Source: Alphaproteobacteria bacterium (GTDB taxonomy: Bacteria > Pseudomonadota > Alphaproteobacteria > Caulobacterales > Hyphomonadaceae). From it: a DNA stretch of 64,000 nucleotides. Within the stretch, counting starts at the first letter, position 1. Each line of letters opens with the position of its first letter. Positions 1 to 64,000 of the stretch are shown one piece after another. The notes under the pieces were generated by a model, which saw nothing but the letters and a program-made list of their open reading frames with translations, did no database searches and was not told the origin of the DNA. Location of the stretch: contig JAGWYJ010000002.1 of the NCBI GenBank assembly GCA_018969425.1, positions 62,001 through 126,000 of the forward strand, given 5' to 3'. The position numbers and the translations under genes were made by a program.

Positions 1-771
1 ATTGCGGCTGGCGCCGAGGCGAGTGCCTCTGAGCTGAATGCGGCCTTACGTCTGGTTCAGGCCTCCGGCGGCTCGTCCGCCGCTCTTGACGTGCTGTCAG
101 GGTTACGTAGGCCAGTTATGGCGCAGACAGCTGGACAGCGTGCTTATCTGGAGACTTTGAGACGCGACGATCTGGGTCTGGTGTTCGGGGTCGGTCCGGC
201 GGGAACTGGAAAAACGTTTCTCGCGGTGGCGGCGGGAGCCGCAGAACTCAAGGCGGGGAAGCGAGAGCGACTTATCGTGGCGAGGCCGGCGGTCGAGGCG
301 GGAGAGAAGCTGGGCTTTCTGCCAGGGGCGCTGGAGGAGAAGGTGGATCCTTACATGCTTCCGATTTGGGACTCGCTCAATGAATGCCTTGGAGCTCAGG
401 AGGTCGAACGACGCAAGGAGCGCAAGGAAATCGAGGTGGCTCCGCTTGCATTCATGCGAGGACGAACCCTGAAGAATGCATTCGTCATCATCGACGAGGC
501 CCAGAACGCCACAGTTCCCCAAATGAAGATGGTCCTCACTCGACTGGGTAGAGGATCCCGTATGATCGTAACCGGCGATCCTTCGCAGACAGATCTTCCG
601 GAAAAAACGCCGTCCGGGTTGGCGCATGCAATTCGCATCCTGCGGAACATTCCGGGCGTCGCCATGGAGGAGCTGAGCTCTGCCGATGTAGTGCGCCATG
701 AACTCGTAGGCCAGATAGTTCAGGCCTACGATCGTGATGCGGCTTTGAGCGGCGCCGGGCGGCGAGTTTGA
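1..771 (+). CDS. phoH: PhoH family P-loop ATPase (5' truncated by window edge)
   Basis: Frame open from base 1; Walker A GVGPAGTGKTFLAV, Walker B VIIDEAQN, TGDPSQTDLP motif; followed by ybeY as in other bacteria. Confidence 0.95.
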   Translation: MAAGAEASASELNAALRLVQASGGSSAALDVLSGLRRPVMAQTAGQRAYLETLRRDDLGLVFGVGPAGTGKTFLAVAAGAAELKAGKRERLIVARPAVEAGEKLGFLPGALEEKVDPYMLPIWDSLNECLGAQEVERRKERKEIEVAPLAFMRGRTLKNAFVIIDEAQNATVPQMKMVLTRLGRGSRMIVTGDPSQTDLPEKTPSGLAHAIRILRNIPGVAMEELSSADVVRHELVGQIVQAYDRDAALSGAGRRV

Positions 772-1253
772 CTGTGCGACTTCAGATTGAGGCGCGTCAG
801 GAATCCGACCTGTGGGGCCGGTTCGCGGGGGATTTGGCGGAGTTCTGCGAGATGACGCTCTGCCCGGCGGCAGAGCGCCTCGGCGTATCAGGCGAGGTGA
901 GCGTTCTGTTCACAAACGATGCGGCGATGAGGGAGTTGAATGCGCAATGGAGGGGGATCGACAAGCCGACGGACGTTCTGTCGTTTCCCTCAGGCGATCG
1001 CGGGCGATTTCTAAGCGGCGGGCCTCCTCCTCATCTGGGAGATATCGCCATCGGATATGAGATTTCCTCCGGGGATGCGGAGAAGCTGGGCCGCTCGCTG
1101 CAGTTTCATACGGCGCACCTTCTCGTGCATGGTTTCCTCCATCTTCTCGACTACGATCATGTCGATCCGGCAGACGCGCTGATCATGGAAGCGCTGGAAG
1201 TCGAGCTTCTGGCTGATCTGGGCTGGCCTGACCCGTATCCGACGGAAGACTAG
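768..1253 (+). CDS. ybeY: Endoribonuclease YbeY (rRNA maturation)
   Basis: HGFLHLLDYDH zinc motif; overlaps the phoH stop. Start may be TTG 768 or GTG 774. Confidence 0.95.
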   Translation: MTVRLQIEARQESDLWGRFAGDLAEFCEMTLCPAAERLGVSGEVSVLFTNDAAMRELNAQWRGIDKPTDVLSFPSGDRGRFLSGGPPPHLGDIAIGYEISSGDAEKLGRSLQFHTAHLLVHGFLHLLDYDHVDPADALIMEALEVELLADLGWPDPYPTED

Positions 1254-1442
1254 GTGGACGACGCCGTCCGTTGAGGGCCCTGATAGGTGTAAGGGGCGAT
1301 AATGTGACAGACCCCCGGAGTGGTGCTCAGGGGTCTTGCGTGCCGGCCATGGCGAACCATCGTGCGACCTGAAGTCTTGCCGATCCTTGGTCGGCCGGGA
1401 TAGACCCGATCCAGCACCAATTCGGTCGCTGGGGAAGCCGTC

Positions 1443-3113
1443 ATGACGCAGGACCATTCGCGTTCGGATGGACGGATCGCCACTCGGGGCAATCTTCTGA
1501 CACCGGCCTATCTTTGGTTCGTCGGTCAGAAGAAGGGGAGCGCGTTAGCGCTTGCCGCTGTTCTTGGGGCTATCTCCAATCTGGCCTTCCCCCCGTTCGG
1601 GATCTGGCCGGCGATGGCCATTGGCCTGTCGGGTCTGATTTGGCTTCTCGACGGCGCATTATTTGAGAAACGTGTTCGATCAGCCGTGTTCGCCCGGGTG
1701 TTTTCGTTCGGTTTCGTCTACTTTTTGATTGGCCTGCACTGGGTGGCGTCCGCGTTCCTGGTTGATCCGGAGGCGCATCTCGCGCTGGTATGGCTTCCCC
1801 TGATCGTTTTGCCGGCGGGTCTTAGCCTGATCCTCGCCGTCGTGATGTCGATAGGCTTTCGTTTCTGGAGCGATGGCCCTGGGCGCCTGGTGACATTCAC
1901 GCTCGCCCTTGTCTTAGCGGAGTGGATCCGCGGATCATTGTTCGGCGTGGGAGGGTTGCCCTGGAACCTGCCAGGAATGGTCTGGGAGGCAGGGGGAGCG
2001 ATTTCTCAGACTGCGTCGTTATGGGGAATATACGGCTTATCCCTGCTTACGGTTCTGGCGCTCGTTTCGCCAGCGGCGCTCGCCGACGCCCGTCCCCAGG
2101 GTACGACAGCGATGCGAGCGGCGCCTGTTCTTGCAGCAGCTATTGTGTTTGGCGGATTGTGGGGGTGGGGCTCCGGACGTCTCGCTGAGGGGGCGGCCGG
2201 TGTTTCGGGGCCGCTCGTTCGCTTAGTTGAGGTCGGCGTTCCTCAGTCCTGGAAGTATCAGCCCGGGGTAGCTGAGCAGATGGTGAGGCGTTTTAATGAT
2301 CTTACGGGTCCAGATGACGAGGCGGCGGCGGATATCGTGATTTGGCCGGAAGGGGCCTTGCCTTACTACTTGTTTGAGTGGCCAGACGCCCTAGATGCGG
2401 TGACCGCAGGTCTTGGAGACCGTTCTTTAATAGTGGGTCTGGTCCGTCGAGAGGGAAAGAACGGCGACGAGCCGCGCGCCTATAACAGCCTTGCAGTGCT
2501 GAACGCTGACAGTTCGATGCGGGGGCCGCTTGCTCTGTATGACAAGCATATGCTGGTGCCCTTTGGCGAGTTCACTCCCTTTCGCAGCCTCGCGGCGGCG
2601 GCCGGCGTGTCGACGCTTCAGAATCTCGCAGCCAATGGTTTTCATGCAGGGCCGCTGCCCGTTTCGGTCAGGGCGCCGGGCCTTCCGCCCTTTGGGCCCC
2701 TCGTTTGCTACGAGGCAATCTTCCCTGGCCTGTCGCCGGCCGGTACGGATCGGCCAGCTTGGCTGGTGAATATCTCCAACGACAGCTGGTTCGGGGGCGG
2801 GGCGGGCCCTCATCAGCATGCCTCCCAGGCTCGGTATCGCTCCATTGAGGAAGGCTTGCCGATGGCGCGGGTCGCAGCAGGGGGTCACACGGGAATGATT
2901 GACGCGTTTGGTCGTTGGACCAAACGTGGGGAACCAGCGGATCCGGTCCTCTATGGAGAGGACCCTGAGGGGTGGCGGTCCTCGGTTGTCGACGCCCCTA
3001 TTCCCTCGGCGCTCGGGCCGACCCTCTACAGTCGATGGAGGGACAGCCTCTTTGCTGGGATGTGGTTGTCTCTGCTGTTTGCACGGGCTTTTTTGCTAAG
3101 GGCTCGGCGCTGA
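1443..3113 (+). CDS. lnt: Apolipoprotein N-acyltransferase
   Basis: N-terminal multi-TM region plus nitrilase-like domain (WPEGALPYYL, LYDKHMLVPFGEF, FGPLVCYEAIFP, NISNDSWFG). Confidence 0.95.
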   Translation: MTQDHSRSDGRIATRGNLLTPAYLWFVGQKKGSALALAAVLGAISNLAFPPFGIWPAMAIGLSGLIWLLDGALFEKRVRSAVFARVFSFGFVYFLIGLHWVASAFLVDPEAHLALVWLPLIVLPAGLSLILAVVMSIGFRFWSDGPGRLVTFTLALVLAEWIRGSLFGVGGLPWNLPGMVWEAGGAISQTASLWGIYGLSLLTVLALVSPAALADARPQGTTAMRAAPVLAAAIVFGGLWGWGSGRLAEGAAGVSGPLVRLVEVGVPQSWKYQPGVAEQMVRRFNDLTGPDDEAAADIVIWPEGALPYYLFEWPDALDAVTAGLGDRSLIVGLVRREGKNGDEPRAYNSLAVLNADSSMRGPLALYDKHMLVPFGEFTPFRSLAAAAGVSTLQNLAANGFHAGPLPVSVRAPGLPPFGPLVCYEAIFPGLSPAGTDRPAWLVNISNDSWFGGGAGPHQHASQARYRSIEEGLPMARVAAGGHTGMIDAFGRWTKRGEPADPVLYGEDPEGWRSSVVDAPIPSALGPTLYSRWRDSLFAGMWLSLLFARAFLLRARR

Positions 3114-3214
3114 TCAAACTCCTGTTTGTGTTCCCCGTTGGACTGTCTCCACGGGGGGACGCTCATTGCGTTTCGTCGAGGTCGCTCAGCTCCGCCGGGG
3201 GGCGTCGAGAAGTG

Positions 3215-3234
3215 ATATAAAGCTTTCTTTATAT
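3215..3234. promoter_or_regulatory. Perfect 8-4-8 palindrome ATATAAAG-CTTT-CTTTATAT upstream of metK (candidate operator)
   Basis: Read directly: ATATAAAG (3215-3222) and its reverse complement CTTTATAT (3227-3234), 55 bp before the metK GTG. Confidence 0.6.
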
Positions 3235-3289
3235 GATTTTTGGCGATACAAGCGCAGGCTAGCGGGGCCTTTCGCCGAGGAGAGCAATC

Positions 3290-4483
3290 GTGGCGCGTAA
3301 GAATTATATTTTCACCAGCGAGAGCGTGTCCGAAGGGCATCCCGACAAGGTATGCGATCGGATTTCGGACGAAGTGGTCGACCTTTATTATCGCACGACG
3401 CTTGCCGAAGGATTGGACGTGTGGAGCCTTAGGTGCGCGGCTGAAACGCTCGCGACTACGAACCGAATAGTGATCGCGGGGGAGTATCGGGGGACCGATA
3501 AAGTAACGCGTGATCTTATCGCGCACAGCGCCCGCATGGCGGTCCGGGATATCGGCTATGCCCAGAACGGATTTCACTGGGAGACGGTTGATATCGATGT
3601 TCTTCTTCATGGGCAGTCCGAACACATTGCTCAGGGCGTCGATGCGTCCGGCAATAAGGAAGAGGGAGCCGGCGATCAGGGGATCATGTTCGGCTATGCG
3701 ACGAACGAGACGCCCGAGCTTATGCCGGCGCCGATCCAGTACAGTCATCGCATTCTGAAACTTCTTGCGGACGCGAGGCATAGCGGACGTGAGCCCACTT
3801 TGGGGCCGGACGCCAAGAGCCAGGTCACGGTCCGCTATGAAAACGGACGGCCTGTGGAGGCTGTGTCGATCGTTGTATCGACCCAACACACGGATGAGCG
3901 TCAGACCAGCGAAGACATTCGTCGGATTGTAGAACCCTATGTGCGTAAGGCGCTGGGCGACAGTCTCCCGATTTCAAATGCGTGCGTCTGGCACATCAAT
4001 CCGACGGGCAAGTTTGTCATCGGTGGGCCGGATGGCGACTGCGGCCTGACGGGCCGAAAAATCATCGTCGACACCTATGGCGGAGCCGCTCCGCACGGAG
4101 GGGGCGCGTTTTCGGGTAAGGATCCAACTAAGGTCGATCGTTCAGCTGCCTACGCGGCGCGTTATCTCGCCAAGAATGTCGTTGCGGCAGGGTTGGCGGA
4201 TCGGTGCACGATTCAGCTGTCTTACGCCATCGGCGTTCCGGAGCCGTTGTCGATTTATGCCAACTGTGACGGCACAGAGAAAGTCGACGTCGCCAAGCTG
4301 GAAGCTCGGCTGGCTGAGGTAATGGATCTTCGACCACGGGGAATACGTCGCCATTTAGAACTTAATCGCCCTATCTACGCCCGGACTTCTTCGTACGGCC
4401 ATTTTGGACGTGATCCCGACGCTGACGGCGGTTTCTCCTGGGAGCGAACGGATCTGATCGACAGCCTCAAAGGTCTCGGCTAG
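3290..4483 (+). CDS. metK: S-adenosylmethionine synthetase (GTG start)
   Basis: [63 protein letters not shown]. Confidence 0.98.
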
Positions 4484-4577
4484 GGCACTCGCACGGGCCT
4501 GGGATCAAGCGAGGTGCGCAGCCTTAGGCGCGTCGATGCTCCTCAGCAGTCCGGCATGAGGGGACCGGATTAGGGAT

Positions 4578-5276
4578 ATGGCGGCTCAGCATCGTTTGTA
4601 TGGTCGATCTGCGGGCAAGCCTCTGTCTGAGAGACGTCAGCGTCTTTTGGCGGAGAAGTTTCCGGAGGTCTCTGTTCCCGATACATCAGGGGACGAACTC
4701 GATCCGCTAAGGCTGTTTCCGTCTGCGAAAGAGGTCTGGCTGGAGATCGGTTTTGGGGGGGGAGAACATCTGGCGGGTCAGGCGCGGCGACATCCGGATG
4801 TCGGATTGGTGGGAGTCGAGCCCTTTCTGGATGGGATCGCAAAGATCTTGGGGTTGATCGAGGAGGAGCGCCTCGAGAACATAAGGCTACGCAGGGGCGA
4901 TGCTCGCGATCTTGTTGCGCAGCTCGCGCCTGCCAGCCTCGATCGTGTTTTCATCCTGTTTCCGGATCCGTGGCCCAAGACGCGCCATCACAAGCGACGC
5001 CTCGTTCGTCCTGATTTCCTCGATTCGCTGGCCCGAACATTAAAGGACGGGGCGAGGGTTCGGTTCGCCACGGATTGGGCGGACTACGCCAACAGCGCGC
5101 TGGAGGCCTTTTTGGCGGACCATCGTTTCTCATGGGTCGCATCCTGCGCCGACGACTGGCGGATGCCGCCGTCGGATCATGTTCCCACGCGTTATCAGGC
5201 GAAGGGGCTCGGCGATTGTCGTCCCGTGTTTTTCGACTTTCATTTCACCCCTCTTTTGATCCAGAGAGGGAACTGA
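4578..5276 (+). CDS. trmB: tRNA (guanine-N7-)-methyltransferase
   Basis: EIGFGGGEHL SAM motif; FPDPWPKTRHHKRR signature; C-terminal VPTRYQAKG. Confidence 0.95.
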   Translation: MAAQHRLYGRSAGKPLSERRQRLLAEKFPEVSVPDTSGDELDPLRLFPSAKEVWLEIGFGGGEHLAGQARRHPDVGLVGVEPFLDGIAKILGLIEEERLENIRLRRGDARDLVAQLAPASLDRVFILFPDPWPKTRHHKRRLVRPDFLDSLARTLKDGARVRFATDWADYANSALEAFLADHRFSWVASCADDWRMPPSDHVPTRYQAKGLGDCRPVFFDFHFTPLLIQRGN

Positions 5277-5398
5277 AGGATCAAGTGTGCAGGTCGTCAG
5301 CGTGACGGGCCGGCGCGCCGAAAGCGAGGACAGGGTGTCGGGTCTTTTGGGACTTTGAACGGTAAAATCGCCAAAGAGCGAGATGGGCGGTAGGGGCG

Positions 5399-6421
5399 GT
5401 GAGGATGGCAATACAGACAAGTCGCATCCTTGTCGGAGACGTCGGCGGAACCAATATTCGTTTCGCGATCGCCGAGGCGAAGGGAGCAGAGGTGTCGCTC
5501 GCGGATGTCTGGAAGCGGCTGGGCGCAGACTTTCCGACCTTCGATGACGCGTTGGACGCTTTTTTATCAGACAGCGGCGTCCGCCCCGACGGAGCATCGC
5601 TCGGGGTGGCGGGTGCTGTCTCCGCGGGGCGCGTGGAGCTTCTTCATCGCCAATGGACGGTCGACTGTCGAACTCTGGCCTCAAGGCTTGGCTCGACGGT
5701 TTCGGACATTGTGCTTGTAAACGATTTTGTCGCCATGGCGCGTGCAGCGCCCGAGCTTGACGCAGAGGGCATAGAGACAATCCGTTCCGGGCAAGCGTCC
5801 CACGAGGGTTCGATCGTCGTTTGCGGACCGGGAACCGGCTTTGGGCTGGCAGTACTGAAAAAGTTGCGCATGCGTGATCCCGACCGCCCTGACGGCCGGT
5901 CGGAATGGACGGTCCTCGGGGGAGAGGGCGGTCATCAGGTCTTCGCACCTCAGACAGATATGGAATGGCGCCTGTTCGAACGGCTGAAGTCTGAACTTGG
6001 CTATGTCTCCAATGAGACCGTCGCATCCGGCTCGGGTTTCCAGTCAACCGTCCTGGCGTTAGCCGCTGTGCTAGGCGTGTCGGCGACGGACCCGGATCCC
6101 ACGCGCACGGAACTCCTCGCGGAAAAGGGCGATCCCCTGTCTCTGGAGCTGTGCCGATTGCGGGCGCGCACGATCATGACTGTCGCCGGTGATGCCGCGT
6201 TGTCGTCGGCGGCGTCGGGCGGGGTTTATCTGGCTGGCGGCGTCAGCCAGGCGCTGCAGACATTCTTGTCGGAACCGTCGGCCATCGAAAGGTTCGTTAA
6301 TCGGGGGCCGCGTTCACCTCTCATGGAGCCGATCCCTATCCACCTTATCCGATCTGGCCTCGCTCCGCTCTTGGGGGCGGCCCATCTCTGGCTGGACGAC
6401 AAACGCCGGGGATGGCTCTAG
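5399..6421 (+). CDS. glk: Glucokinase
   Basis: GDVGGTNIRFAIAE, LVNDFVAMA, GPGTGFGLA, GGEGGHQVFAP; start GTG 5399 or ATG 5405. Confidence 0.93.
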   Translation: MRMAIQTSRILVGDVGGTNIRFAIAEAKGAEVSLADVWKRLGADFPTFDDALDAFLSDSGVRPDGASLGVAGAVSAGRVELLHRQWTVDCRTLASRLGSTVSDIVLVNDFVAMARAAPELDAEGIETIRSGQASHEGSIVVCGPGTGFGLAVLKKLRMRDPDRPDGRSEWTVLGGEGGHQVFAPQTDMEWRLFERLKSELGYVSNETVASGSGFQSTVLALAAVLGVSATDPDPTRTELLAEKGDPLSLELCRLRARTIMTVAGDAALSSAASGGVYLAGGVSQALQTFLSEPSAIERFVNRGPRSPLMEPIPIHLIRSGLAPLLGAAHLWLDDKRRGWL

Positions 6422-6484
6422 GCTGATGCCGCGCGTCTATGCTTGAGTCTTCAGCGACGTACTTGGGTACAACAGGTCAGCCGC

Positions 6485-6748
6485 TCAGAAGTCGATCGCG
6501 AGACCTTTTTTCTCCCAGTCGCCAAACCGGGTCGGCTCCTCGCCATCCCGCCCGTCGACTTCTGTGGGAAGACTCATGGGCTTTGCAGCTCGTCGCCGCT
6601 CCTGAGCCTCCCTAAGCGCTCTTATCGCTTCAGGCGAAAGAGACTTATCCGGGGCTGCCCCCAGGTCTTCGAAATCCTCAAGCCTCCCACCCTGGTCGGC
6701 TCCTGGCGAAAACGCGTTTTCATCGGTCATGGCGGCACTCTTCACCAT
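6485..6748 (-). CDS. DUF1674/SDHAF4-like succinate dehydrogenase assembly factor
   Basis: C-terminal signature EVDGRDGEEPTRFGDWEKKGLAIDF. Confidence 0.85.
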   Translation of the reverse strand: MVKSAAMTDENAFSPGADQGGRLEDFEDLGAAPDKSLSPEAIRALREAQERRRAAKPMSLPTEVDGRDGEEPTRFGDWEKKGLAIDF

Positions 6749-6901
6749 TTGGATAGGATTTTGAAGAAAAACTTACTTTGAGCAGTCGTCGAAATGTGTG
6801 ACCGCCCTGAAACGGGATGTCTGACGACCTCGCGGGCCGAGAATGGCCGAGTGTCGTTCCATCGTCGGAATCCGCGCGTCCTGACGCTTAGGAGAGCTGT
6901 T

Positions 6902-7732
6902 ATGAGTTATGTGAAGGCCGCAGGCCTCATGCTGATCATTCATCTGGCCTTCGCCGGTCTGGGCTGGGCGATTGCAGAGAGGGCAGGCGCAATGATCGCG
7001 ACCCTGATCGCTCTGGGGTTTCACCTTCTGGTGTTTTGGTATGCCGAGCGGATTGTTCTCAAACTCCACAACGCCCGGGAGGTCAATTCTGACGATCCGT
7101 CGCCCATGATCCGGGCGTTCGTGGCGGACTGCGACAAGCTTGCCATGCGCGCGAACATGCCGCGACCCAGGACTTATATCCTTGATTCTTTTCAGCCAAA
7201 TGCATTTATGGCCGGCCGCGACACGAGCCATGCTTCGATCGCTGTGACCGACGGTCTTCTGAAAACCCTGACGCGGGCCGAGGTCTCAGCCGTCGTCGCT
7301 CACGAACTCGCCCACGTGAAGAGAGGCGATGCTTTGGCGATGAGTATTTCAGCTGCGTTGGCTGCGCTAGCCGCCGCTGTTATCGGAACGTTGGTCTACC
7401 CCTTCGGATTGCGCCGCCAGGCCGCCATGGTCATTTCGGGTTTGACCGCTCGAATGGGACGCAGCCATCAGAGGGAATACGCGGCCGACCGCGTTGCCGG
7501 GGAGATCTGCGGTTCGCCGATTAATCTGGCGACAGCTCTTTTGAAGCTTGAGCGCCATACGATGTCACTTCTCAATCCCCTCGCCGAGCGGAGTCCGGCC
7601 ACAGCCCATATGTTTGTGATCGATCCTCTTCAGGGGCCTCGACGCGGCGCCAGCGCGTCACATCCTCCGACCGAGCGGCGGATCGCCCGTCTGCATAGGC
7701 AGGCCGCTGAGATGGAAGGAAATGAGGAGTGA
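6902..7732 (+). CDS. htpX: HtpX-like M48 metalloprotease
   Basis: VVAHELAHVKRGD (HExxH) and TM segments; start refined to ATG 6902. Confidence 0.93.
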   Translation: MSYVKAAGLMLIIHLAFAGLGWAIAERAGAMIATLIALGFHLLVFWYAERIVLKLHNAREVNSDDPSPMIRAFVADCDKLAMRANMPRPRTYILDSFQPNAFMAGRDTSHASIAVTDGLLKTLTRAEVSAVVAHELAHVKRGDALAMSISAALAALAAAVIGTLVYPFGLRRQAAMVISGLTARMGRSHQREYAADRVAGEICGSPINLATALLKLERHTMSLLNPLAERSPATAHMFVIDPLQGPRRGASASHPPTERRIARLHRQAAEMEGNEE

Positions 7733-7808
7733 GGTCCTTCAAGGTCGAGCCTGGGGATGAGCGGGGTGTCACCATAGTCTGTCGTCTCGGACATCTGATT
7801 GGTTTCTG

Positions 7809-9221
7809 GTGATGAAGCCGCCTCGCCGTGGCGGCCGGCAAGCCTCGGGAGCTCCGAAGTCCCAAAGGTCTCAGAGGGCGCGCAGCCCGGCTGGCTGGAT
7901 GAGCCGGGTGGCGGCGGCCGATCTGGTGCTCCTGACCGCTCACGGAGGTGCGGATCTCGATTCAGCGCTTGAGGCCAGCGATCACTATTCGCCGCTGGAG
8001 GGGCCAGACAGGGCCTTTGCCCGGGCGATGGCGAGCGCAGCTCTGCGAGCGCTAGGCCGGATCGACTTGGTTCTGTCCGGGTTTCTCGACCGCCCCCTTG
8101 AACGTATTGATCCCCCTGTTCTGGCGTTGCTTCGAATCGGGTGCGCTCAGCTCTTTCTAATGGGAATTCAGGATTACGCATGCGTCTCGGCGACTGTCGA
8201 GGCCGCTCGCCGATGGGGACCTGCACGTCGGGGCGGTGCGCTGGTGAATGCGATTCTGCGACGGGCGGCTAGCGACCCGAGGCCGTTCCTCGAAGCGCCG
8301 GCGACATCGATATGGCCGGACTGGCTGGCCGCCTACCTTCGTTCGAGCATCGGAGAGTCGGCGGCTCACTCGATCGCCGAACTTCAGCTTCAAGAGCCGC
8401 CGATCGATCTGTCGCTTCACCACGGTGAAAGACCGGCGGATTGGGCTGATCGCCTTGGAGCGAGGGCGTTGCCAAATGGCTCAATACGAGTTGAGACCGG
8501 GCGGGCTATCTCGGAATTGCCGGGCTATGCCGAGGGACGATGGTGGGTTCAGGACGCGGGGGCCACTTTGGCGGCTCGGATCCTTGGTGACGTGCGAGAT
8601 AAGCATGTGACGGACTTGTGCGCAGCCCCCGGCGGCAAAGCGATGCAGCTGGCCTCCGCGGGAGCGAGATTGACAGCTGTCGACATATCGCGCCAGCGTC
8701 TCGATCTCGTGAGACGCAACGCGGCTCGTATGGCCCTGCCGATGACGATCGTGGAAGCCGACGCAAGACGCTGGAGACCCGAACGACCGCAGGACGCCGT
8801 ATTGCTCGATGCTCCCTGTTCGGCGCTTGGCGTTCTCAGGCGACACCCCGAAGGCGCGTGGAGGCGTGATCCGGCCGAACTCGCCAGATTTCCCAAGGTT
8901 CAAGCCTCACTTCTCGAGTCGGCGTGGCAGATGCTCGGACCGGGCGGAACTTTGTCCTATTGCGTCTGCACGCCATCGCCGGAGGAGGGGGTCGATGTGA
9001 TCGAGGCGGCGATCCGGTCAGGACGGTGGTCTCGTCGGCCGATATCTGCGGATGAGACGCCTGGTTTTGATCACGCCGTGACGTCTGCGGGGGATCTACT
9101 CACCATTCCTGCTCCAGACCCGTTGGTTGTCCCGGAGGCTTCGGAAGGCAGCCGGGACATCGGCTCCGCGTCCGTGACCTCTGACATTTTCTTCGTCGCA
9201 CGACTGGTCAGGCGAGGTTGA
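7809..9221 (+). CDS. rsmB: 16S rRNA (cytosine-967-C5)-methyltransferase
   Basis: N-terminal NusB-like domain; DLCAAPGGKAMQLA; DAPCSALGVLRRHP. Confidence 0.94.
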   Translation: MMKPPRRGGRQASGAPKSQRSQRARSPAGWMSRVAAADLVLLTAHGGADLDSALEASDHYSPLEGPDRAFARAMASAALRALGRIDLVLSGFLDRPLERIDPPVLALLRIGCAQLFLMGIQDYACVSATVEAARRWGPARRGGALVNAILRRAASDPRPFLEAPATSIWPDWLAAYLRSSIGESAAHSIAELQLQEPPIDLSLHHGERPADWADRLGARALPNGSIRVETGRAISELPGYAEGRWWVQDAGATLAARILGDVRDKHVTDLCAAPGGKAMQLASAGARLTAVDISRQRLDLVRRNAARMALPMTIVEADARRWRPERPQDAVLLDAPCSALGVLRRHPEGAWRRDPAELARFPKVQASLLESAWQMLGPGGTLSYCVCTPSPEEGVDVIEAAIRSGRWSRRPISADETPGFDHAVTSAGDLLTIPAPDPLVVPEASEGSRDIGSASVTSDIFFVARLVRRG

Positions 9222-9370
9222 CGGGCGGGGTGCGCGCTGTGGCGAACCGTTCTTGCCCCTTCTGGATCGATCTCTGAAGTCGTGAAATATTCATCCCCGG
9301 TTCAGAGCCGGCATGGCATTCAAGAGTCGACAAGGCGCGCCTCCCGAGGGGGCATTTGAAGAGGGAAGTC

Positions 9371-9886
9371 ATGAGCGACGCAGTCAAGGTGGTCAAAAGT
9401 TCGATGTCTCATAAGGCGTTCGCCGCCGCTTTCTCGACGATGGTGCTGCTTCTCTCGGGGTGCGCCTCTAGTCTTGGCGCGAATTCCTATGGTCGGGACG
9501 AGATCGGAGCCGTTTCGCGAGTTGACGAGGGCACGGTGATCGCTTCCCGGGCCATCACTATTGAGGGAAGCGAGACAGGCTCGAGGGTCGGAACCGCGAC
9601 TGGTGCGATCGTCGGAGGCATCGCCGGCAGCCAGGTAGGAGGCGGCGACGATGAGCGCGCCATCGGCGGTGTGGTTGGGGCCGTCGCCGGTGGTGTGCTC
9701 GGAAACATGGTTGGAAAAGCGGCCACCAAAAAGCCAGGCTTCGCCTACACAATTCGTCTTCGATCGGGCGAATTGGTGACAGTTACCCAGGGGGGAGATG
9801 TCGCCATCGCCAACGGCACGCCAGTCCTGATCGAGTATGGGGATAGAACCCGAGTGATTCCCCAGGGGGCGTCGATCGGCTATTGA
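9371..9886 (+). CDS. Glycine-zipper outer-membrane lipoprotein, SlyB-like
   Basis: Lipobox LLSGC; glycine zipper GTATGAIVGGIAGSQVGGG...VVGAVAGGVLGNMVG. Confidence 0.85.
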   Translation: MSDAVKVVKSSMSHKAFAAAFSTMVLLLSGCASSLGANSYGRDEIGAVSRVDEGTVIASRAITIEGSETGSRVGTATGAIVGGIAGSQVGGGDDERAIGGVVGAVAGGVLGNMVGKAATKKPGFAYTIRLRSGELVTVTQGGDVAIANGTPVLIEYGDRTRVIPQGASIGY

Positions 9887-9903
9887 GGGGGCTGTGTAAT
9901 TAG

Positions 9904-9943
9904 GCGGGCCGGCGCCTCGCGCCTTGCGCGGAGGTCGGCCCGC
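9904..9943 (+). terminator. Multi-hairpin following slyB-like gene
   Basis: GCGGGCCG (9904-9911) / CGGCCCGC (9936-9943), with an overlapping alternative inner hairpin GGCGC-CTC-GCGCC; no U-tract. Confidence 0.4.
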
Positions 9944-9958
9944 TGCTACGCGGATCTC

Positions 9959-10627
9959 ATGTCGAGGATCCTGATCTCACCGTCCATTCTGGCCGCAGAC
10001 TTTGCGTGTCTGGGAGAGGAGGTGCGGGCTGTTGATGAAGCCGGCGCTGACATGATCCATGTCGACGTGATGGATGGTCATTTTGTGCCCAACCTGACCA
10101 TTGGTCCGGTCGTTGTTGAGAAGATTCGTCCGTATTCTCGCAAGCCGTTCGACGTCCATTTAATGATATCCCCCGTTGATTTTTATCTCGAAGCGTTCGC
10201 CGCGGCTGGCGCAGACATCATCACCGTACATCCTGAAGCAGGACCTCATTTCCATCGATCAATCCAGGCGATCCGAAAGCTTGGGCGTAAGGCAGGTGCG
10301 GCTCTCAATCCGTCCACTCCTGAAAGCGTTCTGGACTACGTGCTCGATGAGCTGGATCTTGTGCTTGTGATGAGCTGCAATCCTGGGTTCGGCGGGCAGT
10401 CGTTTATCGAAAGTCAGCTCAGGAAGATCGAGGCGATTCGAAAGACGATCGATCGCAGGGGTCTGAGTGTTATCCTCGAGGTCGACGGCGGAGTGACGCC
10501 AGCCACCGCCCCCCGCGCCATCGACGCCGGAGCAACGGCTCTTGTAGCTGGGTCGGCTGTGTTCGGACGGGGGAAGTCGGCTTACGCGGACTCGATCTCG
10601 GCTCTACGCCCGACCACTCGGGGGTAG
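9959..10627 (+). CDS. rpe: Ribulose-phosphate 3-epimerase
   Basis: [48 protein letters not shown]. Confidence 0.97.
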
Positions 10628-10634
10628 TCGTCAC

Positions 10635-12356
10635 ATGACTGCTGGCGGAGATGTCCTTCACGGCGTTTCAGGCACGCGTTCCGCAGAAGATACCGCTTGG
10701 ATCGATCTCATGGGCAGCGCCGGCGAGGCGCCAGGACATTCTCCGGTCTACAGAATGCGCCTTTCTGGTCCGACACCCGACAGTTTGCGCGCCTGGCCTA
10801 AGGATCTGCGGCCCGCGAGTTCAGCTCGTGGAGCAGAGTTGCTCGCAGGACGCTGGCGCTTCGGGGCGTCGTTTGTCGAGACGCCTGAAGGGCATGCGCC
10901 TTGGGGGCCGCCTTTTCCAACTCTTCATTTTGGCGATCGGGTCCACCGCTTTGACTGGCTTAGGGACCTGACGATTTTAGGCCCTGAGGGCGAGGCGCGA
11001 GCGCGTGCTCTGGTGGTCTCGTGGACTGAGGAGTTTGGTCGTTGGGACAACTTCGGCTGGAGGGTCGGCGTGACGGCTGATCGCGTCGTCAACTGTCTGT
11101 CCGCCGGACCCTGGTTGTTGGAGCCTCTTCAAAGAGAGGCGAGAGAGTCGGTCCTGGACTCCTTGTTTCGGCAGGTGCGCCATTTGCAGGCCTCGGCCGC
11201 GGAGGATCCTGATCCGGGCATCCGCTTCCGCTCTGGCGTGGCCCTGTCTCTCGCAGGAGCGGCGATAGACGAGGGAAAGGCCATCATGGACGCCGGTCTC
11301 GCGCTTCTTGAAGTTGAATGCGGGCGCCAGATCCTGGCAGATGGAGGACATATCTCGAGAAGTCCCCAGGCTCTCGCTGAGGCTCTGATCGACATTCATA
11401 CTGTTGAGGATCTGCTTCTTCGACAGGGTCTGATCGCCCCGGTCTTTCTGACTCGTCTTCAGCCGCGGATGGCCAGTATGCTGGGCTTCTTTATGCTGCC
11501 CAACGGTCAGCTGCCACCCCTTCATGGCGGCGGGGACGGATTACCGATCGCAACGGCGGCCATTGCGCCCCACGGTGAGGTGCGGTCTAAGTTTTCGTTC
11601 GCGAGGCTCAGCGGTTATCAACGGGTCCAGGCTGGCGACGTCACCGTCCACCTCGACACCTCCGGCGCCCCGCCCCCCCCTTATGCGACCCGATCTCACG
11701 CCTCCGCTTTGAGTCTGACCCTCGACGATGGTGGGGAGTGTCTAATCACAGCCTGCGGATCGCATCGCGAACTTGAGCCTCATCTGAAGGAGGCGGGTCG
11801 CAGAACGGCTGCTCATTCCGTTCTTTGCCTGGAAGGGGAGGATAGCGCCGTCTTTTCCCGTGACGGATCAGGTGCTGTTTCCATCGATGGTCCGCCCGGG
11901 CTGTCCGTGCGGCGACTGGAGGAAGACGATCAGTGTTTGCTTGAGGGGCAGCATAGCGCTTGGCGGGACAGATACGGCGTCATCTATCGACGGCGTCTTT
12001 ACGTGGCGAGAAGCGGGGATCGCATCACGGGTGAGGAGAGTTTGTCGAGACCGATGTCGGAAGCTTCCCCGATGGGAACCCGGATGATTCCGTATGTCGT
12101 GCGGTTCCATCTCCATCCTGACGTCATGGTGCGATCGGATAGTGAAGCAGGCCTCGTTTATTTGGGCCTGCCTCATCGTGAGAGGGTGTGGAGATTTAGA
12201 AGCGAGACGGTGGTCTCGGTCGAGCCGTCAATGTATTGGGGTCGTGGGGCGTCGGAGACGACCCTCCAGCTCGTGATACGAGGAGCGGCCGAACCGGGAG
12301 GAGACGGGTCGAAGCACCCGAACCGGGTCCGTTGGTCGCTGACTCGGGTTGAGTAG
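10635..12356 (+). CDS. Heparinase II/III family protein
   Basis: AGRWRFGASFVETPEG, WGPPFPTLHFGDRVHRFDWLRDL; C-terminal VRFHLHPDVMV; gene order rpe-heparinase...purH typical of Alphaproteobacteria. Confidence 0.88.
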   Translation: MTAGGDVLHGVSGTRSAEDTAWIDLMGSAGEAPGHSPVYRMRLSGPTPDSLRAWPKDLRPASSARGAELLAGRWRFGASFVETPEGHAPWGPPFPTLHFGDRVHRFDWLRDLTILGPEGEARARALVVSWTEEFGRWDNFGWRVGVTADRVVNCLSAGPWLLEPLQREARESVLDSLFRQVRHLQASAAEDPDPGIRFRSGVALSLAGAAIDEGKAIMDAGLALLEVECGRQILADGGHISRSPQALAEALIDIHTVEDLLLRQGLIAPVFLTRLQPRMASMLGFFMLPNGQLPPLHGGGDGLPIATAAIAPHGEVRSKFSFARLSGYQRVQAGDVTVHLDTSGAPPPPYATRSHASALSLTLDDGGECLITACGSHRELEPHLKEAGRRTAAHSVLCLEGEDSAVFSRDGSGAVSIDGPPGLSVRRLEEDDQCLLEGQHSAWRDRYGVIYRRRLYVARSGDRITGEESLSRPMSEASPMGTRMIPYVVRFHLHPDVMVRSDSEAGLVYLGLPHRERVWRFRSETVVSVEPSMYWGRGASETTLQLVIRGAAEPGGDGSKHPNRVRWSLTRVE

Positions 12357-14289
12357 CGTGCAAAGGCGTGCGGGCATGAAGGCAGGCGCAACTCATGGTC
12401 GAAAGGCGGCGATAGAAGCCAAGGCGTTATGCTTCCTTTATGACGTCCTGAGCGGCATGGCTGCGATGTACCTCGCTCCCCAGATCCTGGCCTATTTTTC
12501 AGGCCGCGGCCCGCCTGACTGGCTCGATGTCTTTACGGCTGTCGCATTCGGGATAGCGGCGGCTTTTTCGTTCTGGCTTAACGGCGTTCATCGGCAGATC
12601 TGGCGACTGACATCATTGCGGGATGTGGTGCGTCTCTGTCAGGGGGTGGCCCTCGCCAATATCATGTTGTTGCCGATCCTTCTCCTGGCGAGAATGCTTT
12701 CGGATTTTCCCCTCGCCAGCCTTTATCTTCAGATCCCGATCTGGCTCCTGGCTCTGATGATCGTCAGGTTCTGGGCGAGAGGGCGCGCGTCTGGCGATTT
12801 TCGCGCGGTGTTTCGCAGGGAGCCTCCGTTCGCCCCCCGCGCGTTGGTGGTTGGTCCTGCGTCTGCCGTTGCGGAGGCCTTGAGAGCCGCCAGACGTTCA
12901 ACGTCCGGATCCCCAATCAGGGCGGTCGGCGTGGTAGAGACCAGCGGCGCCTTTTTAGGGCGAGACATCGAAGGCGTTCAGGTGGTTGGAGGGATCGATA
13001 GTCTCCGGGAGCTCTTCGATCACTACACGGCGCGCTTTGGCGAGCTCCCTTGGCTTGCCATCGCAGCGCCGTCCGAGGACCGCAGGACGATGGAGGCCGT
13101 TCTCGCCGTAGCCTCGGCGCAGAATGCAGTGATCATGCGCCTCGTCACCTCGCCCCTCACGGCGATCCAGCCGATCCGGCCGGCAGACCTGTTGGCGCGG
13201 CCGGAGAGGCGCCTCGACATGGCGCCTGTGGCGGCTCTTGTCTCGGGGTCAAGAGTGTTCATCACGGGGGGCGGGGGCACGATAGGAGGCGAGCTTGCCC
13301 GCCAGTGCGCAGCGCTCGGGCCCGCCGAACTTACGCTCTATGACAGTTCCGAATTCAACATCTTCGAAATTGATCAGCAATTGTCACGAGCGTTTCCTAA
13401 CCTCGTGCTCAATTCTGTGATAGGCGATATCCGGGATGAAGCCCGTCTTGAGCAGGCCATGCGGGACGCCTCTCCCGATCTTGTCATCCATGCGGCGGCG
13501 TTGAAGCACGTCCCACTGATGGAGCAAAATCCCAACGAAGCGATCCTCACCAATGTGGTCGGAGCTCGCAGGGCCGCGGAAATCGCTGTACGACTTGGGG
13601 TGAAGGCGTTCACGTTCATATCGACGGATAAGGCCGTGAACCCGACGAATGTTATGGGTGCGACGAAGAGAGCAGCCGAGCTTTTTCTCCAGGCATTCGC
13701 CCCGACCGCGCCGGCGACCCGATTTTCGCTGGTGAGGTTCGGAAATGTGCTCGGATCGAAAGGGTCGGTCGCGCCGCTCTTCGAACAGCAGATCGCGGAA
13801 GGCGGCCCCGTGACGGTGACCCATCCGGACATGACACGCTACTTCATGAGCGTGGAGGAGGCCTCGGCGCTCGTTCTGCAGGCGGCGGCGTTGTCGCTTA
13901 AATCTTCAAGGGCCGAGGCAGTCCTCTATGTTCTTGATATGGGAGAGCCGGTCCGAATTCTCGATCTTGCGGAAAAGATGATCCGAATGAAGGGCAAGAT
14001 CCCAGGTCAGGACATTCTGATAAGGGTAACTGGAACGCGGCCAGGAGAGAAACTCAACGAGACAGTCTTCTATAAGAGGGAGGATGTCAGACCAACGCCC
14101 GTTGACGGGGTCTTTGAGGTCGCGGCGCGAATGGGACCGTCCATCGACGCGCTTGAGGCCCAGCTGGATGCCATAGCCAGTTTGGCAGTCCGTCGCGACA
14201 CCCATGCTTCCCTTTCTCTCATCAAAGCCAATGCGCCTGAGATCTTCCTGGATGATACGCGCAACGAGCCCCCCCCACGCGTTCACTGA
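12349..14289 (+). CDS. CapD/FlaA1/WbpM-type membrane-bound nucleotide-sugar 4,6-dehydratase
   Basis: N-terminal TM helices; FITGGGGTIGGELARQCA; STDKAVNPTNVMGATKRAAE (Met in place of Tyr, typical of this subfamily). Start uncertain (TTG 12349 or ATG 12376). Confidence 0.9.
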   Translation: MSSVQRRAGMKAGATHGRKAAIEAKALCFLYDVLSGMAAMYLAPQILAYFSGRGPPDWLDVFTAVAFGIAAAFSFWLNGVHRQIWRLTSLRDVVRLCQGVALANIMLLPILLLARMLSDFPLASLYLQIPIWLLALMIVRFWARGRASGDFRAVFRREPPFAPRALVVGPASAVAEALRAARRSTSGSPIRAVGVVETSGAFLGRDIEGVQVVGGIDSLRELFDHYTARFGELPWLAIAAPSEDRRTMEAVLAVASAQNAVIMRLVTSPLTAIQPIRPADLLARPERRLDMAPVAALVSGSRVFITGGGGTIGGELARQCAALGPAELTLYDSSEFNIFEIDQQLSRAFPNLVLNSVIGDIRDEARLEQAMRDASPDLVIHAAALKHVPLMEQNPNEAILTNVVGARRAAEIAVRLGVKAFTFISTDKAVNPTNVMGATKRAAELFLQAFAPTAPATRFSLVRFGNVLGSKGSVAPLFEQQIAEGGPVTVTHPDMTRYFMSVEEASALVLQAAALSLKSSRAEAVLYVLDMGEPVRILDLAEKMIRMKGKIPGQDILIRVTGTRPGEKLNETVFYKREDVRPTPVDGVFEVAARMGPSIDALEAQLDAIASLAVRRDTHASLSLIKANAPEIFLDDTRNEPPPRVH

Positions 14290-14395
14290 CTGGAACCGGA
14301 CATATCCGGCTTTCGCACAGTTGGTCGTCGTCTCGACAACTCATATCTTCGGAGGCGTCTAAGCGTTCTCCTCCCCACTCAGAACTGGAGCCATT

Positions 14396-15988
14396 ATGCC
14401 TGCAGACCACTCACTTATCGTCCGGCGTGCGCTGATCTCAGTTTCGGATAAGACCGGGCTTGTCGAGAGAGCTCGTAGGCTGGCTGCGCTGGGAGTTGAA
14501 CTTGTCTCTACAGGAGGGACAGCCAGCGCGCTGAAGGCTCAAGGCCTCGCAGTGCGGGATGTATCGGAGCTCACAGGGTTTCCTGAAATGATGGACGGCA
14601 GGGTGAAAACCCTTCATCCCGCAGTGCACGGCGGCTTGCTTTTCCGCCGCGACCTGCCGGACCATGTTAGCGCCGCCTCGGCGCACGGCATAGAACCGAT
14701 CGATCTCATCTGGATCAATCTTTATCCTTTCGAAGAAACGGTTCGTCGGGGCGGGTCCTACGATGACTGCATTGAGAACATAGATATCGGTGGTCCGGCC
14801 ATGTTGCGCGCCGCCGCCAAAAACGCAGAATTTGTGGCCGTGTGCACGGACGGTGGGGATGTTGACGCCGTCCTCGCGGAGATGGAGAGCGGATCCGGCG
14901 TATCCACAATCCTGAGGCGAAGACTGGCTGCAAAAACCTACGCTCGGACCGGCGCGTACGATGCGGCGATATCGGAGTGGTACTGGAAGTCTCTGGGCGA
15001 GGATGCGGGGGAGTGGAGAAGTTTTGGAGGGCGACTTCACCAGACGCTTCGCTACGGCGAAAACCCCCATCAGAAGGCATCGGTTTATGTCGGTTCGGAG
15101 CACCGCGTTGGTGTCCTGACGGCACGGCAGGTTCAGGGAAAGGAGCTGTCCTACAACAACATAAACGATACCGACGCGGCCTTCGAGCTTGTGTCCGAGT
15201 TCAATCCCGCCTCGAAGCCCGCGGTGGCGATCATCAAGCATGCCAATCCGTGTGGCGTAGCTTTGGGTTCCTCTAGCCTTGAGGCTTATCGGTCCGCTCT
15301 CGCCTGCGATCCGGTTTCGGCCTTTGGCGGCATTGTCGCTCTTAACACTCGCCTCGACCGTGAGACGGCAGAGGCGATTGCGGAGATTTTCACCGAGGTT
15401 GTGATAGCCCCCGGCGCAGATGAAGAGGCGCTGGCCGTCTTTGCCCGAAAGAAGAATCTTCGCCTTTTGCTAACTTCAGGTCTTGCGGACCCCGCCCAAC
15501 CCGGTGTGGCGCTGCGGTCGGTTGCTGGGGGGTTGCTTGTTCAGGATCGCGATACTGGCCGGGTCACCCGGGATCAGCTTCGGATAGTCACCAGACGTCA
15601 ACCGACGACCGCAGAAATGGAAGATATGCTCTTTGCATGGACAGTCGCTAAGCACGTCAAATCCAATGCTATAGTCTATGCGAAAGACGGTGTGACGGCT
15701 GGCATCGGGCCAGGCCAGACAAGTCGACTGGACTCCACCCGCGTCGCTACTCGCAAGGCGATGGATGCCCGAGAGGCGGCAGGCTGGGCCGAGGTGCGTA
15801 CAAAGGGATGCGCCTGCGCTTCGGACGCCTTCTTTCCATTCCCCGATGGCTTGCTGCAGGCCGCGGATGCAGGGGCGACCTGTGTTATTCAGCCAGGCGG
15901 TTCGGTGAAAGATTCCGATGTGATCGCCGCAGCCGATGAAGCCGGACTCGCGATGGCGTTCACCGGCATGAGGCACTTTCGACACTGA
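14396..15988 (+). CDS. purH: Bifunctional AICAR formyltransferase/IMP cyclohydrolase
   Basis: [50 protein letters not shown]. Confidence 0.98.
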
Positions 15989-16033
15989 GAGTGTCAAAAC
16001 ATTTTGGAGCTGCCTTTTTGAAGAATCTCAATT

Positions 16034-16070
16034 GGGACGAGAAATCGTCTCGAGTGCGCGAATTTTTTTT
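16034..16070 (+). terminator. Possible purH terminator: GNRA-loop hairpin with downstream T-run
   Basis: GGGACGA-GAAA-TCGTCTC (7 bp, one G-U); T8 at 16063-16070, about 11 nt after the stem. Confidence 0.35.
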
Positions 16071-16213
16071 ATAATGACGTCAAAAAAGCAGCGATGGAAA
16101 CTTTGTCTTTAGGTTCGTGGGACATTTTCATCTTCCATAAAGTTCACTTTGTCTGTGGAATATTTTGTTTACTTAAGTCATCCCACCGACACTCAACCTG
16201 AAGGAAAGACCAA

Positions 16214-16489
16214 ATGGCCCGCACCACCACCAAAGTTGCTCCCAAGAAAGCTCCTGCCGCTGCAGCGAAGGCCGCTGTGAAAAAGGCTGCTCCGAAAAAG
16301 GCTGCGCCGAAGAAGGCCGTAGCTAAGCCCGCTCCCGCTCGCGCCCGCGTAGCGAAGCCCAAGGCCGTCGCTCCCAAAGCGAAGAAGGCCGCAGCTGCTC
16401 CGGCCAAGCGCGTCGCCGCCGCTCCGGTTAAGCGCACTGCGGTCAAGAAGCCGGCTGCCGCAACGAAGAAGGCGGCTCGGAAGTCCTAA
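16214..16489 (+). CDS. Histone H1-like Lys/Ala/Pro-rich small basic protein (91 aa)
   Basis: Repeated PKKA/AAKK motifs (KKAAPKKAAPKKAVAKPAP); followed by a strong terminator. Confidence 0.85.
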   Translation: MARTTTKVAPKKAPAAAAKAAVKKAAPKKAAPKKAVAKPAPARARVAKPKAVAPKAKKAAAAPAKRVAAAPVKRTAVKKPAAATKKAARKS

Positions 16490-16512
16490 GAGTACGCGGG
16501 ACGACTGATTTC

Positions 16513-16568
16513 GAGGGCTCGGGGACAGGAGCGGGTTATCCGCCGCTTGTTCCCGGGCCCTCTTTCTT
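16513..16568 (+). terminator. Rho-independent terminator after histone-like gene
   Basis: Long imperfect stem GAGGGCTCGGGGACAGGAGCGG / CGCCGCTTGTTCCCGGGCCCTC followed by TTTCTTT. Confidence 0.85.
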
Positions 16569-16866
16569 TAGGCTGGCCCAGGAGATTGGGCGCCGACTTT
16601 GGCGCACAGGCCTGATATGGGCCGCCGCAGTTTGCTATCGACTGTTCCGGTAGGCTCTGCGAGCGAACCGGTCCGCCGAGCCGCGGTGGCGGCCTCCTAG
16701 GTCCTGAGGCGGTGGCCGTCAGCCCCCACTGTGCAGGTTTATCGAGGCGACACGGATTTGAATGCTGCCGCCGCGCGTTTATGTCGTCGGCTGCGATTGC
16801 AGCGCTTGCTTGCAGCGATGATCTACGCCGCTATTGTGCGCGCGAAATCTGTTCGCGGAGCTCTTC

Positions 16867-18084
16867 ATGTCAAAAGCCGCCCCCAAGAAAGTGGTGCTCG
16901 CCTATTCAGGCGGGTTGGATACCTCGATCATTCTGAAATGGCTGCAGACGGAGTATGGCTGTGAGGTGGTGACGTTTACCGCTGATCTGGGGCAGGGCGA
17001 GGAGCTGGAGCCAGCGCGCCGGAAAGCGGAGATGATGGGCGTCAAGGAGATCTTCATAGAGGATCTTCGAGAGGAATTTGTCCGGGACTTTGTATTTCCG
17101 ATGTTCCGGGCCAATACAGTCTATGAGGGATCCTATCTTCTCGGCACTTCGATCGCGCGTCCGCTTATCGCTAAGCGGCTTGTTGAGATCGCAGCTGAAA
17201 CAGGCGCTGACGCGATCGCGCATGGAGCGACAGGAAAAGGAAATGATCAGGTTCGGTTTGAGTTGTCCGCTTATGCGCTGAACCCGAACATCCGGATCAT
17301 CGCTCCGTGGCGGACCTGGTCGTTTCGATCGAGGACGGATCTGATCGAGTTCGCTGAAAAGAACCAGATTCCCGTTGCCAAGGATAAAAGAGGAGAGGCG
17401 CCGTTTTCCGTCGACGCAAATCTTCTTCATTCGTCTTCGGAAGGAAAGGTCCTGGAGGATCCTGGCGTTGAGCCGCCCCCGTATGTCTATCAGCGTACGG
17501 TGTCGCCGATGGATGCGCCCGATGCGCCGGTTGATATCGAGATCGGCTTTGATCGAGGCGATCCGGTATCGCTTGATGGCGTGCCGCTTTCGCCGGCGAC
17601 TCTTCTTGCGAAGTTGAACGACCTGGGCCGTGATAATGGGATTGGCCGTTTGGATCTTGTCGAGAATCGCTTCGTGGGGATGAAGTCTCGGGGCGTTTAT
17701 GAAACTCCCGGTGGAACCATTCTCCTCCAGGCGCACAGGGCGATGGAAAGCATCACTTTGGATCGTGGCGCCGCTCACCTTAAGGACGAGCTGATGCCGC
17801 GCTATGCTGAGCTCATCTATAACGGGTTCTGGTTCGCGCCTGAGCGTGAGATGTTGCAGGCTGCTATCGACAGAAGTCAGACGTCGGTCGGCGGAAGCGT
17901 CCGACTGAAGTTGTACAAAGGTAATGTGATTGTAACGGGGCGAACCTCTTCAAAGTCCCTTTACTCCGCCGCCCATGTAACGTTCGAGGATGATGCGGGG
18001 GCATATGACCAGAAAGATGCGGAAGGGTTTATCCGCCTGAACGGTCTGCGTCTGCGATTGCTGGCCGCGGCTCAAAAGCGATAG
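16867..18084 (+). CDS. argG: Argininosuccinate synthase
   Basis: [32 protein letters not shown]; start refined to ATG 16867. Confidence 0.98.
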
Positions 18085-18105
18085 AGCGCGATGGAGGCCT
18101 GAAAC

Positions 18106-18645
18106 GTGGATCTGTCAAAGGTGCCTGTGGGACGAAATCCGCCCCTGGATGTCAACGTGGTCATCGAAGTGCCTCTTGGAGAGGAACCAATCAAGTACGA
18201 GATAGACAAGGCCTCAGGAGCCATGTTTGTCGACCGCTTCCTTTATACGGCCATGCGATATCCCTGCAATTACGGCTTTATTCCCCACACTCTGAGCCTT
18301 GATGGGGATCCTATCGACGTCATGGTGATCGGCAATCGGTCCCTTGTTCCCGGATGTGTGGTGAGGGTGACCCCAGTTGGGGTTCTGATGATGGAGGATG
18401 ACAAGGGGCAGGATGAGAAAGTGATCGCTGTCCCTCACCCTAGCCTCACCCGTTATTATGAAAAGGTTCAGCATTATCGGGATCTGCCCGACATCCTCGT
18501 CGAGCGGATCGTTCACTTCTTCGAGCACTACAAGGATCTTGAGCCCGGTAAGTGGGTCAAAACAAACGGCTTATTCGGCCCGGAAAAGGCGCATGATCTG
18601 ATCCGGGAGGCGGTTATCCGCGCGACAAACGCCGACGCCTCTTGA
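18106..18645 (+). CDS. ppa: Inorganic pyrophosphatase
   Basis: [42 protein letters not shown]. Confidence 0.97.
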
Positions 18646-18660
18646 TCGCTAAAAAGGGAG

Positions 18661-18927
18661 TTAGTCGCTTGGGTTGCCTGACCGGATAGGAAGATCTTCC
18701 GGTCGGCTGTCGGGAGGAGGGCCGCCTCGGGTTGAGGAGCCCATTCGGCAGCGCTCTTGTTCTGCTGGATTGTGTTCGTGATGCTGGAGACAGACCTGTT
18801 CTGTGGTCAGCTCGCGGTCGGGATCGACGGCGACGCAGCTCGACAATGCGGTCATCCCGGCGATGCAAACCCACAGGGCGGCTGAAGATGAGACCGTGTT
18901 CTTCCGGTCAGATCGGTTAAACGGCAT
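18661..18927 (-). CDS. Small putative lipoprotein
   Basis: Basic N-terminus, hydrophobic stretch and lipobox (ALWVCIAGMTALSSC), polar Pro/Ser-rich tail. Confidence 0.55.
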   Translation of the reverse strand: MPFNRSDRKNTVSSSAALWVCIAGMTALSSCVAVDPDRELTTEQVCLQHHEHNPAEQERCRMGSSTRGGPPPDSRPEDLPIRSGNPSD

Positions 18928-19072
18928 GGTGTCCTTCCGAATGAACGAGGCGACGAGTACAGTATAGGAAGTCGCCTGAAAGATCGATCCGATATGTCTG
19001 CTGCAGGAAATAGGTGCATCTCATGAGAGATCTGCAGGGCTAAGGCGCAGTAGTCTGAGCAGTGTGCGAGGA

Positions 19073-19882
19073 TCAGCTCTTCGCCAGTTCAGCTAGAAGC
19101 TCGGCCGGTCCGACGACGACAGCCGGCTGGCCGCTGGCGGTTTCACAGTAAGGGGAGCCGCCCTGGCTCATAAGCCGGTCAGTGCGAAGTCTCGCAAGAC
19201 CCAGCCTATCTGATGCAGATGTGATTGCGCCGATCTCCTCCTCGCCTGCGAACACGGGGGAGGGGAGGTCCTTGATATCCTCTGAAAGCTGCAGAACCGC
19301 CGTTCGCCGACGGACGTTCGTTCTACGCTTCATTCGCGAGACGACTTCCTGACCGACAAAACAGCCTTTGTGGAAATCTACGCCGCCTGACAGGTCCATG
19401 TTGATGTCGGACGGGTAAACTTCCTCCACTCCGAAATCGACGCCCTGCTCGGGCCGTCCGGCCCGTATGCGTGCAGCCTCAAAAGACTGCAACGAGATCG
19501 TATCGGTAGGATTGTCAGCACGACCGATCGACCTCTGAGGCGCCGCCCTTGATCCTTGGGCGCCCCCATTCGTCAGACCCAGAATGATCTTGGTTGGGTC
19601 GGGGAAGATAGTCACGCGAGACCTTAACTTAAACAGCTGCAACCGACGTTCGACCTCAGGAGCCGCCAGTCGGGCGCAATCCAGATCGAACCCAAGGGGG
19701 GACTTGTGAATAAGCATGTCGGCGATCACGCGTCCCTGGGGCGTGAGAAGCGCTCCATAGCGCGTGTCGCCAATGGTCATGCCGAGTGTGGACTGGGTCA
19801 GAAGTCCATTGAGAAAAGACTCTGCATCAGGCCCTTCGACGGTAAGGACCGATCTCAAGGGCAGTCGAACGACATGGGTCAT
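19073..19882 (-). CDS. ygfZ: YgfZ/GcvT-family folate-binding protein
   Basis: FLNGLLTQ, GRVIADMLI, KGCFVGQEVVSRMKRR; start likely at MTHVV. Confidence 0.92.
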   Translation of the reverse strand: MTHVVRLPLRSVLTVEGPDAESFLNGLLTQSTLGMTIGDTRYGALLTPQGRVIADMLIHKSPLGFDLDCARLAAPEVERRLQLFKLRSRVTIFPDPTKIILGLTNGGAQGSRAAPQRSIGRADNPTDTISLQSFEAARIRAGRPEQGVDFGVEEVYPSDINMDLSGGVDFHKGCFVGQEVVSRMKRRTNVRRRTAVLQLSEDIKDLPSPVFAGEEEIGAITSASDRLGLARLRTDRLMSQGGSPYCETASGQPAVVVGPAELLAELAKS

Positions 19883-20267
19883 GAGCGCCCGCCGGAAGAG
19901 CCGCGACACAAGTCGTCCGCCGCCCCGAAATGGGTTCGAAGGTAAGTGGATGAGAAACAGAATCTTCCCGAATTCAATGACATGACAGATGAAATTACGA
20001 CTTCAGAGGGCCAATGAATGAACAAAACTGCCCTCTCAGGGAGGGATTGGGGAGATGGCTTTGCAATATTCCTCATTATGTGCCATAGTGCGGTCGTCGA
20101 ATTTTGAACAGGTTCGGTTGCTCTCCTTGCTCACATCTATTTTGGATTGAGCTCCGGATCTGGCCTTCCGTTCCTTCTGGTTTGACGGCTCCCGGGTGCG
20201 GCTATGAAGCGCCCTTATAGCTCCTGCGGGCTTTTCCGTGGGACTCTTACTGAAAGACTATCTCTAC

Positions 20268-20477
20268 ATGGCTACCGGCACCGTTAAGTGGTTCAACGAG
20301 CAAAAAGGTTATGGCTTCATTCAACCCGAAGCGGGTGGGAACGACGTGTTCGTTCACATCTCGGCGGTTGAGCGCGCCGGCCTGCGCGGCCTGACTGAAG
20401 GCCAGCGCGTGTCTTATGAACTCGAGAAGGACAAGCGTTCGGGCAAAATGTCTGCAACGCAACTTCAGAGCCTCTGA
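20268..20477 (+). CDS. Cold shock protein (CspA family)
   Basis: [38 protein letters not shown]. Confidence 0.97.
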
Positions 20478-20534
20478 TTTTCAGGAGCTTTGCGAGACGT
20501 CTCGTTTTCAGAAATGTCTCGATGGACGAACTTG

Positions 20535-20563
20535 AGCGGGCTGGCGATTGTCAGCCCGCTTTT
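20535..20563 (+). terminator. Terminator downstream of csp gene
   Basis: AGCGGGCTG (20535-20543) / CAGCCCGCT (20552-20560) followed by TTT. Confidence 0.8.
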
Positions 20564-20616
20564 GCGTTTACGGGGGTCTTGGTGTGATGGCCTGCGGCTT
20601 ATAGGGGTGCGCGTCG

Positions 20617-21648
20617 TCACGGGGAGACGATCTCATCCACGAGGCCGGAGGCGGTGAGTTCGAATGCGAGCTTGGTGTCGGGTCGGATGAACATCCGAGT
20701 GACCCCTTCCCGAGCAAGTCGCTTGAGAGCGACCCCATGATCCTCCCCTGGGACGGGTTCGAAGGCCCGATCGTACCGGCTTGGATCCATGTCGATTGCG
20801 AGCCACGGAAGGCCAGTGCGGATCACCTTGAAGAAGCCGCAATTGACCGTCTGGGCCTCGTCTCGCATCAGACCAAGAGACGTATCGACGCCCGACGCTG
20901 TCAGGTACGTTAGTCCATGGGCGGCGAAGGGGTGCGGATCTTCGCAAGCCGCATGCAACCTTGCGACTTTGGCCTCTGCCAGGACGTGGGAGCAGCTCGG
21001 TCGTCCCGCTGTTCTCTGGCCGCATGGGGCAAGGGTCACGAAGACCTCTCCGCCAAACACCTCTTCGCCCGCGTCGACGACAGCGATCTCTTCTGCATGA
21101 GGTCGTCCGCCATAGCCGGTTGCCCCCTCGCCGATCAGTTGTCCGCCTTTGACGATGACGCAGCCGACCGCGGGGTTCGGTGCGACCTTTCCCATCTGTC
21201 GGCGAGCCAGCGCAAGCGCCCGGTTCATCCAGTCTTCTGCGGTGAATTGAGGCGTGCGCAGCGACTCAGGAGTGAGATTTGGAGGATCGTCGGCGATACG
21301 TTTGAACAGGTCTTCTACGGCGCTCGATGTGATTTCCCCTCCTGTGGAGGGCAGATCATGAACAATCCGGCCATTGAGCATAACCAGTCTCCTGGCGTCT
21401 GCGGAGACAGTTTCGTCAAACGTCTGCTCTACCAAAACGATCGTCGTATTCTGAAAAGCCGCCGACAGTTTGACCAGGGTTTCAATATCTGAGGAGCGCG
21501 ATCGGGGTCGGCTGCTCAGAAAATACGACAGCGGGCTGCCCGGAGGCGTCTGCCGCGCCGCTGGAACCGCACCTAGGTCCGCGCGAATTCTCGGGGCCAG
21601 GTCCGGAGATCCATGTGCGATAACCCATGAGCCTTTAGAGCGCCTCAT
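20617..21648 (-). CDS. RibD-type cytidine-deaminase-like protein with atypical N-terminal region and shortened reductase-like C-terminus
   Basis: [27 protein letters not shown] (HAE), [13 protein letters not shown] zinc motif; about 120 aa N-terminal extension; ATGA overlap with gpmA. Confidence 0.75.
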
Positions 21649-22355
21649 GCCTTGGGAAGGGGTTTTGATCGGGAGGCGTCAAGATAGCGGGCGCTGAGGA
21701 CTTCAAGCTCGGAGCTAAGATCAATCAGCAGGGGATTTCCTGTGGGGATTTCTACCTCGGTGATGTCCGCATCTGAAACTTTGAACAGATGTTTGACAAT
21801 CGCTCGGAGGGAATTGCCGTGTGCAGCGATCAGGATGTTGTCCCCATGTTTGAGTCGGGGTGCGATTTCCTGGTTCCAATAGGGAAGGACGCGCTCGAGC
21901 GTCGTCTTAAGGCTCTCTGTCTGGGGGACTCGAATGCCGGAGTAACGTCTGTCCGATTGTAAATCGTATTCTGAGTTGTTCTGCAGTTCCGGCGGGGGGA
22001 TATCGAAGGACCGACGCCAGACCTTAACCTGATCGACTCCGTGCTTGATCGCAGTCTCGGCCTTGTTGAGCCCGGTTAGAGCCCCGTAATGACGCTCATT
22101 GAGTCGATAGTCTTTCGTGACTGGCAACCAGACCTGGTCCATTTCCTCAAGGGCGAGCCAAAGCGTTCGTATCGCGCGCTTCTGAACGCTGGCATAGGCC
22201 CGGCCGAAGGGGATCTCTGTCGATTTGAGAAGGCGGCCTGCAGAACGCGCTTCAGTTTCGCCGAGCGGCGTCAGATCTACGTCCCACCAACCAGTGAAGC
22301 GATCTTCTAGGTTCCATTCGCTCTGTCCATGTCTGAGCAGGGCAAGCTGGGCCAT
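21645..22355 (-). CDS. gpmA: 2,3-bisphosphoglycerate-dependent phosphoglycerate mutase
   Basis: [53 protein letters not shown]. Confidence 0.97.
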
Positions 22356-22402
22356 GACGCGTGTCCTCGAACTAGGTTTCCAGGACGCGTTCTAAACAGT
22401 TT

Positions 22403-23536
22403 CTAGGGAGTTGGGGAAGCAGCAGCTGCGGACGAGGCGGCTCCTGATATCTCGCCGGCCATCTGGACGCCAGAGTTACCCTCGCGTCTTTGATAGGCGG
22501 CCACCAGCGCGGAGTAGGGAGGAGCGTACTGCCAGCCCGCTTCGGTCGTGTTCACTTTGATCTCGAAGTGAAGATGAAGAGTGGTGGGCGTTCCCCCGAA
22601 ATCGTTCGATACATATCCGATGACCTCACCTTTGCGGACGGCTTGTCCGGTTGTCACATGCAGGCGCGACATGTTCAGGTGAAGGTAGCGATAAATCCGC
22701 CCGCCGCTTGAAGCTCTTAGGGTCACGGAATAACTGCCGACATTGGAAACGACGCCGTCCTCTACGGCGACGACTGGATACCTCACTCTTTGGTCGGCTG
22801 GCAGACGCCGTTCCTCGCTGCAACCCTCCGGAGTTCCAACCCGAATATCCTGACCGAGGTGAACGCCCTTAAGAGCGCACCACGGTGTCGCTGCGGAGGT
22901 GGAACGCGTTTCACAGTAATTGTCTCTCCAGGGAGCGGAGAAGTTACGCGGATCGCACTGGTCGCCCCCTTTTAGGCCGCCTCCATAACGGTAGACTTGG
23001 GATTGCAGCACAGCCGGATCGCTTCGGATCGGGAAGACGATGTCAGGAGCGAGATTGGCGGTTTCCACAGCGCCCTGTCCGCTGCTGGGCTCGAGAGCTC
23101 CAGGGGGATTATAGTAGAAGGTCGGCGGCGGGGCCGGCGGCGGCGCAGGAGAGGCCTCTGGCGGCGGCGGGCCAGGTTCCCCGGAAGGGGCAGGTTCGGG
23201 CGGCGGCTGGGGTGTAGGGGCGGGGACAGCCGTGTCGCTGATCGGAAGCGCCTCGTTCACCGGGAGTTCCGGAAAAGGTGTTCCGTTTTCGGGAGCGCCG
23301 GCATTGGCGTCCGGGTTGATCGCGGGAGGCGCCGAAGGAGGTGGTGGAAGGATCTCGCCGCCCGGCGCCTCAGCGCCGGGCGCGGGGTCGACGACCTGCG
23401 AGGATTCGGCCGCCGGCTGATTGTCCACCCAGGGCCAGAGCACGCCGCTTGGAACATCGCAGGATGACAGCGTGACGCAAGCCGCAGGAAAGATTGCTAG
23501 GCCTAAACGCCTGACCGTCTCACGCCACATGACCAT
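22403..23536 (-). CDS. M23 family peptidoglycan metallopeptidase, putative lipoprotein with long Pro-rich linker
   Basis: Lipobox TLSSC; HLGQDIRVG (HxxxD) and LHLHFEIKV (HxH); linker PPPEPAPSGEPGPPPPEASPAPPPAPPP. Confidence 0.9.
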   Translation of the reverse strand: MVMWRETVRRLGLAIFPAACVTLSSCDVPSGVLWPWVDNQPAAESSQVVDPAPGAEAPGGEILPPPPSAPPAINPDANAGAPENGTPFPELPVNEALPISDTAVPAPTPQPPPEPAPSGEPGPPPPEASPAPPPAPPPTFYYNPPGALEPSSGQGAVETANLAPDIVFPIRSDPAVLQSQVYRYGGGLKGGDQCDPRNFSAPWRDNYCETRSTSAATPWCALKGVHLGQDIRVGTPEGCSEERRLPADQRVRYPVVAVEDGVVSNVGSYSVTLRASSGGRIYRYLHLNMSRLHVTTGQAVRKGEVIGYVSNDFGGTPTTLHLHFEIKVNTTEAGWQYAPPYSALVAAYQRREGNSGVQMAGEISGAASSAAAASPTP

Positions 23537-23566
23537 GTTCTTTCGCCTCGGCTCCGCGTGGGATCC

Positions 23567-24169
23567 TTACTGGGTTTGCGACACGAACAGACTATCGGCG
23601 AACGCCTTCGCCTCATCCTCCGATATGCAGCTCTCCGCCGCATCAATTTGTCGACATTCAAATTCAATGAGATAATCAGCTCCGAACCGAGAGAAGGAAA
23701 GCTGGGCGCTGGCTTCTCCGAGTGTAAAGGCCATGTCAGGGCGGGCGGATCCGTCTGATACCCCGGCGGAATAGGCTTTCTTGGTTCCGTTCACAATCGC
23801 GTCGTACCGGGGTGTCTGGTAGGTTGCAAAGTATCCGTCAGGCGTCGCGACCAGGGCCGGCGGACGGGCGTCCTGAGCCTGAACAATCCCGGAGGGAAGA
23901 AGGACCGGGACCTGAGGAAGACCACCTTGTCCGGTGACGGACTGAATGGTGACCGCCGAGTCGGTTGCAGGGCCTGCAGCCTTCGCCGCTCGCGCCGCCT
24001 CCCAGTCGATTGTCTGGTCCGCCGCCGCTAGAGGACCGGCTGAACCCGCGACCTGGTCCGCAGGCGCTTCCGTCGCGGTCTCTGTCTGCGGTTTGCCGTC
24101 GTCGGGCGCCTTGAGGCAGCCGCCGGTCGCCAAGCCAAGGAGGCAAACGATCAAGGAAGCACGTCTCAT
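23567..24169 (-). CDS. Putative lipoprotein, unknown function
   Basis: Signal peptide and lipobox ATGGC; ATGA overlap with the upstream gene. Confidence 0.75.
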   Translation of the reverse strand: MRRASLIVCLLGLATGGCLKAPDDGKPQTETATEAPADQVAGSAGPLAAADQTIDWEAARAAKAAGPATDSAVTIQSVTGQGGLPQVPVLLPSGIVQAQDARPPALVATPDGYFATYQTPRYDAIVNGTKKAYSAGVSDGSARPDMAFTLGEASAQLSFSRFGADYLIEFECRQIDAAESCISEDEAKAFADSLFVSQTQ

Positions 24170-24786
24170 TTGTCTCCTCCGGGGTGGGCGGTCATTGTGA
24201 CTTCAGCGTACTCGATATCTGGCGACTTCGTGAGTTTTCGCGCGATTTCCCTCATCTCCTTCGCCCCCATAGGCTTTTTCGAAGATGCATCTGGAACGAG
24301 CACAAGCTCGTTTGAATATGTGACCCGGTCCAGCGTCAGTCCGCTCAGATCAGGGCGCTTCGAGCGTAGTTCGAGAAACGCCTTGCGAGCGGCGATCGGG
24401 TTTTTCCAGAACTGGTCGATGATGGGCTTCACCCGAGCGTCATTCTTAAACTTCACGACCATTTCAGGTGAGATCGATAGGTTCGCCGGAGCGCCCTGAT
24501 CTGACGCGATCCCGGGGAGATCAGCGGGTGAGGGGCCTTGCGCGAACACCGGAGAGGGCGAAGGCGGCGCGGGCGAAAGCGCCGCCGGCGCCTCGGCTAC
24601 GGGCCCGGCTTCGGAAAGGCTGAGCTTTTTGTCGTGAGCCGACAGGATCGACCCACCGACGAGCACGCTGATGATCGCGACAGCCGCGGCGGCCGGACCT
24701 ATGACCCCGTTGTCCTGCGCACCTTCACCATCCGGCACCTCAACCCCCTTCGTTCGCATATTGCCGCGCCATGATGGCGGGCTCAC
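24166..24786 (-). CDS. Membrane-anchored protein with S8 propeptide/inhibitor I9-like C-terminal region
   Basis: One TM segment (GPAAAAVAIISVLVGGSIL), Pro-rich spacer, then MVVKFKND...LTLDRVTYSNELVLVPDASS...EMREIARKLTKSPDIEYAEVTM, the pattern of S8 propeptides; ATGA overlap with the S8 protease gene. Confidence 0.65.
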   Translation of the reverse strand: MSPPSWRGNMRTKGVEVPDGEGAQDNGVIGPAAAAVAIISVLVGGSILSAHDKKLSLSEAGPVAEAPAALSPAPPSPSPVFAQGPSPADLPGIASDQGAPANLSISPEMVVKFKNDARVKPIIDQFWKNPIAARKAFLELRSKRPDLSGLTLDRVTYSNELVLVPDASSKKPMGAKEMREIARKLTKSPDIEYAEVTMTAHPGGDK

Positions 24787-27080
24787 TGCATTTGTGCATT
24801 GCCAAGGTTAAGCATAATCCCTCCGCAGGGCCTTGAACACTGGCCAGACTGGCCAGGAATAGGCTGCGACCCGGGATAACTGGAACACGCGCCCGAGCAC
24901 TGAAGGGGCGTTCGAGGGCTGGATGCCGTCAGAAGCCGACTTCTGAGCTCTGAGGGCACGGCTGAAGGATATCTCGCCTTAAGGAGGGCAAGGGCGGCGC
25001 TGACATGCGGCGCAGCCATGGAGGTTCCGTTTTCGTAAGCGTAGAAACACTCCGCCACGCTCACGCCGGGGGAGGCGGGATCATAGCAGTTTCGTGAGAA
25101 CTTGGTGGACAGGATTCCGTCTGGTCGGCCGTCCCCATCGTCGTCTCGCGTCATGTCGCCTCCCGGCGCCATGATGTCGACATCCGCGCCGTAGTTGGAG
25201 TAGGGGGCAAGCATTCCTCTGCCATCTCCAGCAGCGACAGATATGACGTTCTGACACCCTCCGGGTGCGAAATATCGCGTGTCGATTCGAGCGTTGCCAG
25301 CCGCTGCGACGACTATGGATCCGGCTGCGACGGCGTCATTGATGGCGGATTGCATGGACGCCGGACAGGGTTCGAAAAGTCCGATCGAGAGATTGATGAT
25401 ATCCGCCGGATTCTGGTTCCAGACCTCATTACCAAGTCCGTCCCGGGCCGGGACCCGACCCGCCGCCCAGCGAATGGCGTCGTTGATATCCGACAGCCGA
25501 CCGCCGCATCGGCCAAGAGCTCTCACGGGAACGATTGTTACGTCCCACGCTCCGCCGGCCACCCCGTTAGCGTTGTTGGAGGAGGCGAGGCCGATCGTGC
25601 CCGCTACATGGGTTCCGTGGAAGGTATCTCGAGAGGTCGGGTCGCTGGGGTCGCACCGGTCTCCCGGATCATTGGGGTCTGGGTCGCGGCCGTCGCCGTC
25701 ATTACCCATCATGGGATCAGACACCATGTCGAATCCGGGTGCGAGGTTTCGGGAACCGGAGATATCCGGGTGACTCATCTGAATTCCGGTGTCGATGACC
25801 GCGACGGTCACCGATCTAGACCCTGTGGAGCGTGCGCGCGTCCAGAAGCCTGAAAATCCTGCTCCCCCCGGGGATTGTCCTCCCGCTGCTCCCGTATCCT
25901 TGAGGTTCCACTGAAGGCCGAAAAGGGGGTCGTTGGGTACGATCCGCGCGACGGTCGCTGCGCCTGGCTGCGCTGCGTTAGGCCGCTTCAAAAGCTGGTT
26001 AGTAAAAATGAAGTCCTTCTCGACATACTCATAGTCGCCCGTCTCCATGAGAACCTTAACCACACATTCTGTCGCCAGAACCGGATCGGCCTGCAGGGCT
26101 GAACGGGTGGGGTTTTGACGGCACTCGTCCTCCGGACTCTCCTTATTCCTGGCGAACAGTTCGCTCATCTGCGGCACGCTTGCGAGGTCAGCTCCCGGCC
26201 GAAATTGGGTTGGTGAAACCCCGATGACGATCCTCATCTGTCCGCCTTCCTCGGGGACCACCACTCCCGACAGTCCGAGCTCCTCAAGCTTTGAGTATGC
26301 CTGCTCGCGGGCATTCAGCGCCGCGTTTAAGTCAAGCTTGTTGCGGACCGCCAGCTCACGAGGAACAGGCGCTTTGCGATCCAGGTTTTGTCGAGCTATG
26401 CCGTCGCCGATCTGTTGAGCGGTCCGGGTGTTCGCCTTCAAGGTCTCTTCAGCAGACCGACGGGCAAGGCGAACCGTATCTTCCGTGACCTTCACCCCTG
26501 ACTGTCGCGCCGCCTTTTCAAGCGAACGAGATACCGCCTGGTCCTTTCTAAGGACGGCGTCCGGGGCCGGGCGCGACAGGGCCGGCGAAGGGCGACGAAG
26601 CGCCCCCGGAATGTCTGCGGTCCGAGGAGTCGCGTCGCTGGTCGGATCATCCAGAGCAGGGCTCACCGGCTCGACGGCGTCAACCGCCGGGTCCGTTTCC
26701 TCCTGCGCGGCTAGAGCTGGGTCAGCCGCCTCGACATCGAAGATCTCCGGCTCAACCGCCGGTTCAACAAGATCCGTCTTGGGCTTTGCGATAACCGATC
26801 CTATGGCGAAATAGCTCTCAGCCTGCAGCATGTCCTCGAGACTGACTGGTGTGATCTCGACCGCTGGTTCGACTGTTCCTGCAAGGGCTCGCGCCGCCAG
26901 CGGGGAGGTCTTAAGGGGGTCAGGCGCGGACGGTCCGCCGCCGCCCCCAGACACCTGATCGCCGACCTGCCGGGCCAGTTCAGCAAGCTGGTCGATGCGC
27001 GTCTGCGCAGCTTCACAACCTGCCGTGAGAGACGCCAATGCTAGCGTGACCAAAGCTCCCAAACGCACGCCGTTCGACAT
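24783..27080 (-). CDS. S8 (subtilisin-like) serine protease, putative lipoprotein
   Basis: Catalytic blocks VAVIDTGIQMSHPD, HGTHVAGTIGLA, NGTSMAAPHVSAALALLKA; lipobox SLTAGC; start refined to ATG 27080. Confidence 0.93.
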   Translation of the reverse strand: MSNGVRLGALVTLALASLTAGCEAAQTRIDQLAELARQVGDQVSGGGGGPSAPDPLKTSPLAARALAGTVEPAVEITPVSLEDMLQAESYFAIGSVIAKPKTDLVEPAVEPEIFDVEAADPALAAQEETDPAVDAVEPVSPALDDPTSDATPRTADIPGALRRPSPALSRPAPDAVLRKDQAVSRSLEKAARQSGVKVTEDTVRLARRSAEETLKANTRTAQQIGDGIARQNLDRKAPVPRELAVRNKLDLNAALNAREQAYSKLEELGLSGVVVPEEGGQMRIVIGVSPTQFRPGADLASVPQMSELFARNKESPEDECRQNPTRSALQADPVLATECVVKVLMETGDYEYVEKDFIFTNQLLKRPNAAQPGAATVARIVPNDPLFGLQWNLKDTGAAGGQSPGGAGFSGFWTRARSTGSRSVTVAVIDTGIQMSHPDISGSRNLAPGFDMVSDPMMGNDGDGRDPDPNDPGDRCDPSDPTSRDTFHGTHVAGTIGLASSNNANGVAGGAWDVTIVPVRALGRCGGRLSDINDAIRWAAGRVPARDGLGNEVWNQNPADIINLSIGLFEPCPASMQSAINDAVAAGSIVVAAAGNARIDTRYFAPGGCQNVISVAAGDGRGMLAPYSNYGADVDIMAPGGDMTRDDDGDGRPDGILSTKFSRNCYDPASPGVSVAECFYAYENGTSMAAPHVSAALALLKARYPSAVPSELRSRLLTASSPRTPLQCSGACSSYPGSQPIPGQSGQCSRPCGGIMLNLGNAQMQ

Positions 27081-27422
27081 CGAGACCCTCCAGCACGCTC
27101 GGATTATCAAGGTTTCATTTATCACGGCCTCGCTGGGACGCGAACAGGGGTTCTGCTCATCCGCGAGTCTTGGGGAGGCGCTAGCCAGCTTTCCTTTGGG
27201 GGACCTCTGGCGGCCTGATCAGGCCAAATGTTCTAATGAAATTAACGGTCTGTTTTGTGTTTGGCTTCGATCCTAGCCGATGTCCGCCGATGCGGCGCCG
27301 ATCGATTGCGTCTGGAATGTCACATTTATCTGCAAAACGTCCAAATCGTGTCGCATTGAGGTCACCGCACTCCCACTTACTGGGAGCAGGGTCGAGTCGG
27401 CCCATGAGCTGGCCCCGACCCT

Positions 27423-27444
27423 TCGCATATCTGTCGATATGCGA
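27423..27444. promoter_or_regulatory. Perfect 9-4-9 inverted repeat TCGCATATC-TGTC-GATATGCGA
   Basis: Read directly; 24 bp upstream of a small ORF start and in the divergent gap with the S8 protease gene. Confidence 0.5.
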
Positions 27445-27468
27445 TCCATTTTGGGAGGCTAGACTGTC

Positions 27469-27594
27469 ATGATCGGGGATGGAAAATTCGTTTCCCGGGT
27501 GATTATCCTGGTGTTCGCAGGTTTGGCGTTTGCAACGATTGCGGCCCTCCTCGGCAGCAATCAGGCGTCTTTATTCTCTGACGTGAGCATCTAG
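27469..27594 (+). CDS. Small single-TM protein (41 aa), putative
   Basis: ATG 27469 to TAG 27594: MIGDGKFVSRVIILVFAGLAFATIAALLGSNQASLFSDVSI; GGGAGG about 10 nt upstream; not in the supplied track because of its length. Confidence 0.5.
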   Translation: MIGDGKFVSRVIILVFAGLAFATIAALLGSNQASLFSDVSI

Positions 27595-27754
27595 CTCCGC
27601 CGCGTCGTCAGTTTCCTCCTATGCTGAAAAGACAGTTGATGTACGCCAGGTTCTGGTGATGGGGCGTCGCTATGCTGCTCCGCGGATATTCCGCTGGCAT
27701 CGGATGGGCGGCATGACCATTGCGTGAAACGGGTTCCGGCGGCGAGGGTGGCTC

Positions 27755-29053
27755 ATGTTGATCGTAGATACCGCATTGGCGAGACGCGCGGCGGAAGGCC
27801 AGCCAGTCCAGGTGGGTCTTTTCGGCGCTGGCTATATGGCCAAGTGCATCGTGAGTCAGGTCGTTCGTCACATGCCGGGCTTGCGTATCGCGGCCATTTG
27901 CAACCGCACCGTCTCGGCAGCTGAGAAAGCCTATCTGGCTGCGGGCGTCGACTGCGAACGGATCGTGACTGTCGGGTCTGCAGGCGCGATGACAGACGCT
28001 CTAAGGGACGGGCGCTTCGCGATCACCGACAATCCCACGCCGCTGTGCGAGGCTGCCGGCATTGATGTGCTCATTGATGCGACTGGTCACGTCGAATACG
28101 GAGCCGGAATAACGCTCGCTGCCATCGCGGCAGGCCGGCACATGGTTAGCATGAACGCTGAGTTGGACGCGACAGTCGGTCCGGAGCTCAAGGCGCGGGC
28201 GGACCGGGCGGGAGTGATCCTGACAGGGTGCGACGGGGATCAGCCGGGGGTTCAGATCAATCTCCTGCGCTTTGTGAAGTCCATCGGCCTGAGGCCTCTG
28301 ATCTGTGGAAACATCAAAGGCCTGCAGGATCGATATAGAACCCCCGAAACTCAGGCGGCTTTTGCTCGTCAGTGGGGACAGACCCCCACCATGGTCACCA
28401 GCTTCGCCGATGGGACAAAGATTTCGATGGAGCAGGCCATCGTCGCAAACGCAACGGGGATGACGGTGGAACGCCGCGGCATGATCGGGCTTCATCATTC
28501 CGGTCATGTTGACGACATGACTGGCCTTTATGACATTGATCGAGTCCGTTCGCTGGGAGGCATCGTGGATTATGTCGTGGGCCCTCGGCCCGGACCAGGC
28601 GTGTTCGTTTTCGCCGAAGCGCAGGACGAATTGCAGAAGCATTACCTGAAATATGGAAAACTTGGCGACGGCCCGCTCTACAGCTTCTACATGCCATGGC
28701 ATCTGACGGCCATCGAAACCCCCCTATCGGCGGCGAGGGTGGTTCTGTTTGAAGACCGGGTGATAGCACCCATCGGTCCGCCGGTGGTTGATGTCGTGGC
28801 GACAGCTAAGACGGATCTTGTTGCCGGCAGCCGGCTCGACGGGCTGGGCGGCTTTATGACTTACGGGCTCTGTGAGAGGTATGACCTTGTTCGTCGGGAC
28901 GATCTTCTCCCGATGGGCTTGGCCGAGGGATGCACCCTGAGGCGAAACATTGCTAAGGATCAGGTTCTGACCTGGTCAGATGTCATTCCGCCATCTTCAA
29001 GCATCGCTCATGAGCTGAGGGGGGCTCAGGACCTTCGCTTTCCGTGCGGATGA
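27755..29053 (+). CDS. NAD(P)-dependent oxidoreductase with C-terminal SAF domain (homoserine dehydrogenase-like)
   Basis: VGLFGAGYMAKCIVSQV Rossmann motif; IDVLIDATGHVEYGA; C-terminal LRRNIAKDQVLTWSDV SAF-like. Confidence 0.85.
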   Translation: MLIVDTALARRAAEGQPVQVGLFGAGYMAKCIVSQVVRHMPGLRIAAICNRTVSAAEKAYLAAGVDCERIVTVGSAGAMTDALRDGRFAITDNPTPLCEAAGIDVLIDATGHVEYGAGITLAAIAAGRHMVSMNAELDATVGPELKARADRAGVILTGCDGDQPGVQINLLRFVKSIGLRPLICGNIKGLQDRYRTPETQAAFARQWGQTPTMVTSFADGTKISMEQAIVANATGMTVERRGMIGLHHSGHVDDMTGLYDIDRVRSLGGIVDYVVGPRPGPGVFVFAEAQDELQKHYLKYGKLGDGPLYSFYMPWHLTAIETPLSAARVVLFEDRVIAPIGPPVVDVVATAKTDLVAGSRLDGLGGFMTYGLCERYDLVRRDDLLPMGLAEGCTLRRNIAKDQVLTWSDVIPPSSSIAHELRGAQDLRFPCG

Positions 29054-29075
29054 GGCGTGAGGGCAACCCACTCTG

Positions 29076-29618
29076 TCAAAACGCGTCACCGTCCGTGAAA
29101 TCCGGCCATCTCGTGTCTCTTTCGGATTGGACCGTGGGGATAAGCGGCCAGCTGATGTCGAAGCGGGAGTCGTTCCATCGGACGCCCACCTCTGCATGCG
29201 GAGCGTAGGCGTTAGAGACGAGATAGGTCACTTCGGTATCGTCTGCCAGGGTCTGGAACCCATGAGCGAAGCCCGTGGGGACATAGAGAATGGCGTGGTT
29301 GGTTTCCGTAAGCTCAAAGCCTTGCCAGCGTCCGTACGTCGCTGAGGACCGACGAAGGTCAATGATGACGTCAAATACCGCGCCGCGAACGCAACGCACC
29401 ACCTTGACCTCGGTATGAGGCGGCCGCTGGAAGTGCATACCTCGAAGCGTGCCTTTCAGGCGAGATCGGGAAGCGTTGTGCTGAACGTACCGAGTCTCCA
29501 GCCCCGAGCTCTCGAACGTCTCTTCACAGAATGTCCGCATGAAGAAACCGCGTTCGTCCCCCTTCGGATCGAGTTCGATCAGGCGGGCGTCAGAGAGGGC
29601 CGTTGGCTTGATCTTCAT
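29076..29618 (-). CDS. RfbC-like dTDP-4-dehydrorhamnose 3,5-epimerase family protein
   Basis: DERGFFMRTFCEETF, QHNASRSRLKGTLRGMHFQRPPHTEVKVVRCVRG, YVPTGFAHGFQTL. Confidence 0.92.
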   Translation of the reverse strand: MKIKPTALSDARLIELDPKGDERGFFMRTFCEETFESSGLETRYVQHNASRSRLKGTLRGMHFQRPPHTEVKVVRCVRGAVFDVIIDLRRSSATYGRWQGFELTETNHAILYVPTGFAHGFQTLADDTEVTYLVSNAYAPHAEVGVRWNDSRFDISWPLIPTVQSERDTRWPDFTDGDAF

Positions 29619-29619
29619 C

Positions 29620-30687
29620 CTAAAGCCTTTGATCGTAGTTCAGGATCTGCTCGTCCATGAGGGCAGGGGCCGTTCCCCTGTCTTCGATCCACCGGCGATA
29701 CCACCCCATAGTCAGCCGGACGGAGGTCTCAAGGTCGGCCGCAGGCGTCCAGCCAAGCTCCGATCCCGCCTTCGATATATCTAGTCTCAACAGCTTCGAC
29801 TCCCGCAACGTGGCTGTTTCGAGCTGGACAGGGTGCTGAGGCCGGCCGATGGCCTTGAGAGCAAGCGAGAGAACCGCCTCCACATTGGACTCGCCAGCAG
29901 GTCCTGGACCGAAATTCCATGCGTCGGACGCCGACCTTCCGTCGGTCGCAAGGCGCTCAGCGAGCACGATGTACGCTCGGCAGAGCTCGAGCACGTGTTG
30001 CCAGGGTCGGACTGACTTCGGTGAACGGATGACGATAGGGCTATCAGCGATAATGCACCGGACAATGTCGGGAATAAGCCGATCCTTGGACCAGTCTCCC
30101 CCTCCGATTACATTTCCGCCCCGAGCGGTGGCCATGTTCGGACCAGACCCGTTCGCCCAGAGATTGTCTCTGTAAACGGCGGCGACGAGCTCGGCCGCAG
30201 CCTTCGACCCGCTGTAGGGGTCATGACCTCCGAGCTGGTCGGTTTCCCGGTAGGGCCACGCCCATTCGTGATTATGATAGACCTTGTCTGTGGTCACGCA
30301 GACTATGGCTTTGACGCCTCCTGCATCGCCCGCAGCCTGAAGGACGTTCGCAGTGCCCATGATGTTAGTGTCGAACGTCTCGAGGGGGCGGGCGTAGGAC
30401 TCCCGGACGAGAGCCTGAGCCGCGAGGTGAAAAATGAAATCCGGACGAAAGTTTTTGATCGCTGAAGCCACAGAGGCGGCGTCGCGGATGTCGACAAAAC
30501 CTGAGTCGATTCTGTCCGCCAGAGCGATATCGTTAAACAGGCTTGGCCGATCAACCGGAGGAGGGAGCGAGAGACCCAGCACATTCGCTCCCATAAGGTG
30601 CAGCCACTGACTAAGCCACGCCCCTTTGAAGCCGGTGTGGCCGGTGACAAGAATACGTGCGTCACGAAAAGTCTTATCGAAATGCAT
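29620..30687 (-). CDS. rfbG: CDP-glucose 4,6-dehydratase
   Basis: ILVTGHTGFKGAWLSQWLHLMGANVLGLSL; YSGSKAAAELV; ARGGNVIGGGDWSKDRLIPD. Confidence 0.93.
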   Translation of the reverse strand: MHFDKTFRDARILVTGHTGFKGAWLSQWLHLMGANVLGLSLPPPVDRPSLFNDIALADRIDSGFVDIRDAASVASAIKNFRPDFIFHLAAQALVRESYARPLETFDTNIMGTANVLQAAGDAGGVKAIVCVTTDKVYHNHEWAWPYRETDQLGGHDPYSGSKAAAELVAAVYRDNLWANGSGPNMATARGGNVIGGGDWSKDRLIPDIVRCIIADSPIVIRSPKSVRPWQHVLELCRAYIVLAERLATDGRSASDAWNFGPGPAGESNVEAVLSLALKAIGRPQHPVQLETATLRESKLLRLDISKAGSELGWTPAADLETSVRLTMGWYRRWIEDRGTAPALMDEQILNYDQRL

Positions 30688-30863
30688 GGATTATGAGGTC
30701 TCGAAAATCTGAGGTCGGTCAAAGACAATAAACGCTCAATGCCTAATTCACCGTTTGTTGGTGGCACAGCGCTTGCCTTGTTCGTCGTGCCTTGGGTCGT
30801 AATTTGGCCGTCTTGGGTTGGGCGTTGACAGGCGATCGGGGCTCGCCATTTGGGGTGGTGATT

Positions 30864-31643
30864 ATGAAAGTCGTTATTTTCGCCGGTGGTTTTGGAACGC
30901 GCCTGAGTGAGGAAACCAGCATCAAGCCCAAGCCGATGGTGGAAATAGGCGGGCGCCCGATCTTATGGCACATTATGAGCTCATATGCATCTTATGGTCT
31001 GACCGACTTCGTTGTTCTGGGCGGATATAAGGTTGACGCCATTCGCCGGTACTTTCTCGATTACCATCGTCTGTCCGGCGACTTCACCATTGATCTCCAT
31101 TCGGGCGAAATCGTCTGGTCTCGGTCAATTGTGCCGCCCTGGCGTGTCACGATTTTAGACACTGGCGTGGACACAATGACGGGCGGTCGTCTTCGTCGCG
31201 CGAGAGACGTGATCGGAGACGAACCCTTCTGTCTGACATATGGCGACGGTCTGAGCGATGTGAACATCGCCGAACTCATCCGGTTCCATCGTGAGCAGAA
31301 ATGTCTCGCGACGGTGACGGCGGTCGCTCCGCCGGGGCGATTCGGGGTGCTGGGCTTCTCTCCTGATGGCGCCCGGATCACCTCTTTTCGGGAGAAGGAC
31401 AGTAAAGACGTCGGACTGATAAACGGCGGCTTCTTTGTCTGTGAGCCTCAGGTCATCGATCTGGTGGAGGGAGATTCGACTGTCTGGGAGCAGGAGCCAA
31501 TGAACCGTCTCGTCGAGATGGGTCAGCTTTCGGCCTATCGCCATAGCGGGTTCTGGCAGGCGATGGATACGCTCAGGGATAAGGCCGTACTCGAGGCCGC
31601 TTGGTCCGGGGGCGCGCCTTGGATGGTCGGGTCGCGAGCTTGA
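30864..31643 (+). CDS. rfbF: Glucose-1-phosphate cytidylyltransferase
   Basis: MKVVIFAGGFGTRLSEETSIKPKPMVEIGGRPILWHIM; LTYGDGLSDV; start refined to ATG 30864. Confidence 0.95.
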   Translation: MKVVIFAGGFGTRLSEETSIKPKPMVEIGGRPILWHIMSSYASYGLTDFVVLGGYKVDAIRRYFLDYHRLSGDFTIDLHSGEIVWSRSIVPPWRVTILDTGVDTMTGGRLRRARDVIGDEPFCLTYGDGLSDVNIAELIRFHREQKCLATVTAVAPPGRFGVLGFSPDGARITSFREKDSKDVGLINGGFFVCEPQVIDLVEGDSTVWEQEPMNRLVEMGQLSAYRHSGFWQAMDTLRDKAVLEAAWSGGAPWMVGSRA

Positions 31644-31966
31644 AAGATGGGATAATCCGCACCCGGAGGGCTTAGGGAAGTACGGCTCCGCCGCTCCTGT
31701 CGGCGACCGGAGGCGGGGGGCTCGAACGCAAGGAGAGGAGCCGCCGTATAAGTGGCTCAGCACCCGACAGCTCTGGTTTTTCGCAAACGTGTTCGCCCTG
31801 AGGGGCTTGGCGTTAGGAGTGGATGTCGTGTTAACCGTTCCATGGGCCCAATAGACTGAGCTTTGAGGCCAGTGTCGCCTTTCGGCTCGGGTTGACGGGA
31901 TCGAGGGGGCTTCGGTTTGGCGGGGTTGGGTGCCAGTGAATGGTTATGGGGTGAGGGCCTCGCGCC

Positions 31967-32683
31967 ATGAAATATCGACGGATCGTCATCCTGACCGGCG
32001 CCGGTATTTCTGCTGAGAGCGGAATGGGAACATTTCGCGACAAGGGCGGCCTCTGGACGACACATAGCCTTGAGGACGTTGCGACACCGGAAGGCTTCGC
32101 TCGCGATCCCGCGCTGGTTCATACCTTTTATAATTTGCGTCGGGCGGGCTTGAAGTCAGCGGCGCCTAACCGCGCCCACTTCGCTCTGGCGGAATTTGAG
32201 CAGGAGGCGAGATCGCGCGGTTCGGACGTCATGTTGGTGACCCAGAACGTGGATGATCTGCATGAACGGGCGGGCAGTCTGTCAATTATTCACATGCATG
32301 GGGAGCTCACCTCTGCGGCATGCGTCTCTTGCGGCGCGCGCGCGCGCTGGGAGCAGGACCTGGGCCTCGACAGCCTTTGTCCGGGTTGCGGTCGCCGGGG
32401 AGCGCTTCGTCCGGACGTGGTCTGGTTTGGAGAAGTCCCCTACGGCATTGATGAGATCCACGATCGGATTTCAACATGTGATCTGTTCGTCTCTATTGGC
32501 ACCTCAGGGGAGGTCTACCCCGCCGCGGGTTTCGTGGGTCTGGCTGCAGGTCAGGGGGCGCATACGGTCGAGTTGAACCTTGAGCCCTCGGCGAATGCGG
32601 GATTTTTCAGCGAGGGGCTTTATGGGCCGGCGACCCAGGTGGTCGATCGTTGGCTGAACGCTCTCCTGCATTCTGGCGGCTGA
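31967..32683 (+). CDS. cobB: Sir2-family NAD-dependent protein deacylase
   Basis: LTGAGISAESGMGTFRDKGGLW; TQNVDDLHERAGS; HMHGELTSAACVSC...CPGC zinc site; LRPDVVWFGE. Confidence 0.95.
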   Translation: MKYRRIVILTGAGISAESGMGTFRDKGGLWTTHSLEDVATPEGFARDPALVHTFYNLRRAGLKSAAPNRAHFALAEFEQEARSRGSDVMLVTQNVDDLHERAGSLSIIHMHGELTSAACVSCGARARWEQDLGLDSLCPGCGRRGALRPDVVWFGEVPYGIDEIHDRISTCDLFVSIGTSGEVYPAAGFVGLAAGQGAHTVELNLEPSANAGFFSEGLYGPATQVVDRWLNALLHSGG

Positions 32684-32848
32684 CCTGTTGGCGGTGGTCT
32701 TAACGAGAGAATGTGGCGGTGTATGGACCGCGATGGGCCGGCCTTGCGAGGGATCTTTTCGGCCGGGGGGTTGGCAAGCGTCCCTCGAAAGGGTTTGTAG
32801 CGGACGGGCTGTGCCGTTTCGGGCCGGCCGGACATCTGGAGCCGTGGT

Positions 32849-33670
32849 ATGTCGGTTGAAGCTCTGCGCAATTTCGCGACCAGTCTTCGCATTTACCAGC
32901 GCAATCTTCAGGGTCGGAAGTTTGAACCGGAAGCCCCTTACATGGACTTCGTGGTCAAGCCTGGCGACATCTGCCTGCATTTTGGCGGATCGGACGGTCG
33001 TCATTCCTATCTGATGTCGAAACGGGTGGGGCCGACTGGCAAGGTGCATGTCTATGAGCCTTCGAACTATTCCTACGCCATCATGAGCCGTCTGATTCGC
33101 TGGCACGGCTTGAAGAATGTGACCCCCCATAACGCCGCGATTGGAGACCATGAGGGCGAAATGCTTCTTTCCGTCCCTCGAAAGATGTCCGGGCATCTGG
33201 GTAGAGCCTATGGGGTTGTCACCTCCCGCGGCCGAACCGCCTCTGACGAGAAACTGGCGACAGGAAACGCCACAGAGTTCATTGATCAGCCGACCGCGGT
33301 CGTCTCCTTGGACGGTTTGATGAAGGCCGAGGGTCTTCCGCGTGTCGATTTCATTCGCTGTGATGTCGAGGGAGCTGAGATTCGATTTATAGAAGGTGGA
33401 AAAGCCACGTTAGAGCGTGATCTTCCAAGTATTCTTATCGAAATCCACCCATTTTCGTTGCAGAGAAACTTTGGATCGTCTGCGGAAGCCGTGCGCGATT
33501 ATTTTCTGGGGCTGGGATACCGGATCTGGCAGTTGAACGACGACGACACTAAAATGATTGAATCGTCTCAAATAGACCCCAAGCGGCGCTGGAAGGACTA
33601 TTTTCTCATCCATCCCAAGCGGGGTCCCGAGCTGCCTGAGGGCATGTTCCGTGACGCCTTTCGAGGGTAA
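32849..33670 (+). CDS. FkbM-family methyltransferase
   Basis: VKPGDICLHFGGSDGRHSYLMSKRVGPTGKVHVYEPS; VDFIRCDVEGAEIRFIEGG. Confidence 0.88.
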   Translation: MSVEALRNFATSLRIYQRNLQGRKFEPEAPYMDFVVKPGDICLHFGGSDGRHSYLMSKRVGPTGKVHVYEPSNYSYAIMSRLIRWHGLKNVTPHNAAIGDHEGEMLLSVPRKMSGHLGRAYGVVTSRGRTASDEKLATGNATEFIDQPTAVVSLDGLMKAEGLPRVDFIRCDVEGAEIRFIEGGKATLERDLPSILIEIHPFSLQRNFGSSAEAVRDYFLGLGYRIWQLNDDDTKMIESSQIDPKRRWKDYFLIHPKRGPELPEGMFRDAFRG

Positions 33671-33793
33671 GGATCCCGTCGGATATACGGGGCGTTCGTT
33701 GATCGACCTGCCGATCGGCTTCTGGGGAAGGTCGCGAGGCTTGACCCATGATCGCTTAAGGATGAAGAGAGCCAATTCGGCGCTCTGGCGGTC

Positions 33794-34234
33794 ATGACAC
33801 TCATATATCCGATAGCTTCAGACGCGCGCGGCGCATTAGACGCAAGCCGCTTCGCCCGGACGCGCGAGGAGGCGCGAGCGGCGACCGGCGAGGACATGAA
33901 ACTGGTGTCGGAATGGCTACGCCCCGACGCGACGGAGCGCGAGGCGGTTTGGACGAAGGCTCAGACCGGTCTCGCTCGAGGGTATGTGCAGTTCTATGAG
34001 GGCGCGAGCGGCGAGCCTGTGATCGCGCTGACCTTCTGGAGAGAGCATCAGAAAGCCGCGGCCCTTCCCATTGAGGCGTTGCAGGTCCCGGCGTCCGTAC
34101 CGGAAGACCACACGGATGATCTGTATTTTGCAAAGCCGTCTGTGAAATCGCGCCGGCCGCGTCGCCCCGCCGATGTGAATCAGATGGATTTGTTCGACTC
34201 CTCCTCAAGAGACCGGGGGGCTTCAGAGGATTGA
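33794..34234 (+). CDS. Hypothetical protein (146 aa)
   Basis: Open frame between FkbM and sigma factor genes with plausible composition; no family recognised. Confidence 0.55.
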   Translation: MTLIYPIASDARGALDASRFARTREEARAATGEDMKLVSEWLRPDATEREAVWTKAQTGLARGYVQFYEGASGEPVIALTFWREHQKAAALPIEALQVPASVPEDHTDDLYFAKPSVKSRRPRRPADVNQMDLFDSSSRDRGASED

Positions 34235-34351
34235 TCACGCGGTGTTCATCGAATACCCCGCACGCAACCGACCACTTGGGCCTGAAGGCGGGCCTTCGGG
34301 CCATTTCTCGCATTCACACGGCGCAGTTAATCTGCGTAAGGTAATCAGGAA

Positions 34352-34984
34352 GTGGCGTTTGGCGGATCCATGCTGTCGGAAGATCGGGCGCCCGGGCGGT
34401 CAGGTGAGGCTAAGTCGTCGTCAGACGGATTGAGCGAGGCCGAGCGGGGATATTTTTGTGATCTGCTCTCGCAGGTGGCCGTCTCAAGAGATCGGGCAGC
34501 CTACGCGGAGCTCTTTTCTTATTATGCGCCTCGGGTGAAGAGCTACCTGATGCGGCTGGGCGCCGATCCGTCTCAGGCCGAAGAGATCACCCAGGACGTG
34601 ATGGTGACGGTCTGGCGCAAGGCCGGCCTTTTCGATCGTCAACAGGCGTCTGTCTCCACATGGATTTTTCGCATCGCCCGGAATCGTAGGATCGATGTGT
34701 TCAGGCGCACCCGCAAGCCGGATTTAGACCCCGAGGAGCCCATGATTCTCCCGTCGGGGGTCGAGGCGCCGGAGGCGAGACTTGAGACGAAGGATACGGA
34801 GACGCTGGTCCGTTCCGCGATGAAGGATCTCCCGGCCGAACAGCTGCATATGCTTCAGCTGGCTTTCTATGAAGGACTGTCCCACCGAGACATCGCTCAA
34901 AAGCTGGATCTTCCGCTTGGAACGGTGAAATCCAGGATTCGACTGGCCTTCATGAAAATGAAGACGAGATTGGCGGATGAGTGA
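34352..34984 (+). CDS. RNA polymerase ECF sigma factor (RpoE/ECF11-like)
   Basis: Region 2 EEITQDVMVTVWRKAGLFD...STWIFRIARNRRIDVFRR; region 4 LAFYEGLSHRDIAQKLDLPLGTVKSRIRLA; followed by a ChrR-like gene. Confidence 0.93.
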   Translation: MAFGGSMLSEDRAPGRSGEAKSSSDGLSEAERGYFCDLLSQVAVSRDRAAYAELFSYYAPRVKSYLMRLGADPSQAEEITQDVMVTVWRKAGLFDRQQASVSTWIFRIARNRRIDVFRRTRKPDLDPEEPMILPSGVEAPEARLETKDTETLVRSAMKDLPAEQLHMLQLAFYEGLSHRDIAQKLDLPLGTVKSRIRLAFMKMKTRLADE

Positions 34985-35720
34985 TCCGAACTGGCAAAGG
35001 CTTCGTAAGGGAGCGATAGGGCCGAATGCGGGCTCTCATGAGGCGGGTGTAGCTATGGTTAATCTTGCGATTGGAGAGGGGCCGACGCTCGACGAGCAAA
35101 CTGTCGCGGCGATCTCCTCAGGACGCGCAGAACCGGCCCTAACCCTCCTGGTAGAATCTTTCCTCGAGATGCGGGGATGGGCTGATCGAACAGCGGAGGC
35201 GGCCTCAGGGGTCTTTCTGGAGCGCGAGAGCCCGACAGCCATGGCTGCTGGGGCCTTCGAGAGGGTCATGGCGGCTATAGACGCGATGGAGGCGTCGCAG
35301 CCGGTCTCGGCGTTCGGAGGGGGACCGCGCTACCCCGAGCTCATTCGGCTTCCGTCGTCCCTGAGTGACCTGGTTCGAGAGGCCGAAGCCCGCCGTGACT
35401 GGAGTTATGCCGGACCCGGCATACGGTCGCTTCGGCTTGGAGTTGAAGGGCCGTTGCAAGCCGAACTTCTGAGGATATCTCCAGGCGCTTCGACGCCGAA
35501 ACACTCTCACTCCGGCCGGGAGTTCACCCTGTGTCTTTCGGGCGGCTTTTCTGATGGTCGTGCAGCCTATGGACCTGGAGACCTGTCCATGGCTGACTCG
35601 CGCACCGTTCATCAGCCGGTGGCGGACGCCGATGGCCCGTGCTTCGTGCTGGCGGTGACTGAGGGTGGGTTGAAGTTCAAGGGCGCGCTCGGCTTTATAC
35701 AAAGGCTGACTGGCGCCTGA
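34977..35720 (+). CDS. chrR: ChrR-like cupin anti-sigma factor
   Basis: Overlaps the sigma gene; cupin PKHSHSGREFTLCLSGGFSDGRAAYGPGDLSMADSRTVHQP. Confidence 0.87.
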   Translation: MSDPNWQRLRKGAIGPNAGSHEAGVAMVNLAIGEGPTLDEQTVAAISSGRAEPALTLLVESFLEMRGWADRTAEAASGVFLERESPTAMAAGAFERVMAAIDAMEASQPVSAFGGGPRYPELIRLPSSLSDLVREAEARRDWSYAGPGIRSLRLGVEGPLQAELLRISPGASTPKHSHSGREFTLCLSGGFSDGRAAYGPGDLSMADSRTVHQPVADADGPCFVLAVTEGGLKFKGALGFIQRLTGA

Positions 35721-35743
35721 CAGGCCCTGGCCTCCTGGCGGCG

Positions 35744-36298
35744 TCAGGGGCGCGGACCTAGGGGATAGGCGGCCTCCTCCTGATACGTTCTGCCGTTCGA
35801 AGTCCCCCACGACGAGTAGAGTTGGAAACTCTCGATCCAAAATGGATCTGTTCTGAAGGATCCGGTTCTCGAAAGATATCCTGCGATGTCGATATCGCTG
35901 ACCCCGCGACAGTACGCTAGGGTCACGTGAGGAAAGAATTTCCTGGGATCCGGCGTCAGACCGATGCGTCGACCTGCTTCGCGGCAAGACCCCGAAAGAT
36001 GAGACAGATCAGCGTTAGGTTCGACCAGGGCCCACAGAGAGCTTGGTTTTTTGCCGCCGGGGACCCCTGTTCCGGCTAGTCGGATTTCGAAAGTCCGTCT
36101 CTGAATTCTCGATAATTCGAGATCTAGATCGGCGGCGTCAGGTTCAGGGGTGTCGCCGAAAAATCCAAGCGTGATGTGGAACGTTTCGGGTGGGCGCCAA
36201 TGCACGCCTTTGGCTTCATGGAGGTCGTCTTGCAGAAGATGAAGCCTCCGAGCGATGGCTTCGGGCAGACTAAGCGCGACGAAAAGGCGAAGGGACAT
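35744..36298 (-). CDS. thpR: RNA 2',3'-cyclic phosphodiesterase (2H phosphoesterase)
   Basis: Two HxT motifs, FHITLGF and PHVTLAY; MSLRLFVALSLPEAI start at 36298. Confidence 0.9.
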   Translation of the reverse strand: MSLRLFVALSLPEAIARRLHLLQDDLHEAKGVHWRPPETFHITLGFFGDTPEPDAADLDLELSRIQRRTFEIRLAGTGVPGGKKPSSLWALVEPNADLSHLSGSCREAGRRIGLTPDPRKFFPHVTLAYCRGVSDIDIAGYLSRTGSFRTDPFWIESFQLYSSWGTSNGRTYQEEAAYPLGPRP

Positions 36299-36504
36299 AT
36301 CGGGGTCTGCTTGGCTGTGTGGACGGAGGACACGGCGGTAGGACGCTATCATAGAAAAGGCTGGCGAGGAGGGGACGACGACAGGGTTGGCGATTGGCTC
36401 GAAGAGTTCGCCTTCCGTCGTAGTAGGACTTGAAAAAGTTCGTCCCGATCGCCACTCTCTCTTCACTGGCTCCACGTTTTGGAAGCCACAGGAAAGGTTC
36501 AGAT

Positions 36505-37239
36505 ATGGCAGACTTTCAGTTCGCTCAGGCTCGTCGCTCGGTCGGCGCGGCCGATATGGCGGTGGACGCCGGCCTGCGCGGCTTTATGCTTGGCGTTTTC
36601 AATAAGATGGCCCTGGGCCTTCTTCTCTCGGCGGTTCTGGCCTTTGTGGCGGGAACGGTTCCCTCGGTGAGCGCTCTGGTCTTTGGGACGCCGTTGCGAT
36701 TTGTCGTCATGTTCGGACCGATCGCGATCCTTCTTATCTCTGGTTTTGTGATGAAGAATCCCTCGCCTCTGGCGTCGGGCCTCATCTACTGGTCTGTGGT
36801 GACCCTGATTGGAACGGGTCTTGGAGCCCTGCTGATCGTTTACGGCGCCCGGCCTGACGGCATGTTGGTGATTGCCAAGGCCTTCCTGACGACAGCAGCC
36901 GCCTTCGGAGCGCTCAGCCTTTGGGGGTATACCACCAAGCGAGACCTGACCGGGTTCGGAACTTTCCTGATCATGGGGCTGATCGGTCTGGTCATCGCAT
37001 CGATTATCAACATGTTCTTCCCGTCTGACATGATGGGGTTCATCATCTCCGTGGCCGGCGTTCTGATTTTTTCCGGACTGACGGCGTTCGACACTCAGCG
37101 CCTCAAGTACACGTACTATGAGCTGGGCGGCGATGCGCGTTCGATGGCTGTGGCGACCAATTACGGTGCGTTGAGCCTCTATCTCAATTTCATCAACTTG
37201 TTTCAGTTCATTCTGTCGTTGATGTCTTCCAGGGATTAA
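36505..37239 (+). CDS. Bax inhibitor-1/YccA family membrane protein
   Basis: Seven TM helices; FDTQRLKYTYY and NLFQFILSLMSSRD C-terminus. Confidence 0.93.
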   Translation: MADFQFAQARRSVGAADMAVDAGLRGFMLGVFNKMALGLLLSAVLAFVAGTVPSVSALVFGTPLRFVVMFGPIAILLISGFVMKNPSPLASGLIYWSVVTLIGTGLGALLIVYGARPDGMLVIAKAFLTTAAAFGALSLWGYTTKRDLTGFGTFLIMGLIGLVIASIINMFFPSDMMGFIISVAGVLIFSGLTAFDTQRLKYTYYELGGDARSMAVATNYGALSLYLNFINLFQFILSLMSSRD

Positions 37240-37269
37240 CAGGCTCCGTCATCGAAACCAAAGGTCGTC

Positions 37270-37304
37270 AGGCCCCGGGCGTGAACCGCCCGGGGCCTTT
37301 CTTG
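37270..37304 (+). terminator. Strong Rho-independent terminator
   Basis: Perfect 12-bp stem AGGCCCCGGGCG-TGAAC-CGCCCGGGGCCT followed by TTCTT. Confidence 0.92.
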
Positions 37305-37334
37305 TGGAAGCCTGTCGGAATGCTTGGGCGAACC

Positions 37335-37688
37335 TCAATCAATAATGTCAAAGCGCCGACGATCGAACACCCTGAGCACCAACTCCAGCTCTCGCCCTCT
37401 CTTCAGGATCTGGCCTGTTGCGTTGACGACGCTCCATGCGCCTTGTTTTCGCGAGAGATCCGGACGTTTTTCGATTGTCCATGTCGGGGCTTCTGACGCG
37501 CGGCGATACATGCAGAATGTGGCGTGATCGGCAAACGCGCCGATAGCATAGTCTCTGAGATCTCCCGACGCCACCAGACGGCCGTAAACCCGCAGAATAG
37601 CGCTCAGCTCCGTTCGATCAAACCACACTTCCCTCGGCGGGCGGGGGGCTCGCAGTCCCCCCGCAGTCCATGACACTGGATCGCTCAT
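37335..37688 (-). CDS. DUF2794 family protein
   Basis: VWFDRTELSAILRVYGRLVASGDLRDYAI...WTIEKRPDLSRKQGAWSVVNATGQILKRG. Confidence 0.85.
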   Translation of the reverse strand: MSDPVSWTAGGLRAPRPPREVWFDRTELSAILRVYGRLVASGDLRDYAIGAFADHATFCMYRRASEAPTWTIEKRPDLSRKQGAWSVVNATGQILKRGRELELVLRVFDRRRFDIID

Positions 37689-37826
37689 GCGGCCTCCGCC
37701 CCCGTCACGTCCCTCACACTGCCCCAAAAGGCGGGCTGTCGCCAAGGCTCGTTGGGCGCCGAGGAAATCGCAGTCTGAACACAATTCGGACTAGCGAAAG
37801 TCGTTAATCAGGGTCAGATTCAACCT

Positions 37827-37910
37827 TGTCGGGCGGATGGTTAATCTGCTGACCTTGGACCCAACAGCCCCCCAGCCCCCCAGGGTTGCGGAATATCGGT
37901 CCGCCCGACA
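37827..37910. repeat. Perfect 11-bp inverted repeat with 62-nt spacer (TGTCGGGCGGA ... TCCGCCCGACA)
   Basis: Arms at 37827-37837 and 37900-37910 in the DUF2794/DUF1223 intergenic gap. Confidence 0.6.
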
Positions 37911-37995
37911 CCGTTGCGGCCGAGCCGTTTTGCCTGACGCTTAGGTCATTCAAAGACCCAGGACAAACCCGGTCTGACCCGGATCATGGCGGAGC

Positions 37996-38706
37996 CTAGC
38001 GCTTTTCAGCAACGCCGACGACAACCCCGCTTGGCCCCCCCGACTGAACGAGAACAGCGCACCCGCTGTCGCACCGGGCTTTGAAGCTCACAGAGCCGCC
38101 CTTCCAATCTCCGAGCGCCTGAAGGTTAGTGACGAGGTTATAATAGTTCATGGCTTTTCCAGCATTCGCCCCGCCTCCCGGCGTGACTGACGTCATGCCG
38201 GGTCGGAACCGGACTAGGGTCACCCGGGCCGTTCCCTCGAAGCTTCCGCTGATGTCAATCTGATCTCGCCCGATGGTGATTCGAGCGGGGTAGGGGGTCA
38301 AATCTCTGACGGCGAACTTGTCCGCTATGGGCTTCAGATTGGTGCCGGATCCATGAAGACGTCCGCTATAGACGATCTGGGGTGTGTACGGTCCTCTGTG
38401 GCCGAGGGCGCGATTATAGTCCTTCTGCCGCGCGGCGAACTCCGGCTTCGCGAATGTGTCGTCCCACCCTAGATAGTCCCAATATCCCACCGGATAGGTC
38501 ATCGCGATCACGTCGCTTCGCTTGGCGAGGAAAGCGACATTTTCATTGGCTACGGGGCACTTTCCGCAGTTTTGGCTCGAAAACAGCTCGATGACGACCG
38601 GACGTTCCGGTCGTTCTGGCACATTGAAGGATCTCTCTCCCAACGCAGACGGCGAAATCGCAAGGGCGAGAAGAGCCGTCAGCAGGCGCGCTATCGGAAA
38701 CGTCAT
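37996..38706 (-). CDS. DUF1223 thioredoxin-like secreted protein
   Basis: VIELFSSQNCGKCPVANENVAFLAKR; YWDYLGWDDTFA; signal-like N-terminus. Confidence 0.9.
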   Translation of the reverse strand: MTFPIARLLTALLALAISPSALGERSFNVPERPERPVVIELFSSQNCGKCPVANENVAFLAKRSDVIAMTYPVGYWDYLGWDDTFAKPEFAARQKDYNRALGHRGPYTPQIVYSGRLHGSGTNLKPIADKFAVRDLTPYPARITIGRDQIDISGSFEGTARVTLVRFRPGMTSVTPGGGANAGKAMNYYNLVTNLQALGDWKGGSVSFKARCDSGCAVLVQSGGPSGVVVGVAEKR

Positions 38707-38783
38707 GCCTCCCCGTTACCTTTCCCGCTCCCGCCTCCCGAATCAACAAGGCGTGAGCCTAGCAGAGGAAGCCTACGTCCGCC

Positions 38784-41465
38784 TCACGCCTCACCGGCGA
38801 GGGATCGCAACACATAGTGCAGGATGCCTCCATGTCGGAAATAGTCGAGCTCATTTTCGGTGTCGATGCGGACTTTAGCGTCGAATGACCGACTTGAGCC
38901 GTCAGGATAAGACACCTCGACCGAAACCGTCTGACGAGGTGAGAGAGCGCTGACCCCTGCAATGGAGATATGCTCCGCCCCACTGAGACCGAGTGAGGAC
39001 CATGTTTCGCCTTCCGAGAACTGAAGAGGAAGGACGCCCATTCCGATCAGATTGGACCGATGAATGCGCTCGAAGCTTTCCGCTATAACCGCCCGAACGC
39101 CGAGCAATCGCGTGCCTTTTGCCGCCCAGTCCCGAGACGAACCGGTTCCGTATTCCTTGCCTGCGAAGATGACGAGGGACGCTGATGCCGCCAGATAGTC
39201 CATAGCCGCATCATAAATCGCCTTCTGTTCCCCTGAGGGGAAGACTTTTGTGACGCCGCCCTCCACGCCCTTCACCATGGCGTTCTTGATCCGGATATTG
39301 GCGAAGGTTCCGCGCATCATGACTTCATGATTTCCGCGACGGGCGCCATAGGAGTTGAACTCAGTGACTGGGACGTGTCTCTCACGAAGATAGCGTCCGG
39401 CAGGAGAAGAGGCGGCGATATCGCCGGCTGGAGAGATGTGGTCGGTGGTGATGGAATCTCCAAACAGACCCAGGATGCGCGCCCCTCGGATATCTGTCAG
39501 GGGATCAGGGGTCATGGAGATCGTTTCAAAGTAAGGCGGATTCTGCACGTAGGTCGACCCGGCCGGCCAGTCATACGTCTCACCGCCAGAGACCCGGATC
39601 GCCTGCCAGTGCTCGTCGCCCTTGAAAACATCGCCGTAACGCGAGGCGAACATTTCTGCTGTGACGTGCCTGCGCACAGTCTCGGCTATTTCCGCTGTGC
39701 TCGGCCAGATGTCGGCGAGGAAAACAGGCTGACCCGACGGATCGTGTCCGATCGGGTCTTTGGCAAGATCTATCGTCATCGAGCCGGCGATCGCGTAGGC
39801 GACAACCAGGGGCGGCGAGGCGAGATAGTTGGCCCGTACATCCGGATTGACGCGACCTTCGAAGTTCCGATTTCCGGAAAGCACGGCTGCAGCGACGATG
39901 TCGCCCGAGTTGATGGCGCTCGAGATCGCCTCAGGCAGAGGCCCTGAGTTGCCAATGCAAGTGGTGCATCCGTATCCGACCAGATTGAAACCCAGAGCGT
40001 CGAGATCGTCCTGCAGGCCCGCTTTGGCGAGGTAATCGGTTACAACCTGAGAGCCGGGAGCGAGAGAGGTCTTCACCCAGGGCTTTGAGCGAAGCCCTCG
40101 TTGACGTGCGTTCCGAGCCAGCAGGCCGGCGGCGATCAGCACGGAGGGATTGGAGGTATTGGTGCAGGAGGTGATGGCCGCGATCACCACATCGCCATGG
40201 CGGATCGCGTAGTCGGTTCCCGCCACAGGGCTCTTGGCTTCAGCGTCCTTGACATTGAATTCCTTGGCCAGAGAGGACGCAAAATTGGACGCCGCCTGTC
40301 TGAGAACGATCCGGTCCTGAGGTCGCTTGGGCCCAGCGAGAGAAGGCTCGACACTGGAGAGATCCAGACTGAGCGTATCCGTGAAGACCGGCTCCGCCAT
40401 GTCTTCGCGCCACATCCCCTGCGCCTTAGCATAGGCTTCCACCAGAGCGACGGTATCCGACTTTCGACCGGTGGATGCGAGGAAATTGATCGTTTCTCGC
40501 GAAATCGGAAAGAATCCGCATGTCGCGCCGTATTCGGGCGCCATATTCGCGATTGTCGCCTCGTCTTCAAGCGACAGCCCGTCCAGGCCGGGGCCATAGA
40601 ATTCGACGAATTTTCCAACCACTCCCTTCTTCCGGAGCATTTGGGTGACGGTAAGGACGAGGTCGGTAGCTGTCGCCCCCTCAGGCAGCTTTCCGGTGAG
40701 CTTGAAGCCGACCACTTCAGGGATAAGCATCGAAACGGGCTGTCCAAGCATCGCCGCTTCCGCTTCGATCCCGCCTACGCCCCAACCGAGGACTGACAAT
40801 CCATTGATCATCGTCGTATGGCTGTCTGTCCCCACGCAGGTATCGGGGAAGGCGACTGTCTGGCCGTCTTCGTCCTTGGTCCAGACGGTTTGCGCCAGGT
40901 ATTCGAGGTTCACCTGATGACAAATGCCGGTGCCGGGAGGCACGACCCGGAAGTTGTCGAATGCGGACTGCCCCCAGCGCAGGAACTCATAGCGCTCCAT
41001 ATTGCGCTCGTACTCCCTCGCGACGTTCTGACTGAACGCATCAGGCTTTCCGAAATAGTCCACCATCACGGAGTGATCGATCACCAGGTCAACCGGCACC
41101 AGAGGGTTGATCGCCTTGGGGCTGGCCCCGAGCCTCGTAGCCGCATCACGCATGGCGGCCAGATCGACCACAGCGGGGACACCTGTGAAATCCTGCATCA
41201 GCACCCGGGCCGGGCGGTAGGCGATCTCAACCTCTGCCTTGCCTTTATCCGAAAGCCAGGCTGCGAACGCCCGGATGTCGGCCTGGGTGACGGTTTTGCC
41301 ATCCTCAAATCGCAGCAGGTTTTCCAGCAAGACCTTGAGAGACGCCGGCAGGCGGGCGATGTCTCCAAGTCCGTTTTGCGCGGCGGCCTCAAGGCTGTAA
41401 TAGGAGTAAGTCCTGTCTCCCACCTTCAGGGTGCGGCGGGACTTGAAACTATCGAGAGACGGCAT
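38784..41465 (-). CDS. acnA: Aconitate hydratase A
   Basis: [62 protein letters not shown]; start refined to ATG 41465. Confidence 0.98.
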
Positions 41466-41587
41466 GGCGGGTGCACCCTTATTGGGGTTCGGACAAAGGG
41501 GGGTCGGGGGGCCTATCCCTCCGGCTTTGGGGGCGTTCCTATAGGAACGCGCTTGGCTGCGCAATTGAACCTGAAAGGGTAAAGGAA

Positions 41588-42244
41588 GTGACGAACGCCG
41601 GACGATTTGGGGCGGTGATCACAATCGACGCTTTGGCGGCCCAACGGGGCGTCCGGATGTTGTTTGAGGGGCTGAGCTTTCGGGTCGAACCGGGGGAGGT
41701 TGCGGAACTCCGCGGGCCGAACGGCTCCGGCAAAACGACTTTACTCAGGATCATGGCGGGCCTGACGCGTCCTTACGCGGGATCTGTTTCGATCGAAATG
41801 GACGATCAGGATGCCCCACGCCACTATCTCGGACACGCCGACGGCGTGAAACCCAATGAAACGGCTCTCGAACAGGTTTGTTTTTGGGCGCGTTTTTTTG
41901 GTCAACCCGAGGGGGCGGCTCATCGAGCGCTGGAACGAATGGGGCTCAAATCGCGCGCTCGGGTGCCGGGTCGGGGTCTGTCGGCCGGTCAAAGGCGGCG
42001 TCTCGCCCTGACCCGGCTGCTTCTCGACGACAGACCTGTCTGGCTTCTGGATGAACCGGTCTCGGCGCTGGATGTCGAGGGCAGGGTCTGCGTCGAGGCC
42101 CTCATTGCTGAACATGCTTCGGCTGGGGGGATTGTCGTCGCCGCCATGCATGGCCCGAGCCTTGCCGGGGCCCGCATTGTGGATTTGTCTGCGATTGGCC
42201 CGGGCGGCCCTGTTTCTCCATCCGGCGCGAGGACTTTGGGATGA
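41588..42244 (+). CDS. ccmA: Heme exporter ATP-binding protein CcmA
   Basis: [53 protein letters not shown]; probable GTG start 41588. Confidence 0.92.
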
Positions 42245-42912
42245 TCCTTTCAGGGGCGGGCGCGGTGTTCGTCCGCGAATTGAAGCAGGCCTGGTCGGGG
42301 GGCGGAGGGGTATCCCTGCCGCTTGGTTTCTTCGCGGGCGCCTGCAGCCTCACCCCCTTGTCGCTGGGGCCCGAAGCCGATCTTCTCCGGGCGGCGGGTC
42401 CAGGGGTGCTTTGGATAGCTTTGGCGCTGTCCAGCCTGTTGCCGATGGAGCGGCTTTTCCAGGCCGATCTCGAGGATGGCACTCTGGACGCTTACGCCGG
42501 GTCAGGCGTATCCCTCGAGTGGATCGTCGCTGCGAAGACGGCCGCACACTGGGTCTCGACCGGTCTGCCTCTGGCTCTGATAGCCCCAGTTCTCTGGATC
42601 ATGTTGCAGGGTCCTGTGAGTTCAATGTTTCAGGTTGCGATAGTGTCATCCATCGGGTCTGCGGCTTTCTTCTTTTTTGGCGCGATCGGAGCGGCATTGA
42701 CTGCCGGAGTGCGTCGAGGCGGTCTTCTCATCACCCTGGTCGCGCTCCCGCTTTACTGTCCGGCGATGATTTTTGGCTCAGCGGCGCTTTATGGCGCGGC
42801 CTCCGGGGGCGACTGGACCTCTCCATTGATGCTAACATCGGCGGCGGCGTTGTTTGCGATTGCCTGTTCGCCTTTCGCATCCGCCTCCGCTCTCAGAGCG
42901 GCGATCGATTAG
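42241..42912 (+). CDS. ccmB: Heme exporter protein CcmB
   Basis: VFVRELKQAW; LPMERLFQADLEDGTLD; TM helices; ATGA overlap with ccmA. Confidence 0.95.
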   Translation: MILSGAGAVFVRELKQAWSGGGGVSLPLGFFAGACSLTPLSLGPEADLLRAAGPGVLWIALALSSLLPMERLFQADLEDGTLDAYAGSGVSLEWIVAAKTAAHWVSTGLPLALIAPVLWIMLQGPVSSMFQVAIVSSIGSAAFFFFGAIGAALTAGVRRGGLLITLVALPLYCPAMIFGSAALYGAASGGDWTSPLMLTSAAALFAIACSPFASASALRAAID

Positions 42913-42924
42913 AGGAGAACCACA

Positions 42925-43653
42925 GTGGCCATTATGACGGTCTTTGCAAACCCCCACAGGTTCATGTCGGTCTCGCGGCCGTTTGCCTGGATCTTCACCG
43001 TCGCCGGGGTCGCCCTGATAGGTGTCGGCGTTTACATGGGGTTATTTCTTGCTCCTGCGGACGCCCGGCAGGGTGACGCGGCGAGGATCATGTTTGTTCA
43101 TGTCCCGTCTGCGTGGCTGTCGATGTTCGCTTTTGCCTTCATGGCGGGCGCCAGTCTTGTGTCGCTGGTCTGGCGTCATGCCCTTGCGGATGTCGCTGCG
43201 AAGTCTGCAGCTCCCTGTGGGGCGGCGTTCACGGCTTTGTGCCTGACCACCGGTTCGATTTGGGGTTATCCGATCTGGGGGACCTGGTGGGAGTGGGACG
43301 GTCGAATGACATCGGTTCTGATTCTGTTTTTCATCTACCTTGGTTACATCGCGCTTTGGCAGGCCATGGACACGCCCCAGAAGGCTTCGAGAGCGGCGGC
43401 GGTGTTGTGCTTGGTTGGCGCTGTCAACCTTCCCATCATCAAGTTTTCCGTGGAGTGGTGGAACACCCTGCACCAGACGGCGACCTTCTTTACCGGAGAC
43501 AATAACGCGACCTACGGTTTCAAGGCCCCGATGTATGTGGTGGCCCTGGGCTATCTCTCTCTCTTCGGCGGGCTGACGCTTTTCAACATGCGCGCAGAGA
43601 TTCTTCTGACACGAGCTGAGATGCGTCTTCAGCGCCGCCTCGCTCTTGGATGA
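42925..43653 (+). CDS. ccmC: Heme exporter protein CcmC
   Basis: MFVHVPSAWLSMFAF; WGTWWEWDGRMTSVLILFFIYLGY; VEWWNTLHQTAT. Confidence 0.97.
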   Translation: MAIMTVFANPHRFMSVSRPFAWIFTVAGVALIGVGVYMGLFLAPADARQGDAARIMFVHVPSAWLSMFAFAFMAGASLVSLVWRHALADVAAKSAAPCGAAFTALCLTTGSIWGYPIWGTWWEWDGRMTSVLILFFIYLGYIALWQAMDTPQKASRAAAVLCLVGAVNLPIIKFSVEWWNTLHQTATFFTGDNNATYGFKAPMYVVALGYLSLFGGLTLFNMRAEILLTRAEMRLQRRLALG

Positions 43654-43657
43654 CCTC

Positions 43658-43822
43658 ATGTTCGACTATGACAAATACGCTCCATACGTTTTCTGGTCCT
43701 ACGGTATCGCCGCAGTCGTGCTGACGGGCGTCATTGTCTGGACGTTCGTTCGAGTGCGGGCGGCTCACAGGGCCCTCGCAGACGCGGAGGACGAGACCGT
43801 CGAAAAAGGGAGAGAGGAATGA
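43658..43822 (+). CDS. ccmD: Heme exporter protein CcmD (54 aa)
   Basis: MFDYDKYAPYVFWSYGIAAVVLTGVIVWTFVRVRAAHRALADAEDE; between ccmC and ccmG; below the supplied ORF track cutoff. Confidence 0.88.
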   Translation: MFDYDKYAPYVFWSYGIAAVVLTGVIVWTFVRVRAAHRALADAEDETVEKGREE

Positions 43823-44352
43823 CCCGCTGGGCGGCTCTCGCCCCTCTTGTTCTGCTGGCGGCGCTTGTGGTCGTCGGCGTGGTTCGACTGACGGATGATG
43901 ATCCGGCGCCGAAAACGTTTGCGTCTCCAGAGCGCCTCGCGCCTGATGTATCTGCGCCTGGATTAGCCGGCGGCGAGGTTAGGATATCCGCCTTTGGCGG
44001 GCGTCCTGTCCTTGTCAATTTCTGGGCCACCTGGTGCACGCCCTGCAAGGCGGAGCATCCTTTGCTCCTCTCGATGAAGGCTGAGGGCGCGGAGATCCTC
44101 GGCGTTCTGCACAAAGACCAGCCTGATCTTGCGCGGAGATTGCTGGTCGAGGATGGCGATCCCTTCGCTGCGGTCGCGCTTGATCCGACAGGCGACATCA
44201 GCATGGCCTTCGGCATCAGCGGTGTGCCCGAAACATTTCTGATCAATTCGGAGGGGCGCATTGTGAAGTCGCTGCGTGGACCGCTCGATGCAGGAAAGGC
44301 CCAAGAGTTCTTGGAAGCCTGGCGTCGTGAAGGCGGCCAATCGGCGCCGTGA
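43819..44352 (+). CDS. ccmG: CcmG/DsbE thiol:disulfide interchange protein
   Basis: VNFWATWCTPCKAEHPLL; GVPETFLINSEGRI; ATGA overlap with ccmD. Confidence 0.94.
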   Translation: MTRWAALAPLVLLAALVVVGVVRLTDDDPAPKTFASPERLAPDVSAPGLAGGEVRISAFGGRPVLVNFWATWCTPCKAEHPLLLSMKAEGAEILGVLHKDQPDLARRLLVEDGDPFAAVALDPTGDISMAFGISGVPETFLINSEGRIVKSLRGPLDAGKAQEFLEAWRREGGQSAP

Positions 44353-44423
44353 ACAATACACAGACCTCATAGAGAGTTCGGATTGTAGCCTGCGCTCTTC
44401 GGTGAGCGAACTGGAGAGAGTTG

Positions 44424-44936
44424 ATGCCGGACGTCTCGTTCACTCTTGCGACGCCTTCAGGAGACGACCGACTGAGGCGTGTATGCGACAGCTGCGGCTT
44501 CATTGATTACGTCAATCCCCGGATTGTCGCCGGATCGGTCGCTGTGGCGAGGGGCGCTATTCTTCTTTGCCGCCGCGCAATTGAGCCGAGACGAGGCTTC
44601 TGGACCCTGCCGGCGGGATACATGGAGGAAGGAGAGAGTGTTGAGCAGGCGGTGTGCCGGGAGGCCCGCGAAGAAGCCATGGCCGACCTGCGTCTGGATG
44701 GCCTTCTGGGCCTCTATTCCATTCCGAGGATCAGTCAGGTCCAGGTCATGTATCGAGCCGAGCTTTTGAACGCGCCGTCCCCGGGTCCTGAAAGCCTCGA
44801 AGTTGGAATGTTCGCCTGGCAGGACATTCCGTGGACTGAACTCGCGTTTCCGTCTGTTCGTTGGGCACTCGAAGACTATGATCGCACGCGAACTTTGAAG
44901 GCGTTTCCTCCAGCGGTGCGCACAGCCCAGTCCTGA
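44424..44936 (+). CDS. NUDIX hydrolase
   Basis: CDSCGFIDYVNPRIV ribbon; GYMEEGESVEQAVCREAREEA Nudix box. Confidence 0.93.
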   Translation: MPDVSFTLATPSGDDRLRRVCDSCGFIDYVNPRIVAGSVAVARGAILLCRRAIEPRRGFWTLPAGYMEEGESVEQAVCREAREEAMADLRLDGLLGLYSIPRISQVQVMYRAELLNAPSPGPESLEVGMFAWQDIPWTELAFPSVRWALEDYDRTRTLKAFPPAVRTAQS

Positions 44937-44962
44937 ATACTGCAGCGGTTTGTCCGTTCGGA

Positions 44963-45619
44963 TTAGGTGTCCGAGGATTTCGGGGTTCCGGTGTTCCCAT
45001 CCGAATCCTGCGGAGGAATCTGGTGCTTGAGCAGGAACGGAAGATTGAGCGCCATGAAGGCGATCGATAGGGGCAGGGTAAGGAATATCTTGGAATTCGA
45101 CCAGACATCTTCGGAAAATGTCCGCCACATGAATTCGTTCAGTCCCGCAAGGACCACGTAGAACCCCGCCCACCGAAGGGCGAACGTTCTCCAGGCGGCG
45201 TCTGGAAGGTGAAACGCGTGTTCGAAAGCAGTCTTCCAGATATTCCGACCGATCGCGAGACTGCCCAGAATGACTGCGGCGAATAGCAGGTTGATGATTG
45301 TCGGCTTGTAGTAGGCGAACCGCGGATCCTGAAGGTAAAGCGTGAGGCCTCCGAACACCATCACGACGACCCCGGTTAGGATGAGCATGGGCGGCAGGCG
45401 ACGCCCCTTGGATATCGTAAAGAGAATAACTCCGGCGATAGCGGCCATGAAGACGCCTGTCGCCCAGTAGATGGCGTTTTCCTTTGAAAGCGCTCCCGAT
45501 CCTTCAGGGAAGCGGCGAACAACATTGTATACGACGACAAAGGCCAGGACCGGTCCCAGATCGGTCCAAAGTCCCCCAGCCCCTGTCGCAGGCGGTTTAG
45601 GTGAAGTGGAGGTCGTCAT
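44963..45619 (-). CDS. yciB: Inner membrane-spanning protein YciB (septation protein A)
   Basis: LGPVLAFVVVYNV; GRNIWKTAFEHAFHL; WRTFALRWAGFYVVLAGLNEF. Confidence 0.92.
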   Translation of the reverse strand: MTTSTSPKPPATGAGGLWTDLGPVLAFVVVYNVVRRFPEGSGALSKENAIYWATGVFMAAIAGVILFTISKGRRLPPMLILTGVVVMVFGGLTLYLQDPRFAYYKPTIINLLFAAVILGSLAIGRNIWKTAFEHAFHLPDAAWRTFALRWAGFYVVLAGLNEFMWRTFSEDVWSNSKIFLTLPLSIAFMALNLPFLLKHQIPPQDSDGNTGTPKSSDT

Positions 45620-45673
45620 AAGGTCTCCGGACCAGCGCAGTTGTTATGATGGCGATCATCAGCCGACAAAGTG

Positions 45674-46531
45674 TTAGCCCATTTGTCCGATCTGCATAAG
45701 TGCGAGCCCCGCGCACAGGCAGAGAGCTGAAAGACTTCGTTTGAGCCCGAAGCCTTCTTTCAGAACAAGCCAACCCATGATCGAGGCGAAGACCACCGCC
45801 GTTTCCCGGGTCGCGGAGATGTATGCGACATTCGTGACTGAAAATCCGTAGAGCGCCAGAGAGAATGAGAGAAGTGAGAGAAGGCCTGCTGCAAAACCCG
45901 GCTTCAGAACCCCGGTCATGGCGCGCAGATACGACCCGCCCCGTGTGACGACGGCCGCTGAGGTGACGCCGATCCAGTCAAGGAGAAACAGCCAAACGAT
46001 GAACGTCCAGGGTGACTCAGCACTCCGGACGCCCGCAGCGTCGATGACGTTGTAAAGCCCGATGCATGCCCCCGTGGCGACGGCCCATGATACGGCGGCT
46101 CTGTCTCCCGGCCCTGGCGCTTCCCGCGGTGCGACGAAAAACGCCACGGATGCGCTGGCGACTGCCAGACCCGCAAGGGCTGGAACAGGGAGACGTTCAT
46201 TCAGGAACAGAGCGGCTCCGGCGGCGGTCAGAAGAGGGGCTGAACCTCTCATGATAGGAAAGACCAGCGATAGGTCTCCTTTAGAGAGAGCCCGGATGAG
46301 TGCGGTCTGATAGAGCCAGTGGGCGGGCAGTGAGATACAGAGAAGAGCAATGGTTTCGGGCCCGGGCGTCGGAACCAGAAAGGCTCCCGGAAGCACCAGG
46401 GCTGCGGCGCTCATCGCCATCACGCCGCGCGTGACAAGGATGTCGCCGCCTGACTTGACGAGGGTGTTCGCCGCCGCGAGCGAGAGCGCAGACCCAAGTC
46501 CGATGGCGAGGGCGGTCAGGCCGTCGGTCAC
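45674..46531 (-). CDS. DMT/EamA-family transporter
   Basis: About ten TM helices in two repeats; SLVFPIMRGSAPLLTA motif. Confidence 0.88.
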   Translation of the reverse strand: MTDGLTALAIGLGSALSLAAANTLVKSGGDILVTRGVMAMSAAALVLPGAFLVPTPGPETIALLCISLPAHWLYQTALIRALSKGDLSLVFPIMRGSAPLLTAAGAALFLNERLPVPALAGLAVASASVAFFVAPREAPGPGDRAAVSWAVATGACIGLYNVIDAAGVRSAESPWTFIVWLFLLDWIGVTSAAVVTRGGSYLRAMTGVLKPGFAAGLLSLLSFSLALYGFSVTNVAYISATRETAVVFASIMGWLVLKEGFGLKRSLSALCLCAGLALMQIGQMG

Positions 46532-46532
46532 A

Positions 46533-47714
46533 TCAGGCGCTCAAGCCCACGAGCGCCCGAGCGAAGGTTTCCGCATCGAACGGCTGAAGGTCTTCGGGAC
46601 GCTCCCCGACACCCACGAAATGGATCGGAAGATTGTATGTTTCCGCAATCGCCACGAGCACACCGCCTTTGGCTGTCCCATCGAGTTTAGTCATGACGAG
46701 GCCCGTGACGCCCGCTATGCCCCTGAACACCTCGACCTGGCTATGGGCGTTCTGGCCAACCGTTGCGTCCAGCACAAGGATCACGTCATGCGGCGCGCTG
46801 GGGTCCAGCTTACGGATGGCGCGTACGATCTTAGCCAGCTCATCCATCAGTTCGCTTCGGTTCTGAAGACGGCCTGCAGTATCAATCAGAACGATATCGC
46901 GCCTCTCTTTCTGAGCGGTGGAGACCGCCTCATAGGCGAGCGCAGCAGCATCAGATCCCTGAGGCCTTGAGATGAACCGAGCATTTGACCGCTCCGCCCA
47001 CACCCGCAGCTGCTCGACCGCCGCTGCCCGAAAAGTGTCGCCGGCAGCGAGCGTCACATCGGCGCCCATGCCCGCGAGCCGATGGGCGATCTTCCCGATC
47101 GTCGTAGTCTTCCCGGAGCCGTTGACGCCAACGAACAGAGCGATCCTCGGCGACGGACCGTCCGAGAAGTCCACAATCTTTTCACGTGGCCGAAGAATGG
47201 ATGCGATTTCGCCAGCGAGAGCTTCTTTGACTTCTGTCTCGCTGACGTCCCGGTCAAAGCGGCCCGTGGCGATCGACCTGGTCAGGCGGGCGGCGACGGC
47301 GGGGCCCATGTCGGACGTGATGAGCAGATCTTCGATATCCTCGAGCGCCGCCCGGTCGAGGCGTTTTCTGTTCAAAATCGCGCCCAGACCCTCTGCGATT
47401 TTCCCAGAGGACCTGCGAAGGCCTTCCTGAAGCCTCTGGAGTAACCCCGTTTCTCGGGCGGCTTGGCGCGCGGCCCTCTCGGCTTCGATCCGCGCTGCCG
47501 CGGCCCTTAGGCCGATGGGGTCGCCATCCTCGACTTCTTCGGGTCTTGAGGCATTGGAGGCCGCCAAGTCTTTGCGGGTGTCCTCCTCCCTTTGGGGCGG
47601 AACCGCCTCTTTTGATGCGTCTCCAGATGCCGCCTTGCCTGCATCGCTTCCCCGTGAAGTGCCGACATCCTTAGGCCCGCTGACAGGTTTCTTCCGGCCC
47701 CACCACAGTATCAT
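46533..47714 (-). CDS. ftsY: Signal recognition particle receptor FtsY
   Basis: FVGVNGSGKTTTIGKIAHRL; LAAGDTFRAAAVEQL; DTAGRLQNRSELMDEL; TKLDGTAKGG. Confidence 0.97.
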   Translation of the reverse strand: MILWWGRKKPVSGPKDVGTSRGSDAGKAASGDASKEAVPPQREEDTRKDLAASNASRPEEVEDGDPIGLRAAAARIEAERAARQAARETGLLQRLQEGLRRSSGKIAEGLGAILNRKRLDRAALEDIEDLLITSDMGPAVAARLTRSIATGRFDRDVSETEVKEALAGEIASILRPREKIVDFSDGPSPRIALFVGVNGSGKTTTIGKIAHRLAGMGADVTLAAGDTFRAAAVEQLRVWAERSNARFISRPQGSDAAALAYEAVSTAQKERRDIVLIDTAGRLQNRSELMDELAKIVRAIRKLDPSAPHDVILVLDATVGQNAHSQVEVFRGIAGVTGLVMTKLDGTAKGGVLVAIAETYNLPIHFVGVGERPEDLQPFDAETFARALVGLSA

Positions 47715-49000
47715 GTCATTCGACCCACGAGCTCGCTGTCCGTCCGGCTACCCAGAAAAAGGTGCGCCGTCTCCCCGGCTCGTGGGGCGGACCCCTCAAT
47801 CCGGATTGGCGTGAAGTCCGGCAGACGCGCACGGCCCCCGCCCTCTGCAAGCGCAAGGGCGGTCGTCCCGACATGTCGTTCGAGTCGAAGCGCGAGCCGC
47901 TCGCGACCCTTTTCCCGCAGTCGTGCGGCCCGCTCCCGGATCAATAGGGGGTCGACCTGAGGCATCCGCGCCGCGGGAGTCCCCGGCCGTGGGGAAAAAG
48001 GAAAGACATGAAGATAGTCGATCCCGCAGGCATCTATCGATGCGAGCGTGTTTTCGAACATTTCATCTGTCTCTGTCGGAAATCCTGCGATGAGATCAGC
48101 TCCAAACGCAGTTTCAGGTCGCGCGGACCGAATGCGGTCGCAGAGGTCGATCGCGTCTTGCCGGGAGTGTCGCCTCTTCATGCGCTTGAGGACCATGTCG
48201 TCCCCGGACTGGAAGGACAGATGAAGATGAGGAGCGATCCGGGCTTCCGAGGTCAGCAAATCGAAGAGACGATCATCGATCTCAATGGCGTCAAGAGAAG
48301 ACAGTCTGAGCTGCCTGAGATCCGGAACGCCCGTCAGGATTGATTCGACGAGTTGTCCAAGTGAAGGCGTCCCATCGATATCTCCGCCCCAGGATGTGAG
48401 ATCGACGCCGGTTAGAACGATCTCGAAATGCCCGTTGTCATGAAGCCGCTGGACCTGTTCAACGATCGTCTCGGCGTCGGTTGAACGCGAGTTGCCTCGT
48501 CCGAACGGGATCACGCAAAATGTGCAACGATGATTGCAACCGGTCTGGACCTGAACGAAGGCGCGTGCGCGGCCTTCAAGACCGTCGACTGCATGTCGGG
48601 GAGGCGGAGCTGAGCTCGAGAGAATATCGGTGACTTGCGTGCGGTCGGCGTCGTCGGCGAGCAGTCTGTCGCGGCGAAATGTCTCCGCCTTCAGCTTTTC
48701 GGTGTTTCCGATGACCCGGGTCACCTCCGGCATCTTTGAAAACGACGCTGGATCTATCTGAGCGGCGCAGCCGGTCACAATGATCGCTGCGTCGGGTCGT
48801 TCCCGTCGGGCGCGGCGGATCGTCTGGCGAGCCTGCCTGACGGCTTCTCCGGTCACGGCGCACGTATTGACGATAACCGCGTTATCGAGCCCCCCAGAAC
48901 GCGCGTGATCCCGCATGACTTCGCTTTCATAACTGTTCAGCCGACATCCAAGCGTGAGAATGTCGACCGTCTTGTCAGAAGGAGGGGGCGGGTCAATCAT
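47711..49000 (-). CDS. mtaB: tRNA t6A37 methylthiotransferase MtaB
   Basis: TLGCRLNSYESEVM; VNTCAVTGEA; GCNHRCTFCVIPFGRG radical-SAM motif; FQSGDDMVLKRMKRRH. Confidence 0.95.
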   Translation of the reverse strand: MIDPPPPSDKTVDILTLGCRLNSYESEVMRDHARSGGLDNAVIVNTCAVTGEAVRQARQTIRRARRERPDAAIIVTGCAAQIDPASFSKMPEVTRVIGNTEKLKAETFRRDRLLADDADRTQVTDILSSSAPPPRHAVDGLEGRARAFVQVQTGCNHRCTFCVIPFGRGNSRSTDAETIVEQVQRLHDNGHFEIVLTGVDLTSWGGDIDGTPSLGQLVESILTGVPDLRQLRLSSLDAIEIDDRLFDLLTSEARIAPHLHLSFQSGDDMVLKRMKRRHSRQDAIDLCDRIRSARPETAFGADLIAGFPTETDEMFENTLASIDACGIDYLHVFPFSPRPGTPAARMPQVDPLLIRERAARLREKGRERLALRLERHVGTTALALAEGGGRARLPDFTPIRIEGSAPRAGETAHLFLGSRTDSELVGRMT

Positions 49001-49091
49001 GGCACAGGGAGATAGGATGCATTCAGCGCCTTGTCATCTGGCCGCTTTCCTCGCCCCCTTGGACGGCTCAGGTCCGAGATGTGAATCAGCC

Positions 49092-49910
49092 TTAGAAGCG
49101 GCTTTCATACTCCAGCTCGACAGGGCCTGTCATAAGGACCCTGTCAGTATCCTCATGCCAGTGGATTCCCAGTTCTCCGCCATCCGCGATCACGGTTGTC
49201 TGTCTGTCGGCCAGCTCGCGCCGAACGGCGGCCACCACAGCGGCGCACGCCCCCGTTCCACACGCTCGGGTCAGACCGGCGCCTCGCTCCCACACCCGTA
49301 AGCGAATACGGTCCCGGCTCAACACCTGAGCGAAGCCGACGTTGACGGCTTGTGGGAAGAGAGGGTGATGTTCAATTCTCGGACCGATGCCCGGAATATC
49401 GAGAGAGTCCAGATCGGGGATAAAGAACACGACGTGGGGATTTCCCATATTGACACAGCCCCCCTGGCCCAGCTGCGCACCTGAAAGAACGTCGAAGGAC
49501 GTGTCCAGGGCTCGGGTATCCTGCGGGACGGACAGGGGAATCTCCTCCCACCTCAGGAGAGGCGATCCCATATCGACGGATATCAGGTTCGCTCCGACCC
49601 GCGTCGCCGTGAGAGGTCCGGCGGCTGTTTCGATGCGCGTTCTGTCGGCGCCCGTCTCCTCCATCATCAACCAGCCGACGCAGCGCGAGGCGTTTCCGCA
49701 GGCCGATACCTCCGAGCCGTCGGAGTTCCAAATCCGCATGAAGACATCTCCGCGAAGCGATCGCTCCATAACAATCACCTGATCAGCGCCGGCTCCGTCT
49801 GTGGGATCGGCGATTTGGCGGATACGCTCAGGGTCGAGGCGCAGGACCTGCGATCGCGCATCGAAAACAACGAAAGCGTTGCCGGCGCCGTTCATCTTGT
49901 AGAATTTCAT
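49092..49910 (-). CDS. dapF: Diaminopimelate epimerase
   Basis: MKFYKMNGAGNAFVVFD; ACGNASRCV; ERGAGLTRACGTGACAA. Confidence 0.97.
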   Translation of the reverse strand: MKFYKMNGAGNAFVVFDARSQVLRLDPERIRQIADPTDGAGADQVIVMERSLRGDVFMRIWNSDGSEVSACGNASRCVGWLMMEETGADRTRIETAAGPLTATRVGANLISVDMGSPLLRWEEIPLSVPQDTRALDTSFDVLSGAQLGQGGCVNMGNPHVVFFIPDLDSLDIPGIGPRIEHHPLFPQAVNVGFAQVLSRDRIRLRVWERGAGLTRACGTGACAAVVAAVRRELADRQTTVIADGGELGIHWHEDTDRVLMTGPVELEYESRF

Positions 49911-50020
49911 GGGTCGGGAGTTTAAGGTCTCGCGAACGGTTCGACTAGTAGGACCCGTCTGGTCGCTTGCCGCCGAGACAAGGTTATTGCCTACGTCGGC
50001 GAAACAGTGGGGTGGTGAAA

Positions 50021-52174
50021 ATGGGGGCGATGCTGGTGCGTATCACAGGGGTCGCCCTCGCTCTGGCCTTGGGGGCCTGTGAGATAATGGAGACTAAGGT
50101 GACCGAGGCGCCAGGATTTGACCCCAAAGCCCATCTGTTCTTGGAGGAGGTCGAGGGAGAACAGGCTCTGGCCTGGGTTCGTGCGCAGAATGACCGAACT
50201 CTGGGCCTCCTGCAGTCAGATCCCCGCTATGCACCCTATTATGAGGAAGCGCTCAGGATTGCGACGTCCCGCGAGAGAATACCGTATGGAGCGCTCCGCA
50301 ATGGATATGTCTACAATTTCTGGCAGGACGACCGTCATGAGCGTGGCCTTTGGCGTCGGGCGACCCTCGTGTCCTATGGAGATGCCTCGCCGCAGTGGGA
50401 GACTATCCTTGACGTCGACGATCTCGCCAGCCGGGAGGCGCGCAATTGGGTTTACAAGGGGGTCTCGTGTCTGCCGCCGGAGAACGCCCGATGCCTGATA
50501 TCCTTGTCTGACGGCGGCAAGGACGCGGTCAGGCAGAGAGAGTTCGACGTGACGACGCGGTCGTTCGTCAAGGACGGTTTTGATTTGCCTGAAGCTAAGA
50601 CCACTGCCGTGTGGGGTGATGCCGACAATTTGTTGGTGGCGACCGATTGGGGGCTTGAGGCCGGGGCAGCCAGCCTGACGGAGTCAGGCTATCCATTTGT
50701 TGTGAAGCGGCTTGGTCGCGGCGAGCCTCTGGCCAACGCCGCGGAGGTGTTTCGTGGGGCCCCTCAGGATGTCGGGGCGTTTCCTTTCTCACTTGAGGAT
50801 GAGCAGGGCCGACGTTGGCTTGGGGTGGTTCGGTCGGAGACTTTTTTCACATCCAGCTACTATCTTCTGCAAAACGACGAAGCCTCGCCTCTGAGGCTTC
50901 CGCTTCCCCCGAAAGCCACGATACAGGGGTTATCCTCAGACCGGATGCTGGCGACCCTGGAGCAGGATTGGAGTTCCCCCGACGGACAGTCCTTCTTGGC
51001 CGGTGACCTGGTAGGTCTTTTCTGGTCTGATTTCCTGCGGCAGCCGGACCGACCGGCTTTTGAGCGGATCTGGAGGCCGACATCCCGGCAGGCGGTTCAG
51101 GGCGTGTCGGTGTCTCGTCAAGGCGTCTTGTTGACCTTGTCTGACAACGTGGTTCTTAAGGTCACCCGTCTTTCGAAGACCACGTCCGGTTGGATGCTCA
51201 GGGATGCGCCTCTTCCGGCCAACGGTTCGGCAGGCGTGGCCTTCGCAGATCCCTCAGAGGATGTCGCGTTTCTTAGTTACGAGGGTTATCTCAACCCTGA
51301 CGCTCTATTCCAATACGACGTCGGAAGGGATGACTTAAAGCAGGTGAAGTCGCTTCCGAATTGGTTCGATCCGAACGAGTTCCGGGTCGATCAGTTCGAA
51401 GCCGTGTCCTCTGACGGCGTGCAGATTCCCTATTTTATCGTTCGAAAGTCGGCGGAGGGCTCTTCAAAGCCGGCCCCGACCCTGTTGTATGGATATGGCG
51501 GCTTTCAGGTGTCTCAGACCCCGTCCTACTCCGGGACTGTCGGCAAGTTGTGGCTTGAGCAGGGCGGGGTCTATGTTGTCGCCAATATACGCGGCGGTGG
51601 CGAATTCGGGCCGTCCTGGCACCAGGCGGGGCTCAAGACTAAGCGTCAGATAGTCTATGACGATTTCATAGCCGTGGCGGAGGACCTTGTTCGGAGGGGG
51701 ATTACGACACGATCTCAGCTGGGCGTTATGGGGGGATCGAACGGCGGCCTGCTGATGGGCGTGATGTTCACACAGCGACCGGATTTGTTCGCCGCGGTTG
51801 TCTGTCAGGTGCCGCTTCTCGATATGCTTCGCTATCACCTTCTGCTCGCTGGGGCATCGTGGATGGATGAGTATGGCGATCCTGATAATCCGGAAGAGAG
51901 GGCTTTTCTCGAGCGCCTCTCCCCCTATCACAATCTGAAGCCCGATGTGACCTATCCTGAAATCTACTTCGAGACGTCGACAAAGGATGATCGCGTTCAT
52001 CCCGCGCACGCGCGCAAGATGGCCTATCGACTGGAGGAACTTGGAAAGCCGTTCCTATACTACGAGAACATTGACGGCGGGCATTCGGCGGCTGCCAATC
52101 AGAAAGAGGCGGCCCGCCGCGCCGCTCTCGAGTTCACCTACCTTGCTCGGAAGCTGATGGGGGCGGGGCCCTGA
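50021..52174 (+). CDS. Prolyl oligopeptidase family (S9) peptidase, putative lipoprotein
   Basis: Lipobox ALGAC; GVMGGSNGGLLMG catalytic Ser; DDRVHPAHARKMAY; DGGHSAA; start refined to ATG 50021. Confidence 0.93.
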   Translation: MGAMLVRITGVALALALGACEIMETKVTEAPGFDPKAHLFLEEVEGEQALAWVRAQNDRTLGLLQSDPRYAPYYEEALRIATSRERIPYGALRNGYVYNFWQDDRHERGLWRRATLVSYGDASPQWETILDVDDLASREARNWVYKGVSCLPPENARCLISLSDGGKDAVRQREFDVTTRSFVKDGFDLPEAKTTAVWGDADNLLVATDWGLEAGAASLTESGYPFVVKRLGRGEPLANAAEVFRGAPQDVGAFPFSLEDEQGRRWLGVVRSETFFTSSYYLLQNDEASPLRLPLPPKATIQGLSSDRMLATLEQDWSSPDGQSFLAGDLVGLFWSDFLRQPDRPAFERIWRPTSRQAVQGVSVSRQGVLLTLSDNVVLKVTRLSKTTSGWMLRDAPLPANGSAGVAFADPSEDVAFLSYEGYLNPDALFQYDVGRDDLKQVKSLPNWFDPNEFRVDQFEAVSSDGVQIPYFIVRKSAEGSSKPAPTLLYGYGGFQVSQTPSYSGTVGKLWLEQGGVYVVANIRGGGEFGPSWHQAGLKTKRQIVYDDFIAVAEDLVRRGITTRSQLGVMGGSNGGLLMGVMFTQRPDLFAAVVCQVPLLDMLRYHLLLAGASWMDEYGDPDNPEERAFLERLSPYHNLKPDVTYPEIYFETSTKDDRVHPAHARKMAYRLEELGKPFLYYENIDGGHSAAANQKEAARRAALEFTYLARKLMGAGP

Positions 52175-52181
52175 GGCGAAA

Positions 52182-52400
52182 TCAGGCTATGATGTCAGGG
52201 GTAAGCCGGCTCATGAGCCAGGCGATACTGTCCTTAAGGCGGAGCTTCTCTCGTTTCAGCGCCATGATCTGAAAAGAGGATCCGCCCGTCTCCATCAGGG
52301 CGTTGATCTCGTCATCGAGGTCGCGATGTCTGGATTTCAGCTCTTCGAGCCTCGCCATCATGGCGTCAATGTTCCCAGGATCAAAGCGCTCCTCGCTCAC
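52182..52400 (-). CDS. DUF465/YdcH family protein
   Basis: LEELKSRHRDLDDEINALM...IMALKREKLRLKDSIAWL. Confidence 0.88.
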   Translation of the reverse strand: MSEERFDPGNIDAMMARLEELKSRHRDLDDEINALMETGGSSFQIMALKREKLRLKDSIAWLMSRLTPDIIA

Positions 52401-52818
52401 GCTTGACTCCAGACCCGGAACTCTCTCGCGGACGTGTGCCCCCTGAGAGAATCCCTCGCTTCGACATGTGGGTTAACGACACCTCAGCCATGGTCATGAG
52501 GTTGTCAACCCGGATGTCGCTTCGCGAGGGCTGTTCGGATCGTCTGAGGCCGGGGGGAAGGCCAATCGGGCCGTCTTGACCCCCTCACTTTTGCGGCAAG
52601 TGATGCGTTTGGTGCGTGCTTCATCACGCTTCAGAGGTGACGGACGGGCCTGATCATGTTTTCATGCCCCTCAAGGGTTTTGAGATTTTAGTTTCAATCG
52701 TGCGGAATCTCACCCCGGTGTCAGGGAGGCGCCCAACCAGTCAAATCGCTGCCAGTCACGCTAGGTCCGGTCATCGGCGAGAAAAACGATGGCCTGTTTT
52801 CGCAGAGGAAGACGACCC

Positions 52819-52986
52819 ATGAGCTTGGATGCGCATATCCGGGAATTAGGCGAGCGGCATAGAAAACTGGAAAAGGAGATCGCCGCTGAGGTTCGGCGGC
52901 CTGCCGGTGATCAGCTTCATTTGGCTGAGCTGAAACGCAGGAAGCTTCGGATCAAAGACCAGATCCGAACCCTCCAACCTGATTGA
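52819..52986 (+). CDS. DUF465/YdcH family protein (55 aa)
   Basis: MSLDAHIRELGERHRKLEKEIAAEVRRPAGDQLHLAELKRRKLRIKDQIRTLQPD. Confidence 0.88.
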   Translation: MSLDAHIRELGERHRKLEKEIAAEVRRPAGDQLHLAELKRRKLRIKDQIRTLQPD

Positions 52987-53006
52987 CTTGAGCTGGCGGA
53001 GGGTCG

Positions 53007-53696
53007 TCAGTTTTCGTCTGTCGACCGCGACTTGCCGAAATTGGCGAAGACCTCCGCAGCGGTCACTTCTCTTTGCGGTCCGTCCTCGGAGACCGGAGCG
53101 GGCTCGGCGGGTGCGATTTTTCTTAAGGTCGGCCCCGAAAGCCGCACTTCGCGCTCCGCGTTGGCCTCTGCCCGGCGGGATGCAGCCTTCGACACGAGCT
53201 CATCGAGTTCGATTTGGCTGCAGAGTCCCAGCGTGACGGGATCGACGGGTTTGAGGTTCGGCGCGTTCCAGTGATTACGCGACCGCACGGATTCGATTGT
53301 GGATTTCGTGGTGCCGATCAATCTCGAGATGGCTGCGTCGCTGATCTCGGGGTGGTGACGAAGAAACCAGGCGATGGCGTCGGGACGGTCCTTGCGCCGG
53401 GAGACGGGTGTGAACCTTGCCCCCTTTCGCTTTATTTCAGGCAGGGCGTCGTGCTTGGGAGCGGGGGAACGCAAGCGATAGGACGGGTCCGCCTCGCCGG
53501 CGAGGATTTCGTCTCGGGTAAGCTCTCCAGATGCGACAGGATCAGCCCCTCTCATATTCTCGGCTACTTCTCCGTCGGCGATACCCTTAACTTCCAGCGG
53601 ATGCAGCTCGCAGAAATGCGCAATCTGGTCGAACGTCAGGGTAGTGTTGTCGATCAGCCAGACGGCTGTCGCCTTCGGCATAAGAATTCTTGCCAT
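53007..53696 (-). CDS. DUF1013 protein / TrcR-type cell-cycle transcriptional regulator
   Basis: MPKATAVWLIDNTTLTFDQIAHFCELHPLEVKGIADGEVA; HHPEISDAAISRLIGTTKSTIESVRSRNHWN. Confidence 0.92.
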   Translation of the reverse strand: MARILMPKATAVWLIDNTTLTFDQIAHFCELHPLEVKGIADGEVAENMRGADPVASGELTRDEILAGEADPSYRLRSPAPKHDALPEIKRKGARFTPVSRRKDRPDAIAWFLRHHPEISDAAISRLIGTTKSTIESVRSRNHWNAPNLKPVDPVTLGLCSQIELDELVSKAASRRAEANAEREVRLSGPTLRKIAPAEPAPVSEDGPQREVTAAEVFANFGKSRSTDEN

Positions 53697-53842
53697 CTGC
53701 GGTCTCCCAAATGAACGCGCCCGGCTCTGCGGGCCGGGCTGTCCATACGTTGTGCGGATTGGATAGTCCTGAGCTGACGCTGATATAGGTCGGTTTGATC
53801 CGTTTGTGAATTCTCGATCGGCGCCCTTAGACTGAAATCCTC

Positions 53843-54823
53843 CTAGTCGCCCGTCACCTCAAGGATGATTTTACCTGCATGGTCGCCTGATTCCATTCGT
53901 TCATGCGCCGCATTGGCCTCAGAGAGTGGAAACACGCTGTCGACGAGCGGTCGGAAGCGGCCCGAGCCGATCATGGGCCAGACATGCTCGCGAACGCCGC
54001 TGGCAAGATGGGCCTTGTAGGCCTCCGTACGGATCCGCAAGGTTGAACCGGTAATGGTCAGCCGCTTCATCATGATTCTCGAGATATCGGCTTCGACCTT
54101 CGCCCCATGGAGGAAGGCGATATAGGATAAGCGACCCATGTCTTTGAGAATATTAAGATTTTTATCGAAGTAGGGGGCGCCTACCATGTCGAGAATGAGG
54201 TCAGCTCCACCGGCCGACTTCATGATGTCTTCAAAGTCCTCCGTGCGGTAGTTAATGCATCGGCGCGCTCCGAGGCCTTCGCAAAGGCGGCTTTTGGGGT
54301 CAGAACCAGCCGTTGCATAGACAATGGCGCCCCAAGCGGCCGCGATCTGAATCGCCGTCGTGCCGATGCCGCTGGCCCCCCCATGGACCAAAAATGTCTC
54401 GCCAGGCTTGAGCCGTCCCATTTCGAAGACGTTGTTCCATACTGTAAGAACAGTCTCCGGCAGGCCGGCTGCCTCCAGAAGCGACAGGCTCGGGGGAACG
54501 GGGAGGACAGATCCCTCGGGGGCCAGGGCGTATTCGGCATAACCGCCCCCAGGAAGAAGGGCGGTTACAGCATCGCCGACCGACCACGATGTCACCCCTG
54601 GGCCGATTTCCTCAATCCACCCCGATGCCTCCAATCCGAGCGTGTCGGGCGCTCCCGGAGGCGGCGGATAACGTCCGGCTCGCTGAATAAGGTCGGGTCG
54701 ATTGACGCCCGCTGCCCTGACCTTGATGAGAATCTGTCCCGGTCCTGGCGACGGTCGCTCAAGGCTGATCAGCTCAAGGGGCTGGCCGATCACAGATCGG
54801 ACCGCCTTCATAAGTTTGGACAT
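53843..54823 (-). CDS. NAD(P)H-quinone oxidoreductase (zinc-less MDR family)
   Basis: VRAAGVNRPDLIQRAGRYPPPPGAPDTLGLEASGWI; GGASGIGTTAIQIAAAWGA. Confidence 0.93.
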   Translation of the reverse strand: MSKLMKAVRSVIGQPLELISLERPSPGPGQILIKVRAAGVNRPDLIQRAGRYPPPPGAPDTLGLEASGWIEEIGPGVTSWSVGDAVTALLPGGGYAEYALAPEGSVLPVPPSLSLLEAAGLPETVLTVWNNVFEMGRLKPGETFLVHGGASGIGTTAIQIAAAWGAIVYATAGSDPKSRLCEGLGARRCINYRTEDFEDIMKSAGGADLILDMVGAPYFDKNLNILKDMGRLSYIAFLHGAKVEADISRIMMKRLTITGSTLRIRTEAYKAHLASGVREHVWPMIGSGRFRPLVDSVFPLSEANAAHERMESGDHAGKIILEVTGD

Positions 54824-54958
54824 GGGATTTGTCTCCCGAGAGCATGCTGCTTTCAGCCTTTCCTCTTGATAGCCTCCCGGCAGTGAGGTCAAGCTCTCGA
54901 GGAGATCGGAAGCCGATCGTCGGGCGGCGGCGGTGGAGATGCTGAGGAGTGCGGCTCG

Positions 54959-55135
54959 ATGTGGGCGGATGAGGATCCGGTGAAGAAGCCGGCGCGGCTT
55001 CTGGAGGACATGTCGATTTCCGAGTTATCGGATCGAATTGACGCGCTTAAAGACGAGATAAGGCTCTGTGAAGCGGCGATCGCGCGGAAGGAAGCCTCGA
55101 GGAAAGCTGCGGAGCAGGCGTTTTTCAAGTCCTGA
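54959..55135 (+). CDS. DUF1192 family small protein (58 aa)
   Basis: Manual translation MWADEDPVKKPARLLEDMSISELSDRIDALKDEIRLCEAAIARKEASRKAAEQAFFKS; not in the supplied track. Confidence 0.85.
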   Translation: MWADEDPVKKPARLLEDMSISELSDRIDALKDEIRLCEAAIARKEASRKAAEQAFFKS

Positions 55136-55255
55136 GGCCGTCGGTCGCGGCGCCGAACTTGCGTGGATAGGTTGGGGGCCCGGTTGTACCATGGGTCCTC
55201 GCATGAGAGGTCGCTGGAGATTGGCTGTCAGATCTCGGCAGGAGGCGGGTCCGGA

Positions 55256-55810
55256 ATGAGCACTCAGGATGCAAGTCACCCGGCGGGATCCATCGCCGAG
55301 GAGTGGAAGCGGCGGGTCGTTGATTTCGCCGCATCGGAAGTCTTTGACCGTATGTTTCGGGAGGGAATGTCCTTGGTCGAGGAGGCGGCCGCCTATCTCG
55401 ATGGGCCCGGAAGGATTGATTCCCGGACCCTCAGCCGCGAGCTGGCGCTCGTGTATGCGGCCGAAAGCATGGAAGTGACGACCCGTCTGATGCAGTCCGC
55501 CAGCTGGCTGGTTGTCCAGAAGGCCATACGAGAGAACGATATGAAGGTAGAAGAAGCTGCGGACGAAAAGTTCCGGCTATCTGAGCCGACGCCGCCCCAT
55601 GTATTCGGCGAGGTCGCTTTACCCGCCGAGCTGAGGACCCTGATGGCCCGTTCACAGGCCCTTTATGAGCGGATCTGGAGGCTCGACGAGTCCCTCTACT
55701 CCGATAGCCATCAGGACGGTGAAAATCCCGTCATGAGACATCTCGATCGTCTGAGGACGGCAGCCGAATCGGGGGCGTTCGATCCCCTGTCAGTTTGGCG
55801 AAATCGCTGA
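55256..55810 (+). CDS. DUF1465 family protein
   Basis: FREGMSLVEEAAAYLDGPGR...YAAESMEVTTRLMQSASWLVVQKAI. Confidence 0.88.
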   Translation: MSTQDASHPAGSIAEEWKRRVVDFAASEVFDRMFREGMSLVEEAAAYLDGPGRIDSRTLSRELALVYAAESMEVTTRLMQSASWLVVQKAIRENDMKVEEAADEKFRLSEPTPPHVFGEVALPAELRTLMARSQALYERIWRLDESLYSDSHQDGENPVMRHLDRLRTAAESGAFDPLSVWRNR

Positions 55811-55833
55811 TTAGGCGGCGATCTTCCAGTACC

Positions 55834-55857
55834 GGGATCTGCAAGCTGCAGGATCCC
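55834..55857. terminator. Bidirectional terminator-like hairpin between convergent genes
   Basis: GGGATC-TGCA-AGC-TGCA-(G)-GATCCC, 10 bp with one bulge, no U-tract. Confidence 0.4.
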
Positions 55858-55935
55858 AGCTCAACTGACCCCTCGGACGCCTCCGTGCGTCCGTCGCATT
55901 CCCGGGAGAACGTAATATCGAACTAGGCCGACAGC

Positions 55936-56157
55936 CTATTTCACAAAACCTTTGAACTTGTCCTTGAAGCGGGACAGACGGCCGCCGCGATCCATAAGCT
56001 GAGCGCTGCCTCCGGTCCAGGCCGGGTGGGATTTCGGATCGATGTCGAGGGAGAGCGTGTCGCCCTCTTTCCCATAGGTCGACCGAGTCTTGTAGGTGGT
56101 ACCATCCGTCATCACGACATTGATGAAATGGTAGTCGGGGTGGCCTTCACTCTTCAT
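55936..56157 (-). CDS. rpmE: 50S ribosomal protein L31
   Basis: [50 protein letters not shown]. Confidence 0.97.
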
Positions 56158-56299
56158 GGTCGGTCTCTGAGCTCGAACTTCGGTCTTCCGAAGGCCCTCG
56201 CCGGAGAGGTTCCAGAGCGGGCTTGCTGAAATCGGGAGCGCGGCTAATACCCGAAGTAACTGGTGCTGGCAAGGCGCGCGGAATGCCCCCGGCTGAAAG

Positions 56300-58132
56300 G
56301 TGCAGATGACGAACAATTCGGGTCCTGGAGCGGCGGAGTTTGATCGGACCGCGGGCGCTCAGAGGTGGGGCGAAGGGGCGCCCGATCGAGCGCGGGCCAA
56401 ATCCTTGAGGCCTTTGCTGGCGTTGAGCCCTTATGTCTATCGTCAGAAAGGGGTCGCCATCTCCGCCGTGGTGTTTCTTCTGATCGCCGCGAGCCTGAAC
56501 CTCGCGATCACCTATCCTGCGCGATGGCTAGGAGAAAACGGCTTTTCAGGCGGCGACCCCGCCTCGGTTAACGCTGGGTTCCTCGGGATCATCGTCATCG
56601 CGTTGGCGCTTGGCTTCTTCTCAGCGGTGCGGTTCTATTTCTTCTCGCGTTTTGGAGAGAGACTGGCTGCAGATCTCAGGACGGATGTCTACGCCCGTCT
56701 TCTGTCCTTGTCCCCGTCCTACTTCGCAAAGCTAAGAACGGGCGAGGCGGTCTCGCGCCTCACGGCCGATATAACGTTGATCGAGACATTCTTCGGTTCG
56801 ACATTCTCCATGGCCGTGCGCTCAAGCGTGACCTCGATCGGGGCTCTGATCCTGATGCTGTTCACAAGCTGGAAGCTGACGTTGCTGCTATTCGTTCTGG
56901 CGCCGGTCTTGATTCTCCCGATTCTGGGAATCGGCCGGCGTGTTCGAAAGCTATCGGTGAACGCCCAGGATCGCATCGCCGACACTGCGGCGGAAGCGAG
57001 CGAAACTCTGGACGCTATCGATCTTGTTCAAGCCTACGGCATGGAGCGCGACCGAGAGTCTCGGTTCCGAGGGGCCGTTGAAGCCGCCTTCCGCGCGGCG
57101 CTAGCGAGAATTGGCGCACGTGCATTCCTGACCGGAATCATCATCGCATTGATGTTCGCGGGAGTCGCTGGAGTGATTTGGCTCGGGGCTCTGAGCGTTA
57201 TGTCCGGGGAGATGACAACCGGCGCCTTCATTCAGTTTGTTCTTCTGGCGGTTTTCGGCGTTGGCGGATTTGCGACTGTGGCCGAGGTCTTTGGTGACGC
57301 CATGCGCGCCTCTGGCGCCGCCCAGCGGGCTGCAGAGATACTTTCACAAACCCCCGAGATTGCGGCGCCGCCACATCCCAGGATTATGCCGGACAGGATT
57401 GAGGGGCGCCTAAGCGTCAGCCAGGTGTCCTTCACTTATCCGGGTGCTGATCGGCCCTCCTTGAGCTCCGTGAGTTTTGAGGCTCGCCCTGGGGAGCTCG
57501 TCGCGCTGGTCGGACCTTCGGGTGCGGGGAAATCTACCGTGCTCCGCTTGCTCTTGAGGTTTTTCGATCCGGATGAGGGGGCCGTCACGCTGGATGGCTT
57601 CGACGCCCGCGCTGTGGATCCCGCCCAATGGAGAGCGAGATTTTCCTATGTTCCCCAGGAGGCCCCTATCTTCACCGGCGAGGCTTCTGCCAATGTTCGT
57701 TTCGGGCGCACGACCGCTTCAGATGAGGAGGTCAGGGAAGCGCTTCGGAAGTCGGAGGCTCTTTCGTTTCTCGAGGCTCGCGGAGGTTTGTCAGCGGATG
57801 TCGGAGCGAAAGGCCGTTCGCTATCGGGCGGGGAGCGTCAGAGGATCGCCATCGCCCGCGCACTGGTGAGGGGCGCTCCCGTAATGCTTCTCGATGAAGC
57901 GACGTCCGCTTTGGATGCGGGTAATGAGAGGTTGGTTCAGAAGGCGCTTGAGCAAGCCAGCGAAGGGCGAACAACAATTGTCATCGCTCATCGATTGGCG
58001 ACCGTGCGTCGGGCCGACAGGATCATTGTGATGGACGGTGGTCGGGTAGTGGAGGAGGGCGACCACGAAGGGCTGGTGAGGGCGCAGGGTCTTTACGCAC
58101 GCCTCGCAGAGCTACAGTTCACTTCAGGCTGA
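56300..58132 (+). CDS. ABC transporter, fused permease/ATPase (MsbA-like exporter)
   Basis: Six-TM domain; [51 protein letters not shown]. Confidence 0.95.
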
Positions 58133-58134
58133 TC

Positions 58135-58941
58135 TTAGCGCTTGCCCTGCGGCGGCCCACCGCCCTCGAGGCGCTCGACCAGCTTCGACGCCAGACTCCG
58201 ATTCCCAACGACCAGATCGCCGTGGCGCGGATCAGATTTGTTAAGACCGATAGCGAGCCCTCCCGCCTCTTTGAGGATAACCAATCCTGCCGCGACATCC
58301 CATACTTTTAGCCCGCGCTCCCAGAAACAGTCGAATCGTCCCGCGGCGACCCAAGTGATGTCGAGGGCTGCTGAGCCGAAGCGTCTGACCGCGCCAACGC
58401 ATTGGGTGACGACGTCGAGCTCGGCGAGGAAGCGCTCACGGCCCGGAGTTCCGAGCTGGGGAATCCCGGTTGAGACGATCGCCTCTTCAAGCTTTCGCCG
58501 GGCGGCGACCCTTAGGCGCCGGTTTTCCAGCCACGCGCCCTGGTCTGTTTCCGCCCAGAAGAGTTCATTTCTCATCACGTCGAAGACAACCCCGCCCCGT
58601 AGTTCGCCGTCTCGTTCAAGCGCGATTGAGACAGCGAAATGTGGTGTTCCATGCAGAAAGTTAAGGGTTCCATCCAGCGGGTCGATGATGAAGCGATGAG
58701 ACTTGTCGGTTCCGTCAACGACCCCCCGTTCCTCCATAACGAAGCCGTAACCTGGCCGGGCTTTCGAGAGACGTGAGAAAATGATCTCCTCCGCCTTGAG
58801 GTCTGCTGTGGAGGCGAAGTCCGCTGGTCCTTTCTGGGACACTTGGAGATTTTCGATCTCCCCGAAGTCGCGCACAAGGCGCCGGCCCGCCGCTCGCGCG
58901 GCGTCGATCATCAGGCTTAGTGTCGGAGACGGACGTGACAT
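58135..58941 (-). CDS. suhB: Inositol monophosphatase family protein
   Basis: DGTDKSHRFIIDPLDGTLNFLHGTPHFAVSIAL; KVWDVAAGLVILKEAGG. Confidence 0.93.
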   Translation of the reverse strand: MSRPSPTLSLMIDAARAAGRRLVRDFGEIENLQVSQKGPADFASTADLKAEEIIFSRLSKARPGYGFVMEERGVVDGTDKSHRFIIDPLDGTLNFLHGTPHFAVSIALERDGELRGGVVFDVMRNELFWAETDQGAWLENRRLRVAARRKLEEAIVSTGIPQLGTPGRERFLAELDVVTQCVGAVRRFGSAALDITWVAAGRFDCFWERGLKVWDVAAGLVILKEAGGLAIGLNKSDPRHGDLVVGNRSLASKLVERLEGGGPPQGKR

Positions 58942-59082
58942 GTCGGTTCCAGTAGCTTGGACGGCGCAGGACGACGCGCAGCTCTCCCCTAGATCATCAT
59001 CGGACAGGAATGAAGCGAGGGTCAGCCCAAAGATGACCTATTTTATCTGTCGTCGAGCGCTCTTAATCAAAACGGCAGTCGA

Positions 59083-59745
59083 TCATCCCCCGCCCGCCTC
59101 AGCGTCAAAGATGGCGTTGAACGCCTTGACGGCCGCCCCCGGGCCGCCCGGATGTCCCCAGACGCCTGAGGATACCGCCAGAAAATCTGCACCGGCTTCC
59201 ACGAGAGGGCGAGCGTTTGCGACCGTAATCCCCCCGATTGCGACGCATGGAATCTCGATCATTTCCTGCCACCAACTCAGAAGCGAGGCGTCGGCCTGAT
59301 GCAGTGTCTCCTTGGTTTGCGTGGGATGGAAAGCGCCGAAAGCTACATAATCCGCTCCAGCCTCTCCAGCCTCAAGGGCGAGATGGCGACTATCATGGCA
59401 TGTGACGCCGAGGATTCTGTCGGGACCCAGCAGCTTTCGCGCCTTCGCGCAGGGCATGTCCCCCTGCCCCAGATGGGCGCCATCCGCCCCGAGTTCGAGC
59501 GCAAGATCAGGCCGGTCGTTGATCAGGACAGCGACGTTCCTGGCCTGAGCGTCGGCCATGACAGCGTCCGACAGCGCCCGGATCTCATCGTCAGGCGTTG
59601 AAGATCCGGATGAAGTCTTGATCCGGATCTGAAGACACGCGACGTCTCCCGCATCTAGCGTCGCCCTCAGAACATGAGCGAACGCGCCGATATCAGGAAT
59701 CCTCGGCGGCGTGATGAGATAGAGGCGACAGCGAGGAGCCCTCAT
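59083..59745 (-). CDS. thiE: Thiamine-phosphate synthase family protein
   Basis: [59 protein letters not shown]. Confidence 0.93.
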
Positions 59746-60806
59746 CCTGTTTTGGGAGCAAGTTCGCGTGAAGAGTAACGTTTCGCCATCGTTGCCAGGG
59801 AGGCTGGACGGATGCGGGAGGCCATGCCCTCAGCCCCAAACTCCTGAAAGCGCTGAACGCAAACGGCCCTCATGGCCTCCTTCGCGGGCTTGAGGTAGCT
59901 TCTTGGATCAAACTCTCGCGGGTTTTCAGCAAGATACTTTCGAATCGCGCCAGTGATCGCCATTCGATTGTCCGTGTCGATGTTGATCTTCCGGACCCCG
60001 TGTCTGATCCCTCTCTGGATCTCCTCGACCGGGACGCCCCACGTCTGCGGCATCTGCCCGCCATAAGCATTGATGACGTCCTGCAGCTCCTGAGGAACCG
60101 ATGAAGACCCGTGCATGACCAGGTGTGTGTTCGGAAGTCGGCGATGGATCTCCTCTATGACGTTCATCGCCAGCACATCCCCGTCGGGCTTGCGCGAGAA
60201 TTTGTAAGCTCCATGGCTGGTCCCCATTGCGATGGCCAGTGCATCAACCTCGGTCGCCTTGACGAAGTCGACGGCCTGGTCTGGGTCCGTGAGCAGCTGT
60301 GAATGATCGAGCGCGCCCTCGGCTCCGTGCCCGTCTTCAGCTTCCCCCATGCCGGTTTCCAGCGATCCAAGAACGCCGAGCTCTCCCTCGACCGAAACTC
60401 CGCAGGAGTGGGCCATAACAACCACGCGTCGTGTGACATCAACGTTGTAGGCGTAATCCGCCGGCGTCTTGGCATCTTCCTTGAGGGAGCCGTCCATCAT
60501 GACGGACGTGAACCCATACTGAATCGCAGTCGCGCATGTCGCCGGACCGTTGCCGTGATCCTGGTGCATGCAAACCGGAATATGGGGATAGAGTTCCGAG
60601 ACGGCGTCAATGAGATGCTTCAGCACGACGTCATTGGCGTACGAGCGAGCCCCTCGGCTCGCCTGCATGATGACAGGCGCGTCAACCTGAGCCGCTGCCT
60701 CCATGATCGCCAGTGCTTGCTCCATGTTGTTAATGTTGAAGGCGGGAAGACCGTAATTGTGGTCGGCGGCGTGATCCAGAAGCTGCCTAAGCGTAATGCG
60801 CGCCAT
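59742..60806 (-). CDS. fba: Class II fructose-bisphosphate aldolase
   Basis: [58 protein letters not shown]. Confidence 0.97.
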
Positions 60807-60908
60807 ATCGAAACTCCTTGCTCGTCGTGTTGTATTCGTCGACGTGTCAGCTCCCACGCCACATTGGCCCGGACTTCGTTCAGCTCGAGAAACGAAGCCC
60901 AGCTTATG

Positions 60909-62099
60909 TTAGATCTTCAATGCCTCGACCCCGGGCAAAGCCTTGCCTTCCATCCATTCGAGGAAGGCGCCGCCAGCTGTTGAGACGAAGGACAGGTCGT
61001 CAGCCACCCCGGCCGCATGAAGGGCGGAGACAGTGTCTCCGCCACCAGCGACAGCCACCAGACGCCCCTGACGAACCAGATCGGCGGCGTGTTGCGCTGC
61101 TGCGACGGTTCCTCGATCAAATGGAGGGATCTCGAAAACTCCGAGCGGCCCGTTCCACACCAGAGTCTTCGAATTCTCCATCGCCCTCTTCAGGCGAGCG
61201 ACCGTCTCCGGGCCCGCGTCGAGAATACGCTCGTGTTCGTCCACCTCACCAAGACCGCGCACACGCGCAGGTGCGCCAGGCGCCATCTGCTCGGCGACGA
61301 CGATATCAATTGGAAGGAACAGCTTGCAGTTATTACGACCTGCCAGACCGATGATGCTTCGGGCCGTATCCGCTAGATCCTTCTCGCAATAGGATGCGCC
61401 GACATCGTGCCCCTGCGCATAAAGGAAGGTGTTGGCCATGCCGCCGCCGATGGCGAGTTTGTCGAGGCGCGTAACAAGATTTTTCAATAGGTCGAGCTTT
61501 GTTGAGACCTTGGAGCCCCCGACGATGCCCAGCACAGGTCGTTGCGGTGAGCCGAGCGCTGTATCTAGAGCGCTGAGCTCTCGCTCCATGGCCAATCCTG
61601 CGAATGAAGGCAGACGCCTCGCGATGCCTTCAGTCGAGGCGTGGGCCCTGTGAGCGGCCGAGAAAGCATCGTTGACAAAGATATCGCCAAGCCCGGCGAG
61701 TTCGGCGGAGAACAGGGGGTCGTTCGCTTCCTCTCCGGCGTGGTACCGGACATTTTCCAGGAGGGCTACGTCTCCCGGACCGAGATCTGCAACTGCCGCC
61801 CTGGCGGCCGGGCCGACACAGTCGTCCGCCCAGGCTACGGATTTGCCTAGTAGAGTTGAGAGAGGCGCAAGGATCGGCTTCAGACTCATCTCGGCGACGC
61901 GCTTGCCTTTCGGCCGGTCAAAATGTGCGAGAAGCACAGTTCTGGCGCCGCGCGAGGCGAGAAATTCAATCGTTGGCAAAGCGGATCGTAAGCGGGTGTC
62001 ATCGGCGACCGCACCGTGGTCCATCGGCACATTGAAGTCGACGCGTACGAGGGCGGTTTTTCCTGTCAGGTCTGCGTCTTTCAGTCGTCGAAACGTCAT
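60909..62099 (-). CDS. pgk: Phosphoglycerate kinase
   Basis: ALVRVDFNVPMDHG; VLLAHFDRPKG; VGGSKVSTKLDLL; VWNGPLGVFEIPPFDRGT. Confidence 0.98.
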   Translation of the reverse strand: MTFRRLKDADLTGKTALVRVDFNVPMDHGAVADDTRLRSALPTIEFLASRGARTVLLAHFDRPKGKRVAEMSLKPILAPLSTLLGKSVAWADDCVGPAARAAVADLGPGDVALLENVRYHAGEEANDPLFSAELAGLGDIFVNDAFSAAHRAHASTEGIARRLPSFAGLAMERELSALDTALGSPQRPVLGIVGGSKVSTKLDLLKNLVTRLDKLAIGGGMANTFLYAQGHDVGASYCEKDLADTARSIIGLAGRNNCKLFLPIDIVVAEQMAPGAPARVRGLGEVDEHERILDAGPETVARLKRAMENSKTLVWNGPLGVFEIPPFDRGTVAAAQHAADLVRQGRLVAVAGGGDTVSALHAAGVADDLSFVSTAGGAFLEWMEGKALPGVEALKI

Positions 62100-62166
62100 G
62101 ATCCTAGCCTTACCGAACCCGCCGACCCTTCGGCCTGTGGTCCCAAGTCCCTGTGGTCGTTGGTGA

Positions 62167-63177
62167 TTAGATCAGGCGCGACATCGCGAGGGCGGTATCC
62201 GACATGCGTGTGGCGAAGCCCCATTCATTATCATACCAGGACAGCACCCGCACAAGCTGACCGTCGATGACCTGGGTCTGGGCCAGAGCCACGGTTGAGG
62301 AGGCTGGCGCATGATTGAGATCCATGGAAACCAACGGATCGTTCGTCACAGCGAGAATTCCCTTGAGCGGCCCCTCGCTTGCCGCCGCCTCCAGGGCCCG
62401 GTTGATTTCCTCGACGCTTACAGGTCGCGACGGGACGACCTTGAGATCAACCACAGAGACATTAGGCGTTGGGACGCGGATGGAAGATCCGTCGAGTCGA
62501 CCCTTCAGTTCGGGAAGCACAAGCCCGATTGCCTTCGCTGCGCCCGTAGAGGTGGGAATCATCGAAAGCGCCGCCGCCCGGGCGCGATAGAGATCTTTGT
62601 GCATCGTATCGAGGGTCGGTTGATCCCCCGTGTAGGCGTGGATCGTCGTCATGTACCCGCGTTCGATGCCGCATAATCCGTGCAGCACCTTCGCCACCGG
62701 GGCGAGGCAGTTGGTGGTGCATGATCCGTTCGAAACGACATGATCAGAGGCTGTCAGCGTATCGTGATTGACGCCGAAGACGATTGTTTTATCCGCATTG
62801 TCGGCCGGGGCGGACACAAGAACTCTCCGCGCCCCCGCCGCGATATGAGCGGATGCCTTGTCCTTGGATGTGAAGATGCCGGTACATTCCATCGCAATGT
62901 CGACATTAAGATCTTTGTGCGGAAGTCGCGCAGGATCTCTTTCCGCAGTGACCTTGAACGACTGGCGACCAACCTTGACCACGTCCCCGGAGATCTCCAC
63001 GGGCATCCCGAGACGCCCGTGAACGCTGTCATACTTAAGAAGGTGGACATTCGTCTCGATCGGTCCGAGATCATTGACCGCGACGACTTCAATGTCGCGA
63101 CGGTCATGCTCGAGGATCGATCTCAGAACCAGACGGCCAATTCGCCCGAAGCCGTTGATTGCGACACGCACTGTCAT
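62167..63177 (-). CDS. gap: Type I glyceraldehyde-3-phosphate dehydrogenase
   Basis: VAINGFGRIGRLVLRS; SNGSCTTNCLAPVAKVL; SWYDNEWGFATRM. Confidence 0.98.
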   Translation of the reverse strand: MTVRVAINGFGRIGRLVLRSILEHDRRDIEVVAVNDLGPIETNVHLLKYDSVHGRLGMPVEISGDVVKVGRQSFKVTAERDPARLPHKDLNVDIAMECTGIFTSKDKASAHIAAGARRVLVSAPADNADKTIVFGVNHDTLTASDHVVSNGSCTTNCLAPVAKVLHGLCGIERGYMTTIHAYTGDQPTLDTMHKDLYRARAAALSMIPTSTGAAKAIGLVLPELKGRLDGSSIRVPTPNVSVVDLKVVPSRPVSVEEINRALEAAASEGPLKGILAVTNDPLVSMDLNHAPASSTVALAQTQVIDGQLVRVLSWYDNEWGFATRMSDTALAMSRLI

Positions 63178-63238
63178 TTCACCATCCGCTCGTTTCTCTG
63201 AGCCGGGCGTGAGCGTGCGCTTCGACCGGCGATTTTAG

Positions 63239-63277
63239 TGCGGTCATAGAGGATTTTCAGAAAATGTGGAGACCGCA
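63239..63277. repeat. Nested inverted repeat in the tkt-gap intergenic region
   Basis: TGCGGTC (63239-63245) / GACCGCA (63271-63277) enclosing ATTTT-CAG-AAAAT (63253-63265). Confidence 0.5.
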
Positions 63278-63335
63278 TCTCGTTGAATTCGAGGTGATTC
63301 TCCCGTTCGACGAATAATGGGGTGCGGCCTTCGCT

Positions 63336-64000
63336 TTAAAGTCTCGCCTTAACGGCCTTTACGACAGCTTCAGATGTGATTCCGAACTCCCGGTAGAGAT
63401 CCTTGTAGGGTGCTGACGCTCCAAAGCCCCCCATGCCGACGAAGCCGCCATTAGGCCCGATCCAACGGTCCCATCCATCCCGAACGCCAGCTTCGACGGC
63501 CACGGTTGCCAGGCCCTGTCCAAGGACGTCCCTTCGATAGCTGTCGCTCTGATGAGCGAAGAGGGAGAAGCAGGGAAGAGAGACGACGCGAGTTCCAACT
63601 CCTGAAGCCTCCAGCTCATCCTGAGCTTTGAGCGCGATCTCGATCTCGGATCCGGTGGCGAGAATCGCCGCGCGTTCGGGACCACGCGCCGGGCGAAGGA
63701 CGTATCCCCCTTTTGCAACGAGATTTTCCGAGACGTGAACGGTTCGTGCGAGGGGCACGTTCTGACGCGTGAGGGCGATAAGAGAGGGAGCCCCTTTAGA
63801 CTGGAGGGCGACCTCCCATGCTTCCGCTGTCTCCACGCCGTCGCAGGGTCTGAAAACCAGGAGATTTGGCATCGCTCGGAGGGAGGAGATGTGTTCCACA
63901 GGCTGATGGGTCGGGCCGTCTTCGCCGACCCCGATCGAGTCGTGGGTCATCACGTGGATCACTCGGATGCCCATCAGCGCTCCTAAACGGATGGCGGGGC
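63336..64000 (-). CDS. tkt: Transketolase (C-terminal part; 5' end beyond window)
   Basis: [61 protein letters not shown]; frame open to window end. Confidence 0.96.
   Translation of the reverse strand, partial: [220 protein letters not shown]

Follow-up and report, generated by a model that had tools for sequence, protein, structure and literature searches.

Stand-alone propeptide-like proteins encoded beside subtilases are known to inhibit those subtilases (PMC6993865). These inhibitors, classed as MEROPS I9, include POIA1, the yeast proteinase B inhibitor and Arabidopsis SPI-1, and Plasmodium SUB1-ProM and Toxoplasma MIC5 are further propeptide-like inhibitors; the examples given are eukaryotic (PMC6993865). 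In Treponema denticola, the dentilisin operon PrcB-PrcA-PrtP encodes an acylated S8 subtilase, which carries its lipid on the protease prosegment, and two lipoproteins. PrtP cuts its partner lipoprotein PrcA, and PrcB binds PrtP, is required for PrtP expression and was described without homologs beyond oral Treponema (PMC8167434). Amongst M23 enzymes, LytM is latent until its inhibitory N-terminal region is cut (PMC4594094), and LmdC of Hyphomonas neptunium has one TM helix and coiled coils and is encoded in an operon with the bactofilin BacA (PMC10945521). Lastly, SprP of Pseudomonas aeruginosa is a Gram-negative S8 protease with an exported N-terminal extra domain, and the portion of its description cited here mentions no prodomain-like or M23 partner (PMC3937732).

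How bacteria switch on cell-wall endopeptidases without self-lysis is an open question, and the locus considered here encodes a potential switch in a single operon, which combines a protease with its likely restraint and a wall enzyme with the partner of that enzyme. The locus lies in a window of 64,000 nucleotides, the whole stretch of DNA that was analysed (contig C60, 62001-126000), within an assembly of 3.2 Mb in 91 contigs. The host genome was assigned to Hyphomonadaceae, and its closest relatives are metagenome assemblies bearing that family name. An earlier note on this DNA had proposed four minus-strand genes with intact S8 and M23 catalytic residues. Both points hold, with all four ORFs present (Table 1) and the catalytic residues found in A and D and invariant across the alignments. 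The lipobox-like N-termini that it read in three of the four proteins are likewise there (TAGC before E in A, TGGC before L in C and LSSC before D in D), as is the single TM segment of the remaining protein (B, residues 32-50).

Table 1. Genes and overlapping junctions of the locus, in window coordinates.
Feature	Coordinates	Strand	Description
Gene A	24783..27125	-	S8 subtilase, 780 aa; likely start ATG at 27080
Gene B	24166..24786	-	Bitopic membrane protein, 206 aa
Gene C	23567..24169	-	Lipoprotein, 200 aa
Gene D	22403..23536	-	M23 endopeptidase lipoprotein, 377 aa
A-B junction	24783..24786	-	GTGA overlap
B-C junction	24166..24169	-	4-bp ATGA stop/start overlap; meeting point of two modules

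Gene A belongs to Peptidase_S8 (PF00082, E 3.8e-54), and its catalytic residues D445, H503, N611 (the oxyanion Asn) and S702 are invariant in an alignment of 23 relatives. Behind the lipobox come a conserved amphipathic segment and then a linker; A has a prodomain-like region of its own (approximately residues 285-390), a catalytic domain (approximately residues 396-737) and a tail with four invariant Cys. The closest solved relatives are the Pseudoalteromonas arctica protease 5yl7 (E 5e-61) and Dichelobacter AprV2/AprB2. Like mycosin, A is a putatively membrane-tethered S8 protease. However, it scores 107.3 bits against the TIGR03921 cut-off of 278.75 and no annotated neighbour of A resembles a type VII secretion gene, and mycosin was rejected as an identity for A. 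With SprP, A has in common that it is an S8 protease of a Gram-negative with an exported N-terminal extra domain.

The earlier note had called B I9-like, a label that survives in its fold and not in a family assignment. Residues 100-202 are predicted with high confidence by AlphaFold2 to form a beta-alpha-alpha-beta-beta-alpha-beta domain, with pLDDT mostly >90 over approximately residues 110-200. Moreover, PF22148 (Fervidolysin_NPro-like) is weakly matched by 10 of 24 B relatives, the best at E 2e-4 and one of them above the Pfam cut-off; B of the host itself matches no family. A Foldseek search with B returned generic ferredoxin-like folds, none of them specific (best E 0.03), and a profile search of the PDB gave no matches. 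B is therefore like the I9 inhibitors in its predicted fold topology, in being encoded separately next to a subtilase gene and in its syntenic locus, and unlike them in being membrane-anchored and bacterial and in its weak sequence similarity. We consider the domain probably I9-like, that is, modelled as resembling a stand-alone subtilisin prodomain. Descent of B from a duplicated prodomain of A is unsupported, as profile comparison between the two gave a 25-column match with a probability of 9%.

The C-terminal domain of C is conserved and beta-rich, and two cysteines in C, C172 and C181, are invariant. C has no family in Pfam or NCBIfam and no matches in a profile search of the PDB, and its fold model was too poor for a structure search (pLDDT 39). 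The libraries used describe no function for the C family, whose members appear, from their distribution, to be obligate partners of D. Gene D is a Peptidase_M23 (PF01551, E 7e-12, above the cut-off), with zinc and catalytic residues H226, D230, H286, H321 and H323; the motifs HxGxD, YLH and HLH are invariant in 27 relatives. The protein runs from its lipobox through a proline-rich tether (residues 27-150, 33% Pro) and a conserved cysteine-bearing pre-domain to the C-terminal M23 domain. In three genomes C and D are fused as a single protein, with C first (L078, L098 and L099), which is strong evidence that C and D function together.

D shares the fold motifs and all zinc and catalytic residues with the M23/LytM enzymes MepM, ShyC, Pgp3, LmdC and DipM. 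Unlike them, it is a lipoprotein with a proline-rich tether, a cysteine-bearing pre-domain and a putatively obligate partner, and it differs from LmdC in architecture. The models for MepM, Pgp3 and ShyC match D weakly and far below their cut-offs, and assignment to MepM, ShyA, ShyC or DipM was rejected at no more than approximately 25 bits against cut-offs of 300-700. Amongst the PADLOC defence systems there were only generic S8 domain matches (PDLC03014 subtilase and IetS) and none for B, C or D. The earlier note recognised no named system in this combination, and none that matches was found in Pfam, NCBIfam, PADLOC or the literature searched. The parts of the locus are of known kinds, and it is their combination that is new.

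In E. coli, Asp at the +2 position retains lipoproteins in the inner membrane. Asp or Glu occupies this position in all readable family members of A (20/20) and D (18/18), 38/38 in total, and in 0/43 of the outer-membrane lipoproteins BamD and BamE of the same family (Fisher p 5e-24, a value that is not corrected for kinship). By this sequence criterion both A and D of the locus are predicted inner-membrane lipoproteins. Given the acidic +2 residue, whose meaning in Hyphomonadaceae we infer, A and D probably stay in the inner membrane, like the TM-anchored B. The +2 residue of C is mostly non-acidic in the genus of the window and Asp in some other genera, and the membrane of C is therefore unsure. 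The earlier note had placed the four proteins in the periplasm or at the surface. All four should indeed be exposed in the envelope, but A, B and D are more narrowly predicted to lie on the periplasmic side of the inner membrane, and the +2 residues of A and D point there rather than to the surface.

The junctions had been read as ATGA overlaps at both A-B and B-C with a third of about 30 bp. The B-C overlap is indeed ATGA and the C-D spacing is 30 bp, but the A-B overlap is GTGA. A Shine-Dalgarno-like GGAGGAG precedes the B-C overlap, which is found as a 4-bp overlap in 21/31 loci; in several loci a 1-bp overlap is the alternative. In genomes that have only C-D these two genes often overlap by 1-4 bp. 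The A-B overlap is lineage-specific, occurring in 2/31 loci, namely those of the host genome and its nearest relative. Elsewhere, B starts anywhere from immediately after the A stop to approximately 100 bp beyond, and in the host an alternative ATG is available at +23. With a rare overlap, a variable B start and an available ATG at +23, there is little support for translational coupling between A and B, and on this point the earlier note went too far.

The earlier note had taken a lack of co-conservation beyond this strain as what would speak against the string. Within the family the opposite was found. The 61 relatives sampled include 37 family genomes, of which an identical set of 30 carries A, C and D and 0 of the other 7 has any of the three. 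Pairwise search recovered B in 27 of these 30, and a profile places B between A and C in the remaining 3. The order A-B-C-D is constant in 26 complete loci, far more than expected by chance, with four further loci broken by contig ends; an apparent absence of D in one genome (G438) was discounted, as the contig stops within D. In all full loci the gene immediately following A is B, and in every four-gene locus read B lies between A and C. A further sample, drawn order-wide and separately from the 61 relatives, comprised 55 family genomes, with B and C together in 45, B only in 4, neither in 6 and C only in 0. The phylogeny of A splits along families f1 and f3, and in this tree, whose deep branches are unsure, we see no sign that transfer produced the co-conservation.

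Beyond this family the four genes come apart. In the genomes of family f3 that were read, A-B occurs without C-D (loci L084, L085, L086, L087 and L096), with two exceptions: one genome has all four genes adjacent (G058, locus L067), and in another A-B and D lie on different contigs (G531). Conversely, C-D without A-B is found in families f2, f4 and f5 as well as in other orders, and C and D were neighbours in each such locus read. Three f5 loci were read in detail, and there C-D follows genes for an M16 protease, a MotA/ExbB-like protein and an OmpA-domain protein, with no S8 gene; this neighbourhood would place C-D near the wall. Since A-B and C-D each occur separately elsewhere, the locus is best read as a join of an A-B module and a C-D module. 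Moreover, many genomes have C-D but no A-B, and in f3 A-B stands without C-D, so the two appear not to need each other in general. The four-gene string described in the earlier note is thus one conserved unit within the family, but a unit made of two separable modules.

Within Hyphomonadaceae, the losses tie the modules together. The four B-only genomes (G016, G025 and G031 of genus g3, and G539 of another genus) lack the S8 domain, C and D genome-wide, which amounts to at least two joint-loss events, one in g3 and one in G539. That the S8 domain was lost along with C-D supports a functional tie. What remains of A in these genomes is a lipoprotein of approximately 60 aa, comprising only the lipobox and the segment following it, beside an intact B. 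Stub and B have diverged yet are conserved between G016 and G025, and therefore are not a fresh wreck. This pairing indicates that B has some role with the anchor segment of A, and the survival of B beside the stub weakens the view of B as an inhibitor only. Furthermore, orphan B paralogues occur in genomes without any A. Because B persists both beside the stub and as such orphans, it must have a role beyond inhibition of A where the protease domain or all of A is absent.

We propose the following explanation. In the first module, A would be lipid-tethered at the inner membrane and restrained by B, an inner-membrane protein with a prodomain-like fold whose domain would occupy the A active site and block it. 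The second module would be a two-part peptidoglycan endopeptidase, with D on a long proline-rich inner-membrane tether and the lipoprotein C contributing a partner domain. Once released from B, A would cut C or the tether of D, and this cut would activate, release or shut off the wall cleavage by D. By analogy with the systems described above, we infer that B inhibits A, that A acts on C or D and that D cuts peptidoglycan. That the S8 domain disappeared along with C-D fits cleavage of C or D by A, a proteolytic cascade such as the earlier note suggested. Against B as the inhibitor of A counts the prodomain-like region within A itself, and B might alternatively retain mature A at the membrane once A removes its own lipid-anchored prosegment. 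As a whole we hold this explanation tentatively, giving it somewhat less than an even chance. A version with a protease cascade at the inner membrane, in which B gates A and limited proteolysis of C or of the D tether controls an endopeptidase that spans the periplasm, seems to us doubtful; D would sit in the inner membrane, and C, given its non-acidic +2 residue in the genus of the window, might sit in the outer one.

The modules might instead have separate duties, with A-B degrading or maturing other envelope proteins under the control of B, C-D independently remodelling peptidoglycan and the operon serving to co-regulate them. Their occurrence apart elsewhere, including the f5 loci with C-D and no S8 gene, favours such a division. 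However, C-D without A-B was found in 0/55 Hyphomonadaceae genomes, and at least twice the S8 domain was lost together with C-D while B was retained; we regard separate duties as rather unlikely.

Alternatively, the four proteins could form a dentilisin-like complex acting on outside proteins, in which B would be a folding chaperone and anchor for A, as PrcB is for PrtP, and C and D further subunits or substrates. An operon of an acylated subtilase and partner lipoproteins, one of them binding the protease and needed for its expression and another cut by it, is the precedent on which this reading draws (PMC8167434); the acylated subtilase with its lipid on the prosegment and the partner lipoproteins are shared, and A does weakly match the PrtP model. 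That match is 42.9 bits against the NF033595 cut-off of 300 bits, and dentilisin was rejected as an identity. Dentilisin has no M23 partner, the predicted membrane differs, since the acidic +2 residues of A and D speak against the outer membrane, and PrcB is confined, as described, to oral Treponema. We consider this reading improbable. Least probable of all is a lytic or nutritional set, in which the protease and a LasA-like endopeptidase would digest other bacteria or extracellular material: the proteases of known structure closest to A are secreted, and the few proteins that the D profile matches significantly include LasA, but A and D are lipid-anchored with acidic +2 residues that predict inner-membrane retention, and B is an inner-membrane protein.

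Under the explanation that we prefer, in which B restrains A and freed A switches wall cleavage by C-D, B is a candidate bacterial stand-alone prodomain-like regulator. The C family, itself uncharacterised, would be an obligate partner to an M23 lipoprotein that is widespread in alphaproteobacteria, and the two are fused in some genomes. Hyphomonadaceae, a family of aquatic bacteria, include stalked budding bacteria, and wall growth there needs spatial confinement.

Scanning the region for promoters and terminators gave results at chance level and none above it, so the limits of the operon rest on gene spacing and conservation. Downstream, gpmA (phosphoglycerate mutase) begins 47 bp past D and itself overlaps a RibD-like gene, and a transcript may therefore extend from D into gpmA and beyond.

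In four loci B, the bitopic protein with a subtilisin-prodomain-like domain, adjoins a short lipoprotein that keeps only two parts of the S8 subtilase lipoprotein A, namely the lipobox and the RxERAxxLxxxVxDQ-like segment that follows it. The genomes concerned have lost the S8 domain, the lipoprotein C and the M23 endopeptidase D. As this stub is conserved between diverged genomes, it may be a functional mini-A that goes with B. At the other end of A, the four invariant cysteines of the C-terminal tail (C743, C747, C763 and C767) likely form disulphides or a metal site.

B-like proteins are also found where there is no S8 gene. Neighbouring genes were read at three of these six loci (L063, L088 and L089), and all three carry small exported Met/His/Cys-rich proteins that look metal-related, with a Rieske protein as well in L089. 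At such loci the prodomain-like fold may serve a different purpose.

Variant forms of C and D also occur. Each long C homologue is followed by a D homologue, and its extra N-terminal domain matched no Pfam family. Moreover, the C-D pair is duplicated, with one spare C, in tandem arrays from two different families. In f5, a family with C-D lacking A-B, the pair is preceded by M16 protease, MotA/ExbB-like and OmpA-domain genes in identical order at three loci, which suggests a complex linked to the wall.

Lastly, in both the window genome and its nearest relative, four genes separate A from a sirtuin-like gene, which in many relatives is divergent from A and within a few hundred bp of it. The RibD-like ORF is longer at its N-terminus by ~130 residues than its relatives, whose total length is ~214 aa, with faint ABC-ATPase similarity in the extra residues (best E 0.03).

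Coordinates of variant and flanking features (L, loci of other genomes)
Feature	Position	Remark
B-like, no S8 gene	L063:7858-8340; L088:6898-7422; L089:7013-7507; L090:6199-6693; L091:6804-7322; L094:1441-1866	
A-stub lipoprotein	L081:7418-7603; L082:6165-6347; L083:5769-6158; L092:6707-6976	~60 aa
Four invariant Cys	window 24783-27125 (gene)	A residues 743-767
Long C homologues	L073:5138-6592; L074:6985-8364	459-484 aa
C-C-D-C-D arrays	L079:6192-10325; L097:4711-9016	
f5 C-D neighbourhoods	L068:550-7172; L069:6336-14488; L070:6214-12828	
Homoserine-dehydrogenase-like gene, three sugar-nucleotide genes	window 27755-31643; L037:2677-6565	rfbC, rfbG, rfbF-like
RibD-like deaminase ORF	window 20617-21648	4-bp overlap with gpmA

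Follow-up and report, generated by a model that had tools for sequence, protein, structure and literature searches.

A predicted membrane-tethered, prodomain-like protein encoded beside an S8 lipoprotease may act as its inhibitor in trans

Why would a bacterium encode something like a subtilase prodomain as a separate, membrane-anchored protein, right beside a gene for a subtilase? We asked this of one gene in the window, a 64,000-nucleotide stretch of DNA from a member of the Hyphomonadaceae (Alphaproteobacteria). The best explanation, and in our view a probable one, is that the gene encodes a membrane-tethered, trans-acting inhibitor of the S8 lipoprotease to which it is linked. The gene and its parts are:

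24166 to 24786, minus strand: gene for the standalone prodomain-like protein (206 codons from a GTG at 24786)
24637 to 24693, minus strand: predicted transmembrane helix or signal anchor, residues 32-50 (mean Kyte-Doolittle 2.17)
24475 to 24636, minus strand: spacer rich in Pro and Ala, residues ~51-104, which evolves fastest of all parts
24169 to 24474, minus strand: conserved C-terminal domain (~100 amino acids), residues 105-206
24178 to 24204, minus strand: end of the C-terminal strand and tail, E195-G203 (EVTMTAHPG)

The encoded sequence agrees with the one quoted in the first-pass annotation. (There is an alternative start, ATG 24759, which gives MRTKG...) The gene overlaps the stop of the S8 gene upstream by 4 nucleotides and the next lipoprotein gene downstream by another 4, so the arrangement is operon-like. 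The protein has a short N-terminus (only about 20-30 residues ahead of the predicted helix), then the hydrophobic stretch, the spacer, and the conserved domain; the first-pass annotation had described just such a separate gene, with an N-terminal transmembrane helix and a Pro-rich spacer. Nine orthologs have a hydrophobic stretch at the corresponding position. Judging from the sequence, residues 32-50 are more likely to be an uncleaved anchor than a cleaved signal peptide, because the positions that follow are Pro-rich and lack a clear AxA site. Measured against the closest ortholog (L002, 78% identical to the tethered protein), dN/dS was about 0.07 for the C-terminal domain (0.067/0.908), about 0.18 for the spacer (0.308/1.75), and about 0.05 for the S8 protease (0.042/0.90). 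These low ratios indicate that the gene encodes a real protein under purifying selection.

We then considered what the C-terminal domain is. An AlphaFold2 model built with 14 orthologs (pLDDT 83.4, pTM 0.75) has the elements in the order strand-helix-helix-strand-strand-helix-strand, with the final six residues disordered. This order is the topology of subtilase propeptides, according to the paper on SUB1-ProM, a propeptide-like protein of Plasmodium (PMC6993865), and it is the fold that the first-pass annotation had guessed for the last ~100 residues. The topology is also common to ferredoxin-like proteins at large and does not discriminate by itself. Indeed, a Foldseek search with the domain model found no PDB matches at E <= 0.001, and its top matches were other ferredoxin-like proteins. 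Subtilase prodomains (8c4z_A, 9fid_F, and 8u45_A) had middling scores among many ferredoxin-like chains in Foldseek and VIA-align. Within that crowd, 8c4z_A had Z 5.0 and rmsd 4.7 over 83 aligned residues, and 9fid_F had Z 4.8 and rmsd 4.0 over 69.

Sequence profiles discriminate better than fold comparison here. When 24,736 Pfam models were scanned, the Fervidolysin_NPro-like family (PF22148) matched 19 of the 26 members of the tethered family (best E 6.5e-5), and no other Pfam family was matched by more than two members. Three members (L033, L035, and L014) exceed the curated cut-off for PF22148. The copy in the window scores 13.7 bits by itself, below the cut-off of 21; in a six-frame search of its own genome with PF22148, it was the sole match, at a permissive threshold (E 3.3). 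Aligning the family's profile to 21 bona fide Fervidolysin_NPro domains with hhalign gave a probability of 93% (E 3.1e-7, score 39.9). The highest score from 200 column shuffles was 18.4, which is less than half as much, and the reversed profile scored 7.9. As a yardstick, Inhibitor_I9 and NPro, which are two accepted families of subtilase prodomains, align to each other with a probability of 71.7%. The signal is lost if the last 12 alignment columns are deleted (score 15.9), so the claim of homology rests on the C-terminal strand and the tail, with the fold as its second leg. In a profile search of PDB sequences, the BPN' prosegment was the third match and the sole subtilase among five (E 0.23, aligned at YAE....AH). 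(A single-sequence search of the PDB returned arrestins, which we judged to be chance matches.) Overall, it is well supported that the domain belongs to the subtilase-prodomain fold family. The first-pass annotation's term "I9-like" is supported as to the kind of domain, which matches PF22148, but not as to the family name: Inhibitor_I9 (PF05922) matched neither the protein nor any family member, nor the locus of the gene, and a search of 142 alphaproteobacterial genomes with it gave nothing at E <= 0.001.

The presumed partner is encoded immediately upstream:

24783 to 27125, minus strand: S8 (subtilase) lipoprotein protease (Peptidase_S8, E 3.8e-54)
25941 to 26273, minus strand: conserved segment that directly precedes the S8 catalytic domain, a candidate degenerate propeptide of the protease itself

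The catalytic residues D445, H503, N611, and S702 are all intact and are invariant in relatives. The first-pass annotation also proposed that the protease has a propeptide-like segment of its own and that the tethered protein is a second copy in trans. The segment does exist. It is strongly conserved and contains an invariant YVEKD, which has the E-x-D pattern of the residues by which subtilase propeptides cap helices of the enzyme, but it had no match to any prodomain in Pfam, in PDB sequences, or with hhalign. We consider it, on these features, a candidate degenerate propeptide. The "second copy" is a separate gene, as proposed, but no profile comparison showed the protease's segment to be the same domain. 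The standalone gene may thus hold the operon's only recognisable prodomain. We also considered that the tethered gene arose by duplication of the protease's segment, but hhalign gave a probability of 2%, and there is no evidence for that origin. The genome's two other S8 proteases (L016 and L017) are on other contigs and have no such neighbor; we rejected them as partners, and they could still be targets.

That the protease's segment lacks a recognisable prodomain raises the main rival to inhibition, which is that the tethered protein is a foldase: it would help S8 to fold, in trans and at the membrane, with inhibition as a secondary effect. There is precedent for this, as co-expressing the prodomain of the subtilase CspB in trans restores folding of the subtilase domain (PMC3567191). 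But the protease's segment is strongly conserved and lies at the expected site for a propeptide, and a role in folding does not need a permanent anchor. Also, A200, P202, and G203 of the tail are conserved, as would be expected for an inhibitor. Overall, we think that a foldase is rather unlikely.

The tail's conservation is apparent when it is aligned to the BPN' prosegment. In BPN', the propeptide residues E69 and D71 act as caps for two helices on the enzyme's surface; their equivalents in SUB1-ProM are Glu and Asn (PMC6993865). E195 aligns with E69, and A200-G203 align with P4-P1. Across the 26 members, position 195 is always Glu or Asp, and position 197 is Asn or Asp in 20; the copy in the window has E195 but T197. 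At the positions that correspond to P4-P1, the residues are Ala (26/26), His or Gln (23/26), Pro (24/26), and Gly or Ser (26/26).

These features suggest how an inhibitor might work. The tethered protein would be a single-pass protein of the inner membrane with its domain in the periplasm, and this domain would be a standalone Fervidolysin N-pro/I9-like prodomain devoted to the S8 lipoprotease whose gene lies immediately upstream. Acting in trans, it would most likely inhibit S8 as a mimic of the product. Its four-stranded sheet would pack against two surface helices of mature S8, which E195 and residue 197 would cap, and the tail, TA(H/Q)PG, would occupy the substrate cleft, where A200-G203 would take the P4-P1 positions. 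The anchor and the flexible spacer would let the inhibitor hold S8 inactive at the membrane, and its removal or degradation would release the protease. We infer the binding, inhibition, orientation, and release, as well as any link to the M23 hydrolase encoded downstream (see below); what points to inhibition is the kind of prodomain, the conservation of its tail, the shared operon, and SUB1-ProM as a precedent. We modeled the S8 catalytic domain and the prodomain as one chain by reading through an in-frame stop in a relative (L004, with TAG read as Ser). The alignment was shallow (close relatives only) and the S8 part was unfolded in the model (mean pLDDT 46.7, pTM 0.42); the prodomain was folded well, with most 10-residue blocks at 74-94. 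The model is thus silent on docking. Sequence cannot tell the roles of chaperone, inhibitor, and tether apart.

Two more genes complete a four-gene cassette:

23567 to 24169, minus strand: lipoprotein, the third gene of the cassette, with a conserved domain of ~150 amino acids
22403 to 23536, minus strand: M23 (LytM) peptidase lipoprotein, the fourth gene, with its metal-binding motifs, HxGxD and HxH, intact and a Pro-rich spacer

The lipoprotein is always third in the cassette and had no match in Pfam or NCBIfam; it could be an adaptor or a substrate. We surveyed 13 loci from related species and 30 loci from other genomes of the family. On nearly every contig that extends far enough to show it, the order is S8, tethered prodomain, lipoprotein, M23, even where the tethered protein is just 25-30% identical, and the genes that flank the cassette are conserved as well. 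The conserved cassette would also fit a localising tether or adaptor: the domain would position mature S8 near the lipoprotein and M23, and the cassette would be a proteolysis module that controls peptidoglycan hydrolysis. The M23 motifs are intact in all 10 of the proteins tested, and all three neighbors of the tethered gene apparently encode lipoproteins. But the usual effect of such prodomains is to block the active site, and we consider a purely localising role improbable.

In E. coli, an Asp after the lipobox Cys leads to retention in the inner membrane. A loose lipobox scan found Asp at this position in the S8 and M23 lipoproteins of most relatives; the S8 in the window has Glu. If the E. 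coli rule applies here as well, S8 and its presumed inhibitor would sit in the same membrane.

Across the family, the domain's profile matches 88 of 101 genomes, and 79 genomes contain an S8 that matches this operon's protease. In 78 of the 78 genomes that could be tested, no more than 0.5 kb separates the domain from the matching S8 (gap 213-477 bp; in the 79th, the contig ends directly behind S8). The pairing of the tethered domain with one S8 gene is thus well supported, and the linked and tethered form that the first-pass annotation had described is supported. Two divergent S8 paralogs have no tethered-prodomain neighbor. Among 385 genomes of the class, the profile found nothing credible outside the family (only two genomes of the family matched), so we found no natural fusion of the domain to S8. 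(One match outside the family, L050, is a low-complexity protein and was judged to be due to chance.)

In relatives with a gap between the S8 gene and the prodomain gene, this gap contains a stem (GGGGACAT...ATGTCC) that ends just before the Shine-Dalgarno sequence (L003:4452-4536, L004:5939-6020, L008:5861-5945, and five more). Both sides have changed in 5 of the 15 consensus pairs. The stem, which could tune the ratio of inhibitor to protease, is absent from the window, where the two genes overlap.

Not all copies of the domain are linked to S8. There are 16 paralogs away from this S8; among them are the copies from one genus in which this S8 is absent, in all seven of the genomes sampled. 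Where we examined unlinked copies, the layout of transmembrane helix plus domain is kept, and the C-terminal tail is missing from some. (Examples are L060:4685-5260, minus strand; L064:4460-5005, plus strand; L070:4916-5470, minus strand; L067:4779-5330, minus strand; and L068:4554-5153, plus strand. One set of these adjoins an apparent gene for a Rieske protein, and another, from one genus, has degenerate tails.) With these paralogs, and with top Foldseek matches that are unrelated, we asked if this is simply a ferredoxin-like domain with an unrelated partner, which adjoins S8 by operon membership only. This seems very unlikely given the prodomain-specific profile match with its shuffle controls, the conserved tail motif, and the linkage to S8 in every testable genome.

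Separate prodomains also occur in other settings. A survey of 398 genomes of Pseudomonadota with PF22148 found two further arrangements in which they adjoin S8 genes. In another alphaproteobacterium (L097), genes for an ECF sigma factor (2134-2784), a zf-HC2 anti-sigma factor (1480-2130, minus strand), and an S8 protease (221-1495) lie in a row. The C-terminal and presumably periplasmic part of the anti-sigma factor is a Fervidolysin_NPro domain, and the three genes could form a protease-sensing sigma/anti-sigma circuit. In the second arrangement, short ORFs with lipoprotein-like N-termini and a Fervidolysin_NPro domain (L101:1318-1770, plus strand; L100:1474-1812, minus strand) overlap an S8 gene at its start, and this S8 carries an NPro domain of its own. 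These cases make the idea of a tether plus a prodomain more credible and less unique. A broader view, which we put forward tentatively, is that tethered standalone subtilase prodomains are a recurrent and undescribed means by which bacteria control envelope proteases, that they come in three or more architectures (transmembrane-anchored, lipoprotein-like, and anti-sigma-fused), and that the inhibitor described here is part of a conserved module whose periplasmic subtilase, lipoprotein, and M23 peptidoglycan hydrolase act together.

In the open-access literature, we found no paper on a bacterial pair of this kind, and endogenous protein inhibitors of peptidases are reported to be relatively sparse in prokaryotes (PMC6993865). 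An anchored prodomain that is split from its protease, and whose gene has stayed next to that of the same protease throughout the family, would be a simple and testable pair of envelope protease and inhibitor. The anti-sigma fusion suggests how the protease's state of occupancy could be signaled into the cell.

Finally, we compared the tethered protein to known systems. Prodomains of the Fervidolysin N-terminal family (PF22148) have the same topology, and the profile match is strongest at the C-terminal strand, but they are usually fused to the protease's N-terminus instead of being encoded alone. The anti-sigma fusion in L097 is also a membrane-tethered prodomain that adjoins an S8 gene; it differs in having a cytoplasmic zf-HC2 domain and an adjoining ECF sigma gene, neither of which was seen at our locus (no anti-sigma family in Pfam matches the tethered protein). 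Another subtilase prodomain, that of CspB, stays bound and inhibits via its C-terminal P3-P1 residues, also when it is expressed in trans (PMC3567191), but it is soluble and is part of the same polypeptide as its protease. Standalone propeptide-like inhibitors are already known from eukaryotes, and it is the bacterial, tethered form that is new. POIA1, the yeast peptidase B inhibitor IB2, Arabidopsis SPI-1, and TgMIC5 are described as I9-type mimics in the MEROPS classification (PMC6993865). Like the tethered protein, these four have a standalone propeptide fold, and theirs acts on subtilases; all are eukaryotic. To our knowledge, none of them is membrane-tethered or in an operon with its target. 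SUB1-ProM is eukaryotic as well and is found in the parasitophorous vacuole, and the passages that describe it mention no transmembrane anchor; it is a potent inhibitor of SUB1 by measurement, whereas we infer the role of our protein (PMC6993865). What the two share is that each is a standalone protein resembling a subtilisin propeptide, encoded beside subtilase genes.
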